Source: Flagellatimonas centrodinii (GTDB lineage: Bacteria > Pseudomonadota > Gammaproteobacteria > Nevskiales > Nevskiaceae). From it: a stretch of DNA of 64,000 bases. Shown here one piece after another: positions 1 to 64,000 of the stretch. Under the pieces are notes generated by a model, which had not been told where the DNA came from, did no database searches, and saw only the letters and a list, made by a program, of their open reading frames with translations. The stretch covers positions 1,240,001 to 1,304,000 of the forward strand of contig NZ_CP092104.1 of assembly GCF_016918765.2 (NCBI RefSeq). The letters are read 5' to 3'. The number at the start of each line of letters is the position of its first letter. The stretch's first letter is position 1. Position numbers and translations under genes: made by a program.

Positions 1-204
1 GCGACGGAATTGCACAAAGCTGGCGCCGGTTGGCGTGGATTTGGCCGTGCTGTCCTGATGGTCATGTCTCGGCGTGCCCAAGGGCTGCGCCTTAATGCCG
101 ACTTCGATGCCGCCCGTGTTCGAACCGGTCTGGCCGCAAGCGACGAGGCCGGTCATCAACAACGCGGCGGTGACGACCGCCAAAGGATGCTTGAAAAGAT
201 TCAT
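1..204 (-). CDS. Lipoprotein, 3' end beyond the window (partial)
   Basis: The minus strand reads open from an ATG at 204 to the window edge, giving 68 residues. The N-terminus has a lysine, a hydrophobic stretch and a lipobox LVAC with the acylated cysteine at residue 23, so this should be an exported lipoprotein. After the lipobox comes a Gly/Ser/Thr-rich linker with an HDH motif near residue 47. I do not recognise the family because the body of the protein is outside the window. The gene starts 17 bases after the stop of the Cys-rich envelope protein upstream and is probably co-transcribed with it and with the DUF2946 gene. Confidence 0.7.
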   Translation of the reverse strand, partial: MNLFKHPLAVVTAALLMTGLVACGQTGSNTGGIEVGIKAQPLGTPRHDHQDSTAKSTPTGASFVQFRR

Positions 205-220
205 GTCGTTATCTCGGAAT

Positions 221-1129
221 TCAGAGGTCGTAGGCGAAGCCGAAGCGGACCACGGGATCCTCCTCCTGCACGCCGTTGAGCCGGTCCAGCAGCGGCAGCT
301 GCACCCCAGCGTTGAGGATCAGTTCATCGAATAGGCGCACCGCGGCGCCCGCGAACACCATGGCGAGCGTGCCGCCGGAATCGGGGTCGACCACGCCGGA
401 AAAGCGGTTGCGCTGCGCATAGCGCGCATCGAGCCCAGCCTGAAGTGCCACCGTCTGGGTCACCCCGTACTGGCCGTGGACGCTGGCCACCAAGGCATTT
501 CCGGGGTCGAAGCCCTGCCGGCCGTTGGCAAACTGCAGCCAGGTCACGGTGGCGTTGACGTTCCAGGGAAACCGGTAATAGCCGTACCAGGCACCGACGT
601 TCGGGGCCCAGGCGCCGGCATCCGGCTGCACGTCGATGTCGAGTCGCGCACCACTGCTGTCCCGTACCTGCTCGCTGGTGGGTAGCCGTACACCTGCGCG
701 CACGCCAGCAAGATGTCGTCCGCTAACGGCCCCCTGGCGATAGAGCACCCAGCGGGCGACCAGGTCGGCGTCGCCGAAGCCTTCGGCCTCCTGTCGCGCC
801 AGCGTGTTGTCTTCCAGCGTCTTGCGGACGAAGGGCAGCTGCAACGCCACGGTGACATCCTCGTTGAGGCTGTAGGCGAGCCCCAGCAGCAACCGGGTTT
901 CCTCGGTCTCGCGGGCGTTCACGGTGGGGTCGCCTTGGGACTCCGAGCGGATCAACAGATCGGCACCCACGCGAAAGCGCTGCTCGAACGGCTTTTCGGC
1001 ACCGAACAGGTTGATGGTGTAGTCACCACATTTGCAGGTGGAACACGCCAAAGCGGCAGAGCTGGCGCCCAGTAGCGCCAGCGAGGTGGCACCGGCCGCC
1101 AGGGCCCGGCGCAGGGAAGGGTTCAACAT
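221..1129 (-). CDS. Predicted outer-membrane beta-barrel/envelope protein with CxxCxC at the mature N-terminus
   Basis: This 302-residue protein has a clear Sec signal peptide ending ALA, and the predicted mature chain begins CSTCKCGD, so three cysteines lie within the first six mature residues. The rest alternates short amphipathic strands and turns and ends in an aromatic-containing FAYDL, as expected of an outer-membrane barrel. The -3 residue does not fit a classical lipobox, so I favour signal peptidase I cleavage at Ala28. The start is supported by GGGAG five bases upstream. Its neighbours are a DUF2946 protein and a lipoprotein. The cysteine cluster suggests metal (perhaps copper) or thiol chemistry, but that is inference; the family has no function I can name. 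Confidence 0.65.
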   Translation of the reverse strand: MLNPSLRRALAAGATSLALLGASSAALACSTCKCGDYTINLFGAEKPFEQRFRVGADLLIRSESQGDPTVNARETEETRLLLGLAYSLNEDVTVALQLPFVRKTLEDNTLARQEAEGFGDADLVARWVLYRQGAVSGRHLAGVRAGVRLPTSEQVRDSSGARLDIDVQPDAGAWAPNVGAWYGYYRFPWNVNATVTWLQFANGRQGFDPGNALVASVHGQYGVTQTVALQAGLDARYAQRNRFSGVVDPDSGGTLAMVFAGAAVRLFDELILNAGVQLPLLDRLNGVQEEDPVVRFGFAYDL

Positions 1130-1189
1130 GGAAACTCCCGGACGGCATCGGCCGTCGACTGATCGAAATGCCCCATTCGGGGCGCGAGG

Positions 1190-1606
1190 TCAGCTCAGGG
1201 AGTCGAGGGGCGGGCCACGGGCCTCGAAGGCGTAGCGGGCTGCCAGGGTCGGGGCAGTAACGGAAGCCGGAATGGCCCAGCGCGTAACCGGCCAGGCGGC
1301 CTGGTCCAGGGCCGGAATATCACCACCCAGCGCCGGGGCACCATGAACGGCGGCGCACAGATCACAGCCCAGAGCCGCCTGCAGGTCCGCACCCTCCGTC
1401 GCCAGCTCGGCCAGCAGCTCGGGCGGCGCGTTCTCGCGCAGCTGCTTCATCAGCGCCGGCGCGGTGGTGCCGCAGAAGGCGAACAGCAACGGGTCGCCCC
1501 CCTGCCGCGCCCAGGCACTGGCGTGCGCAGTGGGCATCACCAACTGGGCCAGCAGCGCGAAAACGCTGAGCCAGGTCCAGAACGATGGGCGGGTGCGTGC
1601 GGTCAC
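1190..1606 (-). CDS. DUF2946-family protein (GTG start)
   Basis: The protein is 138 residues if translation starts at the GTG at 1606. Longer readings run into rsgA and are unlikely. It has one N-terminal hydrophobic segment (about residues 9-30), then a CDLC motif followed by AAVHGAPA near residues 81-90, and a C-terminal RGPP. This combination is typical of DUF2946, small membrane-anchored proteins often found beside copper-handling or TonB genes. It is transcribed in the same direction as rsgA upstream (34-base gap) and the Cys-rich envelope protein downstream. The function is unknown; metal association is inferred from the cysteine pair, the histidine and family context. Confidence 0.6.
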   Translation of the reverse strand: MTARTRPSFWTWLSVFALLAQLVMPTAHASAWARQGGDPLLFAFCGTTAPALMKQLRENAPPELLAELATEGADLQAALGCDLCAAVHGAPALGGDIPALDQAAWPVTRWAIPASVTAPTLAARYAFEARGPPLDSLS

Positions 1607-1640
1607 GGGGAATCGGGAGCAAGAAGCGCGCCGAAGTGTA

Positions 1641-2630
1641 TCACCGGCGGCGCCGGCCGCTACGAGACTTGGACGCGACATCCGCTGCCGGCGCCGGTGT
1701 TGCCAGCCAGCGGTCGATGCGCTCCGAGGCCGCGCCTGCGCGCACCGCACAACCCGGTTCGTTGCCATGGCTGCAGTTGGCGAACCGGCACCCGTCGGCC
1801 AGCGCGACGAGGTCAGCGAAGTCCTCACGTTGTGGCACGGTCGGCATGCGGTGCACCGCCCGCAACCCGGGGGTGTCAACCAGGCAGGCACCCCCTGGCA
1901 GCAGACGCAGGCTGCGGGCGGTGGTGGTGTGGCGGCCGAGATCGTCCAGCGCCTGGGTCGCGCCCGTGCGCTGTACTTCGGTCCCCATCAGGGTGTTGGT
2001 GAGCGTGGACTTGCCGACGCCGGAAGAACCGAACAGCGCCACCGTCTGGCCGGCCCCCAGCCAGGGCGCCAACAACGACACCGTATCGGGTGCCCGCGCG
2101 TTGACGCTGACCACCGGCACGCCACCGCCGAACGCTGCCGTCACCGCCCGGACCTGCGCGTCGGCATCGGGGGCGCGATCCCGTTTGGTCAACACCGCCA
2201 CCGCCGCGACATCGGCGGCATCCGCCATCTGCCGATAGGGCAGCAGGCCCTCGGCCGAAAAATCGCCATCCAGGCCCATGACCATGAACACGGTGTCGAC
2301 ATTGGCGACCAGGCGTTGCAGACGGCCGTCCTCGCGGTGCCGGCACAGCAGGTTGTGGCGCGGCAGGGCGGCCACCAGCCAGCCGCCATCGTCATCAAAC
2401 AGGGCCCAGTCGCCCACGGCCAGGCCGTCAGAGGCGGCGCCGAGTTGCTTCAGCAGCGCCGGATGGATGCGCGCGGTACAGGCTGCGACACCGTCGTGCA
2501 CCCGGTACTCACTGCGATGCTGTTCGATGATCCGCACGGGACGTCCCACCGGTGGGACCCGTGCTGGCCCCCGGTCACCGCGCCAGCCGAGTCGGTCGAG
2601 GCCGGGCGACACCCTGTCTTCAGCCGCCAC
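1641..2630 (-). CDS. rsgA: Ribosome small-subunit-dependent GTPase RsgA
   Basis: RsgA is a circularly permuted GTPase that checks and releases 30S maturation factors late in ribosome assembly. The 329-residue protein shows the usual order: an OB fold (about 30-100), then G4 TKRD (148-151), G1 GSSGVGKST (201-209), G2 around RHTTT (233-237), G3 DTPG (252-255), and a C-terminal zinc site (Cys281, Cys286, His288, Cys294). The start overlaps the doxX-like stop by 11 bases, suggesting coupled translation. Length and domain order are normal, and the tail is Arg-rich. Confidence 0.95.
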   Translation of the reverse strand: MAAEDRVSPGLDRLGWRGDRGPARVPPVGRPVRIIEQHRSEYRVHDGVAACTARIHPALLKQLGAASDGLAVGDWALFDDDGGWLVAALPRHNLLCRHREDGRLQRLVANVDTVFMVMGLDGDFSAEGLLPYRQMADAADVAAVAVLTKRDRAPDADAQVRAVTAAFGGGVPVVSVNARAPDTVSLLAPWLGAGQTVALFGSSGVGKSTLTNTLMGTEVQRTGATQALDDLGRHTTTARSLRLLPGGACLVDTPGLRAVHRMPTVPQREDFADLVALADGCRFANCSHGNEPGCAVRAGAASERIDRWLATPAPAADVASKSRSGRRRR

Positions 2631-2997
2631 GCGACATCGGCCGGGTGCACCACCACACCAGGTAGAGCAGCCCCACCTGCAGCACCAGCCGCAGCGTCAG
2701 CGCCCACTCGGGGACCTGGGGGAACAGCTGCGGGTTCTGCCACATGTGGATATTGGCCAGCGAAACCGCACAGATCAGCAGCATCAGCAGAATCCCGACC
2801 GTCGGCCGCCAACGGGGCCGCCACAGCGCGGCAGCGAGTATCAGCTCGATGACACCACTGACCCACACCACTTCCCGGGGGAAGGGGATGTAAGGCGGCA
2901 CGATCGCGACGAAGAAGTCGACCGCCACGAAATGGCCGATGCCGCCGACCACGAAGAACAGGGTGACGAACGCCAGGCCCACGGTTTTGCCGGTCAT
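2620..2997 (-). CDS. DoxX-like integral membrane protein
   Basis: The 125-residue protein has four hydrophobic segments and the small-membrane-protein pattern of DoxX-like families, with a conserved-looking GGIGHF near residues 18-23, an ELILAAALW helix near 51-59 and HMWQNPQ near 84-90. It lies just upstream of rsgA and overlaps it by 11 bases. The family is linked to redox or sulfur metabolism in some organisms, but most members, including this one, have no assigned role. It is divergent from the nitroreductase gene, with about 100 bases between that presumably hold both promoters. Confidence 0.7.
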   Translation of the reverse strand: MTGKTVGLAFVTLFFVVGGIGHFVAVDFFVAIVPPYIPFPREVVWVSGVIELILAAALWRPRWRPTVGILLMLLICAVSLANIHMWQNPQLFPQVPEWALTLRLVLQVGLLYLVWWCTRPMSRGG

Positions 2998-3095
2998 CGG
3001 ATCACATCGCTGCTAGGGAGGCCCCATTGTAGACACCGGCGAGTCGTCGTCACCGCTGGCACAATCCCCCCTCTGCTTTCCGCCGAAGAGTTGCC

Positions 3096-4082
3096 ATGCC
3101 CCGCGCCCCTGCCAAACGTACTGCCAAACCGGCTGCCAAGTCCCCCGCGTCCGCCGGGAAGGCGCCCGCCGCACCGAAGGCGCCCCGCAAGGCAGCGCCA
3201 CGCACCGCCACGACGGCCAAGGCTGCGGCACCGAAGCCCAAGCGGGCTGCCACCCGGCCGGCCAGGAAGGTATCCGCGAAAGCCACCGCCACCGCGCCAC
3301 TGCCGAACCAGGTGCCGGAGCCAGCCGTGTTCTTCGACAAACCGACCCGCTACCGCGAGCCGAAGCCGCCGAAAATTGATGTCGAGGCTTTCCGGCAGAC
3401 CGTGATCACCCGCCGTTCGGTGCGCAAGTTCACCGACAAGCCGATACCCAAGGCTGTTCTCGATGACTGTCTCGACATGGCGATGCTGGCGCCGAATTCC
3501 TCGAACCTGCAGCCGTGGGATTTCTACGTCATTCGCACACCGTCGGTGCGCAAACAGATGGTCGCCGCCTGCATGGGCCAGAACGCTGCCGGCACCGCGC
3601 AGGAACTGATCGCGGTGGTCGCCCGCACCGGCACTTACCTCGATCACGCGCGCCTGAATGTGCAGCAGTGGCCGGGCGGCCAGGCGGCACCCAAAGTGTG
3701 GAAGGACTACTACCAGAAGCTGGTGCCGGTGCTCTACACGCAGGGGCCGCTGAACAGTCTGGGGCTGCTGAAGAAGGGCGTGGCGTCGGTTTATGGGCGC
3801 TTCCGCCCGGCGCCGCGCGGCCCGTTCAGCCATGCGGAGATGAAGGTGTGGGCGGTCAAGAGTGCCGCGCTGGCGGCGGAAAACCTGATGCTCGCGTTCC
3901 GCGCCCATGGTTTCGACACCTGCCCGATGGAAGGCTTTGACGAAGCGCGCGTCAACAAGCTACTGAAGCTGCCGGCCGACGGCACGGTGATCATGATCAT
4001 CGGCGCCGGCGAGCGCGCCGAAGACGGCATCTACTACCCGCAGATGCGCTTTGATCGCCGCCGCTTCATCCACGAGGTATGA
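3096..4082 (+). CDS. Nitroreductase-family protein with an N-terminal Lys/Ala/Pro-rich tail
   Basis: The nitroreductase (FMN-dependent) fold begins near residue 85 with FRQTVITRRSVRKF, the typical first FMN-binding segment. It continues with LAPNSSNLQPWDFYV and ends with an IIGAGERAEDGIYYPQMRFDR region. Residues 1 to about 70 are almost entirely Lys, Ala, Pro, Arg and Thr in repeats like KPAAKS and KAPRKAAPR, similar to the tails of bacterial histone-H1-like proteins. No signal peptide is present. The last four bases overlap the start of the transglutaminase-like gene. The catalytic substrate is unknown. The basic tail suggests nucleic-acid or polyanion binding, which is unusual for this family. 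Confidence 0.85.
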   Translation: MPRAPAKRTAKPAAKSPASAGKAPAAPKAPRKAAPRTATTAKAAAPKPKRAATRPARKVSAKATATAPLPNQVPEPAVFFDKPTRYREPKPPKIDVEAFRQTVITRRSVRKFTDKPIPKAVLDDCLDMAMLAPNSSNLQPWDFYVIRTPSVRKQMVAACMGQNAAGTAQELIAVVARTGTYLDHARLNVQQWPGGQAAPKVWKDYYQKLVPVLYTQGPLNSLGLLKKGVASVYGRFRPAPRGPFSHAEMKVWAVKSAALAAENLMLAFRAHGFDTCPMEGFDEARVNKLLKLPADGTVIMIIGAGERAEDGIYYPQMRFDRRRFIHEV

Positions 4083-4777
4083 GCGTGGCCGAGACCGTCG
4101 CGTCGATGGCTCCGTTTTTGACGGCCGGCCCCACAGTCGACGCGGATCATCCGGCAGTCGTCGATTTTGCCCGCGAGGCGGCGGGCGAAGGGGATCCGCA
4201 GGCGCAGGCGGTGGCACTCTACTACGCCGTGCGCGACGGCTTTCGCTACGACCCCTATGCCATCGACCTCAGCGTCGAGGGCCTGCGTGCCAGCACCGTA
4301 CTGGCCAAGGGCCACGGCTGGTGCGTCAGCAAGGCCGCCCTGCTGGCAGCCGCCTGTCGTGCAGTCGGCATTCCGGCCCGGCTGGGTTTTGCTGATGTCC
4401 GCAACCACCTGTCGACAGCGCGCCTGCGCGAAACGCTGAAGACCGACATCTTCTACTGGCACGGCTACACCGCCATCCTGCTGCACGGCCAGTGGGTGAA
4501 GGCCACCCCGGCGTTCAACATCGAGCTGACCGAACGCTTCCGGCTCAAGCCGCTGGAGTTCGACGGCCGCGAGGACTCGATCTATCACCCCTTCGATCTC
4601 GACGGCCGGGCGCACATGGAGTACCTGCATTTCCGGGGTGAGTTCGCCGAGATTCCGGTGGCCGAGATGCGCGCCGACTTCGCCCGCCTCTACCCCGACA
4701 TGGCCCTGGCCGGGGCAGCCGACTTCGACGCCGACGTGCGCGCTGAAACGACTGCGAATACCCGCGCGGGGCCTTAG
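4079..4777 (+). CDS. Transglutaminase-like (cysteine protease fold) protein
   Basis: This 232-residue cytoplasmic protein has the core of the transglutaminase-like superfamily: GWCVSKAALLAAACRAVGIPAR with the putative nucleophile Cys82, a histidine in FYWHGYTA (His128), and WVKATPAFN, where classical members carry the catalytic Asp. The substitution at that third position is shared by a recognisable subgroup, so I would not call it inactive. It is coupled to the nitroreductase by an ATGA overlap, so the two products may act together. Its substrate is not predictable. Confidence 0.85.
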   Translation: MSVAETVASMAPFLTAGPTVDADHPAVVDFAREAAGEGDPQAQAVALYYAVRDGFRYDPYAIDLSVEGLRASTVLAKGHGWCVSKAALLAAACRAVGIPARLGFADVRNHLSTARLRETLKTDIFYWHGYTAILLHGQWVKATPAFNIELTERFRLKPLEFDGREDSIYHPFDLDGRAHMEYLHFRGEFAEIPVAEMRADFARLYPDMALAGAADFDADVRAETTANTRAGP

Positions 4778-4965
4778 GGCGGGGACGGCGAAGGCGTCAC
4801 CAGCTCGATCACCACGTAGGGTCGCTCGGGCGGCGGCGGCACCTGCGCCCGCAGCCAGCGGATGCCCGCGTACAGCCCCCAGGCCAGCAACAGGTGCAAC
4901 AGCAATGCCACGACCAGGTGGCGGCGCAACCACGGCAACGGCTGGCGGAAGGCGGATTTCGACAC
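4774..4965 (-). CDS. Possible small single-pass membrane protein (TonB N-terminus-like)
   Basis: From a GTG at 4965 the minus strand encodes 63 residues: a basic start, one strong transmembrane helix (about residues 16-35), a PPPP segment and a C-terminal VVIELVTPSP. The layout resembles the anchor of a TonB-type energy transducer without the linker and C-terminal domain. The frame stays open upstream to 5187, but that part is Arg/Pro-rich and looks non-genic. No good ribosome-binding site is visible. It overlaps the 3' end of the transglutaminase-like gene by four bases. It could be a real small gene, a TonB remnant or chance. Confidence 0.3.
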   Translation of the reverse strand: MSKSAFRQPLPWLRRHLVVALLLHLLLAWGLYAGIRWLRAQVPPPPERPYVVIELVTPSPSPP

Positions 4966-5123
4966 GGGTATCGGCGCGTTCGGACGTGCGGGCCTGGCAT
5001 GGTACGGCGGTCGCCGCAGCCGCGTGCGGCGGGGCCGGCGCTGCGCCTGGCACGATTCTGGCTGGGACTGTCGTGAGCGGGCGTTGCACAGTCCCTGGCT
5101 TATGAGACACAGTGTCACCAATG

Positions 5124-5222
5124 GTTGACTAGGGTTCCGGTCCGCGGCATGCGGATGGCTGGACCGAGAGTCGGCGACCTCCGGCAACGGGGGTTACACG
5201 GCGGGATAAAAGCCCGGGAGAT
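5124..5222 (+). promoter_or_regulatory. Guanidine-I riboswitch (ykkC class)
   Basis: The stretch contains the hallmark pieces of the guanidine-I aptamer in order: an AGGGTTCCGG segment near 5131, GGACCGAGAGTCGGCGACCT from 5161, then ACACGGCGGGATAAAAGCCC from 5197 followed by GGGAGA. These match the conserved core that binds guanidinium. It lies about 70 bases upstream of the importer start and in the same direction, so it should turn the operon on when guanidine is present. The switching platform lies between 5223 and 5290; I could not assign a terminator versus Shine-Dalgarno mechanism. Confidence 0.93.
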
Positions 5223-5292
5223 CACAGGTTCTGTTGCTGTGAGTCGTCCGCCGCCGTTTGCCGCTCCCGCCTGATCAATGAGGTCAACCATC

Positions 5293-6399
5293 ATGTTCTC
5301 CCAATCCCGTCTTGCCGCATCCGCCGCCGCCCTGCTGGCGATCGCCGCCGTTGTCGGCTGCACCAAAAAGGACGAGGCCGCCGCACCCGAACCGGTCGCT
5401 GCCGTTGCCAAACCCGAATTCAAGGTCTGCTGGACCATCTACGCCGGCTGGATGCCATGGGAATACGGCGGCACCCAGGGCATCGTCAGCAAATGGGCCG
5501 ACAAGTACGGCATCGACATCGACGTGGTGCAGATCAACGACTACGTCGAGTCCATCAACCAGTACACCGCCGGCGCCTTCGACGGCTGCACCATGACCAA
5601 CATGGATGCCCTCACCATTCCCGCCGCTGGCGGCGTCGACAGCACCGCGCTGGTGGTGGGTGACTTCTCCAACGGCAACGACGGCATCGTGCTCAAGGGC
5701 AGCGGCAAGTCGCTGGCCGATCTCAAGGGCCTGCCGGTGAATCTGGTGGAACTCTCGGTGTCGCACTACCTGCTGGCGCGCGGGCTGGAAACCGTCGGCC
5801 TGGCCGAGCGTGACCTGCAAGTGGTGAACACGTCCGATGCCGACATCGTCGCCGCGTTCGCGACGCCGGACGTCAAGGCCGCGGTCACCTGGAACCCGCT
5901 GCTGGCCGAAATCACCGCCATGTCGGACACCACCCAAGTGTTCGACTCCAGCCAGATTCCCGGCGAGATCATCGACCTGATGGTGGTCAACACCGCCACC
6001 CTGGCAGCGCACCCCGAGCTGGGCAAGGCGCTCACCGGGGCCTGGTACGAGATCATGTCGATCATGTCGGCCGACAGCGACGCCGGCGTCGCCGCACGCA
6101 CCCATATGGCACAGGCCTCCGGCACCGACCTTGCCGGCTACGAAGCGCAGCTGGCCGCCACCCGCATGTTCTACCAGCCCGCCGACGCACTGGCCTTCGT
6201 CACCAGTGCTGAACTGCCGGCAACGATGGAGAAGGTGGCCGCGTTCTCCTTCACCCACGGCCTGCTCGGCGAAGGTGCTGCGGATGCCGGCGCGGTCGGC
6301 ATGGCCTACCCCGGCGACATCACCACCGGCAACGCCGAGAACATCAAGCTGCGCTACACCGACACCTTCCTCAAGCTGGCTGTCGACGGCGCGTTGTAA
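5293..6399 (+). CDS. ABC transporter substrate-binding lipoprotein, guanidine/urea-carboxylase operon
   Basis: I place the start at the ATG at 5293 (368 residues). It has GAGGT eight bases upstream, whereas the ATG at 5278 has none. The N-terminus carries a lipobox VVGC with Cys23, so the protein is anchored in the periplasm. The body is an NMT1/TauA-like solute-binding fold of the type found in urea-carboxylase operons, with the motif WTIYAGWMPWEYGG after the linker. It is the first gene under the guanidine riboswitch and is followed by permease and ATPase genes. Guanidine is the likely ligand by context; binding itself cannot be read from the sequence. Confidence 0.9.
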   Translation: MFSQSRLAASAAALLAIAAVVGCTKKDEAAAPEPVAAVAKPEFKVCWTIYAGWMPWEYGGTQGIVSKWADKYGIDIDVVQINDYVESINQYTAGAFDGCTMTNMDALTIPAAGGVDSTALVVGDFSNGNDGIVLKGSGKSLADLKGLPVNLVELSVSHYLLARGLETVGLAERDLQVVNTSDADIVAAFATPDVKAAVTWNPLLAEITAMSDTTQVFDSSQIPGEIIDLMVVNTATLAAHPELGKALTGAWYEIMSIMSADSDAGVAARTHMAQASGTDLAGYEAQLAATRMFYQPADALAFVTSAELPATMEKVAAFSFTHGLLGEGAADAGAVGMAYPGDITTGNAENIKLRYTDTFLKLAVDGAL

Positions 6400-6408
6400 G
6401 CCCGCACC

Positions 6409-7227
6409 ATGCGGCTGATCAACCAGATTCCGGCCCGGGGGGCGCGGCTGTCGCTGGCCGCGCTGCCCTTCCTGTTGCTGCTGCTGGCCTATGCCTTCGG
6501 CTCCAGTCAGCGGCTGGCGGACAACCCCGACGACAAGCTGCTGCCCAGCGCCGGGCAGATGGCCGATGCGGTCGGTCGCATGGCTTTCGCCGAAGACCCC
6601 CGCAGCGGCGACGTGCTGTGGTGGAAGGACACCGGCGCCAGCCTGCAACGGCTGGCACTGGGCCTGAGCATCAGTGCGGTGCTGGGTCTGGTGCTGGGCG
6701 TGGCTGCCGGCGCGGTGCCGCTGCTGGGCGCGCCACTGACGCCGGTGGTGACGGTGGTGTCGATGATCCCGCCGCTGGCGGTGCTGCCGATCCTGTTCAT
6801 CGTGTTCGGGCTCGGCGAGCTGGCCAAGGTGATGCTCATCATCGTCGGGGTGGCGCCCTGCATCGCACGGGACATCGAAGGCCACGCCCGACAGATTCCC
6901 CGCGAGATGCTGATCAAGGCACAAACGCTCGGCGCCAATACCTGGACGGTGATTCTGCGGGTGGTGCTACCGCAGCTGATGCCCCGGCTGCTGATCTCGC
7001 TGCGGCTGTTGCTCGGCTCGGCCTGGTTGTTCCTGATCTCGGCCGAGGCCATCGCCTCGACCGACGGGCTCGGCTACCGCATCTTTCTGATGCGCCGCTA
7101 TCTGGCGATGGACGTGATTCTGCCTTACGTGGCCTGGATCACCCTGCTCGCCTGGCTGATGGATCTCGGGCTGCGCAGAACGTCGCTGCTGCTGTTCCCC
7201 TGGTTCGACGACGGGCGTCGCGCATGA
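6409..7227 (+). CDS. ABC transporter permease (NitT/TauT type)
   Basis: The protein is 272 residues with about six membrane segments and the BPD_transp_1 coupling region around EAQTLGAN-like residues (here KAQTLGANTWTVILRVVLPQ, about residues 170-189), which contacts the ATPase. It follows the binding-protein gene by nine bases and overlaps the ATPase start by ATGA. It forms the membrane channel of the predicted guanidine importer. Confidence 0.9.
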   Translation: MRLINQIPARGARLSLAALPFLLLLLAYAFGSSQRLADNPDDKLLPSAGQMADAVGRMAFAEDPRSGDVLWWKDTGASLQRLALGLSISAVLGLVLGVAAGAVPLLGAPLTPVVTVVSMIPPLAVLPILFIVFGLGELAKVMLIIVGVAPCIARDIEGHARQIPREMLIKAQTLGANTWTVILRVVLPQLMPRLLISLRLLLGSAWLFLISAEAIASTDGLGYRIFLMRRYLAMDVILPYVAWITLLAWLMDLGLRRTSLLLFPWFDDGRRA

Positions 7228-8024
7228 GCTTTTTGCAGATCGACCATGTGTGGCAGACCTACGGCGACACCACCGTGCTCGAAGACCTGTCGCTGTCGAT
7301 CACCGAGGGCGAGTTCTGCTCGCTGGTCGGCGCCTCCGGTTGCGGCAAGTCGACCTTCCTGCGGCTGCTGCTGGGGCAGGAACGCGCCAGCCGGGGTCGC
7401 ATCCTGCTCGACGGCACACCGATTCCGCCCGAGCCCGACGCCAGTCGCGGTGTGGTGTTTCAGCGCTATTCGGTATTTCCGCATCTGAGCGTGCGCGACA
7501 ACGTGCTGGCCGCCTTCGAACTGCGGGCGGCCCCGTTCACGGGGCGGCTGTTCGGGGGCACGCGGCGCGCCGCACGTGAGGAGGCCGATGCCATGCTCGA
7601 GGCAGTCGGGCTCGGAGCCGCGCGCGATCGCTATCCGGCGGCGCTGTCCGGCGGCATGCAACAGCGCCTGGCCATTGCCCAGGCACTGGTGATGAAGCCC
7701 CGGGTACTGCTGCTCGACGAACCCTTTGGCGCGCTGGACCCGGGCATCCGCAAGGACATGCATGCCCTGTTGCTCGCTCTCTGGCGCCAGACCGGGCTCA
7801 CCGTATTCATGGTCACCCACGACCTCAGCGAGGGCTTCACCCTGGGGACGCGTCTGCTGGTGTTCGACAAGCTGCGTCACGACCCGCAGCACCCCAGCGC
7901 CTATGGCGCACGCATCACCTACGACATCCCGCTCAATGCCGATCGTGCCGCAGCGCGCAGCACGCTACCCGACATCGCCGAGATCATCCGACCGTCACCG
8001 CTCACCGAGGACGCCGTTGCATGA
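7224..8024 (+). CDS. ABC transporter ATP-binding protein
   Basis: This 266-residue ATPase has a Walker A GASGCGKST (about residues 37-45), Q-loop VVFQRYSVFPH, signature LSGGMQQR, Walker B VLLLDEPFGALD and the switch histidine in MVTHDLSE. It resembles TauB/SsuB-type subunits. The start is the ATG at 7224 overlapping the permease stop, and its own stop overlaps the next ATG, so translation of the four genes is coupled. A C-terminal extension of about 45 residues follows the core, as in other urea-carboxylase-linked members. Confidence 0.92.
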   Translation: MSFLQIDHVWQTYGDTTVLEDLSLSITEGEFCSLVGASGCGKSTFLRLLLGQERASRGRILLDGTPIPPEPDASRGVVFQRYSVFPHLSVRDNVLAAFELRAAPFTGRLFGGTRRAAREEADAMLEAVGLGAARDRYPAALSGGMQQRLAIAQALVMKPRVLLLDEPFGALDPGIRKDMHALLLALWRQTGLTVFMVTHDLSEGFTLGTRLLVFDKLRHDPQHPSAYGARITYDIPLNADRAAARSTLPDIAEIIRPSPLTEDAVA

Positions 8025-8731
8025 GACTGCTGTATGACGAAATCCTTCCCGGCGGCGGGCACTGGTCCGCCATCCTCCGCCGAGGACGCTGCCTGCGGGT
8101 CACCGATCCGGAAGGGGGCGCCAATGTCGCCTTGCTGGCGTTCAATGCGGCGGAAAAAAGTGAGCGGCTGAACCTGCCGGACTCGCTCAAATGCCAACAC
8201 ACCGCTCGCTTCACCGCCGGTCACTGTCTGTACTCGGACATGGGCCATGTGCTGCTCTGTGTGACCGCCGACAGCGCCGGCTGGCATGACCCGATTGGCG
8301 GCATCAGCACTGCCGACGAGGTCCGGACGCGTTATGGCGAGGGCAACTACCAAACCCTGCGCAACGGCTTTCACCGCAATGGCCGCGACAATCTGCTGGT
8401 AGAACTGGGCAAGTGGGGGCTGGGCCCGGCCGACCTGGTGATGAACCTCAACCTGTTCAGTCGCCTCGATGCCGGCGCCGATGGCGAGCTGCGCTGGCAG
8501 CCGCAACTTTCGCCCGCCGGCGCGCATGTCGACCTGTTCGCACCGATGGACACGCTGGTGGTCCTGACCGCCCTGCAGCATCCGATGGATCCGGCCACCA
8601 CCTACGCGCCGAAGCCGGTGCAGCTTGGCGTGTACGCCGTTGACGACACCACCGCCGCCACTGCGGCCTGTCGCAGCGCCCGGCCGGAAAACGGTCGCGG
8701 CCTGATGCTCACCGAACGGTTGTACCTCTGA
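8021..8731 (+). CDS. DUF1989 protein, urea carboxylase-associated (UAAP1-like); probable carboxyguanidine deiminase subunit
   Basis: The 236-residue protein belongs to the DUF1989 'urea amidolyase associated' family. In guanidine-degrading Pseudomonas, two such proteins form a heteromeric carboxyguanidine deiminase that converts the carboxylated product to allophanate. Visible family features are [18 protein letters not shown] (near 27-44), a Cys-His pair in LKCQHTARF and a later HDPIGG, plausible metal ligands. It overlaps both neighbours (ATGA with the ATPase, TGATG with the next gene). I cannot tell which subunit of the published pair it matches. Confidence 0.85.
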
Positions 8732-9375
8732 TGCCCACCCACGTTCTCACCGAGAGTCCGCGCCGTGTCGCCGACGCCGTCCACCGCCAAGTGGTCGCTG
8801 CTGGCGATGCCTGGATGGGCACCCTGAAGGCCGGACAGACCTTCCGCATCCTCGACCTCGAAGGCAACCAGGCCGTCGATACCCTCTTCTTCAATGCCGA
8901 CGATCCCGGCGAGCGCTATGACCCCCAGCGCACGCTGCGCCAGCAGGGCCGGGTCTATCTCAGTACCGGGTCGGTGCTGATGTCGAATCTCGGCCGTCCG
9001 CTACTGGAGATCACTGCCGACACCTGTGGTCGTCATGACACCCTCGGCGGCGCCTGCGCCCAGGAAAGCAACATGGTGCGCTATGCCCTCGATACCCGGC
9101 ACATGCATTCCTGCCGCGACAGTTTCCTGCGCGCCATCGCCAATGACGGCCGCCTCGGCAAACGCGACCTCGGCGCCAACATCAACTTCTTCATGAACGT
9201 CCCCGTCACCGCCGACGGCGGACTGTGCTTCGCCGACGGTGTTTCGGCGCCGGGCAAGTACGTGGAGATGGTGGCGGCGATGAACATTCTGGTGCTGATC
9301 TCGAACTGCCCGCAGCTGAACAATCCCTGCAATGCCTACAACCCGACGCCGGTTGAACTGTTGGTGTGGGACTAG
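8731..9375 (+). CDS. DUF1989 protein, urea carboxylase-associated (UAAP2-like); probable carboxyguanidine deiminase subunit
   Basis: The second DUF1989 protein has 214 residues. It shows [18 protein letters not shown] (near 33-50), [15 protein letters not shown] with His and Cys, and [13 protein letters not shown], all as expected of the family. Start and stop of the two paralogous subunits overlap in TGATG, which favours equal synthesis. By family knowledge and riboswitch context it should act on carboxyguanidine, with allophanate as product. After its stop the operon is interrupted by about 825 bases of repeats before the carboxylase gene. Confidence 0.85.
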
Positions 9376-9402
9376 GGGGGTGGTAAATGACGTTGTCGAA
9401 AC

Positions 9403-9560
9403 GTGTTATTCACATGCCAGCAATGGTTTCGCCCCGCTGGGCGAGGCACCTTTCTTTGCTTGTGCAAAGAAACGTCCCCCAAAGAAAGCACACCCCAAGG
9501 CGTGGACTGCGGATACATCGTGGTGCTGGCCATCCTGGCGAGCCGTCGGTGCACGAGCCA
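9403..9560. repeat. Hairpin-rich intergenic repeat, divergent copy
   Basis: This stretch resembles the repeats at 9869-10126 and 43676-43934. It contains the shared core GGTTTCGCCCCGCTGGGCGA, then a perfect hairpin TTTCTTTGC/GCAAAGAAA (9452-9473), and a downstream GCTGGCCATCCTGGCGA segment. It lies 28 bases after the second DUF1989 stop. It has no convincing gene, and short open frames here are artefacts of the repeat. Confidence 0.75.
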
Positions 9561-9639
9561 ACCCCAGCCCGTCAGCGAGCGATGCTCGCAAAGCGACGGG
9601 GTTCACCCTGCGCTGCTCACGTGCTCGGGGTCGGTCTGA

Positions 9640-9845
9640 GACGACATCCCTGTCGTCGCATCCCTCAGCCGGACATCGTGTCCGGCTGCCCCCTGTGCGC
9701 GCTGCGCTGCTCGGTCCACGCCAAGGGGCCCCAGAAGCGAAAAGCGTCCCGGTCCGGTCGTTGTGGCTTTTCGTCCCGTTAGAGGGCGCCGGACGGTCTG
9801 ACGAGCGCAGGGGAGCGCGGGACACGATGTCCCGCTCAGGGCCAT
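9640..9845. repeat. Three short hairpins with a GACA/TGTC core
   Basis: Perfect stem-loops occur at 9640-9657 (GACGACA/TGTCGTC, loop TCCC), 9667-9687 (AGCCGGACA/TGTCCGGCT, loop TCG) and 9827-9845 (GCGGGACA/TGTCCCGC, loop CGA). All share GACA and TGTC next to the loop while the outer stem differs, so they look structurally conserved rather than simply copied. They lie in the 825-base non-coding gap between the second DUF1989 gene and the carboxylase gene. Confidence 0.7.
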
Positions 9846-9868
9846 CGCGGCAGGAGCCGCTTTGGCCC

Positions 9869-10126
9869 GGCCCCGAGCACGGCAGAGCGGCCGGGGACCG
9901 GCGCAGCCGGCGCCCTCTCCGGGTGCCCTTTCTTTTCGCCTCTTTTCTTTGGGCACGCAAAGAAAAGGGGCTCGCCCAGCAGGGCGAAACCACTGCAACC
10001 GAAATACGTAAGCGTGTCGACGGAGTCCCGCGCTGTGAGTCGACGCCGTTGCTTAGTTGTACCGCCAAGGCACCTTGGTACTGCCCATCGTGGCGACCTC
10101 TCCTCGCGAATCCCTTACGGCCACGG
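9869..10126. repeat. Intergenic repeat copy A (inverted relative to 43676-43934)
   Basis: The core from 9869 to about 10026 matches the reverse complement of the copy ending at 43934 with about six mismatches by eye. Weaker similarity continues to about 10126. It includes the strong hairpin CCTCTTTTCTTTG/CAAAGAAAAGGGG (9939-9970). From here to 10200 I see no gene. No Shine-Dalgarno is obvious before the carboxylase ATG at 10201. Confidence 0.85.
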
Positions 10127-10200
10127 CCCCGATGCCGGCGCGCCGCCGCTCGTAAGCAGCGCTCGCCGAGCAGCGAAGCTCACTCAATAGCCCGGTCTCC

Positions 10201-13200
10201 ATGTTCTCCACCGTCCTGATCGCCAACCGCGGTGCCATCGCCACCCGCATCCTCCGCAGCCTTGAAGCCCTCGGCATCAACGGGATCGCGGTGTATCACG
10301 AGGCCGATCTGGCCAGCCTGCATGTGGCCCGCGCCCAGCAGGCGGTCAGCCTCGGTGAGGGCACCGCGGCCGACACCTATCTCGACGCCGACCGCCTGCT
10401 GGCCGTGGCGCAGCAGACCGGCGCGCAGGCGATCCACCCCGGCTACGGGTTCCTGTCCGAAAACGCTGACTTCGCCGAGGCCTGCGAGGCGGCCGGCATC
10501 GGCTTCCTCGGGCCGACACCCCAACAGATGCGGCAGTTCGGCCTCAAGCACACGGCGCGGGCGCTGGCCGAAGCGGCCGGCCTGCCGCTGCTACCGGGGA
10601 CCGGTCTGCTCGACACGATCGCACAGGCCCAGGCCGCAGCGGCGACGATCGGCTATCCGGTGATGCTCAAGAGCACCGCTGGCGGTGGCGGTATCGGCAT
10701 GCGGGTCTGTGTGGATGCCGAAGACCTGGCGCGCCAGTTCGACGCCGTGCGACAACTGGGGCAGAAACAGTTCCGCGACGACGGCGTGTTTCTGGAGAAG
10801 TACATCGCCCGAGCACGTCATCTGGAAGTGCAGATCTTTGGCGACGGCGACGGCGGGGTAATCGCTCTCGGCGAGCGCGACTGCTCGGTGCAGCGCCGCA
10901 ACCAGAAAGTGATCGAGGAAGCCCCGGCGCCCAACCTGGACCCCACCATCCGCGCTGCGCTGCACACCGCCGCCGTGCGCCTCGCCCAATCCGTCAATTA
11001 CCGTTCTGCCGGCACGGTCGAGTTCGTCTACGACTGTGACGCCGGGCAGTTCTATTTTCTCGAGGTCAACACCCGGTTGCAGGTCGAACACGGTGTCACC
11101 GAACAGGTGTACGGCGTCGATCTGGTGCGCTGGATGATCGAACTGGGGGCCGGCACGCTACCGTCGTTGGATGCACTGGCAGCGACGCTGCGGCCCGAGG
11201 GACATGCGATCCAGGCGCGGCTCTACGCGGAGGATCCCGGCAAGGATTTCCAGCCCAGCCCCGGCCTGCTCACCGAGGTGGTCTTGCCGCCGTCCGACGG
11301 TCGTGCGCTGCGGGTCGACACCTGGGTGCAGGCGGGGGTCGAGGTGCCGCCGCTGTTCGACCCGATGATCGCCAAGCTGATCGCCTGGGCGCCGGACCGT
11401 GACGGAGCCCGCGTCCGGCTGGATGCTGCGCTGACGCAGACCCGGCTTTACGGCGTGGAAACCAATCGCCTCTATCTGCAGCAGATTCTCGGCTACGCCG
11501 CCTTCGCCGAGGGCCGCGCCTGGACCCGCTGCCTGCAGGATCTGCCCTACCGTGCGCCCACCGTCGACGTGGTCCGCGCCGGCACCCAGACCACGGTGCA
11601 GGACCTGCCCGGCCGTCTCGGCTATTGGGCCGTGGGCATTCCGCCTTCGGGGCCGATGGACAGCCGCAGCCTGCGCGACGGCAACCGCCTGCTTGGCAAC
11701 CCGGAGACGGCACCGGCGCTGGAGATCACGCTGGCCGGCCCGGCCCTGCGGTTCAATGCCGCCACCACCGTGGTGGTGACCGGCGCCACCCTGCCGCTGC
11801 TGCGCGACGGTGATCCGGTGCCGATGTACACGCCGGTCACCATCGCGGCCGGTGCCACGCTCGACATCGGCGCCGTCGCCGGTGCCGGGGCCCGCGCCTA
11901 CCTCTGCGTGCAGGGCGGCTTCGCGGTTCCCCACTATCTCGGTTCGGCGAGCACCTTCACCCTCGGTCAGTTCGGCGGCCACGCCGGGCGGGCGCTGCGG
12001 GTGGGCGATGTATTGCATCTGGCCGACGCCCGTGCGACGACAGCGCCCGCATCCACCGGGTCTCCGGTGGCGGCACTTGAGCTGCCGCCGGTGCGGCAAT
12101 TGCGGGTGATGATCGGCCCGCATGCCGCGCCCGACTTCCTCACGCCCGCTGGCCTCGACACCTTTCTCGCCAGCGAGTGGACGGTGCACTTCAATTCGTC
12201 GCGCACCGGCATCCGCCTGATCGGACCGAAGCCGGACTGGGCCCGCGCGCATGGCGGCGAAGCCGGGCTGCACCCTTCAAACATCCACGACAATGCCTAC
12301 GCCATTGGCGCCGTCGATTTCACCGGCGACATGCCGGTGATTCTCGGGCCCGATGGCCCCAGCCTGGGGGGCTTCGTCTGCCCGGTGACGGTGATCGAAG
12401 CCGATCTCTGGCAGCTCGGGCAGCTCAAGGCGGGTGACCGTCTGCGCTTCCTGCCGGTGGCTATGGCCGAAGCCCGCGCCATCATCACCGGCACCCGCAC
12501 CGACGCTCCGACCCCGATGGGCGCTGACGCTGCGGTGGTGCTCGACGTGGGCACTGGCGCCACCCGCCTGGTCGCGCGCCTGGCGGGCGATACCCATCTG
12601 CTGCTGGAGTTCGGCCCCCCGGAGATCGACCTTGCCACCCGATTCCGCGGCGATGCCCTGATGACCGCGCTGGAGGCGGCGGCACTACCAGGCATCATCG
12701 ATCTCACCCCCGGCATCCGCAGTCTGCAGCTGCACCGTCGCCCCGAAGCGATGCCGCTGGCGGCGCTGCTGGACACGGTGAAAGCCGAGTGGTTGCGCGT
12801 CTGTGCCGCCGACACGCTGCGCCTGCCCTCGCGTATCGTGCACCTGCCGCTGTCATGGGACGACCCCAGCACCCGGCTGGCGATCGAGAAGTACCAGACC
12901 ACCGTGCGCCCGGGCGCGCCCTGGTGCCCCAGCAATCTCGAGTTCATCCGCCGCATCAACGGTCTCGACAGCATCGAAGCGGTGAAGCGCATCGTCTTCG
13001 ATGCCCACTATCTGGTCATGGGCCTCGGCGACGTCTATCTCGGCGCACCGGTGGCCACGCCGCTGGACCCGCGGCATCGGCTGGTCACCACCAAGTACAA
13101 CCCGGCGCGCACCTGGACCCCGGAAAACGCGGTCGGCATCGGCGGCGCCTATCTTTGCGTCTACGGGATGGAAGGTCCGGGCGGCTACCAGTTCGTCGGC

Positions 13201-13779
13201 CGCACCCTGCAGATGTGGAACCGTCACCAGGCCATCCCGGCATTCCACGGTCAGCCGTATCTGTTGCGCTTCTTCGATCAGATCCGTTTCTTCGAGGTCA
13301 GCGCCGACGAGCTGACGCAGATCCGTCGCGCGTTTCCGCTGGGGCGCTATCCGCTGCGGATCGAGGAGACCACCCTCGATCTCGCCGACTATCAGCAGTT
13401 CCTGACGACCGAAGCCGCCAGCATCGCGGCATTTCGTCAGTGCCAGCAGGCTGCCTTCGAAGCCGAGCGCGCCGATTGGGCCGCCAATGGCCACGACCGC
13501 TTCGAGCTGCCCGCGGAAACGCCGGCACCCGCGGACGGTGATGAGGTGGTGGCGGTCGGTGACACCGGCGTCTACAGCCCGGTCGCCGGCAATCTCTGGC
13601 AGATGCGCGTTGCGCCGGGCGAGACCGTCGCTGCGGGGCAGGTGCTGGCGGTGATCGAGGCCATGAAAATGGAAATTCAGGTCACCGCCGCCGCCGCCGG
13701 CACTGTGTCACGTACCTGGACACAGCCCGGGCGAGCGGTGAGGACCGGCCAGCTGCTGGTCAGCCTCAGCGCCGGCTGA
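10201..13779 (+). CDS. Biotin-dependent carboxylase of the urea/guanidine carboxylase family; probably guanidine carboxylase
   Basis: At 1192 residues this matches the full bacterial family length. Residues 1-450 are biotin carboxylase (start MFSTVLIANRG, Gly-rich ATP loop GGGGIGMR near 161-168, EVNTRLQVEH). Residues about 460-1000 are the KipA/KipI-like carboxyltransferase halves. A linker region contains LGDVYLGAPVATPLDPR and KYNPARTWTPEN. The biotinyl domain at the C-terminus has EAMKME with biotin acceptor Lys1156. Such enzymes under a guanidine-I riboswitch carboxylate guanidine rather than urea. No allophanate hydrolase is fused to it or follows it, so the last step must be encoded elsewhere. 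The 825-base repeat gap upstream may separate it from the rest of the operon. Confidence 0.9.
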   Translation: MFSTVLIANRGAIATRILRSLEALGINGIAVYHEADLASLHVARAQQAVSLGEGTAADTYLDADRLLAVAQQTGAQAIHPGYGFLSENADFAEACEAAGIGFLGPTPQQMRQFGLKHTARALAEAAGLPLLPGTGLLDTIAQAQAAAATIGYPVMLKSTAGGGGIGMRVCVDAEDLARQFDAVRQLGQKQFRDDGVFLEKYIARARHLEVQIFGDGDGGVIALGERDCSVQRRNQKVIEEAPAPNLDPTIRAALHTAAVRLAQSVNYRSAGTVEFVYDCDAGQFYFLEVNTRLQVEHGVTEQVYGVDLVRWMIELGAGTLPSLDALAATLRPEGHAIQARLYAEDPGKDFQPSPGLLTEVVLPPSDGRALRVDTWVQAGVEVPPLFDPMIAKLIAWAPDRDGARVRLDAALTQTRLYGVETNRLYLQQILGYAAFAEGRAWTRCLQDLPYRAPTVDVVRAGTQTTVQDLPGRLGYWAVGIPPSGPMDSRSLRDGNRLLGNPETAPALEITLAGPALRFNAATTVVVTGATLPLLRDGDPVPMYTPVTIAAGATLDIGAVAGAGARAYLCVQGGFAVPHYLGSASTFTLGQFGGHAGRALRVGDVLHLADARATTAPASTGSPVAALELPPVRQLRVMIGPHAAPDFLTPAGLDTFLASEWTVHFNSSRTGIRLIGPKPDWARAHGGEAGLHPSNIHDNAYAIGAVDFTGDMPVILGPDGPSLGGFVCPVTVIEADLWQLGQLKAGDRLRFLPVAMAEARAIITGTRTDAPTPMGADAAVVLDVGTGATRLVARLAGDTHLLLEFGPPEIDLATRFRGDALMTALEAAALPGIIDLTPGIRSLQLHRRPEAMPLAALLDTVKAEWLRVCAADTLRLPSRIVHLPLSWDDPSTRLAIEKYQTTVRPGAPWCPSNLEFIRRINGLDSIEAVKRIVFDAHYLVMGLGDVYLGAPVATPLDPRHRLVTTKYNPARTWTPENAVGIGGAYLCVYGMEGPGGYQFVGRTLQMWNRHQAIPAFHGQPYLLRFFDQIRFFEVSADELTQIRRAFPLGRYPLRIEETTLDLADYQQFLTTEAASIAAFRQCQQAAFEAERADWAANGHDRFELPAETPAPADGDEVVAVGDTGVYSPVAGNLWQMRVAPGETVAAGQVLAVIEAMKMEIQVTAAAAGTVSRTWTQPGRAVRTGQLLVSLSAG

Positions 13780-13788
13780 GCATCACCG

Positions 13789-14970
13789 TCAGCGATTGCG
13801 CCCATAGCGGTCGTGGCTGGTCACCCAGTCACCGGCAATCACGGCGCAGCTCAGCGAAATATCGCCGGCCAGCACCACGCCGCCACAGATCTCGGCGAAC
13901 TTGTGGGACTTGTCACGCCCGTGGCAGCCGAGCATCTCCAGGCCCTCGCGCTGGGTGGCGAGGCCGGTGCCACCGCCGTGCGTGGCCACGATCAAGGAGG
14001 TCAGGGTCACCGACCAGTAGTAGTCGCCGTTGTCGAGCAACTGGCAGTAGGTGGTGGCGGCATGGGATTCCGACACGTTGGCCACGTCCTGGCCGGTGGC
14101 GATGAACAGCGCGGTGAGGCCGTTGGCGGCATGCGCGCCGTTGTTGGCCGAACCGGCGATGAAGGCACCGGCCTGGGAGATCTGCCGCACCCGGAACAGT
14201 TCCGCCGTGGTGGTCCCCATGATGCGCTCCACCGCCTCGGCCTTGAGCGTGCATTCCGCCACCACCCGTTTGCCACGGGTCAGCAGCGTGTTGATCTGGG
14301 AGTGCTTCTTGTCGGTGTCGATGTTGCCGGAGAGCACGAATGCCGGATGGTCGGGATGCTGATCGCGAATCCATTCACAGGCGGCCAGGGTGGCCTTGCT
14401 GACCATGTTCTGGCCGGCGGCGTCCCCGGTGGTGAAGTTGAAGCGCAGATAACGCAGCGGGCCGATCGCGAACTGCATGATGTCGCGTAGCCGGCCGGAA
14501 CGGGTGGTGGCCTCGGCCGCCGCCCGGATGCCGTCCATGTTGTCGACCACCCAGCGTCCGAACTGGCGGGCGGCCAGGGCGTCGGGGAAGGTGAACACCG
14601 GCGAGCGCTGCATGGCCTCGTCGACCACCGTCGCGCGCACGCCGCCGCATTCCGCCAGCAGGCGCATGCCGCGGTTGTAGCTGGCCACCAGGGTGCCTTC
14701 GGTGGTGGCCATGGGCACATAGAAGTCGCCCTGCGCATGCTCGCCGATCATCCGCAACGGCCCGGCCAGGCCCACGGGCACCTGTGCCACGCCGGTGAAA
14801 TGCTCGATGTTGCCGGGTAGCTGGTCGGTCGCCTGCGAAAACTGCCCCATGTGATGAAGTTCGACACCGGTCTGCTCGCGCACGAAGTCGCGCCGGCGGG
14901 CGGCGGCCTCCGGGCTGTAGTCGTTGTCGGTATCGCGGGGAATCCGGCGGCGGGGTTCGGTGGGGGTCAT
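13789..14970 (-). CDS. Hydroxymethylglutaryl-CoA reductase, class I-like
   Basis: The start at 14970 is preferred because GGAGG lies seven bases upstream; the ATG at 14976 touches that site. The 393-residue protein has VPVGLAGPL, PMATTEG (catalytic Glu91), GDAAGQNM in place of DAMGMN, TDKK (catalytic Lys221), GQD (catalytic Asp295), HGGGTGLATQ, and a late catalytic His386 in TSHDRYGRN, the same arrangement as the catalytic domain of class I enzymes. There is no membrane anchor. It would reduce HMG-CoA to mevalonate, or run in reverse. It stands alone, convergent with the carboxylase; no other mevalonate genes are in the window. Gammaproteobacteria normally use the MEP pathway, so its role is unclear and transfer is possible. 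Confidence 0.85.
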   Translation of the reverse strand: MTPTEPRRRIPRDTDNDYSPEAAARRRDFVREQTGVELHHMGQFSQATDQLPGNIEHFTGVAQVPVGLAGPLRMIGEHAQGDFYVPMATTEGTLVASYNRGMRLLAECGGVRATVVDEAMQRSPVFTFPDALAARQFGRWVVDNMDGIRAAAEATTRSGRLRDIMQFAIGPLRYLRFNFTTGDAAGQNMVSKATLAACEWIRDQHPDHPAFVLSGNIDTDKKHSQINTLLTRGKRVVAECTLKAEAVERIMGTTTAELFRVRQISQAGAFIAGSANNGAHAANGLTALFIATGQDVANVSESHAATTYCQLLDNGDYYWSVTLTSLIVATHGGGTGLATQREGLEMLGCHGRDKSHKFAEICGGVVLAGDISLSCAVIAGDWVTSHDRYGRNR

Positions 14971-15062
14971 CGGCATCCTCCAGGGTTTTCGGCAGTGTAA
15001 CGGCCCGCGAACCGCCCTCGTTTGGCGCTAAGCTGCGGCCTTCGCATCGGGGGAGCTTTCCC

Positions 15063-15998
15063 ATGGCACGCTGGAGCATCGACGACATTCCTGATCAGAG
15101 CGGCCGCGTCGCGCTCATCACCGGCGCCAACAGCGGGCTCGGCCTGCACTCGGCGACAGCCCTGGCACGCAAGGGCGCCACCGTGGTGATGGCCTGCCGC
15201 TCGCTTGACCGCGCCGAGGCGGCACGCCGGCAGGTACTCGATGCCGCACCCGAGGCCACCGTGGAACTGCTGCAGGCCGACATGAGCGATCTCGCCTCGG
15301 TGGCAGCGATGGCGGATGCCTTCAGCCAGGGCCACGCGCGCCTCGACATCCTGATGCACAACGCCGGCGTCGCCGCGCCACCGCTGACCCGCACTGCGGC
15401 CGGCCACGAGCTGCAGTTCGCCACCAACACCCTGGCGCCCTTCGCCCTCACCGGCCACCTGTTGCCGCGGCTGCAGGCCACGGCGGGCAGCCGCGTGGTC
15501 AACGTCGCCAGCCTCGCCCACACCTTTGGCGACCTGGATATCGACGATCTCGACTGGCAGCGCCGTCGGTACAAGGAATGGCCCGCCTATGGCGCCACCA
15601 AGCTGGCACTGCTGCTGTTCACCTATGAACTGCAGCGGCGGCTGGTGGCCGCCGGGCTGCCGACGGCCAGCGTCGCCGCGCATCCGGGGTACGCCATTAC
15701 CAACCTGCCGGCCAGCGGTGGCATGAAGCTCACCCGCACCTGGTTGGGGCGCAAGGCTTTGGCCCTGGGGGATCTGCTGTTGGCGCAGCCGGGCGAACAG
15801 GGCGCCCTGTGTCAGCTCTATGCCGCCACCGCCACCGACGTCCAGGGCGGCGACTACATCGGCCCCGACGGCTTCAAGGAGCTCAAGGGCTTTCCGCGCA
15901 AGGTGACGTCACGGCCGGCCACCCACAACCGCGCGCTGGCGCGGCAGCTGTGGGAACGGCTCGGCACGCTGTCCGGCGTCCACTACCTGGAAGGCTGA
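15063..15998 (+). CDS. Short-chain dehydrogenase/reductase, retinol-dehydrogenase-like
   Basis: The 311-residue SDR has the NAD(P)-binding TGANSGLG near residues 20-27, the NNAG-equivalent HNAG, a serine in NVASLAH and the YGATK catalytic Tyr/Lys pair near residues 177-181. ACRSLDRAE after the second strand suggests NADP preference (Arg) as in retinol-dehydrogenase-like SDRs. GGGGGAG stands seven bases before the ATG. The substrate is unknown. It is divergent from the HMG-CoA reductase with under 100 bases between, so the two may share a control region. Confidence 0.85.
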   Translation: MARWSIDDIPDQSGRVALITGANSGLGLHSATALARKGATVVMACRSLDRAEAARRQVLDAAPEATVELLQADMSDLASVAAMADAFSQGHARLDILMHNAGVAAPPLTRTAAGHELQFATNTLAPFALTGHLLPRLQATAGSRVVNVASLAHTFGDLDIDDLDWQRRRYKEWPAYGATKLALLLFTYELQRRLVAAGLPTASVAAHPGYAITNLPASGGMKLTRTWLGRKALALGDLLLAQPGEQGALCQLYAATATDVQGGDYIGPDGFKELKGFPRKVTSRPATHNRALARQLWERLGTLSGVHYLEG

Positions 15999-16031
15999 CC
16001 CCGCCGGCGCGCGGTCGCCGTCACGCCGACG

Positions 16032-16628
16032 TCAGTGCGCGACCTTGTGTCGGGCGTTGGCGGTGGCCTGCTGCATCAACCGATCGGTCCAGGCAATGCC
16101 GAGCGCCGAGATGATGAAGATCATGTGGATGATGGTCTGCCACATGACGCCGGCTTCGGTGGTGTTGGTGCACTTCACCCCGGCCGCCACTTCGGCACAC
16201 AGCGGCAGCGCGCCCAACGCACCCGCCTCGATGAAGGTCTTCAGCAGGTGGATCGAGGAAATACCGATGATCGCCATCGCCAGCTTCACCTTCAGCACCG
16301 AGGCGTTGACGTGGCTCAGCCATTCCGGCTGGTCCGGGTGGTTTTCCAGCCGCAGCCGCGAGACGAAGGTTTCATAGCCGCCGACGATCACCATCACCAG
16401 CAGATTGGAGATCATCACCACGTCGATCAGTGCCAGCACAATGAGCATGACCTCCTGCTCACCCAGCTCGAAGGCGCCGTGGATGAGGTGCCACAGCTCC
16501 TTGACGAACAGCACCACGTACACGCACTGGGCCAGGATCAGCCCCAGATACAGCGGCAACTGCAGCCAGCGTGAGGAAAAGATCAGGGCGGGCAGCGGCC
16601 CCAGGGCCTTGGGTGCATCAATCGACAT
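16032..16628 (-). CDS. UPF0114 (YqhA/TIGR00645) family membrane protein
   Basis: I choose the ATG at 16628 because GGAAGG lies seven bases upstream; an in-frame GTG lies five codons further. The 198-residue protein has four hydrophobic segments and the family stretch [20 protein letters not shown] with FVSRL. It is an inner-membrane protein of unknown function conserved in proteobacteria. It is convergent with the SDR and lies downstream of a DUF2214 gene on the same strand. Confidence 0.9.
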
Positions 16629-16683
16629 GAATAAACCTTCCACGGTGCGGAGCGCCGCGGATTATAGGCCCAGACCATGACCG

Positions 16684-17136
16684 TCAGCTGCCGCCGTAGC
16701 CTTTCGCCACCAGCGTGATCAACAGCGCGATCAGGCTGATCAGGGTGAGCTGGATATGGACCCAGGGTGCGGTCTTGCGGATGGCAGCGGCATCCGGCAA
16801 CACATCGTGCTGCGTCAGCGCCCGAGACCAGCGGCGGAATCGCAGGGTGGGCACCAGCGACACCGCGAAGGCGATGACGAAGGCGGTGATGACGCCGTGC
16901 ATCAACCCGTTGCTCCAGTAGTAATCCGGCCCCTTGCCGCCGTGGTACATGCGCAGCAGCCCGGTCACCAGTACCGCAACGGCGGCGATGCCGTAGAACA
17001 GGTCCACCCGCGGCAACAACCGCACGCTGTCACGGCTCACCGGCAGCCGCAGCACGTACAGCTCGGCGACCGCGCCGCCGGCCATCATCAACATGGCGAT
17101 GTAGTGCAGCCAGGGCAGAAACACGGTGCTGAGCAT
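16684..17136 (-). CDS. DUF2214-family membrane protein
   Basis: AGGAGGT six bases before the ATG at 17136 fixes the start, giving 150 residues. There are four predicted helices: HYIAMLMMAGGAVAELYVL, the FYGIAAVAVLVTGLLRM segment, the NGLMHGVITAFVIAFAVSL segment and a C-terminal helix. This layout and the LLRMYHGGKG loop fit DUF2214. The function is unknown. It precedes the UPF0114 gene by about 55 bases in the same direction. Confidence 0.8.
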   Translation of the reverse strand: MLSTVFLPWLHYIAMLMMAGGAVAELYVLRLPVSRDSVRLLPRVDLFYGIAAVAVLVTGLLRMYHGGKGPDYYWSNGLMHGVITAFVIAFAVSLVPTLRFRRWSRALTQHDVLPDAAAIRKTAPWVHIQLTLISLIALLITLVAKGYGGS

Positions 17137-17231
17137 GGCGGACCTCCTCGTGGGCGTTGGCCGCAGTGTACTGTCCCCGACCGCCACCGCTGTAGTACGG
17201 TGAAGTGCGTCTGGATCAGGAGTGAACCCAC

Positions 17232-18194
17232 ATGGACCGTGCCCGGCGGCGACTGCCCCACCTTCTTGTCAGTCTGCTACTGGTGTTGCTGTTGCCGGCA
17301 GCACGGGCCGACCCGCCGGCACTGACCCGCGCATCGGTCTATGACGACCATGCCCGACTGCCGATCGATCAGTACTGGGTCAGCGAAAAATATGATGGCG
17401 TCCGCGGCTACTGGGACGGACAACGCCTCTACACCCGCCAGGGGTACCCCATCGACACGCCACCATGGTTCACCGCCGGCTGGCCCGACGACCTGCCGCT
17501 GGACGGCGAACTGTGGATTGGCCGCGGCCGCTTCGCCGAGGTCAGCGGCATTGTCCGCACCCATCCACCGACGGATGATGACTGGCGCCGGGTGCAGTAC
17601 CGCGTGTTCGATCTGCCCGACACCGCCGGCCCGTTCGATACCCGGCTGCAGGTCCTGCAACAGCGGTTGGCCGCACTGGCGATTCCCTGGTTACAGCCGG
17701 TCCCGCAGTTCCGGGTCGCCGACGAGGTCATGCTGATGGCGCGACTGGAAGCCGTGGTCGACGCTGGCGGCGAGGGGCTGATGCTGCATCATCAGGCAGC
17801 GACCTATCACACCGTGCGCAACCACGATCTGATCAAGCTTAAACCCTATCGCGATGCCGAGGCCCGGGTGGTCGCGCACCATGGTGGTGAAGGCCGGCTG
17901 CGCGGCCTGATGGGCGCCATGACGGTGGAAACCCCGGAGGGCCGCCGGTTCCGGATCGGCTCCGGCTTCAGCGATGCCGAGCGGGCCGACCCCCCCGCCA
18001 TCGGCAGTTGGATCACCTATCGCTACAGCGGCCTCACCGCCACCGGGCTACCGCGGTTTGCCCGCTTCCTTCGGATACGGCCCGAAGGACCGCCACCGGC
18101 GCCGTCAGCGGATCGGTCGGCGCCAGCAGGGCCTCAAGCGCCCGCCGCAACTGTGGACAAGCGGTGCGGTCGCGAATGCGCCATAGCGGACTGA
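17232..18194 (+). CDS. ligE: Secreted minimal ATP-dependent DNA ligase (LigE type)
   Basis: The N-terminal 27 residues form a Sec signal peptide (basic start, LLVSLLLVLLL, cleavage after ARA), so the enzyme is exported to the periplasm. The nucleotidyltransferase motif I is SEKYDGVRGYW, with Lys54 as the adenylated residue. DGELWIGRG is motif III, GEGLMLH motif IV, and LIKLKPYRDAEA motif V. An OB fold follows, ending LPRFARFLRIRPEG. LigE enzymes are thought to seal incoming or extracellular DNA. About 34 Pro/Ala-rich residues follow the expected end and overlap the opposite-strand gene. AGGAG precedes the ATG by nine bases. Confidence 0.88.
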   Translation: MDRARRRLPHLLVSLLLVLLLPAARADPPALTRASVYDDHARLPIDQYWVSEKYDGVRGYWDGQRLYTRQGYPIDTPPWFTAGWPDDLPLDGELWIGRGRFAEVSGIVRTHPPTDDDWRRVQYRVFDLPDTAGPFDTRLQVLQQRLAALAIPWLQPVPQFRVADEVMLMARLEAVVDAGGEGLMLHHQAATYHTVRNHDLIKLKPYRDAEARVVAHHGGEGRLRGLMGAMTVETPEGRRFRIGSGFSDAERADPPAIGSWITYRYSGLTATGLPRFARFLRIRPEGPPPAPSADRSAPAGPQAPAATVDKRCGRECAIAD

Positions 18195-18564
18195 CGTCGC
18201 CCGTCTCCGGCCACGCCGCCAGCGCCTCGGTTCCGATCGGTGTCAGCGCCGAACCGATGGCGGCCGCTGGCGCCGTGATGGCGGTATACCGGTGATGATG
18301 CAGGTCAAGATCGATACAGGCCTGTGCCAGCGCCTGCTGTCGCAGATAGGCTTTTGCCGTGATGGCCTGTGCACCATGGAACGCCCGCATGGGCACGCGT
18401 AACAGCCGCGCCGCCACCCGCGATTGCGGCGGCGGCAACAGGGTGTAGACCTCGGCCGCGTAGTCGTCGTCGCTGGCCGAGAAGGTGGTGGTGGTGACAA
18501 CCATGGCCGACCAGCGGTCACGCAGCCGCGAAGCGCCAAAGCACTGATAGGGAAGTGTCTCCAT
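18034..18564 (-). CDS. Hypothetical protein overlapping the ligE 3' end
   Basis: From the ATG at 18564 (GGAG about ten bases upstream) this frame encodes 176 residues that I do not recognise. It has no signal peptide or membrane helix. Visible features are an acidic SASDDDYAAE, a helix-forming middle (AKAYLRQQALAQACIDLDLHHH split by His residues) and an Ala-rich end. It overlaps the ligE 3' end by 161 bases in the opposite direction. Either this gene or the ligE extension, or both, could be genuine. Confidence 0.4.
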   Translation of the reverse strand: METLPYQCFGASRLRDRWSAMVVTTTTFSASDDDYAAEVYTLLPPPQSRVAARLLRVPMRAFHGAQAITAKAYLRQQALAQACIDLDLHHHRYTAITAPAAAIGSALTPIGTEALAAWPETGDVSPLWRIRDRTACPQLRRALEALLAPTDPLTAPVAVLRAVSEGSGQTAVARWR

Positions 18565-18816
18565 GACACGGATGCTCCGGTGGGCACGAGGGTGACAACA
18601 GGCCCCGAAACGGGCAGCCCAGAAAGGCGATGACGGCGGGCGAGTACCCGCCGCCATCACAGTGCCGGTTCGGAGGGGGAAACTACCCTTGCCGGCGCGG
18701 AGGAGAGGATCCGCAATCCCGAAACATCACTTAATAAGACGCATTAGCAGCCAAATTCCGCACCCTTTTGTCGTTTTTATTTGCATGCAGACCGGCAAGC
18801 CCGCGATATCGGGCAC
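18565..18816. other. Non-coding stretch with an A+T-rich island
   Basis: Between the hypothetical gene and the terminator of the lipoprotein gene I see no gene. Bases 18720-18790 are much richer in A+T than their surroundings (for example ACTTAATAAGACGCATTAGC) and could hold a promoter for the minus-strand hypothetical gene or a remnant of foreign DNA. Nothing more specific can be supported. Confidence 0.35.
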
Positions 18817-18840
18817 AAAAAAGGGCACCCGCAGGCGCCC
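18817..18840 (-). terminator. Intrinsic terminator of the lipoprotein gene
   Basis: On the minus strand GGGCGCC pairs with GGTGCCC around a short loop and is followed by six T residues. It lies about 60 bases after the stop of the 381-residue lipoprotein gene. Confidence 0.7.
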
Positions 18841-18898
18841 AACGAACCGCCGTCGCCACCCTCGCGGGTGACGCCGGCGGGTCTGCTCCGTGAACGTC

Positions 18899-20044
18899 TC
18901 AGGAACGCTTCACGGGCACCGTCTGGGTGCAGGTCTGCCGCAGGGTTTCGAGGTCACCACGGGCGAAGGTATTGCTCATGCCGTCAGGGTCGGTGACGGT
19001 GACATCGCCGTTGGCTTCGAACATCAGGGTGGCGGTGAGGGGGACTTCATCCTCACCCACCGTCTCGGTCTCGCCATTGGTGAGGGTGATGCTGCCGGCG
19101 ACGATGTTGTCGGCGTTCAGTTCCAGGGCGTCGGTGGTTTCCAGATGGATGCCGCCGCCGAGGCAGCTCTCGTCAGCACTGGAGGCGGAGCGCAACGGCC
19201 CATCGAGGAAGAACAGCGGCTCGCCGGTGACATCGCGACGGACGAAGCGGACCGGGGGGATGTCGTCCCCGTTGCCCGTCCGACCGTAGCGAATGGCGAA
19301 GACGCTTTCCTCGGCGGCTTCGCCCTCAACCTGGGTGGCCATGGCGTTGATGATGATCAGGTTCTGGGCGACGCCGCGGGTCTCGAAGCTGTTGCCGCCG
19401 ATGTCCACCGGATCGGCCGGGCCAGCGAAGTGCAGGCCATCGATCTCGACCCGATCAGTACGGGTGGTGGTGTCGTCCACCATCGACCGATAACGCACCC
19501 GGTAGGGGTAGCCATGGAATTGGTCGCCATAGAGGTCATAGGCGCCGTCGCAGGTGCCATCGCCGCAAGGCACATCAAAGCGCGCGGTGTCGAAGCCGCT
19601 GATGGTTTGCAGCGTAACCGACGCGTCGTCCGGGTCTGGCGTGGTACAGCCATAGGCGTAGTTGTTGACCACCGTGGCAACAACGCCATCCTCACCGAAG
19701 AACGGATAGGTGATGGTCTGGTTGGGCTTGCCCAGGTAGTACACGCGACCGCCGTCGTCGCACTCCACCACCGCCGGGCTGGTCGGCACCGGGCGATCGA
19801 TCTGATCGTAGGCACGGCCTTCCAGCGTCACGTCGTAGATCAGGGCCGCCTGGTAGGCGAGGTCATCCGCCGCCAGCGACGCCGGGGCATTGAAGGCATC
19901 GGCGATTGCCGCCGTTGGAATCGCCGCCCAATTGGGAATGTCGAACTCATCCAGATTGTCCGAACTCGACGAACAGGCCGCCAGTGCGAGCGCACTGGCC
20001 AGGGTGCCGGCGAGGTACAGCGAGTGTGTGTTCCGCATCGTCAT
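18899..20044 (-). CDS. Large secreted lipoprotein of unknown function
   Basis: The start at 20044 (or the in-frame ATG at 20038) gives about 381 residues with a signal peptide and lipobox LAAC followed by a serine run, so it is a lipoprotein. The body is beta-rich with internal cysteine pairs (VECDD, CTTPD, VPCGDGTC, ESCLGGG and a C-terminal QTCTQT), suggesting disulfides. I do not recognise the fold. It is transcribed away from the nitrilase-family gene and ends at a clear terminator. Confidence 0.75.
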   Translation of the reverse strand: MTMRNTHSLYLAGTLASALALAACSSSSDNLDEFDIPNWAAIPTAAIADAFNAPASLAADDLAYQAALIYDVTLEGRAYDQIDRPVPTSPAVVECDDGGRVYYLGKPNQTITYPFFGEDGVVATVVNNYAYGCTTPDPDDASVTLQTISGFDTARFDVPCGDGTCDGAYDLYGDQFHGYPYRVRYRSMVDDTTTRTDRVEIDGLHFAGPADPVDIGGNSFETRGVAQNLIIINAMATQVEGEAAEESVFAIRYGRTGNGDDIPPVRFVRRDVTGEPLFFLDGPLRSASSADESCLGGGIHLETTDALELNADNIVAGSITLTNGETETVGEDEVPLTATLMFEANGDVTVTDPDGMSNTFARGDLETLRQTCTQTVPVKRS

Positions 20045-20197
20045 TGTCTTGCATCCATTGTCGTGTTCCCCACGGTTCCGTTGCGGTCTTCGCCGCGCTT
20101 GTAGAGGGAAGGACGACCGGAACGCGTGGATGGTTCCCTCCGCCGCCACCGATCGGGCTACGATGCGGTTCCCCGGTATTGCCCGCAGGAGTCCCGC

Positions 20198-21166
20198 ATG
20201 AAAGTCGCCGCGGTTCAGATCCGCACCCGCATGGGTCAGCTCGACGACAACCTGGCACACGTGGCGCAACTGGCCGCCGAGGCCGTGGCCGGCGGCGCCC
20301 GGCTGGTGGCGCTGCCGGAGTTCTTTACCGGCGCGCTGGCGCCTGCCGTCGAGGCCTATCGGGTGGCGCTACCGGCAGCCGACAACCCCGCCATCCGCTT
20401 CCTGCGCGATACCGCCCGACAGCACACCTGCCACATCGGCGGGTCCATGCTGGTGGCCGATGGCGGCGAGCTGTACAACCGCTACTACCTGGCCACGCCT
20501 GACGGCGCCCTGCACCAACACGACAAAGACCTGCCCACCATGTGGGAAAACTGCTTCTACATCGGCGGCCAAGACGACGGCGTGTTCGAGACTGCGCTGG
20601 GCGGCATCGGTGCCGCGGTGTGCTGGGAATTGATCCGCACCCAGACACTGAAGCGGATGCGCGGCCGCGTCTCCCTGGTGATGACCGGCACCCACTGGTG
20701 GCACATGCCCGACAACTGGCCCGGCGCCGCCACCCTGCTCAAGCGCATCGCGCCCCTGAACCGGCAGATGAGTGAACAGGCGCCGGTAGAGTTCGCCCGC
20801 CGCATCGGCGCACCGGTGCTGCAGGCCAGCCACTGCGGCGCGCTGCGCGGCGACTTCTACCTCAGCCCCTACACCGACACCTGCGTGCCGTACGCCACCG
20901 AATTCGTCGGCGCCACCCAGATCGTCGATGCCGAGGGTCAGGTACTGGCGCGTCGCGTCACCACCGAGGGGCCCGGCGTCGTGTTTGGCGAGATCACGCC
21001 CGGCGCCCGGGCGGCCCCCGTCGCCCCGACACGCGACCAGTTCTGGATCCCCGACCTGCCGCTGTTCCACCGCATGTACTGGGACCAGCAGAATGCCGCC
21101 TGCAAAGCGGTCTATCGGCGCCATGGCCGACAGCGCGGTCTTGATGCCGCCCACGCCAACACCTGA
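20198..21166 (+). CDS. Carbon-nitrogen hydrolase (nitrilase superfamily)
   Basis: CAGGAG upstream fixes the ATG at 20198, giving 322 residues. The superfamily triad is visible: Glu in LPEFF (near 42), Lys in HDKDLPTMWEN (near 110) and Cys in AVCWELIR (near 145). MKVAAVQIRT is the standard first strand. It hydrolyses a C-N bond (amide, carbamoyl or nitrile); the substrate class cannot be set from sequence alone. The unusual WWHMPDNWPG and DQFWIPDLPLFHRMY regions may shape the substrate pocket. An NTF2-like gene follows 14 bases later. Confidence 0.88.
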   Translation: MKVAAVQIRTRMGQLDDNLAHVAQLAAEAVAGGARLVALPEFFTGALAPAVEAYRVALPAADNPAIRFLRDTARQHTCHIGGSMLVADGGELYNRYYLATPDGALHQHDKDLPTMWENCFYIGGQDDGVFETALGGIGAAVCWELIRTQTLKRMRGRVSLVMTGTHWWHMPDNWPGAATLLKRIAPLNRQMSEQAPVEFARRIGAPVLQASHCGALRGDFYLSPYTDTCVPYATEFVGATQIVDAEGQVLARRVTTEGPGVVFGEITPGARAAPVAPTRDQFWIPDLPLFHRMYWDQQNAACKAVYRRHGRQRGLDAAHANT

Positions 21167-21180
21167 ACCCGGACGCTCGC

Positions 21181-21627
21181 ATGGATGCCCAGCCCGACGA
21201 CCGCCGCCACCTCGGTGATAACACCACCTTCGCCCGCGCCTTCGAGGCGGCCTGGGCTGACGCCAGCCCGGCGCGGCTGGTCGCACTGCTGCATCCGGAG
21301 GTCACGCTCTACCAGCCCACCGTGCCACCGCTGCGCGGACGCAATGCGGCACTGCGCGACTTCACCGCCCTGTTCCGCTGGTTGCCCGGCACCCGCGCCA
21401 CGGTGGATCACAGCATGACGCTGGGCGACACCTGCTACATCGCCTTCCGTCTGCAGTTCCCCATCGGCGATGGCAGGCTGGAGGTGCGCGCCGTCGACCA
21501 CTTCGTGCTCAAGGACGGCAAGGCCTACAGCCGCCGCGCCCATTTCGACCCGATGCCCCTCGTCGTCGCCGTCGCCGTGCGGCCGTGGCTGTGGTGGGGG
21601 TTTCTGCGGTACCGCTTCCAGCTTTGA
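21181..21627 (+). CDS. NTF2-like (SnoaL/nuclear transport factor 2 fold) protein
   Basis: The 148-residue protein has the alpha+beta cone pattern of NTF2-like proteins: TFARAFEAAWADASPARLVAL, then LHPEVTLYQPTVPPLRGRNA, a central CYIAFRLQF strand and VRAVDHFVLKDGKAYSR. The last 25 residues are hydrophobic and aromatic. It lacks a signal peptide. It is probably in an operon with the nitrilase-family gene. The fold occurs in small-molecule enzymes and binding proteins, and no function can be assigned. Confidence 0.7.
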   Translation: MDAQPDDRRHLGDNTTFARAFEAAWADASPARLVALLHPEVTLYQPTVPPLRGRNAALRDFTALFRWLPGTRATVDHSMTLGDTCYIAFRLQFPIGDGRLEVRAVDHFVLKDGKAYSRRAHFDPMPLVVAVAVRPWLWWGFLRYRFQL

Positions 21628-21636
21628 ACGGGGGCC

Positions 21637-22158
21637 CTAGGGCGCAGCCGACATCAAACTGCCCAGCGGCGTCATGTCGCTGTTCACGCCCTGGCCGCGA
21701 TGTGGCATGCGCACGAACTCGTTCTGGGCGACGGCGTTCTCGCGCCTGAGCTGCTTCATCAGCTTCTCGCAGTCCTTGCGCCGTGCCTCGCACAAGGCAT
21801 CCATGTTGATCTGCTTGCCGGCGCCACTGCCGCTCACCGTACGCCGGATCACCGACGGATAGGCCACGTGATCTTCCGGCACGAACGACCACAGCACATT
21901 GCGTGTGCGGTCCTCCAACTGCAGCCAGCCGTCATCGTTGGTGCTGCGCCGCAGGCCGTCGCGCTGCAGCAGCTTCTCGTGCGCTTCTTCCACCGTGTAG
22001 AACCCCACCGGCGAAGTGGGGCCAATGTGCATCTCCAGCGTGGCCTGCTCAACCTGCGCCGACACCGCACAAGGCAGCAGCAATAGCCCGGCAGCCACGC
22101 CCTGAATAAGCGACGGGTGGGAACGAAAACATATTGGGGAATACCGATGCGAAGCCAT
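21637..22158 (-). CDS. Secreted hypothetical protein
   Basis: Translation from the ATG at 22158, with GGAGG five bases upstream, gives 173 residues. The N-terminal helix ends in AVSAQ, a typical Sec cleavage site, so the mature protein is periplasmic. It contains LEMHIGPTSPVGFYTVEEAHEKL and two cysteines (CEARRKDC) that could pair. I do not recognise it. The upstream 235 bases to the TonB-receptor stop contain only a terminator hairpin. Confidence 0.6.
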   Translation of the reverse strand: MASHRYSPICFRSHPSLIQGVAAGLLLLPCAVSAQVEQATLEMHIGPTSPVGFYTVEEAHEKLLQRDGLRRSTNDDGWLQLEDRTRNVLWSFVPEDHVAYPSVIRRTVSGSGAGKQINMDALCEARRKDCEKLMKQLRRENAVAQNEFVRMPHRGQGVNSDMTPLGSLMSAAP

Positions 22159-22353
22159 GGTCACCTCCAGACGGGGGCGCCCGGGCGGGCGCGGGAATGG
22201 CGCGTCTATTCTTTAAGACGACTTTTAGCGAAAAAGCCGCACATGGGGTGTGGGTATGGCGGGCGGGGCCCTCCGATCACCACCCTGCTTTACCGCTCGC
22301 GAAGACGGCTTTGCAGGGTGCCGACGCTGCCGCCGTCTGAACCCGGCATGGAG

Positions 22354-22380
22354 AAGGCGGCGGGACAATCCCGCCGCCTT
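22354..22380. terminator. Perfect 12-bp hairpin after the receptor gene
   Basis: AAGGCGGCGGGA pairs perfectly with TCCCGCCGCCTT around a CAA loop. It lies 15 bases past the receptor stop on the minus strand and likely ends its transcript, though no strong T-run follows on either strand. Confidence 0.65.
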
Positions 22381-22394
22381 GTTGCCCCACGGGC

Positions 22395-25300
22395 TCAACC
22401 GCCGAAGCCGATCCCCAGTTTCAGGGTCGGACCCTCGATCGTGCGGTCGTAGGTCTTGCGTTCTTCCACACCGCCATCAATGGCGTCGATGTAACGCTCC
22501 CAGCGGTAACCCGCCGACAGGCTCAGGCTGTTCACCCGATAGCTCAGCCCCAGCGTCGCGCCCACCATCGGCACCGTCTCCGAGGTGCTGCGGCGGGTGC
22601 CGGGCACAGTGCGTTCGGTAATGGTGGTCGGCGTTTGCGGCGGTTGTTGGAAGCCGCTAGCCTGCGTCGCCGTCCAGGCGTAGTACCACTCACTCTCCTC
22701 GCTGTCGGCAATGTCGGTGGTCTGACGACCGAACAGGGCCCCACCGCTCAACGACCAGTCCAGTTCCACCACACCCGACTGCGGGTTGCCGAACAATGGC
22801 GAGGCGGCACTCCAGGTCAGCAGCGGGCCGGTGCCGTCGAAGCCGCGCCGGGCATCAAAGTCGGCCTGATACACGGTGTGGGTCACCGGCCGCTGGCCGA
22901 CAAAGAAGACGTCGACATTCTCGGGAATCATCCAGTCCGGCACCCCTTCCAGCGCCGCCTGGGTCTGCGAGATCAAGCGCGCCCGCCGCACTGCCAGCTC
23001 GACACTGGACCGCGAGAAGGTGCTCAGCTCCAGATCCCGGCGGATCGCCACATCAAACAGACGATAGCTTTCGGAGGCCCGCATCTCGGCCGCCACCCGG
23101 TTGGTACGAGAATAACTCTGCAGATCGATCCAAATCGGCGCCGGAATAGGATTGGTGCACTGTGCCTCGAAGGAGCCGCCTACCAACGGGCAGAAGGGCT
23201 CGGTCTCCCAGGATGCGCCGCCCGCCACCGAGTGGCGCAGATTCCCCTGACGATAGCCCACCGACAGTGTCCACGGCCCCGCATCGGGCCGCCAGCCGAG
23301 CTTGATCTCGCGGGTCTGGCCCCAGCCCAGGTCGGCGCTCTGCACACCCTCAGCGATATCCAGCGGTCCGGAGAAGGCGTCATAGAAGGTCGGCAGCGCC
23401 GCCGTATTGTCAGCATCCACCCGTTGCACCTGCCCGCCCACTTCCAATTGCAGCGGCCAGCGATGACCCGCATCAAACCGCCGCCCGAAGTTCCCCAGGG
23501 TCGACCCACCGCCCCAGTTCTTGGTCACCCGCAGGCCGAACAGTCGCGGCTCGGTGAGGAAGATGTTGGTGGTCAGGCCGGTGTCGTCGGAATTGAGGAA
23601 GGCGCCGGAGATGGCGGTTTCATCAAACACGTTCTTCACATAGGCCATCACGTTCCAGCCCGAGGCTTCGTTCATGAAGATCGCCGCCACGTTGGCCGTG
23701 TAGTAGTCGTCCAGTCGACTGAACTCATGGTCGTTGAAGATGCGCCACCAGGATTCCGACTGCCAGTGCAGATCGGCATGCAGGGTCATCAGCCAGGCAT
23801 TGCCCAGCGGCAGGATGTAGTCGCCGGTCAGGGTCAGGGTGTAGTTGGGCGCATTCGGCAGTTCGTTGCCGGACAGGTCCTTCTCGAAGCCTTCACCGTT
23901 GTTGGGGGCGGTGGCGGGATCCCAGCCGGGATAGTTGGGGTGGAACTGCAGAGTCCCTGCCCCGCTGTCCTGTTCGGTCGGATCCGCCACGTAGGGCAGG
24001 TTGGTGACCGGGTCATTGCCGTTCAGATAGGCAATTTCGCAGCCGCCCGCTCTCCCCCCTCCAACGCCACCCAGGCCTGCGGGGCCCGGAACCCCATCTG
24101 TGGCCGGGTACTTGAGCCCGTCAAACAGCCACTCCGGAAGAATGCAACTGGAGGCATAGGTGGGGAACGGCCGCACCACCACCCAATCCTCGTTGCCGGC
24201 GGTGCGGTCCATCAGGTCGATGGCCTTCTCACCATCGCCGATACGGGTCTTCTGGTAGCCGCCCTTGAAGCCCAGCCGCAGGTTGTCCAGCGCATACCAG
24301 TCGGTCTCGAGTTCGAAGCCCCAGATTTCGGCATCAAAGTTCCGGTTGAAAGCGGAGCGATCGACGATCTCGGAGATCTGGTAGTCGTGGTAGTTGTAGT
24401 AGAACGCCGCCATGTTGACCGTCAGACGGCCATCCAGGAGGGTGTTCTTGGTACCAATTTCGTAGGCGTTGATGAACTCGGGCTCAAAGGTTCGCGGCCG
24501 CGTCGCCGAGACCGCGCCAAGTCCCTGTGCCTGGATCGGGTCGCCGTAGTAGGTGTAGACAAACCCCGGTGGGTTGGCCCCCCCCGCCTTGTAGCCACGG
24601 CTGAATGACCCGTACACCAGGGTCTCGTCAGTGAAGCCGAGATCGGGCTTCCAGTCGAGCACGATGCGGCCGGTGGGCTCGCGCCAGGTTTGCGAAATGA
24701 CTTCGGCGGTCGGGTAGCCGACCGTCAGAGACGCCAGGGTCCAGCTGGGGATGCGCGGGGCATCCTTTTCATCCTCCGACCAGCGCGCGCCCACCGTCAG
24801 CTTCAGGTCGGGCGTGATGTTGTAGTAGGCCTCGCCGAATATCGCCTGCGAGTGCAGGGTGTAGGGGTTGCGACTGAGGAAGTAGTTATGGCCCTTGTCA
24901 TTGAGACTGCCGATGGGGTTGGGATCAATGTAGACACACTGGATCACACCATAGACCTCCGCCGGATCGCCCGGCGCATAGCCATTGGGCAGGCAGACGC
25001 CGTTGTCGCTCACCCCTGCGACATACGGCAGACGTGTTGGGCCCGAAGTGCCACTACCCAAGGCCGCAATCAAGCTGATGGAGTTGAAGAAAACGTAGTA
25101 CTTGTCCTCCGTGGTATAGCGCAGATAGTTGGCGCCCAGACTGAAGTTGAACGGCCCGTCAAAGTCGGAGGCAATGCGCAGTTCCTGGCTGAATTGGCGC
25201 GATTCAGCGGTGGAGATATCCACCGCCACCAGACGATCGGAGCAGCCGAGTTGTGGGTCGCAGAAGATGCCGCCGTTCTCACCCTCCAGCAAAACACCCT

Positions 25301-26966
25301 CGCGAAAATTTACGCCCGGCGTAGAAGGGTTCTGCCAAGCCCCTGGTGCCGTATTGAAGCGGTTGAAGTCTTGTAGCGAGTAGACGAAATCATCGCTGTA
25401 GGACGTCTCCGAGCTCAAGGTCAATGCATCGGTCAACGCGACGTTGATCTGCAGTTCACCAACATCGGCCTTGGCGCGATACTCGGGATTGATGGTCGAT
25501 TCAATCGTCCGCAAATCGAGCTGCTGTGACGTACTGAGATAGGGATCATCCAAGGCAACCGGCAGGCTGATACCCGCGAGCGGGGCATAGTAGGGCAACA
25601 TCAAACCATTCGGCGTCTGGAATGATTCATTGGCATACAGTGAACCGCGCTTGCACCCTTGGCTCAGCGTGGCCTGCACACCTGAGAAGAGACTTGTTGG
25701 CTGTCCAGCCCCCGACAGGCGATCAAAGTAGTCAACATCAAAGCCGGCCACATTGGTGACAACATCCTTGTCACACAACTGCTTACCCGAACGCAGACGG
25801 TCGTCGTCTTCCTCGAAGTGCTCCCAGATCAGGTTGGCTTCAATGATGTCGTTGGGCTTGAACCGCAGCGAGGTGCGGGTGGACCACAGGTCCCGCCCGT
25901 CGATGGGGCTGTCGGTGATGGCGTTGTCGGCGTAGCCGTCACGCTTGGTCCAGGCGCCGGCAAAGCGTAGGGCCACGGTGTCTTCCACCAGCGGCAGGTT
26001 GATCATCTGCTCGATGCGGTGGCTGTTGTAGTTGCCCATGTCCACCGACGCGCGCGCTTCTGCGTAAAAACTCGGCTTGGCGGTGATCAGGTTCACCACC
26101 CCGGCGGTGGCATTGCGGCCATAGAGGGTGCCCTGCGGTCCGCGCAGTACCTCGATGCGCTCGAGATCGTAGAACTCCTGCTCGAAGAAACGGTTGCGGA
26201 CAAACGGGGTGTTGTTCATCGCCACCGCCACCGCCGGATCGGTCGTCGCCGAGATGGCCTGGGTGCCAATCCCGCGGATCTGGATCGAATAGCCCGAGAA
26301 GTTGGTCTTGGTGAACGTCATGTTCGGGACCTGGGTGATCAGGTCCGGCCCGCCTGCGATCTGACTTTTGGTCAGGTCTTCCATGCTGAAGGCACTGATG
26401 GCGATCGGCACGTCCTGCAGCCGCTCCGACTTCTTCTGTCCGGTGACAATGATCTCTTCCACCCCGGCGCGGCGGGCGATATCGACCTGACTGGTGCCGC
26501 CGGGTTCAGCGGTGGTGTCGACACGGGGATCAAACAGCTCACCGTTGGCGTTCGGATCGCTCGCCGCTTCTGTCGAGGCACTCGGGGCGGTGGTGTTGTC
26601 CGTAGCGATGACAAAAGGGCGTTCGGTGAGTTCACCCTGTTCCACCACGAAGGCATTGGGCGCCACACTCTTGTAGGTGAGGCCGGTGCCTTTGAGCATC
26701 TGGAACAGGGCTTCGGTGGCTTCGTATTCGCCGTTGAGCGCGTTGCTCTCGAAACCTTGGGCGGCTTCTTCCGGCACCAGAATTTCAAAGTCGGCCTGTA
26801 GCGCCAGCGTCTTGATGGCGCTAGCGGCGGGCTGCGACGGAATGTCGAACCGCTGCGTGCCTTGTGCGCTGGCCATTGCGGGCAGTAGGGCAGCGCAGAG
26901 CAGAGCAATGCGGAATGGCGCCTTGCGGCAGGCACGGAGCATCGTGCCCCAGTGTTGATTGATCAT
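22395..26966 (-). CDS. TonB-dependent receptor with STN signalling domain, fused to a second outer-membrane barrel
   Basis: The single 1523-residue frame reads in order: signal peptide ending MASAQ (about 1-35); an STN domain with FDIPSQPAASAIKTLALQAD (38-110) that in Fec-type systems talks to FecR; a TonB box region EEIIVTGQ (near 172); plug with RIEVLRGPQGTLYGRNA; and a receptor barrel whose natural end PRLFGLRVTKNW falls near 1148. About 370 further residues follow with no stop. They look like a complete second barrel: DARRGFDGTGPLLTW, ALFGRQT, GYRWERYID and a terminal GPTLKLGIGFGG resemble the Lpg1974/MOMP-like pore family. The ligand is unknown. The gene has its own ECF-type promoter just upstream. 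Confidence 0.9.
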   Translation of the reverse strand: MINQHWGTMLRACRKAPFRIALLCAALLPAMASAQGTQRFDIPSQPAASAIKTLALQADFEILVPEEAAQGFESNALNGEYEATEALFQMLKGTGLTYKSVAPNAFVVEQGELTERPFVIATDNTTAPSASTEAASDPNANGELFDPRVDTTAEPGGTSQVDIARRAGVEEIIVTGQKKSERLQDVPIAISAFSMEDLTKSQIAGGPDLITQVPNMTFTKTNFSGYSIQIRGIGTQAISATTDPAVAVAMNNTPFVRNRFFEQEFYDLERIEVLRGPQGTLYGRNATAGVVNLITAKPSFYAEARASVDMGNYNSHRIEQMINLPLVEDTVALRFAGAWTKRDGYADNAITDSPIDGRDLWSTRTSLRFKPNDIIEANLIWEHFEEDDDRLRSGKQLCDKDVVTNVAGFDVDYFDRLSGAGQPTSLFSGVQATLSQGCKRGSLYANESFQTPNGLMLPYYAPLAGISLPVALDDPYLSTSQQLDLRTIESTINPEYRAKADVGELQINVALTDALTLSSETSYSDDFVYSLQDFNRFNTAPGAWQNPSTPGVNFREGVLLEGENGGIFCDPQLGCSDRLVAVDISTAESRQFSQELRIASDFDGPFNFSLGANYLRYTTEDKYYVFFNSISLIAALGSGTSGPTRLPYVAGVSDNGVCLPNGYAPGDPAEVYGVIQCVYIDPNPIGSLNDKGHNYFLSRNPYTLHSQAIFGEAYYNITPDLKLTVGARWSEDEKDAPRIPSWTLASLTVGYPTAEVISQTWREPTGRIVLDWKPDLGFTDETLVYGSFSRGYKAGGANPPGFVYTYYGDPIQAQGLGAVSATRPRTFEPEFINAYEIGTKNTLLDGRLTVNMAAFYYNYHDYQISEIVDRSAFNRNFDAEIWGFELETDWYALDNLRLGFKGGYQKTRIGDGEKAIDLMDRTAGNEDWVVVRPFPTYASSCILPEWLFDGLKYPATDGVPGPAGLGGVGGGRAGGCEIAYLNGNDPVTNLPYVADPTEQDSGAGTLQFHPNYPGWDPATAPNNGEGFEKDLSGNELPNAPNYTLTLTGDYILPLGNAWLMTLHADLHWQSESWWRIFNDHEFSRLDDYYTANVAAIFMNEASGWNVMAYVKNVFDETAISGAFLNSDDTGLTTNIFLTEPRLFGLRVTKNWGGGSTLGNFGRRFDAGHRWPLQLEVGGQVQRVDADNTAALPTFYDAFSGPLDIAEGVQSADLGWGQTREIKLGWRPDAGPWTLSVGYRQGNLRHSVAGGASWETEPFCPLVGGSFEAQCTNPIPAPIWIDLQSYSRTNRVAAEMRASESYRLFDVAIRRDLELSTFSRSSVELAVRRARLISQTQAALEGVPDWMIPENVDVFFVGQRPVTHTVYQADFDARRGFDGTGPLLTWSAASPLFGNPQSGVVELDWSLSGGALFGRQTTDIADSEESEWYYAWTATQASGFQQPPQTPTTITERTVPGTRRSTSETVPMVGATLGLSYRVNSLSLSAGYRWERYIDAIDGGVEERKTYDRTIEGPTLKLGIGFGG

Positions 26967-27015
26967 GTGTCCCCTCCAGGTACGGGTACGCCTGCTGGGT
27001 GGCGTACCTGTTATC

Positions 27016-27045
27016 TGTAACGCGGGCGCGGCGGAAACCCCTCAG
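27016..27045 (-). promoter_or_regulatory. Predicted ECF-sigma promoter of the TonB-receptor gene
   Basis: On the minus strand CTGAGGGGTTT (-35) and CGTTA (-10) are separated by exactly 12 bases. The same two blocks and spacing stand before the ECF sigma gene (29743-29772). The -10 block is about 50 bases upstream of the receptor start at 26966, a normal distance. The neighbouring FecI-like sigma factor is the likely user. Confidence 0.7.
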
Positions 27046-27221
27046 GTTGGCGCCTTTGGCGCCAGGGAATGGAGAATTGGGAGTTTGTAGCGGGTGCGCG
27101 GTCAGAAGCGCCAGTGACGCTTCTGAGCCTGCGGAAAACGGGCGGCAGCCCCGAGGAATCGTAGAAGCAACAGCAGCCTTAGCCGCGAGCAACGAGCAAG
27201 GGGATGCTGCCCCTCGCGGTG
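27046..27221. other. Intergenic region between vapC and the receptor promoter
   Basis: I find no gene here. A short GAGCAACGAGCAA direct repeat (around 27187) recurs near 43615-43640 and looks like a fragment of the local intergenic repeat family. GGCGCCTTTGGCGCC (27050-27064) is a perfect hairpin. Confidence 0.4.
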
Positions 27222-27635
27222 TCAGCACTCGAACGGGTTGACGACGGGCGTCGGCAGGTCGTCGAAGTGGCGGAGGTTGCGGGTGGCCAGGGTGGCGCGG
27301 CGGGCGATGGCGATGCCGGCAATCTGGGTGTCCCGTATATCGACCGGACGGCCATCGCCGCGGCGGCGTGCGGCAAGCCGGGTGGCGGCGAGGGCAGCGG
27401 CTTCGTCGAAGGCGACAATGCGGCCTTGCAGGTCGTCCGCCAGCACCTGGTTGAAGCGCTGTTCCAAGGCTTTGCGGCGGCGGCCCGCTGGCAACAACTC
27501 CAGGCCCATCTGCGCTTCGAACAGGGTGATGCTGGTGAGCCAGATCCTGGCGGCATCCTGCTGATTCAACCACGCGACGACGGCGGCCTCGCCGGCCATC
27601 AGGCCTGACAGGACGTTGGTATCGAGCAGAATCAC
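27222..27635 (-). CDS. PIN-domain ribonuclease toxin (VapC/FitB type)
   Basis: The 137-residue protein opens with MILLDTNVLSGLM, the first acidic residue of the PIN active site (Asp5). It continues with an acidic Glu in TLFEAQMGLELL (about 40), the DIRDTQIAGIA segment (Asp near 99-102) and TRNLRHFDDL. These are the usual metal-binding carboxylates of VapC/FitB toxins, which cut RNA. The start overlaps the antitoxin stop by four bases, the standard toxin-antitoxin arrangement. Confidence 0.9.
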   Translation of the reverse strand: MILLDTNVLSGLMAGEAAVVAWLNQQDAARIWLTSITLFEAQMGLELLPAGRRRKALEQRFNQVLADDLQGRIVAFDEAAALAATRLAARRRGDGRPVDIRDTQIAGIAIARRATLATRNLRHFDDLPTPVVNPFEC

Positions 27636-27880
27636 GGCCCGAATGATGCGGGTTCGGCTTCCTCGCCTCGCAGCTCGGGCAGGCCCTCAGTGAAATTCAG
27701 ACCTTTGAAGCGGGCGGCAATGCGATCGCCCAACGGCGATTCCGGCACATCGCCGCGACTGACTGCGGTGCGCAGAATGTGCCGGACCTCGGCCTCCATG
27801 CTGCGGCCATGGTGGGCGGCCCGGCGTTTGAGTTCCCGCTTGATATCGTCATCAAGGTTGCGGACGGTGAACTGGGCCAT
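27632..27880 (-). CDS. FitA/VapB-like ribbon-helix-helix antitoxin
   Basis: From the ATG at 27880 (CGGAG about six bases upstream) it encodes 82 residues. The N-terminal QFTVRNLDDDIKRELKRRAA followed by GRSMEAEVRHILR is the FitA-type ribbon-helix-helix DNA-binding domain. The C-terminal half, with FKGLNFTEGLPE, is the expected toxin-binding tail. It should neutralise the PIN toxin and repress its own operon through the palindrome at 27899-27918. Confidence 0.9.
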   Translation of the reverse strand: MAQFTVRNLDDDIKRELKRRAAHHGRSMEAEVRHILRTAVSRGDVPESPLGDRIAARFKGLNFTEGLPELRGEEAEPASFGP

Positions 27881-27898
27881 GGGGTGCTCCGGCAACTA

Positions 27899-27918
27899 AG
27901 TGATATCACGATATCACT
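27899..27918. promoter_or_regulatory. Palindromic operator of the toxin-antitoxin operon
   Basis: A perfect inverted repeat AGTGATATC-AC-GATATCACT begins 18 bases upstream of the antitoxin ATG. Size, symmetry and position fit the autoregulatory operator bound by FitA/VapB-type dimers. Confidence 0.8.
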
Positions 27919-27944
27919 CGGCTTGCGTCCCGCCAACCCTGCGG

Positions 27945-29108
27945 TCAATGCACTCGCTCGCCCAAGTCCACGGCGCTGGGGAAGCCCTCGGCGGTGAGGG
28001 TGCCGCCGTCGAGGGTGGTGACGGCCGGCACCAGCAACAGGCTGCGCTCGGCGGCGAGGGTTTTCACCGGGAACGAGCTGCGCAGGGCGTCGACAAAGGT
28101 TTCGGCGCGGCCAGCGCGGAACACGCCGGTGATGCGGACCGCGGCCAGGGTGGGGTCGAGCACCACCAACTGCACCGGCGAGTAGCGGTTGACCTCGCGG
28201 ATGACATCGGCGAGGCGTTCGTTTTCGAACACCAGGCGGCCGTTGAGCCAGGCAGTGGCGCGCTCGAGGTTGGCGGTATGGCGTTCGCTGATGCCCGTGG
28301 GGGTGATGTTCAGTTGCTGGCCCGGGGTCAGGACGTGAGGGGTGCGGGGTGAGGGGTGAGGGGAGACGCCTTCGGCGTCGGGAATCGGGAATCGGGAATC
28401 GGGAATCGTGGCGGCGCGGTTGGCGACCGCGGGCGGTGCTGCGGAGGTGAGGGCGGCGACTTCGACTTTGCCTTCGATGAGGGTGACCTGCACGTCGTCA
28501 CCCTTGCGGTAGACATCGAAGGCGGTGCCGAGGGCGCGGATGAGGCCGTTGCCGGCTTCCACTTCAAACGGGCGCAACACGGCGTGTGCCACCTTGAAGT
28601 GTGCCTGGCCGCGTTCCAGCACCACCCGCCGGGTGCGCAGGCCGTACTCGACGCGGATGGCGGTGTCGGTGTTGAGGGTGACGCTGCTGCCATCGGCCAG
28701 CGAGATGGTGTGACGGTCGCCAGGGTCGGTGCGGTACACCCGGTGCTGCAGTGGCATCAGGGTGAAGGTAAGGGCCACCGCCAGCGCGGCGGCAACGCCG
28801 GCGGCCAGCCCGGCACGACGGCGACGCACGCGCCGCCGCCCGCGGGTGCTGGCGGCCTCGCGAGAGGCATCGACGGCGGCACGGCGTTCAGCCGCCACTG
28901 GCGGCAGGTCGGCGACATGGTCGAGTTGTTGCCAGAGGGCCAGCAGATCCTGCCAGGCCTTTTCGTGGCGCGGGTCTTCGGCCAGCCAGCGTTGGTGCGC
29001 GGCGCGGTCGCGGTCGCTGCAGCGGTCGGATTGCAGGCGCGCAAACCAGGTGGCGGCCTGTTCATCGGCGGCGCTCAGACGCGGGTCGACGTGGGTCTGC
29101 GTGTTCAT
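27945..29108 (-). CDS. fecR: FecR-family anti-sigma/transmembrane sensor
   Basis: I take the ATG at 29108, which overlaps the sigma-factor stop as ATGA (387 residues). The cytoplasmic N-terminus has ADEQAATWFARLQSD and a W-rich WLAEDPRHEKAWQDLLALW typical of FecR. One transmembrane helix follows (about 100-122, after an RRRVRRRR basic patch). The periplasmic FecR domain has YRTDPGDRHTISLADGSSVTLN and GTAFDVYRKGDDVQVTLIEGKV, and an STN-like C-terminal module follows. It relays the state of the receptor to the sigma factor. About 25 residues near 240-265 (SRFPIPDAEGVSPHPSPRTP) are encoded by a repeat element inserted in frame. Confidence 0.92.
   Translation of the reverse strand: MNTQTHVDPRLSAADEQAATWFARLQSDRCSDRDRAAHQRWLAEDPRHEKAWQDLLALWQQLDHVADLPPVAAERRAAVDASREAASTRGRRRVRRRRAGLAAGVAAALAVALTFTLMPLQHRVYRTDPGDRHTISLADGSSVTLNTDTAIRVEYGLRTRRVVLERGQAHFKVAHAVLRPFEVEAGNGLIRALGTAFDVYRKGDDVQVTLIEGKVEVAALTSAAPPAVANRAATIPDSRFPIPDAEGVSPHPSPRTPHVLTPGQQLNITPTGISERHTANLERATAWLNGRLVFENERLADVIREVNRYSPVQLVVLDPTLAAVRITGVFRAGRAETFVDALRSSFPVKTLAAERSLLLVPAVTTLDGGTLTAEGFPSAVDLGERVH
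28335..28408. repeat. 7-bp tandem repeats flanking a hairpin, inside fecR
   Basis: Four 7-bp units of GTGAGGG type (28335-28362, one variant GTGCGGG) are followed by a perfect hairpin GACGCC-TTC-GGCGTC (28365-28379) and four exact CGGGAAT units (28379-28406). The whole 74-base block lies inside fecR without breaking the frame. The composition is unlike the rest of the gene and like non-coding repeats. Confidence 0.8.
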
Positions 29109-29659
29109 GGCGTGGGTGGCCACTGGGCCCGCAGGTGTTTGAGGGCGTGAATCATGTGCTTTTCTATGGCGCTCACCGACACGCCGAAACGCTGGGCAAT
29201 TTCGGAATAGCTCAGGCCTTCATATTTGTTGAGCAGCAATACGGCGCGGCATTTGGGGGTGAGGCCGCTCATCATCTGCATCACCTGGGCCAGGGCTTCG
29301 CGTTGCTCGTAAGCGGCTTCGAGGCTTTCCGGGTCTTCCAGCCGCTCGGCTTCGTCGTCGAGATTGACGTGCTGCGTCTGGTGGCGCACGGCGTTGCGGC
29401 GGATCTGGTCCTTGAGCACATTCGCCGCTACCCGGAAGACGAAGCCCTGCGGTTCCCACAGTTCGGCGCTGGTGTCGCGGCGGCTGATCTTGATGAAGAC
29501 ATCCTGGGTGAGGTCTTCGGCATCGGAACCGGTGAAGCCGCGGCGTTCGAAATAGCGCACGAGCGCCGGCCGAAAGCGCTGATAGAGCGCCTCCACCTCT
29601 GCATCCGCCAGTCCCAACCGCCGCTTGCCGTCGCGGTGATGGGGTGCCATGTCGGCCAT
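29105..29659 (-). CDS. ECF sigma factor, FecI-like
   Basis: The 184-residue protein contains region 2 (ALYQRFRPALVRYFERRGFTGSDAEDLTQDVFIKI split, about 24-58, with the polymerase-binding DAEDLTQDVF) and region 4 (LTPKCRAVLLLNKYEGLSYSEIA, then SVSAIEKHMIHAL, about 132-175), which binds the -35 element. GGAG stands six bases before the ATG at 29659. The stop overlaps fecR. It is expected to drive its own gene and the receptor gene, both of which have the same promoter motif. Confidence 0.93.
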   Translation of the reverse strand: MADMAPHHRDGKRRLGLADAEVEALYQRFRPALVRYFERRGFTGSDAEDLTQDVFIKISRRDTSAELWEPQGFVFRVAANVLKDQIRRNAVRHQTQHVNLDDEAERLEDPESLEAAYEQREALAQVMQMMSGLTPKCRAVLLLNKYEGLSYSEIAQRFGVSVSAIEKHMIHALKHLRAQWPPTP

Positions 29660-29742
29660 CGTTTCTCCACCCGGACGGTGTCGCCCGTGTCACCTGCCTG
29701 CCGTGCGTCTGCTGATCTTGCGGCGCGCACTCACCATCAGGA

Positions 29743-29772
29743 TATAACGCACGCGGGTGGAAAACCCCTCAG
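29743..29772 (-). promoter_or_regulatory. Predicted autoregulatory ECF promoter of the sigma-fecR operon
   Basis: On the minus strand CTGAGGGGTTT and CGTTA are 12 bases apart, exactly as before the receptor gene. The -10 block lies about 85 bases upstream of the sigma ATG. The outer edge of the -35 block abuts the MITE-like element. Confidence 0.7.
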
Positions 29773-29982
29773 GGAACCTCTGCACAGCTACTGCGCTCGG
29801 CATCTTGAGCGCCGGCGGTGCTCGGAATGCTCATGTATTGCCCCATACACTCCGCTTCCTGCGCTCCGGCGGCGCTCACCGTTCCGTCGGGAACGAAAGC
29901 GGCGCGTAGCCCCGAAGGGGTCAGGCACACGGATGTGCCTGACAACCTGCCTTCGCTCGCGACGTTGTGCAGAGGTTCCCTG
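29770..29982. mobile_element. MITE-like element with 17-bp terminal inverted repeats
   Basis: CAGGGAACCTCTGCACA at 29770-29786 is the exact inverse of the sequence at 29966-29982. The 213-base element encodes nothing and is packed with hairpins: GTTCC/GGAAC (29881-29894), CCCCGAAGGGG, and a perfect 10-bp stem GTCAGGCACA/TGTGCCTGAC (29920-29943). Size, perfect termini and lack of a transposase fit a miniature inverted-repeat element mobilised in trans. I see no clear target duplication. Confidence 0.75.
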
Positions 29983-29989
29983 GGGTGGG

Positions 29990-30940
29990 CTACACCTGGA
30001 TGTTCTCGGCGGTCAGCAGTTTCTTCAGTGCGGTCTCGAGCGTGTGCCGCGCCTTGGCGCTGGCCTGATTGAGCATCTTGTGGATGCTCAGGTCATCCGG
30101 GGAGCGCACCTCGCACTCGGAACTGTAGCGCTCGAAGGCGGCGAGGCTGGCGATCTGCATCGCGAGATGCTGCGGGCATTCACACTGCACGCTGCTGTTG
30201 AGGGCGCCGAGCTTCTGCAGCTGGGTGTCGGTGAAGTGCCGCGGGGGCACGACGGCGTCATCGGCGTCATCCCGCGGCCGCACGGGGGCCCCGGCGTCGC
30301 CACCGCAGGCCTGCGCCAGCCGGCACAGCCGCAACAGTTGCGGGATGTCGGCCGGCGCCCGCACGCAGAGCACATCCATCAGGTCGAGCCGCCGCAGCAG
30401 TTTCCGGTTGGTGAAGGCGTAGACAACGATGTTGAGCCGGGCGCCGGTCTGGCGGATCAGGTCCAGCACCGCTTCGAGATCATCGGCGTGGAAGGTGGGC
30501 AGCTCGAGGATCAGCGCGTCGAGCCCGGCGTCGGCCAGTTCGCCCGCTTCACTGATGTCGTCGAACTGGGCGACCAGCTCGACGGTCGGGTCGGCCACCT
30601 CGGAACTGAGCATCAGCGCCGGCAAGGCCGGGCCGATCACCGCAATCCGCGAGGGTGCGCTGCCGGCGCGATCACCCAGGCCGCCGCGAATACGCTCCTG
30701 CAGTTGGGCATCCGTGAGGGTGACGACCGAGCCGATCTGATGCCCAGCCTGAACGGCGGCGTGCAACAGGGCCAGCCGTGCCACTTGCTCGCGCCGATAA
30801 ATGCGGCCCCCGGCGGGGGTGCGCAACGGGGTCACCACCTTGTAGCGGCGCTCCCACATCCGCAGCGTGGGGAGGGCGATGCCGGTCATGCGTGAGACGG
30901 CGCCAATGCGGTAGCCGTCTTCGGGGGGGTTGCGGGTCAT
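29990..30940 (-). CDS. MerR-family transcriptional regulator, CarH/LitR-like architecture
   Basis: From the ATG at 30940 it encodes 316 residues. Residues 10-75 are a MerR winged helix (YRIGAVSRMTGIALPTLRMWERRY then a basic RTPAGGRIYRREQVARL). The following AGHQIGSVVTL is as in CarH/LitR light- or B12-responsive regulators. The middle region (ALILELPTFHADDLEAVLDL) looks like a Rossmann-like effector domain, but no clear B12-binding DxHxxG motif is present. A Cys-rich VQCECPQHLA and a helical tail end the protein. It lies eight bases after the MITE-like element and 10 bases downstream of the small gene before it. Confidence 0.8.
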   Translation of the reverse strand: MTRNPPEDGYRIGAVSRMTGIALPTLRMWERRYKVVTPLRTPAGGRIYRREQVARLALLHAAVQAGHQIGSVVTLTDAQLQERIRGGLGDRAGSAPSRIAVIGPALPALMLSSEVADPTVELVAQFDDISEAGELADAGLDALILELPTFHADDLEAVLDLIRQTGARLNIVVYAFTNRKLLRRLDLMDVLCVRAPADIPQLLRLCRLAQACGGDAGAPVRPRDDADDAVVPPRHFTDTQLQKLGALNSSVQCECPQHLAMQIASLAAFERYSSECEVRSPDDLSIHKMLNQASAKARHTLETALKKLLTAENIQV

Positions 30941-30950
30941 GGGGTCGGTC

Positions 30951-31328
30951 TCAGGCGGGTTCGGGCGTGGGGCGGCGATAGGCCGGGGCCGCGGCCAGCT
31001 CTGCCGGGGTCCAGTCAAGCAACACCGGGAACGCGCGCATCCACGGCTTGCTGCCGGCGCGCGGCGCACGTCGCACCAGATGCCAGCCCAGCCATTCAAG
31101 GCCGTGCTCGGTCTCGATCAGATACTGGGTGATGGCGCCCTGGAACTGCTCGCCGTCATTGGGTTGCGGCAGCTGGAAGCGTTTGCCCTGCAATGACAGG
31201 CGCCCGAGATGTGGCATGACCGGGGCGCAGGCCGCTTCGATAGCGCTGCGGGGGCGGGCGACGGCGCGAATGCAGCCGGGACCGCGACCATGGGCAATAA
31301 CTTCGTCGCCGACTTGATAACGTTCCAT
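30951..31328 (-). CDS. Hypothetical protein with CarD/Tudor-like N-terminus
   Basis: The 125-residue protein starts MERYQVGDEVIAHGRGPGCI, which resembles the first strands of CarD/TRCF-type RNA-polymerase-interacting Tudor folds. The rest (FQLPQPNDGEQFQGAI, ETEHGLEWLGWHLVRR, WMRAFPVLLDWTPAEL) is unfamiliar. It lies 10 bases upstream of the MerR-like regulator gene on the same strand, so the two are probably co-transcribed. The CarD resemblance is short and should be treated as a hint only. Confidence 0.55.
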   Translation of the reverse strand: MERYQVGDEVIAHGRGPGCIRAVARPRSAIEAACAPVMPHLGRLSLQGKRFQLPQPNDGEQFQGAITQYLIETEHGLEWLGWHLVRRAPRAGSKPWMRAFPVLLDWTPAELAAAPAYRRPTPEPA

Positions 31329-31472
31329 GATTGTTCACCTTTGCCTGCACAATGGATGAACACGTTGCCACAGAATTTGAGCGCTGTCCACACAAATATG
31401 AACAAAAGATGTCGTCTTGACGCCGAACGGCTTGGCATGGGCGGCGTGACCCCCGTCCTGTCCGGCTTTAGT

Positions 31473-32297
31473 TCAAGTTTTGCCGGCGGCATACCATTCG
31501 CGAATCCGGTCTTCACGCTCGAAGCTGTCGAGAAACGCGGGCACGGCCAGCGACGGCATGGCGGCGCTGATCAGCCAGCCCTGCAACTCGTGCACGCCCT
31601 GGTCGCAGGCGAACCGCAGCGCGCGGGGCGAGTCGATGCCCTCGGCGCAAGCGCGCAGCCCGAACTTGCGTGCCACCACCATGCACGACTGGAAAATGAT
31701 GCGGGCCTCTGCGTTGTCGGCTACATGGCGGGTAAACGACTGGTCAATCTTCAACTGGGTGAACGGCGCCCGCGAAAGCTGCTCGCCGGAGGAGTGCCCG
31801 GTGCCGAAGTCGTCGATCGCCAGCTGGAACCCGGCCGCCCGCAGCCGCACGAGGCTTTCCAGCCCTTCCGACAGGGCAGCCAGCGGGGTCGATTCGGTGA
31901 TCTCCAAGACCACCCGCTCCGGCGACACCTCGTGCGCCCGCGTCACCGCCAACAGGCCGGCGGCCACCCGGGGCTGCACCAACGACTCGGCCGACACGTT
32001 CAGGGCGATCCCCAGCGTCGGCCGCAACCGGAGCCAGCCGCGCAGGGCGGTGAGGGCCCGGTCGAGCAGTTGCAGGCTGAGATCGTCGATCTGCCGCAGC
32101 GCTTCAAGCCGCGGGACGAACAAAGCCGGCGGGACCATGCTGCCGTCCTCCAGTACCAGGCGGGCGAGCACTTCAAATCCGGCAACCCGTCCGGTTTCGA
32201 CGCTGACCTTGGGCTCGAAGTAAGGCTCGAAGCGACGCTCCTTGAGCGCCTGCAACAACACCTCGTCGTCGGGCAGGGGGCCGGCAGGGGGCGGCAT
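31473..32297 (-). CDS. Stand-alone EAL-domain (c-di-GMP phosphodiesterase) protein
   Basis: The start at the ATG at 32297 gives 274 residues consisting almost only of an EAL domain. The signature is EVLARL (Glu kept, Ala changed to Val). Other catalytic blocks are present: NVSAES, EITES, DDFGTG, LKIDQSF, AEGID and ELQGWLISAAMP. The metal ligands appear complete, so hydrolysis of c-di-GMP is likely. There is no GGDEF or sensor domain. The upstream Shine-Dalgarno is weak, and a TTG nine codons upstream is an alternative start. Confidence 0.88.
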   Translation of the reverse strand: MPPPAGPLPDDEVLLQALKERRFEPYFEPKVSVETGRVAGFEVLARLVLEDGSMVPPALFVPRLEALRQIDDLSLQLLDRALTALRGWLRLRPTLGIALNVSAESLVQPRVAAGLLAVTRAHEVSPERVVLEITESTPLAALSEGLESLVRLRAAGFQLAIDDFGTGHSSGEQLSRAPFTQLKIDQSFTRHVADNAEARIIFQSCMVVARKFGLRACAEGIDSPRALRFACDQGVHELQGWLISAAMPSLAVPAFLDSFEREDRIREWYAAGKT

Positions 32298-32580
32298 GGG
32301 GGCTCTCGAGGCGGCCAAATAATGAAGAATGAACACTGTACCGCAGGCGCCGGCTGGCGGCGCCTGTACAGCGTTGGCCTTTGGTCGAGTTCTGTGCCCA
32401 CTTCGACGGTGCCAGGACGACCGGCCGTGGACGCGGGGAGAACGGCTGACGTGACAGGGGTGATCGTCGTGCACGGCATGACGGCGCCGTCCTACGCCGG
32501 CTGACGCTTTCGGCGGAGGGCGCTTAATTGAACGGGCGGTCAGACTGCCGCCTCCCTCAATTTGCCCCAGGATTTCTACG
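32298..32580. other. Divergent intergenic region
   Basis: This 283-base space lies between the EAL gene (minus) and a lipoprotein gene (plus) and must hold both promoters. I see no gene, strong hairpin or recognisable operator. AGGA nine bases before 32581 is the lipoprotein ribosome-binding site. Confidence 0.4.
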
Positions 32581-33252
32581 ATGCGGACTTTCAACCCGGT
32601 CGCACCGACGCGTGCTGCGCTGCTCGCTCTTGTGCTGCTCACCGGCTGCAGTGGCGACGATGTCGCCGGCCCCCCGAACGAGGCCGAAGTTGGCGAACTC
32701 GCCTGCAACCAGTACACCCTGCCCGGCGCAACGGTGACGGCCACCCGCAGTGGCCTGCTGTGCACACTGCTCGGCGGACTTGCCTGTGCGGTGAACGACG
32801 GCATCAATGCCATCGATGGCAAGCCGTTCACGGCCGCCGAGGTGGTCTATCGCGCCGGCCTGCTCGACCCGCTGCTGATGGGCAGCTCCGGCCTCAAGGT
32901 GACCCTGCCGCAAGTGGTGCCGGCCGGCCGTTTGGCCAGCTTCGATGTGGCCGTCAATACCGGTCTGCTGGCGGCCACGGTGGGGCGCAACATTACCGTC
33001 AGTACCTCGCTCAACGGTACGCCGGCTGAAAGCCGCGGCACCGGCACCTTGCTGGCACTGGAAGTGTTCAACCTGCGCCGCGTGCTCGGAATCGAACTTG
33101 ACGCAGACGTGCAGCGCGGCCTGGTCGGCTTCATCAACACGATGCCGTACAACGAAATCGAACTGCGGGTGAGTTCGGCCATCCTCACGGTGGACCTGAC
33201 ACCCGCGCTCAAGGTGTACGACACCTGCCTGAACGGCGCCACCGCGCCCTGA
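32581..33252 (+). CDS. Lipoprotein of unknown function
   Basis: The 223-residue protein has a lipobox LTGC (Cys23) after LLALVLLTG, so it is membrane-anchored in the envelope. The body contains a Cys-containing GLLCTLLGGLACAVNDGIN segment and a beta-rich C-terminal half (LKVTLPQVVPAGRLASFDVAV, NTMPYNEIELRVSSAILTVDL) reminiscent of lipid- or ligand-binding barrels, but I cannot name a family. It is about 110 bases upstream of a TonB-dependent receptor gene, and the two could cooperate. Confidence 0.7.
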   Translation: MRTFNPVAPTRAALLALVLLTGCSGDDVAGPPNEAEVGELACNQYTLPGATVTATRSGLLCTLLGGLACAVNDGINAIDGKPFTAAEVVYRAGLLDPLLMGSSGLKVTLPQVVPAGRLASFDVAVNTGLLAATVGRNITVSTSLNGTPAESRGTGTLLALEVFNLRRVLGIELDADVQRGLVGFINTMPYNEIELRVSSAILTVDLTPALKVYDTCLNGATAP

Positions 33253-33363
33253 GGCGGCTGGACGCTCGGGGCAGACCGGCTGCGGCCTGCAGGCAACATG
33301 GCGACATCGTGAGACACTCTCCTCCAGCACGCGTAGACGTGTTGCCGCCCTTAGGAGACCCCC

Positions 33364-35397
33364 ATGACTGCCGCCCGCTGGCACCTTGCACTGTTGCTGT
33401 GTCTGCCCCTCCCCGCTGTCGCCGCGGATGACAGCGAAGCCGCCACCCCGCTTTCAACCGTGGAGGTGCGGAGCCCGCGCCTGACCACCCCGTGGCGGGA
33501 GATGCCCGCCAGCATCGGCGTGGTCGAGGCCGGTCAGCTTGCGGGCGCACCGGGCCTGGCCCTGGATGAGTCGCTGAACCGCATTCCCGGCGTCTACGCG
33601 CAGAACCGCTACAACCTCAATCAGGGGCTGCGGGTGTCGATCCGCGGCTTCGGCAGCCGCGCCAGTTTCGGCACCCGGGGTATCCGGGTAATGGTGGACG
33701 ACATTCCGTTGACCAACCCCGACGGCCAGACCGACCTCGATGCGCTCGACCTGGCGCTGGTCGAACAGGTCGAAGTGCTGCGCGGGCCGGCCTCGGCGCT
33801 CTATGGCAACGGCGCTGGCGGCGTCCTCTTCATCACCACTCGCGCATTGCCGGAGGCCGGCCTGGGCCGGCTTGATGTCGTCGCCGGTGAACTGGGCGAG
33901 CGGCGTATCCGCGGCGAGATTGGCGGTCAATTCGGCGATATCGGCGGGCTGCTGTCACTGGCGCATCGCGAAGTCGACGGCCACCGCGAAAACATGGCGG
34001 CCGACAGCCTGATCGGCAGCGGCCGGCTGGCCTGGCAGGTGGGCGGTGGGACCCTGCGCGCGGTGGTACAGACCCTGGAGATCGACGCTCAGGACCCGGG
34101 CGGGCTCAACCTCAACGAGCTGCAGGCGACTCCCGGGGCGGCCAACCCCAACGCGCTGCGCTTTGCCACCGCCGAAGCCATCGAGCAACAGCGGCTGGGC
34201 CTGAGTTATGTCGCCGGCCTCGGCGCGCGCACCGACTACCGGCTTCGCAGTTGGGTGGGTGAACGCGACTTTGCCAACAGCCTGCCTTTCGCCGGGGGTG
34301 GACAGTCGGCCTTCGAGCGCAGCCTGGGCGGACTCGGCGCGCAACTCGACCATCGCCTGCAGGCCCTGGGCGGCCTGCATCGGCTCAGCGTCGGCATCGA
34401 TTTCGAAACCCAGACCGATACCCGCAGCCGGTTCAACAACGGAGACGGCGGCGTACGCGGCGAGCAAACGCTGCTGCAGGACGAAAAGGCCGAGAGCCTG
34501 GGGCTGTTCGTCAGCGACCAGGTGGCCCTGGGCGAGGCCTGGGTGCTGGCGGCGGGCCTGCGCTACGACGACCTCACACTGTCGGTCGACGATGCCTTTC
34601 TCGCCGACGGCGATGACAGCGGGCGCCGACGCTTCGACAAGACCAGCTACAACCTGGGTCTGGGCTACCGGCCCGACCCGCAACGGCTGATTTTCGTGCG
34701 TTATGGCTCGGGCTTTGAAAGCCCGGCCAACAACGAGCTGGCCAACCCGGACGGCGGCGGCTTCAACCCCGCCCTGCAACCGGCCGAGGCCGACAATCTG
34801 GAACTGGGCCTCAAGCACGAAAGCCCACAATTGCGGGCAGAGCTGGTGCTGTATGCGATCCGCAACGAGGGCGAGCTGGTGCGCTTCGAGCTCGACAACC
34901 AGCCCGGCCGCAGCTTCTACCGCAACGCCGGCGCCAGCGACCGCCAGGGGGTGGAACTCAGTGCCATCTGGCAGGTGGCCGACCCGTTGACGCTCAGCCT
35001 CAGCTACAGCGTCAACGACTACCGGTTCCGGCAGTACCAGGTCGACGGCAATGACTTCGGCGGCAACGTGCTGCCGGGCACCCCGCGCCAGCAGCTGTTT
35101 GCTGAAGCGGCCTGGCAGCCGCGCCCGGGCTGGACCGCACGACTGCAGGGCGTGGCGCTGGACCGGGTGCTGGCTGACGATGCCAACACGGTGCGAGTCG
35201 CCGGCTACGTGGTGGCCAACGCACGCCTGGCCTGGTCGGGCGTGGTGGGCGGCCTGCAGCTGTCGCCCTGGCTGGCAGCAAACAACCTGTTCGATATCGA
35301 CTACATCGAAAACCTGCGGGTCAACGCCGGGTTTGGTCGTTACTACGAGCCAGCGGCCGGGCGGACGGTGGTCGGCGGCCTCAGCCTGCGCTTCTGA
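33364..35397 (+). CDS. TonB-dependent outer-membrane receptor
   Basis: The 677-residue receptor has a signal peptide ending AVAAD, a plug domain (about 30-160) with VRSPRLTTPWREMPASIGVV, VSIRGFGSRASFGTRGI and VEVLRGPASALYGNGAGGVL, and a 22-strand-type barrel ending GLSLRF with terminal Phe. AGGAG stands six bases before the ATG. It lacks an STN domain, so it is not a Fec-type sensor. The GFGSRASFGTRG and ISRN-like features are seen in siderophore and vitamin receptors, and the ligand cannot be inferred. Confidence 0.93.
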   Translation: MTAARWHLALLLCLPLPAVAADDSEAATPLSTVEVRSPRLTTPWREMPASIGVVEAGQLAGAPGLALDESLNRIPGVYAQNRYNLNQGLRVSIRGFGSRASFGTRGIRVMVDDIPLTNPDGQTDLDALDLALVEQVEVLRGPASALYGNGAGGVLFITTRALPEAGLGRLDVVAGELGERRIRGEIGGQFGDIGGLLSLAHREVDGHRENMAADSLIGSGRLAWQVGGGTLRAVVQTLEIDAQDPGGLNLNELQATPGAANPNALRFATAEAIEQQRLGLSYVAGLGARTDYRLRSWVGERDFANSLPFAGGGQSAFERSLGGLGAQLDHRLQALGGLHRLSVGIDFETQTDTRSRFNNGDGGVRGEQTLLQDEKAESLGLFVSDQVALGEAWVLAAGLRYDDLTLSVDDAFLADGDDSGRRRFDKTSYNLGLGYRPDPQRLIFVRYGSGFESPANNELANPDGGGFNPALQPAEADNLELGLKHESPQLRAELVLYAIRNEGELVRFELDNQPGRSFYRNAGASDRQGVELSAIWQVADPLTLSLSYSVNDYRFRQYQVDGNDFGGNVLPGTPRQQLFAEAAWQPRPGWTARLQGVALDRVLADDANTVRVAGYVVANARLAWSGVVGGLQLSPWLAANNLFDIDYIENLRVNAGFGRYYEPAAGRTVVGGLSLRF

Positions 35398-35406
35398 GTC
35401 GCCCAC

Positions 35407-35431
35407 AAAAAAGGGCCGGCATGGCCGGCCC
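35407..35431 (-). terminator. Terminator of the gltBD transcript, likely bidirectional
   Basis: GGGCCGGC pairs with GCCGGCCC around a 3-base loop. On the minus strand it is followed by six T residues, and it lies between the convergent ends of gltD and the receptor gene. Confidence 0.85.
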
Positions 35432-35449
35432 TGTTGCGACCTTCGGCGA

Positions 35450-41333
<5,884 letters not shown>

Positions 41334-41569
41334 TTACCATCACCTCACGTAAAAAAGGGCGGCGATCACCCCCGACCGCGCTCTCGTGAGAGGGCGGCCG
41401 CTGACTCACTCTTGGGAGGGGAGGCGCGGGGGACGTCGCTGCGGTGCAACATTAGAATTATAAGGACGCACCCCCCGGCGTCAATGTCGTACAGGTGCCA
41501 AGGGGGCCGCCGCACCCGGATTCTGATCGAGCGGCTATGCTCCGGCCGTCTCCCACCACCGGACACACG

Positions 41570-43453
41570 ATGCGTACTGCCTCCGCGTTCAGCCTGCTGC
41601 GCCAGCGCCGCTTCGGCTTCTTTTTCTGGACGCAGACCCTCGGTGCGTTCAACGACAACGTGTTCAAGAATGCGGTGGTGATCCTCATCACCTTCGGTAT
41701 CGCCGGCGTCGGCGCCGACCAGGCCAACCTCTACGTCAATCTTGCTGCCGGGCTGTTCATCCTGCCGTTCTTCCTGTTCTCCGCCACCGCCGGCCAGGTG
41801 GCTGAAAAATATGAGAAAGCGCGCCTGATCCGGGGCATCAAGGCACTTGAGATCGGCATCATGCTGCTGGGCGCGCTGGCGCTGTGGCAACAGAGTCTGC
41901 CGCTGCTGCTGGGTGTGCTGTTCCTGATGGGCAGCCAGTCGGCGCTGTTCGGGCCGGTGAAGTACGCGATCCTGCCGCAACACCTGGACGAGGCCGAACT
42001 GATCGGCGGCAACGCCTGGGTCGAGGCCGCCACGTTTCTGTCGATCCTGATCGGCACCCTGGTCGGCGGATGGCTGATCGCCCAGCAGGGTGGCGGCACC
42101 TGGGTGGCATTGGTGCTGGTGACGGTCGCGGCGCTCGGCTACCTCACCGCCCGCGGTATTCCGCGCGCCCTGCCCACCGCACCGGACCTGCGCATCAACT
42201 GGAACCCGCTGACCGAGACGGTCCGCAACCTGGCTTTCCTGCGGCGGGAGCGCACCGTATTCCTGTCGGTGCTGGGCATTTCCTGGTTCTGGTTCTTCGG
42301 CGCCCTGTTCCTGTCACAGCTGCCGAACTACACCAAGCTGCACCTGGGCGGCGACGAGACCGTGGTGACGCTGCTGCTGGCGGTGTTCTCGCTGGGTATC
42401 GGCGCCGGCTCGCTGCTGTGCGAGCGGCTGTCCGGGCGCCAGGTGGAGATCGGCCTGGTGCCGCTGGGCTCGATCGGACTGACGGTGTTCGGCATCGACC
42501 TGTTTCTGGCCGCGCCCGGCCTTGCCGCCGCACAGGGGCTGGATGCCACAGCGTTTCTGGGCCAGGCGGCGAACCACCGGGTGCTGTGGGACCTCGGCCT
42601 GATGGGCCTGTCGGGCGGCCTGTTCATCGTGCCGCTCTACGCGCTGGTGCAGACCCGCGCAGCGCCCGCCCATCGCTCTCGCGTCATCGCCGGCAACAAC
42701 ATCCTCAACGCGCTGTTCATGGTGGCGGCGGCGCTGACCGCGGTGGTGTTGCTGCAGGCCGGGCTCAGCATCCCGCAGCTATTCCTGGTGGCCACGCTGA
42801 TGAATGCCGCGGTGGCGGTGTTCATCTACAGCCTGGTGCCCGAGTTCCTGATGCGGTTCCTGGTGTGGATGCTGATCAACAGCCTCTACCGGATTCGCCG
42901 CCAGGGCCTGGCGCACATCCCCGACACCGGGCCGGCGCTGATCGTCTGCAACCATGTCAGCTTTGTCGACGCGCTGATCCTCGGCGGCAACATCCGGCGG
43001 CCGGTACGCTTCGTGATGTACCACAAGATCTTTCGCATTCCGGTGCTCAACTTCATCTTCTGCACCGCCCGCGCCATTCCCATCGCGCCCGCCAAGGAGG
43101 ACCCCGAGCTGATGGAGCGCGCCTTCGGCGAGATCGCAGCGGCGCTGGCCGCCGGCGATGTGGTGGGGATCTTTCCGGAGGGCGCGCTGACCGCCGATGG
43201 CGACATCGCCACCTTCCGTAGCGGGGTTGAACGGATCATCACCGCCAGCCCGGTGCCGGTGATCCCGATGGCTCTGCAGGGGCTGTGGGGCAGCCTGTTC
43301 AGCCGTCGTGACAGTTTCCTCGGCCGCTCGCGACTGCCGCGGCGCTTCTGGTCCCGCATCGGCATGGTGGCGGCGCCGCCGGTGCCGCCGGAACAGGTCA
43401 GCGCCGCCGGTCTGGAGGCGCAGGTGCGGGCGCTCCGCGGCGACTGGGCGTAG
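41570..43453 (+). CDS. MFS lysophospholipid transporter fused to PlsC-type acyltransferase
   Basis: The ATG at 41570 gives 627 residues. Residues 1-410 form a 12-helix MFS domain of the LplT type (QTLGAFNDNVFKNA near 20-33, GPVKYAILPQ near 129-138). Residues about 430-627 form a PlsC acyltransferase with the HxxxxD motif NHVSFVD and FPEGALT motif III. The arrangement matches the first two parts of Aas/LplT-Aas proteins, which re-acylate lysophospholipids at the inner membrane. The acyl-ACP synthetase third part is absent, so fatty acid must be activated by another protein. Confidence 0.9.
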   Translation: MRTASAFSLLRQRRFGFFFWTQTLGAFNDNVFKNAVVILITFGIAGVGADQANLYVNLAAGLFILPFFLFSATAGQVAEKYEKARLIRGIKALEIGIMLLGALALWQQSLPLLLGVLFLMGSQSALFGPVKYAILPQHLDEAELIGGNAWVEAATFLSILIGTLVGGWLIAQQGGGTWVALVLVTVAALGYLTARGIPRALPTAPDLRINWNPLTETVRNLAFLRRERTVFLSVLGISWFWFFGALFLSQLPNYTKLHLGGDETVVTLLLAVFSLGIGAGSLLCERLSGRQVEIGLVPLGSIGLTVFGIDLFLAAPGLAAAQGLDATAFLGQAANHRVLWDLGLMGLSGGLFIVPLYALVQTRAAPAHRSRVIAGNNILNALFMVAAALTAVVLLQAGLSIPQLFLVATLMNAAVAVFIYSLVPEFLMRFLVWMLINSLYRIRRQGLAHIPDTGPALIVCNHVSFVDALILGGNIRRPVRFVMYHKIFRIPVLNFIFCTARAIPIAPAKEDPELMERAFGEIAAALAAGDVVGIFPEGALTADGDIATFRSGVERIITASPVPVIPMALQGLWGSLFSRRDSFLGRSRLPRRFWSRIGMVAAPPVPPEQVSAAGLEAQVRALRGDWA

Positions 43454-43529
43454 CGGGGGCGCGAGAAGTGCGTCACCGCCGCCCGGCGAGACCTTAACGC
43501 GGACGCGGGGTGCGGCGGTTCGGGGCCGT

Positions 43530-43550
43530 CGCTGGACACGACGTCCAGCG
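43530..43550. repeat. Short hairpin of the GACA/GTCC type
   Basis: CGCTGGAC pairs perfectly with GTCCAGCG around ACGAC. It resembles the hairpins at 9640-9845 and sits in the 548-base gap between the MFS/PlsC gene and dgt. The rest of 43454-43675 shows repeat fragments (GTTGCTCG units) and no gene. Confidence 0.6.
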
Positions 43551-43675
43551 TCGAGCGATCCATGGATGGACTTGAGCGCGTCCCGAAGCGCTGTGCCGCG
43601 TGGCCGCCGGCACGGCGTTCGTTGCTCGTTGGTCGTTGCTCGAATGGTGCGGGGTGAACGACCGGACATGGATGA

Positions 43676-43934
43676 CCGGGCCGGAGTGGATTCGCGAAGT
43701 GACGCGTCGCCAGGATGGCCAGTGCCAAGGTTCATTCGCGGCACAACCCAACAGCGGCGTCGGTGCCGAGGGCTGTACTCCGTCGACACGCCTTCGTATT
43801 TCGGCTGCAGCGGTTTCGCCCTGCTGGGCGAGCCTCTTTTCTTTGCGTGCCCAAAGAAAAGAGGCGAAAAGAAAGGGCACCCGGAGAGGGCGCCGGCTTC
43901 GCCGGTCCCCGGCCGCTCTGCCGTGCTCGGGGCC
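43676..43934. repeat. Intergenic repeat copy B (inverted relative to 9869-10126)
   Basis: This is the second long copy of the hairpin-rich repeat, in opposite orientation to copy A. It carries a perfect 13-bp stem CCTCTTTTCTTTG/CAAAGAAAAGAGG (43833-43864) and the segments GGCACCCGGAGAGGGCGCCG and CCCGGCCGCTCTGCCG. I see no gene inside it. From 43935 to the dgt stop at 44002 nothing further is recognised. Confidence 0.85.
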
Positions 43935-44001
43935 GGTCCTCGCGCTTTTGCTTCTAACGAATCACCGGGCACCAGTCACATATCACGACGCCGCAGGCAC
44001 C

Positions 44002-45138
44002 TCAGCGCAATCGACGGAGGTCAAAGATCCGTTCGTGCTCATCCAAGGCATAGCGGTCGGTCATCCCCGCAATGTAGTCCGCCACCACCCGCGCCCGGTC
44101 CGCGTCGTCGCCCGCCTGCTGGGCATGGGCATGAAACTGCGGTGGCAACAGCCGGATATCGCCCATGAAGGCATCGAACAGCGCGCGGATCACCCGCTGG
44201 GCCTTGTGCATCATCCGGTAGACCTGCGGATGACGGTACAGGTGATCCATCAGAAAACGCTTCAATATCCGGTTATCTTCGGCGATTTCCGCCGAAAAAG
44301 AGATTAACGGTTTGTTCTGCGCGCGAACCGCATCAGCCGAATCAATGCCCTCGAGCCGCGCCGCCGAGTGGGCGGTGAGATCGACCACCAGGGTGTTGAC
44401 GATGCGGCGGATGGTTTCGTGGCGTTCCTGCCGCGGGGTCAGCGTCGGGTACCGCGCCAGCACCGCATCGTGATGCCGGCGGAACAGGGGCACATCGCGC
44501 AGCTGCGGCAAGGTCAGCAGGCCGGCGCGGACACCGTCATCCATGTCGTGGTTGTGATACGCGATCTCGTCGGCCAGGTTGGCCAGTTGCGCCTCACAGC
44601 CGGGTTGGGTGCGGGCGAGAAAGCGTTCGCCGACATCCCCGAGCGTGCGGGCCCGTGCGGCGGAGCAATGCTTGAGGATGCCCTCGCGGGTCTCGAAGGT
44701 GAGATTCAGGCCCTGAAATTCGGCGTACTTGTCTTCCAGCACGTCGACCACCCGCAGACTCTGGGCGTTGTGCTCGAAACCGCCAAAGTCCCGCATACAG
44801 GCGTTGAGCGCGTCCTGACCGGCGTGGCCGAACGGCGTGTGCCCGAGGTCATGGGCCAGTGAGATGGCCTCGCAGAGGTCTTCGTTGAGGCTCAGCGTGC
44901 GCGCCAGGGTCCGGGCGATCTGCGCCACTTCGAGTGAATGTGTGAGGCGGGTGCGAAACAGGTCGCCCTCGTGATTGACGAAGACCTGGGTCTTGTACTC
45001 CAGACGCCGGAAAGCGGAGGAGTGGATGATCCGATCCCGGTCTCGCTGGTATTCGGTGCGCGGGGTGGCGGGCGGCTCGGAATGTCGGCGGCCGCGACTG
45101 GCCTGCGGCCGCGCGGCATAGGCGGCCAGTTCCATCAT
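44002..45138 (-). CDS. dgt: dGTPase-like deoxyribonucleotide triphosphohydrolase
   Basis: The 378-residue HD-domain protein has the paired metal motifs THSLEVAQIARTLA (His near 68) and HDLGHTPFGHAGQDAL (near 95-110), then NLADEIAYHNHDMDDG, typical of the dGTPase family of about this length. It removes triphosphate from dNTPs and helps control pool balance. The start overlaps the aroB stop (ATGATGG), as in many proteobacteria with aroKB-dgt order. Confidence 0.93.
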   Translation of the reverse strand: MMELAAYAARPQASRGRRHSEPPATPRTEYQRDRDRIIHSSAFRRLEYKTQVFVNHEGDLFRTRLTHSLEVAQIARTLARTLSLNEDLCEAISLAHDLGHTPFGHAGQDALNACMRDFGGFEHNAQSLRVVDVLEDKYAEFQGLNLTFETREGILKHCSAARARTLGDVGERFLARTQPGCEAQLANLADEIAYHNHDMDDGVRAGLLTLPQLRDVPLFRRHHDAVLARYPTLTPRQERHETIRRIVNTLVVDLTAHSAARLEGIDSADAVRAQNKPLISFSAEIAEDNRILKRFLMDHLYRHPQVYRMMHKAQRVIRALFDAFMGDIRLLPPQFHAHAQQAGDDADRARVVADYIAGMTDRYALDEHERIFDLRRLR

Positions 45139-46223
45139 GTGGTGAAGGCCGCCAGGGTCTCGTGTAGCCGCTCGGTGGCGAAATCAGCGGTCAGCGTGGC
45201 CATACCCATGGACCGCAGCAGCACCAACCGCAACTGTCCGCCCGCCACCTTTTTGTCATGACCCATGAGGTCGACGAAATCGGCCGGGGTCATGCCCGGC
45301 GGGGGCCGCACCGGCAGCCCGGCACGCGCAATCAGGGCGCGTGCCCGCTCGGCATCGACGGCGGGCAGCCAACCCTGTCGGGCTGACAGGTCGGCCGCCA
45401 TCACCATACCGGTGGCAACCGCTTCGCCATGCAGCCATTCGGTGTAGCCGGTGTAGGTTTCGATGGCATGGCCAAAGGTGTGCCCGAGATTGAGCAGGGC
45501 GCGCACCCCGCCCCCAACCGCTTCCCGTTCGTCCTCAACCACGATTCGGGCCTTCATCGCACAACAGTGCTCGATGGTATGCGCGGTGGTCTCCGGGTCA
45601 AGCGCCAACAGCGCGTCGAGATGATGCTCCAGCCAGCTGAAGAAGGCGGCATCGCCGAGCAGGCCGTACTTGATCACCTCGGCCATGCCCGCCAACAACT
45701 CGCGCCGCGGCAGCGTCTTCAGGGTGTCGGTATCGGCCACCACAGCCTGCGGCTGGTGAAAGGCACCAATCATGTTCTTGCCGCGTGAATGATTCACTGC
45801 GGTCTTGCCACCGACCGAAGAGTCGACCTGCGCCAACAGCGTGGTGGGAATCTGCAGAAAGTCGATGCCCCGCTGGTAGACCGCCGCACAGAAGCCCGCG
45901 AGGTCTCCGACCACCCCACCACCGAGCGCGATCAGCACCCCGTCGCGGGGCACTCGGCGCGCCAGCATCAGGTCCAGCAGGCGCTCGGCATTGTCCCAGC
46001 TCTTCGCGGCTTCGCCCGGCGGCAGAACCAGCAGCGCATCATCGGCGACCGGCAACGCGGCCCGCAGCGGTGCGAGATACAGCCCGGCCACTGTCTCGTC
46101 GGTCAGCAGAAAGCGGGGACGGTCCTTGATCGCGCGGTAACTGTCGACGTCGCCCAATTGTCCGGGGCCGATCCGTATCGGGTAGCGGCGCTCCGCCAAC
46201 TCCACCATCAATTCTCGTTTCAT
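45135..46223 (-). CDS. aroB: 3-dehydroquinate synthase
   Basis: The 362-residue enzyme makes 3-dehydroquinate from DAHP, the second step of the shikimate pathway. The NAD-binding [22 protein letters not shown] (split, near 102-122), [20 protein letters not shown], and metal ligands Glu in AEVIKYG and His in [11 protein letters not shown] are all present. It overlaps aroK by four bases and dgt by ATGA, indicating coupled expression. Confidence 0.97.
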
Positions 46224-46762
46224 GTCGTTTCCGCGGCCACCAGTGACCGTTCGATTTCGCGAACCAGCGATCGGGCGTTGCGGCCATCGGTGGCCACCAC
46301 GACGTGGGCGATCTCGCGATACAGCGGATCGCGTTGCTGGAACAGGCGCGACAGTATGGCGCGTGGCGGCTCGCCCGTGCGCAGCAGCGGCCGGTTGTCA
46401 CTCCGTGAGGTGCGATGCAGTTGCTGCCCGACCGACGCATGCAGGTAGATGACGCAGCCGCGCTCGTGCAGCGCCCGGCGGTTGTCGGGGTCGAGCACGG
46501 CGCCGCCGCCGGTGGCCAGAACGATGCCGTCGAGTTGGGTCAACTCGTCGATGATCTGCGCTTCGCGCTGGCGGAATCCGGCCTCCCCTTCGCGCTCGAA
46601 GATATACGGGATATCGACGCCAGTGCGCTGCTGGATTTCATGATCGGAGTCGATGAACCGCAGCCCCCGCAGATCGGCCAGACGGCGACCGACCGTCGTC
46701 TTGCCCGCCCCCATGGGGCCGACCAGAAACAGGCGCGTGGGGGTGGGTACCGGCGGGTTCAT
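46220..46762 (-). CDS. aroK: Shikimate kinase
   Basis: The 180-residue kinase has a Walker [10 protein letters not shown] (15-23), the shikimate-binding DSDHEIQ, the GEAGFRQRE lid region with ATGGGAVL (substrate Arg/Gly loop), and RPLL for the adenine pocket. It phosphorylates shikimate with ATP. Position between pilQ and aroB is the standard gammaproteobacterial order; 11 bases separate it from pilQ. Confidence 0.97.
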
Positions 46763-46773
46763 TCGCCCGAAAA

Positions 46774-48960
46774 TCAGTTTACCCGCAGCCCTTCCTGGAT
46801 CATCTTCGGGGTCACGAAGATCAGCAATTCGCGCTTGGTATTGGAGCGGCTGTTGTTGCGGAACAGGTGCCCGAGAATGGGAATGTCGCCGAGCAACGGG
46901 ACCTTTGAGGCGTCCGTGCTGCTGGACTGCTCGAAGATGCCACCAAGCACGATGGTATCCCCCGTACGCACCAGCACCTGCGTCGACAGACGCCGGGTGT
47001 CGATGCTGGGCTGCGAGCCGCCGTTGCCGGAGGGCACGATCTGGCCAACGGTGTCGTTGGTGACGTCGAGATCCATCAGGATGCGGTTGTCAGGGGTGAT
47101 CTGTGGGGTCACGGTCAGGCTCAACACCGCCTTCTTGAAGGAGGTGGTGGACGCCTGATTGCCGCCCGCCGAGGTCTGGAAGGGGATTTCGGTACCCTGC
47201 TCGATGGTGGCCTGTTTGCCGTTGGCGGTGATCACTCGCGGCGTTGAAATCACTTCGCCCTTGCCCTCGGTCTGCAGGGCCGACAGCTCCAGGTCGATCA
47301 GGAAATCGGAGCCGAGAATGGCGAACGCGATTGACCCGGCGGTGCCACCCGAGGGTGCTGCCGGCAGGTTGACGTTGTAGCGGTTGAGCGATGACCCCGG
47401 CGGCGTCACCGGGAAACCGACCGGCGGCGTGAGGAAGTCGTTGACGATGGGATCGGTGCCGAGCGCATTGGTACCGCTGGTGGTGACCAGGCCGTTGCTG
47501 CCGCTCTCGGCAGCGGCGGTCACGCCGAAACGGGAACCGATATCGCGGCGGAAGTCGTCACGCGCAACCACGATGCGGGACTCGATCAAGACCTGCCGAA
47601 CGGGGACGTCGAGGCGCTCGATCAGGGCGCGTACTTCCGATAGCTTCTCTCGAGTGTCGAGCACGATCAGGGTGTTGGTGCGGTCGTCGACGGTGACCCG
47701 TCCGCGCTCTGACAGCAGCGAGGTTTCACCCGCACGCAACAGGTTGGCGATATCGGAGGCCTTGGCATAGTTGACCTGGATCAGCTCCGACCGCAGCGGC
47801 GCCAGCTGTACTTTCTGGGCGGCAGCCTCCATCTCGGCCTTTTCACGGGCGGCGATCTCGTCCATCGGCGCCACCAGCATGACGTTGCCCTGCTGGCGCA
47901 TGGCCAGACCCTTGGTGCGCATGATGATGTCGAGTGCCTGGTCCCACGGCACATTCTGCAGGCGCATCGCCACTTCACCCGAGACCGCGTCGCTGATCAC
48001 CATGTTGGTGCCGGCAACGTCGGCGATGATCTGCAGCAAGGAGCGCAGATCAATGCTCTGGAACGACAACGAGATGCGCTCGCCGGTGTACTGCGGTTGC
48101 GCGGCACGGCGGGCTTCGAGCTGGCTTTCGGTCAGCGGCTGCAACTCGAGGGTAAACAGTTCGTCGGACTGATATGCCAGCTGCTCGAAGTCGGCGTTTT
48201 CGACCGGGGTGATCCGCACCTCGACATTGATCCCGACCTGCCGGGCATCGACATATTTGGCCGGGGTGGCGAAATCGATCACATCCAGGCGCCGGGCCAG
48301 TGCGTCGGGCAACTGCACACTCTTGAACCGGGCCACGATCTGACCGTTCTCTTCGGTCACCTCCACCGGGGTGGCGACATCGCCAAGCCGCACCTGGACC
48401 CGTGCCTCGCCCTTCTCGCCGCGGCGGAAATCAATGTCGTTGATCATCGACGCGGCCGGCGCGAGACGCGACGGCGTTGCGGCGGCGGCACTGCTGCTGC
48501 TGCCGGTGGCAGATGCCATCGATGGCGCGCCTTCTGGCGACAGCTTGATGAAAATGCGGTTGCCCTCGGTGCGAATGCTGTGCGGCACCAGCTCGGTCAT
48601 CTCGACGACCACCCGTGTGCGTCCCTGGGCTTCGGCTGCTGCTACCGTCTGCACGCGTCCCTGGTTGATGCGGCGAAAGCGCTCGGCGAGCGCCAGACGG
48701 GTGTTGGGCAGGTCGACCGACAGTCGCGCCGGCTTCTCGATGGTAAAGCTGCTCGGCTCCGGGGCCGGACCGGACAGGCTGAGGGTGATCAGCACCTGTT
48801 CACGCGCCAGCGGCACCGCGTCCATCGACACCAGTGCGGGACGGCTGGTGTCTGCAGCCGGCACGCCCTGCGCCCCGGCCACCACCAGCCATGCAAGACC
48901 GAACACGCCCAGCAGGGCGACGGTCAGTTTCCGGGGAAAGTTCCAATTCATGTCTGCCAC
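46774..48960 (-). CDS. pilQ: Type IV pilus secretin
   Basis: The 728-residue protein has a signal peptide ([15 protein letters not shown]), two AMIN repeats (about 35-250) for peptidoglycan contact, the STN/secretin N0-like domain ([22 protein letters not shown] near 293-314), an N1 domain, and the secretin beta-barrel ([17 protein letters not shown] through [13 protein letters not shown]). It forms the outer-membrane ring through which the pilus passes. It is the last pil gene and runs into aroK. Confidence 0.96.
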
Positions 48961-48979
48961 TCCAGGGTTCGGCCTCGGT

Positions 48980-49510
48980 TCACTCGGACAGCGCCAGCAC
49001 GGCCGGGCGTTTCACCCAGCCGCCGAAGCCATCGGGCACGATCTCGCTGAGCTGGACCTGATTTTCGTCAATTGCGACGATCTCGCCGTAGTTCTGGCCC
49101 ATGTGGTTGCCTCGCGTGACGCGGTGAATGATGCCGTCGGGCGCGCGGATCAGTGCGGAAACGCGGCCCTCGTAAAGAATGGTGCCCAGCATCCGCATGC
49201 CGTCCAGCGGAAACTCCTCCAGCGGCTCCTTGTTGCGGTTGATGTTGGGCTTCAGGCCGGCGTCGGCGAGAAAGCCGTCGTCGCCCTGTTCCGGCTCGAC
49301 TGGCAGGAACGGGTCCGGCCGGTCGCCGGCGACATAGGTGAAGCTCTCGAACTGCTTGACCTGCGGGATCGGTTCGATCTGGCGGCTCTTGCGACTCTTC
49401 ACCTCGGCGACGTAAGCCTCGAGGTCGTCCATGCTGCGGCTGCAGCCCCCGAGCCCAAGGCTGGCGACGAGCAGCGCGCCGATCAATGGCAGTGACAGGT
49501 GACGGCTCAT
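48980..49510 (-). CDS. pilP: Type IV pilus assembly lipoprotein PilP
   Basis: The 176-residue lipoprotein has a lipobox LGGC (Cys23), a disordered linker around EAYVAEVKSRKSRQ, and a C-terminal beta domain (MRMLGTILYEGRVSALIRAP, NHMGQNYGEIVAIDENQVQLSEIV) that binds PilQ. The start overlaps the pilO stop in TGATG. It links the secretin to the inner-membrane PilN/PilO complex. Confidence 0.95.
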   Translation of the reverse strand: MSRHLSLPLIGALLVASLGLGGCSRSMDDLEAYVAEVKSRKSRQIEPIPQVKQFESFTYVAGDRPDPFLPVEPEQGDDGFLADAGLKPNINRNKEPLEEFPLDGMRMLGTILYEGRVSALIRAPDGIIHRVTRGNHMGQNYGEIVAIDENQVQLSEIVPDGFGGWVKRPAVLALSE

Positions 49511-50181
49511 CAGCGACGCCCCCGCTTGGCCGGCCGTTTGGCCGCTTCCTGCTCGGCAATTTCCTCGTCGTCGAGATACCGATAGGTCTTGGCGATCGCC
49601 TGCATCCGCAGGTTGCCGGAGGTAATGCTGGCGCCGCGACGTCCGGCGTCGGCCGGCTTGATGTCGACGTTTTCAATGGTGACGATGCGGGGCAGCGCGG
49701 CGATGCCGCTGACGAACTCGCCCATCTCATGGTACGAGCCGATCACCACGATCTGATTCGGCAGCTCCGCATAGAAGTCCTTCGGCACTTCGCCAGCCGG
49801 CCGGAACAGCTCCTCCTCCAGACTGGAGGCGACGCGTGTCTGCGAAATGTCGTTCAGCAGGTTGGCCACCTCTGTCTTGCTGGGCAGCTGCCGCAGCATG
49901 GAGCCAAAGGAGCGCTCCATTTCGGCCAACTGGTCCTTGTAAGCGTCGAGGTTGGCGACCTTGCGCTGCTTGGTTTCAAATTCGGTGCGCAGCTTTGCCT
50001 CGGTAGCCTGCTCGACCTTCAACTGTTCGAGCTGCGGCTTCACCAGGAAAAACCAACTGGCGGTGATGATGGCGGCGGCGAGAATGACGATGGCACCGAT
50101 CCGCGCATACAGCGGCCAGGCGCCGGGATTCTGCGGGTCGAGGGACTGCAGTTCCTCGAAGATGTCTTGCGCGCTCTTCAT
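49510..50181 (-). CDS. pilO: Type IV pilus inner-membrane protein PilO
   Basis: The 223-residue protein has one transmembrane helix (ARIGAIVILAAAIITASWFFLV, about 25-46), a coiled coil (LEQLKVEQATEAKLRTEFE), and a ferredoxin-like periplasmic domain with PNQIVVIGSYHEMGEFVSGIAALPRI. It pairs with PilN. The start overlaps pilN by four bases. The C-terminal tail is long and basic (AKRPAKRGRR), a little unusual. Confidence 0.95.
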   Translation of the reverse strand: MKSAQDIFEELQSLDPQNPGAWPLYARIGAIVILAAAIITASWFFLVKPQLEQLKVEQATEAKLRTEFETKQRKVANLDAYKDQLAEMERSFGSMLRQLPSKTEVANLLNDISQTRVASSLEEELFRPAGEVPKDFYAELPNQIVVIGSYHEMGEFVSGIAALPRIVTIENVDIKPADAGRRGASITSGNLRMQAIAKTYRYLDDEEIAEQEAAKRPAKRGRR

Positions 50182-50759
50182 TCCGCGCCCTCCTCGTCGG
50201 CCGTGTTCGCCGCCTTGGTCAGGCTCTTCACCTGCAGGGTGAACTGGCTCGCCCGGCTGCTGCGCCCTCCTTCACCGGTCTTGATCACCACCAATCGCGG
50301 ATCGGCGAACCACGGCGACGCATCGAGATTCTTCATGTAGGCGGATACCCGCCCGTTGGATTCTGCGACCCCGTCGATGGTCACCTGCGTGCCCTGCTGG
50401 CGCAGCCCGGTCAGGGTGATGCCCTCGGGCAGGGTATTCACCACCTCGTCGAAGAAATGGACGGTCGCAGAGCGACTGGATTGCAGTGACTCGATCACCC
50501 GCATCCGGGCCAGCAGGTTTTCCTTGGTGCGCTCGAGATCCTGGATCTCCTTGATCTTCTGATCGATCTCGGTGATCTGCTGTTTGAGGTAGTTGTTGCG
50601 CGCTTTCTGGTGGTCGACCGCACCACTGGAGATGAAGTAGCCGGCCGCGCCGACTGCAGCCGCGGCAAATGCACCGAGAGCCAACAGGGTGAGGAACTGC
50701 TGCTTGCGCTGGGCGCGCCGTTCAGCGCGCCAGTCGAGCAGGTTGATCCGTGTTGCCAC
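50178..50759 (-). CDS. pilN: Type IV pilus inner-membrane protein PilN
   Basis: The 193-residue protein has the invariant short cytoplasmic peptide INLLDWRAERRAQR (residues 5-18) that docks into PilM, a transmembrane helix (FLTLLALGAFAAAAVGAAGYFI), a coiled coil and a periplasmic ferredoxin-like domain (LPEGITLTGLRQQGTQVTIDGVA). It follows pilM by three bases. Confidence 0.96.
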   Translation of the reverse strand: MATRINLLDWRAERRAQRKQQFLTLLALGAFAAAAVGAAGYFISSGAVDHQKARNNYLKQQITEIDQKIKEIQDLERTKENLLARMRVIESLQSSRSATVHFFDEVVNTLPEGITLTGLRQQGTQVTIDGVAESNGRVSAYMKNLDASPWFADPRLVVIKTGEGGRSSRASQFTLQVKSLTKAANTADEEGAE

Positions 50760-50762
50760 GCC

Positions 50763-51851
50763 TCAGCCCTCCTCGTCGTCGAAGGCCCGCAACGCCAGGC
50801 CACAGGCGAGCAGCAGGGAAGATTCGTCGCGGCCCAGCAGGTTGGGCTTGGCACGCGAGGTCACCGACAGCGTGTTGAACGGCTTGGCCACCACGGTCGG
50901 AATGCGCAACCGCCCTTCGATAAAGCGGTCAACCTCGGGGATCTGGGCGCAGCCTCCGGCCAGGATCAGCTGGTCGACGCTGGTGTACTGCGACGCGGCC
51001 GAAAAGAAAAACTGCAGACCACGGTCAATCTGCTGCGTCATGTCGGCCAGAAACGGTTCGAGCACGTCGGCAGCGTAGTTGTCGGGCAGGCTGCTGGTGC
51101 GCTTGGCACGCCCGGCCTCCTCGTAGGACATGCCGAAGGTCCGCATGATGTCTTCGGTCAACTGCTTGCCACCGAAGGCGGTGTCGCGGGCATAGACCGT
51201 CTTGAGGTCATGCAACATGAGCATGGAGGTGCTGCTGGCGCCCATGTCGATCACCGCGATGGTCTGTTCACGGCCGCCATTGGGCATCTGGTGGGTCAGC
51301 AGGCGGCAGGCGCTTTCCAGCGCGTAACTCTCGATGTCGACCACCCGCGGCCGCAAGCCGCCCATCTGCACGGCGGAACAGCGGCTTTCCACCTGCTCTT
51401 TGCGGCAGGCGGCCAGCAATACGTCGACCAGCTCACCGCCACTGGCGCTCGGGGCCACCACCTGGAAATCGATGGCCACTTCTTCAATCGGGTAGGGGAT
51501 GTACTGGTCGGCTTCTGCACGGATCTGCTGTTCCATGTCGTCATCCTTCAGGAAGGACGACATCTGCACGACCTTGGTGATCACCGCCGGACCGGCCACC
51601 GCGACCGCGGCGGCGCGGGTTCGGGTCCCAGCCTTGGCGACAGCACGCTGGATGGCTTCGCCGACAATCTGTGGCTCGGCCACTTGTTTGTCGATGACAG
51701 CATTGGGCGGCAGCGCTTCGACCGCATAGGCCAGCACTTCGAAACCTGACCCCTTGCGGCCGAGTTCGAGCAGCTTTACCGAGCTGGAACTGATGTCCAA
51801 CCCGACCAGTGCTTCGCTTCCCCCGCCGAACAGCTTCTGCTTGATGGACAT
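50763..51851 (-). CDS. pilM: Type IV pilus actin-like ATPase PilM
   Basis: The ATG at 51851 gives 362 residues. The FtsA/actin-like fold has LVGLDISSSSVKLLEL (near 16-31), AVIDMGASSTSMLMLHDLKTVYARD (phosphate 2, near 196-220) and ILAGGCAQIPEVDRFIEGR (adenosine region). It binds PilN from the cytoplasm. It is the first gene of pilMNOPQ-aroKB-dgt and is divergent from the PBP1A gene with about 170 bases between. Confidence 0.96.
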   Translation of the reverse strand: MSIKQKLFGGGSEALVGLDISSSSVKLLELGRKGSGFEVLAYAVEALPPNAVIDKQVAEPQIVGEAIQRAVAKAGTRTRAAAVAVAGPAVITKVVQMSSFLKDDDMEQQIRAEADQYIPYPIEEVAIDFQVVAPSASGGELVDVLLAACRKEQVESRCSAVQMGGLRPRVVDIESYALESACRLLTHQMPNGGREQTIAVIDMGASSTSMLMLHDLKTVYARDTAFGGKQLTEDIMRTFGMSYEEAGRAKRTSSLPDNYAADVLEPFLADMTQQIDRGLQFFFSAASQYTSVDQLILAGGCAQIPEVDRFIEGRLRIPTVVAKPFNTLSVTSRAKPNLLGRDESSLLLACGLALRAFDDEEG

Positions 51852-52023
51852 AACGCCCCTCGCGCACCCTTTCGCTGAGACCGTGCGCGCCCCAAGTGGC
51901 GTTTGACACGGCGACCCGTAATATAGCCGAACGGCTTTCCAATGCAACTCGAAGTTTGTTTCGCAAATACCTGATGCCACAACATAAGATTCGATTTCTC
52001 CCCCGCTGTCCGGTGCGCGCGTC

Positions 52024-54372
52024 GTGAGCGGTGGCTTTCGGCTGACCCGCGGCTGGGGGCTGTTGGTGTCGCTGTTGGCGGGGCTGACGCTGATCGTGCT
52101 GGCCACCGCCGGCGTCGTCGTACAGCAGGTCCGGGCGGGCTTGCCGCCTGTCGACAGCCTTCGCGAGCTGCAGCTTTCGGAGCCGCTGCGGGTCTATGCC
52201 CGCGATGGTCAGCTGATCGGTGAATTCGGCTCGGAGCGCCGAGCCCTGCTGCGCTTCGATCAATTGCCGCGGCAGCTGATCGGAGCCTTCGTGGCCGCCG
52301 AGGACCAGCGCTTTTTTGCGCATGGCGGAATCGATCTGATGGGCCTGGCGCGAGCCGCCGTCAACCTGATCATGACGGGCGAAAAGGCGCAGGGTGGCAG
52401 CACCATCACCATGCAACTTGCGCGAAACGTGTTTCTCAGCAGCGAGAAAACCTATACCCGCAAGTTCCGCGAAATTCTCCTCGCCCAGGCGATCGAGGCC
52501 GAGCTCGACAAGTCCGAGATCCTCGAGCTCTATCTGAACAAAATCTACCTTGGCGAGCGCGCCTATGGCGTCGGTGCGGCCGCAAGGGTCTACTTCAATG
52601 CCGACGTGGAGGCCCTGAGCCTGTCTCAGGCGGCAACGCTGGCCGGTCTGCCCAAGGCGCCCTCCCGCGACAACCCCATCGCCAATCCGGAACGGGCCCG
52701 CGACCGCCGCGATTACGTTCTCGGACGGATGCATGACGCCGGCTTCATCGACGCGGCCACGCTGGCCGCGGCGCGCGCCGAACCGATGGTGGTCAGCCCG
52801 TATCGGCCGACGCTCGATGTCGACGCCCACTACGCCGTCGAGATGGTGCGGGCGCTGGTGGTGGAACGCTTCGGCGAGGCGGCCTATACCGATGGGCTGC
52901 GCGTCATCACCACGCTGGACGGTCGCGAACAGGCGGCGGCCGTGATGGCAGTGCGTGACGGCTTGATGGCATACGAGGAACGCCATGGTTGGCGGGGGCC
53001 CGAGCAGCGGCTCGATACCGGTGACCCGGCGCAATGGGACGCTGCGCTGACGGCAGGGCCACGCTGGGCAGAATTGGTCCCGGCGGTGGTGACTGCCATT
53101 GGTCCCGAGGAAGCGACCCTGCATACCCTGGAGGGCGAGCAACGCCTTCCGGCCGCTGGCTGGGCCTGGGCGAAGCTGGACGCCAAGCGCGCACTGCAGC
53201 GCGGCGATCTGATTCGCATCCGCCGCAGCGGCGACCGTTGGCGGCTGGCGCAGGTGCCGGAGGCACAGGCGGCCTTCGTGGCGCTGGATCCCGCCAACGG
53301 CGAGGTCCGCGCCCTGGTGGGCGGTTACGATTTCTTTGCCGCCAAGTTCAACCGGGTGGTTCAGGCGCGCCGGCAGGCCGGGTCCAGCTTCAAGCCGTTT
53401 CTCTACGCCGCTGCCCTGCAAGCCGGCTTTACCCCCGCCTCGGTGGTGCTGGATGCGCCGGTGGTGTTCGATGATCCGGCGCTGGAATCGACCTGGCGCC
53501 CGCAGAACTACAGTGGCAAGTTCTACGGCCCCACCCGACTACGCGAGGCCCTGGTGCACTCGCGCAACCTGGTGTCGATCCGCCTGTTGCAGGCGGTCGG
53601 CTTCGACCAGGCCCGGCAGACCGCAGCGGCCTTCGGCTTGCCGATCGAAAGGCTGCCACGTGACCTGACGATGGCACTCGGCAGCGCGGTATTTACCCCG
53701 ATGGAGATGGCTCAGGCCTTCGGATCGCTCGCCAATGGTGGCTATGAAGTGGTCCCGCGGCTGATTCTTCGGGTCGAGACCCTGTCCGGCGAAGTGCTGT
53801 GGTCGCCCCCGCGGGTTGAGGTCTGCACCGCCTGTGACGACCCCGAGGCCCGCGCTGCGCTGCCGCCGGACCTGCGCGCCGCGGCGCAGCGGGTACCGGC
53901 GCCGGTCGCCTGGCTGGTAGCCGACATGCTGCGCGACGTGACCCGCCGCGGCACCGGGGCCAAGGTTCGCGAGCTTGGCCGCGACGACCTGGGCGGCAAG
54001 ACCGGCACCACCAACGACGAAACCGATGCCTGGTTCGCCGGCTTCAACACCGCCCGCGTCGGCGTGGCCTGGGTCGGCTTCGACCAACCGCGACCGCTGG
54101 GTCGGGGTGAAGTGGGTGGGCGGGCAGCACTGCCGATCTGGATGGACTACATGCGGGTCGCGCTGAAGGATGTTCCTGAACGGATCCCGCCACCGCCCGC
54201 GGATGTGGTGAGCGTTCGCATTGATCCCGAAACCGGCCTGCTGGCGCGTCCCGGTGATCCCGATGCACGCTTCGAGTACGTCCAGCGCGACCACCTGCCC
54301 GATGCCAGCCCGACGCAGGCCCCCGCCTCGGCGCCCGGCGGTCCGGGAGACGGTGTCGGCGACCTGTTCTGA
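52024..54372 (+). CDS. mrcA: Penicillin-binding protein 1A (bifunctional)
   Basis: The 782-residue class A PBP begins at GTG 52024. It has a membrane anchor (WGLLVSLLAGLTLIVLATAGVVV), a GT51 glycosyltransferase with catalytic Glu in VAAEDQRFFAHGGID (near 92) and GGSTITMQLARN, an OB-like insert, and the transpeptidase with SSFK (nucleophile Ser454), SRN in VHSRNLVSIR and KTGTT (Lys659). It polymerises and cross-links peptidoglycan. Next to pilMNOPQ is its usual place. Confidence 0.96.
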   Translation: MSGGFRLTRGWGLLVSLLAGLTLIVLATAGVVVQQVRAGLPPVDSLRELQLSEPLRVYARDGQLIGEFGSERRALLRFDQLPRQLIGAFVAAEDQRFFAHGGIDLMGLARAAVNLIMTGEKAQGGSTITMQLARNVFLSSEKTYTRKFREILLAQAIEAELDKSEILELYLNKIYLGERAYGVGAAARVYFNADVEALSLSQAATLAGLPKAPSRDNPIANPERARDRRDYVLGRMHDAGFIDAATLAAARAEPMVVSPYRPTLDVDAHYAVEMVRALVVERFGEAAYTDGLRVITTLDGREQAAAVMAVRDGLMAYEERHGWRGPEQRLDTGDPAQWDAALTAGPRWAELVPAVVTAIGPEEATLHTLEGEQRLPAAGWAWAKLDAKRALQRGDLIRIRRSGDRWRLAQVPEAQAAFVALDPANGEVRALVGGYDFFAAKFNRVVQARRQAGSSFKPFLYAAALQAGFTPASVVLDAPVVFDDPALESTWRPQNYSGKFYGPTRLREALVHSRNLVSIRLLQAVGFDQARQTAAAFGLPIERLPRDLTMALGSAVFTPMEMAQAFGSLANGGYEVVPRLILRVETLSGEVLWSPPRVEVCTACDDPEARAALPPDLRAAAQRVPAPVAWLVADMLRDVTRRGTGAKVRELGRDDLGGKTGTTNDETDAWFAGFNTARVGVAWVGFDQPRPLGRGEVGGRAALPIWMDYMRVALKDVPERIPPPPADVVSVRIDPETGLLARPGDPDARFEYVQRDHLPDASPTQAPASAPGGPGDGVGDLF

Positions 54373-54392
54373 CCCCCGGAGGCGATGGCGGC

Positions 54393-54977
54393 ATGGATAC
54401 CGAGCTGGTCGATACCGCCGCCCGCATCTATTGCGAGCACCAGCTGACCGATTACCGGTTGGCCAAGCTGCGGGCCTTCGAGGCGCTGGGCTGCCGGCCG
54501 GGCACGCCGCTACCTGACAATGCCGCGATTCAGGCCGCCATCATTGACTACCAGCGGCTGTTCGGCGGCGAACCCTACCGCCAACACCTGCAAGCGATGC
54601 GGCGCACTGCCGTCGAGGCGATGAAGCTGCTCACCGATTTCAGCCCGCGCCTGGTCGGCGGCGCAGTCAGTGGCGCGGTCACGCCACAGCATCGCGTGCA
54701 GCTACACGCCTTCGCCGACCCGCAAGAGCTGGTTGACCTGTTCCTGTTCGACCGCGGCATTCCCTTCGTCGACGGTGGCCGTCGCTACCGCGACCGCAAT
54801 GGCCGGGTACTCGACATTCCCCTGGTGCAGCTCGAAGCCGATCAGGTCGGCGTCGATATCGCGGTGTTTCCCCTCGATGGCCTGCGCCAGGCGCCGATCT
54901 CGCCACTCGACAACCGGCCGTTCCGACGGTTGACGCGGGAACAGGTCGAGGCGCTGTTGTCAGGGCCCCCGGCATGA
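54393..54977 (+). CDS. Conserved hypothetical protein
   Basis: The 194-residue protein shows no signal peptide or membrane helix. It has a helical N-terminal half (LTDYRLAKLRAFEALG, AIIDYQRLFGGEPYRQHLQAMRRTAVEAM) and an alpha/beta C-terminal half with DFSPRLVGGAVSGAV, HAFADPQELVDLFLFDRGIPF and VDIAVFPLDGLR. The LVGGAVSG...HAFAD pattern hints at a minimal nucleotidyltransferase-like fold but lacks a clear GS-x-D active site. It follows the PBP1A gene by 20 bases. Confidence 0.7.
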   Translation: MDTELVDTAARIYCEHQLTDYRLAKLRAFEALGCRPGTPLPDNAAIQAAIIDYQRLFGGEPYRQHLQAMRRTAVEAMKLLTDFSPRLVGGAVSGAVTPQHRVQLHAFADPQELVDLFLFDRGIPFVDGGRRYRDRNGRVLDIPLVQLEADQVGVDIAVFPLDGLRQAPISPLDNRPFRRLTREQVEALLSGPPA

Positions 54978-54978
54978 C

Positions 54979-55004
54979 AAAGGCCCGCCAGAAGGCGGGC
55001 CTTT
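54979..55004. terminator. Bidirectional terminator hairpin
   Basis: AAAGGCCCGCC pairs perfectly with GGCGGGCCTTT around AGAA. It lies between the convergent ends of the hypothetical gene and gltA and should stop transcription from both sides. Confidence 0.85.
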
Positions 55005-55024
55005 GGGTCACCGCTGGCGCTTCC

Positions 55025-56320
55025 TCAGCGCTGGGCGATCGGTGACACGTCCCGCAGCGGCGCGCCGGTGTAGACCTGCCGCGGACGGGCGATACGCATC
55101 GTCGGGTCGGAGATCATCTCGATCCAGTGGGCCACCCAGCCAACCGTGCGGGCAATGGCGAACATCGGCGTGAACATGTTCACCGGAATGCCCAGCGCCT
55201 TGTAGATGATGCCCGAGTAGAAATCGACGTTCGGGTAGAGCTTGCGCTCGCGGAAGTAGTCGTCCGACAGGGCGATCTCCTCGAGCTTCATCGCCAGTTC
55301 CAGTTGCGGATCGTTTTCCTTTCCGAGGTGCTTGAGCACCTTGTGGCAATGCTCGCGGATGATGGTCGCGCGCGGGTCGAAATTCTTGTAAACGCGGTGG
55401 CCGAAGCCCATCAGTCTCACGCCGCTGTTCTTGTCCTTCACCTTGTCCATGAAGCCCTGGACCTGGCTGACATCGCCGATCTCACCCAGCATCTTCAGCA
55501 CCGCTTCGTTGGCGCCGCCGTGCGCCGGGCCCCACAGCGCGGCGATGCCGGAAGCGATGGCGGCGTAGGGGTTGCAGCCGGTGGACCCGGCCATGCGGAC
55601 GGTGGAAGTGGAGGCATTCTGTTCATGGTCGGCGTGCAGGATGAACAGCACGTCGAGCGCCTTGGCTGCCACCGGATCAACGTGATACGGCTCGGCCGGC
55701 ACCGCAAACATCATATGCAGCAGGTTGGAACAGTAGTCCAGGTGATTCTGCGGGTACATGAACGGCTGCCCGACGTACCGCTTGTAGGCCGCAGCGGCGA
55801 TGGTCGGAATCTTGGCGATCATGCGGTGCGCGAAGATCTCGCGGTGCCGCGGGTCCTTGTTGTTGGTGGTGTCGTGGTAGAAGGCTGAGAGCGAACCCAC
55901 CACCCCGGTCAACATCGCCATCGGGTGCGCGTCGTAGCGGAACCCACCGAAGAACCCCTTGAGGGATTCGTTGATCATGGTGTGGCGACGGATGTTCTGG
56001 TCGAAATCCTCCAGCTGGGCAGCATTGGGGAGCTCGCCGTGGAGAATCAGGTAGGCCACTTCGACAAACGAGCAGTGCTGCGCGAGCTGGTCGACCGGGT
56101 GACCGCGGTACAGCAGCACGCCTTCATCCCCGTCGATGTAGGTGATCGAGGATTGCGTCGAACAGGTCGAGCTGAACCCGGGATCGTAGGTGAACACACC
56201 CGACTTGCCATACACCTTGCCGACATCGAGGCCGACCGGGCCGAGGGTGCCCGAGACGGCCGGGAGCTCGATCTTTTCCCCGGTAGCGTCGTTGACCAGG
56301 CTGTAGTTGGGCGTACTCAT
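55025..56320 (-). CDS. gltA: Citrate synthase (type II, hexameric class)
   Basis: The ATG at 56320 gives 431 residues. The N-terminal domain has [23 protein letters not shown], and the catalytic triad is His in DHEQNAST (near 266), His in [10 protein letters not shown] (near 308) and Asp in [13 protein letters not shown]-flanked NVDFYSG (near 365). This length and the N-terminal extension fit the NADH-sensitive gammaproteobacterial type. It condenses acetyl-CoA and oxaloacetate. The 262-base upstream space is likely its promoter. Confidence 0.96.
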
Positions 56321-56583
56321 CTCAGGTAATCCTCTTGTCATTCGTAAAAGGCGCGGGATGTCGGGACACCCGACGCGGCGCACGCGGAATTTCGCCGACG
56401 GCCGCAGCCATCGTGATGCTGATTCAGGGGTCCAGCGTGCGCGGAAGGCCGCTTTTCCGCCCGCAAGGATAGCGAGTTTTACCCACCCGCTGCCAGCACC
56501 CCCGGGCCCGATCCATCATTCTTTGCCGGTTTTCGGGTGTTACCGACCTGCAAGGGCCATGCCCGATCGCCGCGGCCGCCCAT
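56321..56583. other. gltA upstream region
   Basis: No gene is seen in these bases. On the minus strand a TTGCAG block near 56550 and a TATCCT block near 56465 could be promoter parts, but their spacing is not convincing. A perfect GTCGGGACACCCGAC hairpin (56359-56373) lies in the likely leader. Confidence 0.35.
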
Positions 56584-56609
56584 AAAAAAACCGAGCCTGA
56601 GGCTCGGTT
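56584..56609 (-). terminator. Intrinsic terminator of rpmE2
   Basis: AACCGAGCC and GGCTCGGTT form a 9-bp stem with TGA/TCA loop, followed on the minus strand by seven T residues, 20 bases after the rpmE2 stop. Confidence 0.92.
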
Positions 56610-56628
56610 CTTGATGTCCGCAGGGCGA

Positions 56629-56871
56629 TCAGCCGCCGTAACGCTTGCGGAACTTGTCGATACGACCACCGGTATCCGACACCGTGCGCTTGCCGGTATA
56701 GAACGGGTGCGACTTCGACGAGGTATCGAGCGTCACCAGCGGATACTCCTTGCCGTCTTCCCAGGTGATGCGTTCCTTGCTCTTCAGGGTCGAGCGCACG
56801 CGGAAGGTGAAGTCCGCGGAAGCGTCCTTGAACACCACGTAATCATACTGGGGGTGAATACCGTCTTTCAT
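56629..56871 (-). CDS. rpmE2: 50S ribosomal protein L31, type B
   Basis: The 80-residue protein begins [18 protein letters not shown] and has [26 protein letters not shown] at the end. It lacks the CxxC zinc motif of type A L31, so it is the zinc-independent paralogue often induced when zinc is short. The ATG at 56871 is the only sensible start. It is divergent from dnaA across about 165 bases. Confidence 0.95.
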
Positions 56872-56950
56872 GGGAATCGTCGCTGGTCGACACAACAGGG
56901 GCGCGGAGATTACAGCAGCCCACGGATCGCTGCAAGCCGTCAGTCCGGCC

Positions 56951-56959
56951 TGTGGATAA
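56951..56959. promoter_or_regulatory. DnaA box upstream of dnaA
   Basis: TGTGGATAA is a perfect reverse-orientation DnaA box. It lies about 80 bases before the dnaA ATG and could let DnaA repress its own gene. Confidence 0.75.
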
Positions 56960-57036
56960 GCCAACACGGCGGGCGTACACTTCGGCGCCGGGTTTCTGCC
57001 CGGGTGCTCGTTTACACCACACCCGACCCGATCCCC

Positions 57037-58404
57037 ATGTCCAACGAGGAACTCTGGCGCCGCTGTATCGCCTGGCTAGAAGCCGAACTCCCGGATCGCG
57101 ACCTCAGCACCTGGATCCGGCCGCTGCAGCCGGTGGTCACCAGCGACCGTCTGCTGCTGCTGGCGCCCAACCGTATCGTTCTGGATCGGGTCCGGACCGA
57201 ATACCTGTCGTCCATCAATCGCGCGCTGCGGGCCTCCAGCCCTGATAGCCCGTTGACGGTCGAGCTGGCCGTCGGCGCAGCCGGCCGACCCGAATCGGCG
57301 CCGACGCCGACACCCGTCAGCGATGAGGCCAACGCGAACAGCCCGATGATCGCGCCCGCTGAAGATGACACCCCGGCCGGCTATGTCGCCCGACTGGATG
57401 CGCGCTACACCTTCGCGTCCTTTATTGAAGGCAAGTCCAATTCGCAGGCTCGAGCGGCCGCCCAGCACGTCGTGGAAACCCCGGGGACCGCCTACAACCC
57501 ACTTCTCATCTATGGTGAATCCGGTCTCGGCAAGACGCACCTGATGCACGCCGTCGGCAACACCATCCTGACGGCCAACCCACAAGCGAGGATCGCCTAC
57601 CTGGGCGCCGAGCAATGGCTCAACCAGATGGTGGCCGCGATTCGCCACGGCAAGCAGGACGCTTTCAAGCTCTACTACCGTTCGGTGGACGCCCTGTTGA
57701 TCGACGACATCCACTTCTTTGCCCACAAGGAGCGGACCCAGGAGGAGTTCTTTCACACCTTCAACGCGCTGATCGACGGTCGTCGTCAGATCGTGCTGAC
57801 CTGTGATCGCTACCCCAAAGATGTCGACGGCATCGACGATCGGCTGAAATCCCGCTTCACCTGGGGCCTGGCCGTGGCAGTGGAACCACCGGACCTCGAG
57901 ACCCGCGTCGCCATTCTGCTGTCAAAGTCGGAACAGGTCCGCATGCGCCTGCCGGAGGACGTCGCGTTTTTCGTCGCGCAACGGATCCGTTCCAACGTGC
58001 GCGAGCTGGAGGGCGCATTGCATCGGCTTTCGGCGAGTGCGCGGCTGCGCGGCGAACCGCTGACCGTCGACTTCGCCCGCGCCACCTTGCGCGACATGCT
58101 GGCCGCTTACGAACGCTTGGTGACGATGGACAACATCAAACGTACGGTCGCCGGCTACTACAACATTCGGGTCACCGATCTGTCGTCGCCGCGCCGGACG
58201 CGGTCGCTGGCCAGGCCGCGGCAGATCGCCATGGCATTGTCGAAAGAGCTGACACAGCATAGTCTCCCCGAGATCGGTGAAGCCTTCGGCAAGGATCACA
58301 CGACGGTGTTGCATGCCTGCCGCAAAGTGGCTGAACTCCGAAACGAGGATGCGAAAATTCGCGAGGACTACGAAATTCTGCATCGGCAGTTGGGATTTGC
58401 ATAA
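57037..58404 (+). CDS. dnaA: Chromosomal replication initiator DnaA
   Basis: The ATG at 57037 gives 455 residues. Domain I is 1-80, a linker runs to about 125, and the AAA+ domain has Walker [13 protein letters not shown] (about 165), Walker [10 protein letters not shown] and sensor [10 protein letters not shown]. The DNA-binding domain has [20 protein letters not shown] and [12 protein letters not shown]. The segment before DHTT reads EAFGK rather than the common AFGGR, one residue short. ESG instead of the usual GxG in the P-loop is also less common. It binds the boxes in the adjacent oriC. Confidence 0.97.
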
Positions 58405-58638
58405 GGTGTGGATGGCAGCAGGGACAAGTACGTGAACAATTCGGTGATCAACCTGTGGATAAAGTTGTTCCACGGGTTGTCCACAGGTCGTCGGCGGTCT
58501 TACCCGCAGGCTGAGGTCTATTGAAAGTTAAAGTAAGTTCTTGAATTAAATAAATAAATTTAAGTTACCCACAGAAGTGACGCTTGCCTACTACTAACAA
58601 GTAGAAGCTTCTTACAACATCATTATTCAGTGATCGCC
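58405..58638. other. oriC: Probable origin of replication (oriC)
   Basis: The dnaA-dnaN gap holds a perfect DnaA box (TGTGGATAA, 58454-58462), close matches TTGTCCACA (58477-58485) and TTACCCACA (58565-58573), a weaker TTACCCGCA (about 58506), and an A+T-rich unwinding region at about 58518-58565 (ATTAAATAAATAAATTTAAG). No gene lies here. This box cluster next to an A+T-rich stretch between dnaA and dnaN is the standard bacterial origin arrangement. Confidence 0.85.
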
Positions 58639-59739
58639 ATGAAACTAAATGTCGGGAGAAACGAACTGCTCGGGGCCCTGTCGGCCGTCATCGGCGTGGT
58701 CGAAAGACGACAAACCTTGCCGATCCTGTCCAACTTCCTGCTTGAATTGCAGGAGGATCAGCTCGTCGTGTCGGGCACCGATCTCGAAATCGAACTGCAG
58801 GCCCGGGCCCAGGTGGAGAATCTGACCCCCGGTCGAGCAACGGTGCCCGCTCGCAAGCTGTACGACATCTGCCGCGGCTTACCGGAAGGAGCCGATCTGA
58901 CCCTGGAGGTCAGCGGTGACAAAGCCACGCTGCGGTCGGGCCGCAGTCGCTATTCGCTGGCATGCCTGAAGCCGGATGAATTTCCGGCCATGGGGTCATT
59001 GACCGACGACATCGCCCTGACCGTGCCGCAACACGGCCTCAAGATTCTGATCGAGCGCACCCAGTTCGCGATGGCGCAGCAGGACGTTCGGTATTACCTG
59101 AACGGAACCCTGTTCGAAGTCAGCGCTGAACGTCTGCGTGCGGTCGCCACCGATGGCCACCGCCTGGCGCTGAGTGATCTCGCGGCAGACACCGGCGTGG
59201 CCGAAACCCAGCAGATCATCGTGCCGCGCAAGGCGGTTCTTGAGTTGCAGCGGTTGCTCGACAATACCGAAGAGCCGGTGACACTGAAGATCGGCGGTGG
59301 TCAGCTACAGGTGGATCTCGACGTCATCCGGCTCACCACCAAACTGATCGATGGCCGCTTCCCGGATTACGAACGTGTGGTGCCGGACAACGGTGACAAG
59401 CGTCTGGAAGCGCCGCGCGAAACGGTACGGCGAGCGCTGGCCCGAACCGCCATTCTCTCCAACGAGAAATTCCGCGGCGTCCGGCTTACGCTGTCGACCA
59501 ACAAACTGGTTCTGCAAACGCACAACCCGGAGCATGAAGAAGCCGAAGAAGAGCTGGAGGTGCAGTACGACGGCACGCCGCTCGAGATTGGCTTCAACGT
59601 CAATTACTTGTTGGATGCCCTGGGCGCCTTGGTCAGTGATGCCTTCGTGATGGATCTCCGAAATCCGGACGCCAGCGGCCTGATCCAGGCCCCGGAAGAT
59701 GGCAGCAGCCGCTATGTCGTGATGCCCATGCGGCTGTGA
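58639..59739 (+). CDS. dnaN: DNA polymerase III beta sliding clamp
   Basis: I choose the ATG at 58639 over the GTG at 58630 because MKLNVGRNELLGAL aligns with the usual clamp N-terminus and gives 366 residues, the standard length. The three clamp domains are evident, with QTLPILSNFLLEL in domain 1, the FAMAQQDVRYYLNGTLFE segment in domain 2 and the ending YVVMPMRL. It forms the ring that tethers polymerase III to DNA. Confidence 0.97.
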   Translation: MKLNVGRNELLGALSAVIGVVERRQTLPILSNFLLELQEDQLVVSGTDLEIELQARAQVENLTPGRATVPARKLYDICRGLPEGADLTLEVSGDKATLRSGRSRYSLACLKPDEFPAMGSLTDDIALTVPQHGLKILIERTQFAMAQQDVRYYLNGTLFEVSAERLRAVATDGHRLALSDLAADTGVAETQQIIVPRKAVLELQRLLDNTEEPVTLKIGGGQLQVDLDVIRLTTKLIDGRFPDYERVVPDNGDKRLEAPRETVRRALARTAILSNEKFRGVRLTLSTNKLVLQTHNPEHEEAEEELEVQYDGTPLEIGFNVNYLLDALGALVSDAFVMDLRNPDASGLIQAPEDGSSRYVVMPMRL

Positions 59740-59755
59740 GCTGCGACGCTCGCGC

Positions 59756-63266
<3,511 letters not shown>

Positions 63267-63281
63267 CGACGTCTAACACTC

Positions 63282-64000
63282 ATGGCTGAGGTTCCGGCCC
63301 TCCGCGTGGGGGTGGTGGTGGATGCGTCTTGCGATCTGCCACCCGACACCCTGCGGGATGCGGGGCTCAACGTATTGCCCATTGAGCTGGTGCTGGCTGA
63401 AGGCATCCGCCGCGACACGCGCGACCCCGAGGCGACCCAGCGCTTCTATGCCCGCGACCTGGAGGCCAAGGGATCGCAGGCGGAAGCGCGGGCGCTGTCT
63501 GCCGAGGTTATCCGCGCTTGGTTCGGTGAACACATCGCAGAACGCTACGACTACGTCTTCTGCCTCACCCTGATGCAGACCCGCGGTACCCTCTTCGAGA
63601 ACGCCAGCAAGGCGTCGTTTGCCATACTCAACGACGTCAATACGCAACGAAAACAAAGCGATAAACCACCATTCGCGCTGCGGGTCGTGGACAGCCGCAC
63701 GCTCTCGGCCGGCCTTGGCGTGCTGGCGCTGGAAGCGGCCGACATGGTGGCAGCGGGGCGCAGCCCGAACGATATCCGCCGCCGGCTGGACACCCTGCGT
63801 GACCATATCTGCGCCTATTTCGTCCCCGGTGACCTCTACTACCTGCGGACCCGCGCTGTCAGCCGTGGCGAACGCAGCGTCAACTTCTTCACCTATGCCC
63901 TGGGGTCGACGCTGTCGGTCAAGCCGGTGATCCTCTGCTACCGCGGCGAAACCCAGACCCTGACCAAGGTGCGTGGCTACGACCGCGCCGTCGAGCGCGT
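63282..64000 (+). CDS. DegV-family fatty-acid-binding protein (partial)
   Basis: From the ATG at 63282 the frame stays open to the window edge (239 codons). VVVDASCDLPPDTLRDAGLN (about 10-29) is the DegV signature (DS-D-LP type), and RVVDSRTLSAGLG plus NDIRRRLDTLRDHICAYFV also fit. DegV proteins bind a fatty acid for phosphorylation by a FakA-like kinase. The C-terminal part (YLRTRAVSRGERSVNFFTYALGSTLSVKPV) fits, and the end is missing. It starts 15 bases after gyrB. Confidence 0.85.
   Translation, partial: MAEVPALRVGVVVDASCDLPPDTLRDAGLNVLPIELVLAEGIRRDTRDPEATQRFYARDLEAKGSQAEARALSAEVIRAWFGEHIAERYDYVFCLTLMQTRGTLFENASKASFAILNDVNTQRKQSDKPPFALRVVDSRTLSAGLGVLALEAADMVAAGRSPNDIRRRLDTLRDHICAYFVPGDLYYLRTRAVSRGERSVNFFTYALGSTLSVKPVILCYRGETQTLTKVRGYDRAVER

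What the first reader, a model, noticed from the sequence alone, without database searches (positions are those of the whole stretch)
9376..10200. 825-base hairpin-rich repeat mosaic splits the guanidine operon
The operon genes before it overlap by one to four bases, then 825 non-coding bases intervene before the carboxylase gene. The gap holds two copies of one repeat family and three GACA/TGTC hairpins. Such hairpins could end or attenuate transcription, giving less carboxylase than transporter, or stabilise the upstream mRNA.
Basis: partly seen in the sequence, partly recalled or inferred. Interest (0 to 1): 0.55.

Follow-up and report, generated by a model that had tools for sequence, protein, structure and literature searches.

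The report
Repeat mosaic displaced a guanidine riboswitch
Between two genes of a guanidine-degrading operon, where related bacteria carry a guanidine-sensing RNA switch, this bacterium instead has a long stretch of hairpin-forming repeat DNA that also occurs elsewhere in its genome, so its last enzyme has probably lost one of two guanidine switches.

Summary
The 825-nt gap is real, carries three GACA/TGTC hairpins and is about 96% repeat-derived: other places in the same genome align to gap positions 20-811. Its core (9420-9996) is a foldback element with 76-nt inverted arms (RNA-fold z -11).

In relatives, including both held congeners, the interval between UAAP2 (cgdB) and the carboxylase gene carries a guanidine-II riboswitch: 13 of 20 relatives' loci scanned reach the Rfam cut-off, 3 more score just below it. 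All three genomes of the genus keep the guanidine-I switch upstream of the operon; only the window's lacks guanidine-II. The mosaic thus sits where an internal, probably translational, switch used to be. The carboxylase gene is intact and under purifying selection.

Other hairpin-forming DNA, dispersed repeats in two of three cases tested, has entered this junction in other lineages, mostly upstream of a retained riboswitch; so repeats do not by themselves remove it.

Attenuation, termination or mRNA stabilisation by the mosaic is untested. The repeat itself looks ordinary: chromosomal, non-coding, BIME-like; part of it matches Rfam's TwoAYGGAY.

The parts
5118..5222 (+). guanidine-I riboswitch before the operon
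   Evidence: RF00442, 95.3 bits, cut-off 63
5278..8024 (+). importer genes: substrate-binding protein 5278-6399, permease 6409-7227, ATPase 7224-8024
   Evidence: NCBIfam TIGR03427 553.9 bits for the first; permease and ATPase families below their cut-offs; ATPase start
8021..9375 (+). UAAP1 (8021-8731) and UAAP2 (8731-9375); taken as carboxyguanidine deaminase subunits CgdA/CgdB (equation recalled, not tested)
   Evidence: TIGR03425 306 bits, TIGR03424 328.1 bits, both over cut-off
9376..10200 (.). the gap: repeat mosaic at the place where relatives carry guanidine-II
   Evidence: 792 of 825 bases alignable to other places of the genome; no RF01068 at E<=10
9420..9996 (.). foldback core element; copies suggest that the repeated part extends somewhat further on both sides, to about 9386 and 10030 (inferred from the alignment)
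   Evidence: inverted arms 9420-9495 / 9921-9996, 76 nt, 79% complementary; z -11.1 RNA, -10.5 DNA; alignment of copies
9451..9472 (.). left terminal hairpin TTTCTTTG...CAAAGAAA
9944..9965 (.). right terminal hairpin TTTCTTTG...CAAAGAAA
9627..9692 (-). TwoAYGGAY-like double hairpin; holds GACA/TGTC hairpins at 9643-9654 and 9672-9682
   Evidence: RF01731 49.9 bits, cut-off 43, model positions 45-113 of 168
9802..9841 (+). inverted partner of 9662-9701, with the third GACA/TGTC hairpin (9821-9831)
   Evidence: 40 nt, 80% complementary
10056..10186 (.). tail module, a separately dispersed repeat that reaches to 14 nt before the carboxylase start
   Evidence: matches at query 681-811 at other places
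10201..13779 (+). carboxylase gene (urea carboxylase family; read as guanidine carboxylase from context)
   Evidence: TIGR02712 1760.2 bits, cut-off 1303.85; dN/dS

Best explanation
SHOWN BY SEQUENCE: the gap is almost wholly made of dispersed chromosomal hairpin repeats (a foldback core plus a tail module); it occupies the UAAP2-carboxylase interval, where both held congeners and many more distant relatives carry a guanidine-II riboswitch; and no such riboswitch is recognisable in it. INFERRED: the ancestor of the genus had a two-switch operon, guanidine-I (transcription) before the importer and guanidine-II (translation) before the carboxylase gene. In the window lineage guanidine-II was lost as repeats entered or expanded, in an order that cannot be told. 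The operon is now governed by guanidine-I alone: the carboxylase message is reached by read-through of a rod-like RNA of roughly 650 nt and is no longer gated by guanidine at its own start. The rod probably lowers or uncouples carboxylase expression relative to the upstream genes, as operon-internal REP/BIME hairpins can, and is not itself a sensor.
For: Guanidine-II directly before the carboxylase gene at cut-off in 13 of 20 relatives' loci and just below it in 3 more. In the genus guanidine-I in 3 of 3 genomes, guanidine-II in 2 of 3, not in the window's. No RF01068 match in 9370-10230 at E<=10. The published V. boliviensis operon has the same two-switch layout with both switches probed in vitro (PMC12508155, passages). 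The gap is repeat DNA. Carboxylase intact, dN/dS 0.21-0.27 to two congeners and Hydrocarboniphaga, with rates like theirs (dS is near saturation). REPs are reported to aid Rho-dependent termination (PMC2817692, passage).
Against: In 10 of 24 relatives extra hairpin-forming DNA and a guanidine-II-like hairpin coexist, so repeat insertion does not itself explain the loss. No expression data. The genome-wide absence rests on 150 scored of 772 first-look candidates. L068-L070 and L194-L196, of the same family, lack the hairpin too, so its absence alone is not unique to the window. No promoter-like site in 9200-10400, but other promoter types are not covered. The start region has no clear Shine-Dalgarno, but neither do most relatives'.
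Confidence: 0.62

Rival explanations
1. One reading: the hairpins are a selected attenuator, terminator or 3' stabiliser that gives less carboxylase than transporter.
For: Terminator-like sites in excess; strong fold; copies lie downstream of at least one gene in 8 of 8 of the longest matches (for the window's own); hairpin-forming DNA recurs at this junction in 11 of 24 relatives; REPs aid Rho-dependent termination (PMC2817692, passage).
Against: The same repeat sits in unrelated places of the genome, so it was not made for this operon; T tracts are interrupted by C; no control of other intergenic regions was run; a complete terminator would silence an intact, conserved gene.
Confidence: 0.3
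2. Passive junk: the repeat is a neutral insertion tolerated in a long intercistronic interval, without effect on expression.
For: Dispersed repeat with many copies; modules gained and lost between copies; the junction already is a leader region in relatives.
Against: It coincides with loss of a switch conserved in relatives; 650 nt of stable untranslated RNA inside an operon is unlikely to be without effect (inference).
Confidence: 0.25
3. The carboxylase is now a separate transcription unit with a promoter inside the mosaic.
For: 825 nt is room enough; long leader regions often hold promoters (general knowledge).
Against: No sigma-70-type site in 9200-10400; the last 14 nt only are not repeat-like, so the promoter would be a repeat's.
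Confidence: 0.12
4. The gap holds an unannotated gene: a 274-codon stop-free run on the + strand, or the minus-strand frame.
For: 11 of 500 dinucleotide shuffles reach a 274-codon run. Minus-strand frames of 190-286 codons (in the element's orientation) recur in six other long copies.
Against: Differences between copies show no codon periodicity (34/35/33 in the most diverged copy, 22/18/23 in the next). Third-position G+C of those six frames is 0.62-0.68 against mostly 0.75-0.9 in neighbouring ORFs (the window's own gap frames were not scored).
Confidence: 0.02

Closest known systems
Two-switch guanidine carboxylase operon (Vreelandella boliviensis, PMC12508155, passages; three enterobacteria, PMC12186494, passages)
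   Same: Guanidine-I in the leader, importer, two UAAP/Cgd genes, then the carboxylase gene.
   Different: The internal guanidine-II switch is not found; an 825-nt repeat mosaic holds its place. No allophanate hydrolase gene follows in the operon; one lies beside a second carboxylase at G000:C1:1036341-1038017.
REP/BIME repeats (PMC2817692, passages)
   Same: Extragenic, palindromic, mosaic, inverted modules, inside an operon.
   Different: Much longer foldback unit, tens rather than hundreds of matches, no RAYT-type transposase found in the genome.
TwoAYGGAY RNA (RF01731)
   Same: 9627-9692 (-) scores over the cut-off; both hairpins and a closing stem align.
   Different: Only model positions 45-113 of 168 match; here it is part of an inverted-repeat element. 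Rfam types it cis-regulatory; the discovery table marks it 'n' for cis-regulatory (PMC2864571, one passage).
MITE or foldback transposon (general class, recalled)
   Same: Inverted ends, non-coding, several copies.
   Different: No cognate transposase or target duplication established; nearly absent from plasmid and phage records.

Membership tests
Guanidine-II riboswitch (RF01068) | two short hairpins with ACGR loops, Rfam score of at least 32 bits | tested here: not met
   no RF01068 match in 9370-10230 at E<=10; no GGGACGRCCC within one mismatch in 9376-10200
Guanidine-I riboswitch (RF00442), for the operon leader | Rfam score of at least 63 bits before the operon | tested here: met
   95.3 bits at 5118-5222
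TwoAYGGAY (RF01731) | Rfam score of at least 43 bits | tested here: met
   49.9 bits
TwoAYGGAY (RF01731) | match over the full 168-position model | tested here: not met
   positions 45-113 only
REP/BIME | extragenic palindromic repeat in mosaic clusters | tested here: met
REP/BIME | RAYT (PF01797) gene in the genome | tested here: not met
   0 matches in G000 at E<=0.001; 7 of 9 genomes searched have one
REP/BIME | GTAG/GTGG head on each palindrome | not tested
   not scanned
MITE or foldback transposon | terminal inverted repeats | tested here: met
   76-nt arms, 79% complementary
MITE or foldback transposon | target-site duplication and a transposase with the same ends | not tested
   no filled/empty pair of the same site in close strains is held
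Intrinsic terminator | G+C-rich hairpin followed directly by a U tract | tested here: inconclusive
   5 consensus sites vs mean 0.8 in shuffles, tails interrupted by other bases

The most novel reading that the evidence does not exclude
The UAAP2-carboxylase junction is a recurrent docking site where unrelated hairpin repeats are captured and kept because an RNA barrier between the guanidine-I and guanidine-II modules is useful; in the window lineage such a foldback repeat has taken over from the riboswitch itself, turning a ligand-gated gene into one set by a fixed RNA rod.
Probability: 0.12. Interest if true: 0.72.

Novelty: new variant of a known kind. Interest (0 to 1): 0.45.

Why it matters
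How the two switches of a guanidine operon share the work is open; [quoted passage not shown] A close relative that keeps the genes and the first switch but not the internal one is a natural mutant for that question. It is also a concrete case of dispersed repeats sitting where a riboswitch used to be, and it suggests that Rfam's TwoAYGGAY is, in this order, often part of a foldback repeat.

Tried and rejected
Remnant of guanidine-II before the start codon: TCACTCAA is shared with G001's linker, but the same stretch aligns to a repeat copy with GCTCACCCAGCAGGGCGAAACCC, so no remnant is claimed.

Hidden gene: rejected for lack of codon periodicity.

RAYT mobilisation: not supported; no PF01797 found in the own genome, nor in G003, which has 22 listed TwoAYGGAY matches.

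Plasmid or phage carriage: no phage match; one 58-nt match in a 4.9-Mb Aeromonas caviae record of the plasmid collection.

Shine-Dalgarno strength: weak in the window, but also in most relatives; uninformative.

Naming the repeat from print: six DNA strings of the terminal hairpin returned 18 listed papers that look unrelated by title and abstract; some searches were keyword searches of which I saw listings only, apart from passages of PMC2817692. So these searches did not find it described; no wider claim is made.

Terminal-hairpin covariation: 30 distinct sites were found without regard to orientation. My orientation filter kept 22 rows; on these, the pairs 1, 2, 3, 5 and 6 bases outside the fixed TTTCTTTG/CAAAGAAA stem are matched by 0-4 of 2000 shuffles, while pairs 4, 7 and 8 are not significant. 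Rows are related, so these are not probabilities.

Full report
OBSERVATION. UAAP2 ends at 9375 and the carboxylase starts at 10201. The gap is repeat DNA: 47 stretches of the own genome match it at E<=0.001, the gap itself and its inverted arms included; three matches elsewhere jointly cover gap positions 20-811, 96% of it. The core 9420-9996 is a foldback element: its 76-nt arms are 79% complementary and its predicted fold lies far beyond 100 shuffles as RNA (z -11.1) and as DNA (z -10.5). In it lie three GACA/TGTC hairpins and a minus-strand match to the Rfam family TwoAYGGAY (49.9 bits, cut-off 43). A tail module, 10056-10186, is a separately dispersed repeat that reaches to 14 nt before the start codon. 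An alignment of six own-genome copies, the window's included, shows modules gained and lost, such as an insert of about 125 nt in the left arm of the copy at 1164 kb and two inserts in the copy at 1331 kb. The eight longest copies, the window's included, lie between ORFs of a simple, uncurated ORF call, some of which reach into the repeat: five between codirectional and three between convergent ones, none between divergent ones (for the window's own). Differences among copies show no codon periodicity.

CONTEXT. The operon begins with a guanidine-I riboswitch, followed by importer genes, UAAP1, UAAP2 and the carboxylase. NCBIfam calls the last one urea carboxylase; I read it as guanidine carboxylase from context. 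A second carboxylase (55% identical) lies beside the only allophanate hydrolase over cut-off in this genome.

WHAT BELONGS IN THE GAP. I compared the UAAP2-carboxylase interval in all loci that hold both genes: 24 relatives beside the window. The expression finds the hairpin in 18 of 24, not in L068, L069, L070, L194, L195 and L196; it finds none in the window gap. Among named genomes I scanned 8 of the 71 loci: guanidine-I in 8, guanidine-II at cut-off in 5; the three misses are Methylophaga. In the genus, guanidine-I is found in 3 of 3 genomes and guanidine-II in 2 of 3, the window genome being the one without (there 150 of 772 first-look candidates were scored). A scan of 9370-10230 at E<=10 finds none.

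The layout is published: in Vreelandella boliviensis a class I switch lies in the 5'UTR and a class II switch between cgdB and gca, both probed in vitro (PMC12508155, passages); a review reports it for three enterobacteria (PMC12186494, passages). The V. boliviensis locus is also among mine (L087).

So the gap is the site of a missing riboswitch. Both congeners and outgroups have it, hence loss in the window lineage is the simplest reading; part of the family (L068-L070, L194-L196) lacks it as well. The carboxylase is still constrained (dN/dS 0.21-0.27 to two congeners and Hydrocarboniphaga, distances to the latter like the congeners' own; dS is high, so the ratio is rough).

RECURRENCE. Of the 24 relatives, 11 have at least 60 nt of extra DNA at this junction, upstream of the riboswitch-like hairpin in 10 of them, and in 11 of 11 it folds better than its shuffles (z -3.2 to -9.5). 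They are not independent: L056/L058, L057/L059 and L065/L066 are similar pairs. I tested three for dispersal. G001's piece has 44 matches in its genome, itself and its own inverted arms included. G074's has 90, itself included, while G023, G012, G075 and G079 of the same genus have 2-4 nt between the genes. G050's finds only itself and its own inverted arm in G050, but 31 matches in G041, the corresponding gap included. No control of other intergenic regions was run: recurrence is shown, enrichment is not. G001 also shows that a repeat can arrive without loss of the riboswitch.

THE REPEAT. Pieces of it match 39 of 61 genomes of the sample of relatives, own genome included, many of them by the terminal arms only (at most 8 candidates scored per genome). 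On 22 oriented terminal hairpins, pairs outside the fixed stem are kept at five of eight positions more often than in nearly all shuffles. TwoAYGGAY is over its cut-off in 16 of 37 genomes, own included. In 14 of 28 loci outside the own genome (the best-scoring ones, fetched) a TTTCTTTG...CAAAGAAA hairpin with at most two changes lies within 450 nt, against 19 of 2000 random segments; the other 14 lack it. By my hand count on the listing, opposite-strand pairs within 500 nt stand in minus/plus order 10 times and plus/minus once. So in this order the family is often half of an inverted-repeat element. The element is nearly absent from plasmid and phage records.

MECHANISM. Shown: location, repeat make-up, no recognisable guanidine-II, its presence in relatives. 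Inferred: loss, single-switch control, loss of translational gating, and a rod-like RNA that dampens or uncouples carboxylase expression. Which way the rod acts cannot be told from sequence.

Noticed in passing
L153-L182 and the listing: Rfam's TwoAYGGAY often comes as two divergent copies inside one inverted-repeat element (10 minus/plus pairs against 1 plus/minus, hand count) and in 14 of 28 loci near a TTTCTTTG...CAAAGAAA hairpin, so it may be a repeat module rather than a gene leader.
   Followed up: partly
window 43679-43939 (-): A second partial copy of the same element (87% identical, query 489-747) between two convergent ORFs.
   Followed up: partly
L195:5007-5359 (G074): A CTCTCCC-type hairpin repeat with 90 matches in its genome splits UAAP2 from the carboxylase where four genomes of the same genus have 2-4 nt.
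   Followed up: yes
G000:C1:1032721-1038017: Second carboxylase beside the only allophanate hydrolase over cut-off; the guanidine operon itself shows none after its carboxylase, so the last step may be borrowed from here.
   Followed up: partly
window 9332-10219 (+) and 9406-10068 (-): Long frames run through the repeat (295 and 220 aa), the kind that automatic annotation may call genes; no codon periodicity between copies.
   Followed up: yes
G050:C11:296384-296455 (-): In another genome of the order a terminal arm of the same element lies about 80 nt after the carboxylase gene's end.
   Followed up: no
window 13789-14976 (-): The next gene best matches NADPH-type HMG-CoA reductase (332.7 bits, below the 441.8 cut-off), which I recall as uncommon in gammaproteobacteria.
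   Followed up: no

Follow-up and report, generated by a model that had tools for sequence, protein, structure and literature searches.

A signalling TonB-dependent receptor fused to a predicted second outer-membrane barrel in Flagellatimonas centrodinii

In the 64,000-nucleotide stretch of Flagellatimonas centrodinii DNA analysed here (the window), a gene for a TonB-dependent receptor (TBDR) runs on for several hundred codons past the natural end of its receptor barrel. This raises the question of whether one chain carries two outer-membrane barrels and, if so, what the second would do for the first. The gene occupies positions 22395-26966 on the minus strand and is one open frame of 1,523 codons (ORF and translation check), in which an STN domain, a plug, a full TBDR barrel and a 372-residue tail follow one another:

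26862-26966, minus strand: signal peptide region, residues 1-35, recognised by inspection, with cleavage likely after ...PAMASA (MINQHWGTMLRACRKAPFRIALLCAALLPAMASAQ)
26637-26861, minus strand: STN signalling domain, residues ~36-110 (Pfam STN PF07660; FecA N-terminal profile of NCBIfam)
26097-26420, minus strand: TonB-dependent receptor plug, residues 183-290 (Pfam PF07715, E = 3.8e-15)
23514-26066, minus strand: receptor beta-barrel, residues ~301-1151, with the natural last strand LRVTKNW (Pfam PF00593, unfused homologues, Foldseek)
23454-23513, minus strand: Gly-rich linker, residues 1152-1171, conserved in four paralogues as FGxR....[HY]R[FW]PL (alignment)
22398-23453, minus strand: predicted second barrel domain of about 10 strands, residues 1172-1523 (AlphaFold2 in context, indel placement, PF05150 C-terminal match)

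The first part of the chain is a TonB-dependent receptor, with PF07715 and PF00593 both above cut-off (the latter best over residues 592-955) and Foldseek matches to solved TBDRs. It is also of the FecA transducer type: FecI and FecR genes are adjacent, the FecA N-terminal region is matched by NCBIfam, and STN lies where expected at residues 62-108, with a score (27.6 bits) slightly below the cut-off of 28.4. The signalling domain ahead of the barrels, proposed in the initial annotation, is thus found in place, and so are the aromatic end that it set near residue 1148 (RVTKNW, residues 1146-1151, with the W codon at 23514-23516) and the roughly 370 further residues in frame. As it also held, inspection of the sequence at the start of the tail reveals no signal peptide; a Gly-rich stretch stands there instead (GGGSTLGNFGRRFDAGHRWPLQLEVGG).

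Three further full-length fused genes are present in the same genome (3.6 Mb, two contigs), each as one open frame and at a separate locus:

C1:640310-644785: fused paralogue, 90% identical to the window copy
C1:656740-661281: fused paralogue, 63% identical to the window copy
C1:1459948-1464267: fused paralogue, 58% identical to the window copy

Receptor, junction and tail are the same in all four genes (junction sequences of the three further copies: LRVTKNWGGGSTLGNFGRRFDAGHRWPL, LRVTKNWNGSGVIRGFGARRPADHRFPL and LRVTKHWNGDGLLGNFGARRGSDYRFPL), which confirms the earlier proposal of a receptor fused to a further outer-membrane-protein-like tail and indicates a real design rather than an error. 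The tail evolves faster than the receptor (43-99% identity among the four copies) and is under purifying selection (dN/dS 0.34-0.45 between divergent copies, with dS near saturation). In a tree built from the receptor barrel alone the fused genes form one clade with support of 100/100, hence a single fusion was most likely followed by duplication to four copies. The window copy and its 90% relative (L009, 3308-7972) make up a mosaic pair. Identity at the DNA level is 98-99% for plug and tail but only 47% for the STN region, a block around residues 1041-1400 reaches 97-100%, and the barrel loops are patchy. This pattern suggests gene conversion together with an exchange of signalling domains, and different signalling partners.

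The genes next to the window receptor are consistent with a transducer:

27945-29123, minus strand: FecR-type anti-sigma regulator (Pfam FecR PF04773, E = 9e-22)
29105-29659, minus strand: FecI-type ECF sigma factor (Pfam Sigma70_r2 and r4)
21637-22164, minus strand: small secreted companion protein of 175 aa directly downstream of the receptor, with no Pfam family

FecI and FecR genes adjoin every one of the four fused genes, the locus at C1:656740 being recognised by sequence only. Several other neighbours were noted. A FitA-like antitoxin and a PIN-domain toxin form a pair between FecR and the fused receptor (window 27222-27880). A 162-aa protein 59% identical to the small secreted protein, likewise with no Pfam family, follows an unfused TBDR paralogue (L022, 6646-7134), and DUF1302 and DUF1329 genes follow one fused paralogue (L079, 3179-11386). 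In two other genomes of the same phylum (L086, 2855-7724, and L087, 7419-12537) homologous TBDRs adjoin queC- and queD-like genes, and L086 has a queE-like gene as well; the ligand of these two receptors is perhaps queuosine-related.

The structure of the tail was predicted with AlphaFold2 (AF2) from residues 330-1523 and an alignment of 26 sequences. In this context the tail forms about 10 long antiparallel strands arranged up and down. The mean pLDDT is 74, and most strands of the tail score 66-89; the alignment behind the tail values comprises four sequences, of which two are almost identical. Modelled on its own from the four sequences, it folds poorly (pLDDT 36), though with a similar strand layout, and this model was left out of the fold search, which gave no match peculiar to the tail; the AlphaFold check proposed in the initial annotation is favourable for the tail in context and unfavourable for the tail alone. 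If we read the model as ten spanning strands, the inner turns comprise 2-6 residues and the outer connections 14-35, and 11 of the 12 indel columns among the paralogues fall in predicted outer loops. Such an even number of strands would leave both ends of the tail in the periplasm, as the position of the receptor C-terminus demands. In a simple amphipathicity test the tail could not be clearly told from shuffled sequences, and neither could the receptor barrel. The last tail strand, TLKLGIGF-GG, has an alternation like that of outer-membrane proteins; the chain ends in F-G-G, with no terminal aromatic residue, and the motif resembles a terminal barrel signal to which two glycines have been added. 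Of the two complete barrels claimed earlier, that of the receptor is complete, and for the second we infer closure from the strand pattern and turns of the model. Two barrels in one chain is, on these predictions, the probable architecture.

We favour, with a probability of roughly 0.7, the explanation that the protein is a FecA-type transducer to which a second barrel has been joined as a tethered partner. A transducer with STN, plug and 22-strand barrel, served by the adjacent FecI and FecR, would have gained at its natural C-terminus, once in this lineage, an outer-membrane barrel of about ten strands, and the fused gene would then have multiplied to four. With both tail termini in the periplasm, the long strands are predicted to extend to the cell surface, as are loops 1, 3 and 5. 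Placed beside the receptor, the second barrel might capture ligand and hand it over at the surface, or give it a path of entry; once bound, the ligand would be taken up in a TonB-dependent manner and would induce expression through STN, FecR and FecI. The partner role itself is tentative, and we hold it at slightly less than even odds.

A competing explanation treats the second barrel as a plain diffusion pore of the MOMP/Lpg1974 kind, which rides on the receptor and admits a small co-substrate or breakdown products of the ligand, so that fusion merely fixes stoichiometry and location. The tail alone scores 26.6 bits against Legionella_OMP (PF05150; cut-off 25.4), and the whole protein 23.3 bits, below the cut-off. 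The C-terminal match recurs in all four tails at E <= 1 (best 3.5e-6), in two of them just above the Pfam cut-off, and in a joint alignment GxGP, GALFG, LGLSYxV..xxxGYR and xGP fall at positions common to the tail and standalone PF05150 proteins, correspondences that we consider plausible. However, the match covers only profile positions 197-277 of 281, that is, the C-terminal third of the profile and the last 70 residues of the tail, and hhalign of the tail against standalone members returns a probability of 6%. The MOMP/Lpg1974 likeness claimed in the initial annotation hence holds for a short C-terminal stretch, the rest of the profile being unmatched; PF05150 does not extend over the tail as a whole profile, and kinship to the family is at most weakly suggested. 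Legionella MOMP/Lpg1974 proteins resemble the tail in this 70-residue motif region and in being all-strand (for the tail by prediction), whereas most of the tail lies outside significant similarity, and two standalone members identified in this analysis have 279 and 317 aa compared with about 370 aa for the tail, which has no signal peptide of its own. Moreover, conservation is higher in outer loops 1 and 5 (15/35 and 8/15; motifs DAFxGxLDI and DAIDGG) than in the strands (37%), which is not as expected of a plain pore. We therefore regard the pore as unlikely, yet credible enough to be taken seriously.

The tethered-partner explanation can also be viewed against the unfused paralogues. The genome holds seven autotransporter beta-domain genes, each on the same strand as an unfused TBDR paralogue and downstream of it:

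G000:C1 at about 1118000, 1317000, 393000, 912000, 1069000, 242500 and 2243000: the seven autotransporter loci (L012-L018)

At most loci no more than about 60 bases separate receptor and autotransporter gene. L014 has a small secreted gene between the two, and its autotransporter frame was pieced together by position only. The seven receptors belong to one sister clade of the fused receptors. Since the autotransporter genes share ancestry with their receptors, the loci are not independent events; the linkage has nonetheless been kept. At three homologous loci of other genomes (L082, L083 and L085) sigma factor, FecR and receptor follow one another in the same or nearly the same order, and inspection of these loci revealed no obvious autotransporter gene. 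The unfused pairs have the same receptor family and a second barrel in the same place as the fused copies, but there the second barrel is encoded on its own, carries a signal peptide and shows no detectable sequence relationship to the tail. The autotransporter profile PF03797 matches none of the four tails, and an origin of the tail from the autotransporter barrels of this genome finds no support (hhalign probability 0.4%). The constant position of these genes implies that receptors of this family recurrently have a second barrel, either separate or fused, and the autotransporter-barrel protein may do the job of the fused tail in the sister clade. A broader proposal would make the whole family a two-barrel surface device, its second barrel supplied in trans at the seven loci and in cis at the four, which captures ligand or opens a path closed to the plugged receptor; we consider this distinctly unlikely.

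The tail might instead be a non-barrel beta domain at the surface or in the periplasm, for instance a beta-sandwich or solenoid serving adhesion or docking. The poor stand-alone model, the weak family evidence and the length of the strands are compatible with such a domain. They have to be set against the context model, in which long antiparallel strands are joined by short turns on the inner side and by long, variable loops on the outer, against the matching of an outer-membrane protein family and against a C-terminal strand resembling a beta-signal, and we judge this possibility decidedly improbable.

It is also conceivable that the strands of the tail join those of the receptor in a single larger barrel, enlarging or completing it, as they are directly contiguous in one chain. 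However, 11 other paralogues in the genome end at the junction without a tail, as do homologues in other genomes, which have 42-50% identity; the last or nearly last residue of these unfused relatives is usually F or W. Alignment with them indicates that every receptor strand is retained in the fused copies, where the Gly-rich linker then follows, and the receptor part matches the normal TBDR structures FyuA, PiuA and FecA over about 830 columns (Foldseek). The receptor barrel is therefore supported as complete without the tail, and a single enlarged barrel seems very improbable. Finally, a sequencing or assembly error that joined two genes, such as one hiding a stop near 23510, has next to no chance of explaining four copies at separate loci with a common junction, divergent tails and a tail start that lacks a signal peptide.

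Among the approximately 800 genomes sampled, the tail is present in this genome alone. Sequence searches detected none in 60 relatives, and profile searches of three overlapping samples (order, 85 genomes; class, 369; phylum, 398) none beyond chance matches. The search for the fusion in other genomes suggested in the initial annotation has thus yielded three more copies within the same genome and no tail in any other sampled one. We attribute two weak profile matches (L073 and L074) to chance; they represent an 802-aa usher-like protein and a 134-codon short frame. A scan of genome contigs, covering close relatives only, gave one spurious match: in a Bradyrhizobium MAG (L027) the matched region was read in ordinary soluble-enzyme genes. 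The tail was not found in plasmids, had no match in PHROGs and, as a profile, none among PDB sequences. The two other genomes of the same genus are without close members even of the receptor family.

Multi-barrel outer-membrane proteins have been predicted and little tested, and this genome offers matched controls: four fused receptors, seven with a separate downstream barrel gene and four with neither. The fused chain holds two end-of-barrel signals, the internal RVTKNW and the terminal TLKLGIGF, and could hence reveal how the BAM machinery handles a second barrel on one chain; the fused receptors could also show whether joining a transporter and a partner barrel alters uptake or signalling. 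Multi-barrel proteins are reportedly described by Solan et al. (PNAS, 2021) as products of lineage-specific fusions, an origin that fits the present receptor.

Compared with FecA-type transducers that work with FecI and FecR, the window receptor has the same STN, plug and 22-strand barrel and the same adjacent ECF sigma and anti-sigma genes, but adds a predicted second membrane barrel after the normal C-terminus. It resembles GfcD/YjbH, for which two outer-membrane barrels are predicted in one chain and whose descriptions cite a catalogue of multi-barrel proteins (PMC8592465, PMC11494523). Because such chains are already known, the earlier claim that two barrels would need unusual assembly by BAM was overstated. 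GfcD has barrels of 12 and 13 strands with a periplasmic domain between them and no plug, STN or TonB link (PMC8592465, PMC11494523), whereas the present chain has a TBDR as its first barrel and a linker of about 20 residues; no GfcD/YjbH-type domain was matched in the window receptor by Pfam or NCBIfam. The catalogue of Solan et al. (2021) aside, the predicted joining of a signalling TBDR to another barrel looks new among the rare multi-barrel outer-membrane proteins and sets this receptor apart from GfcD/YjbH.
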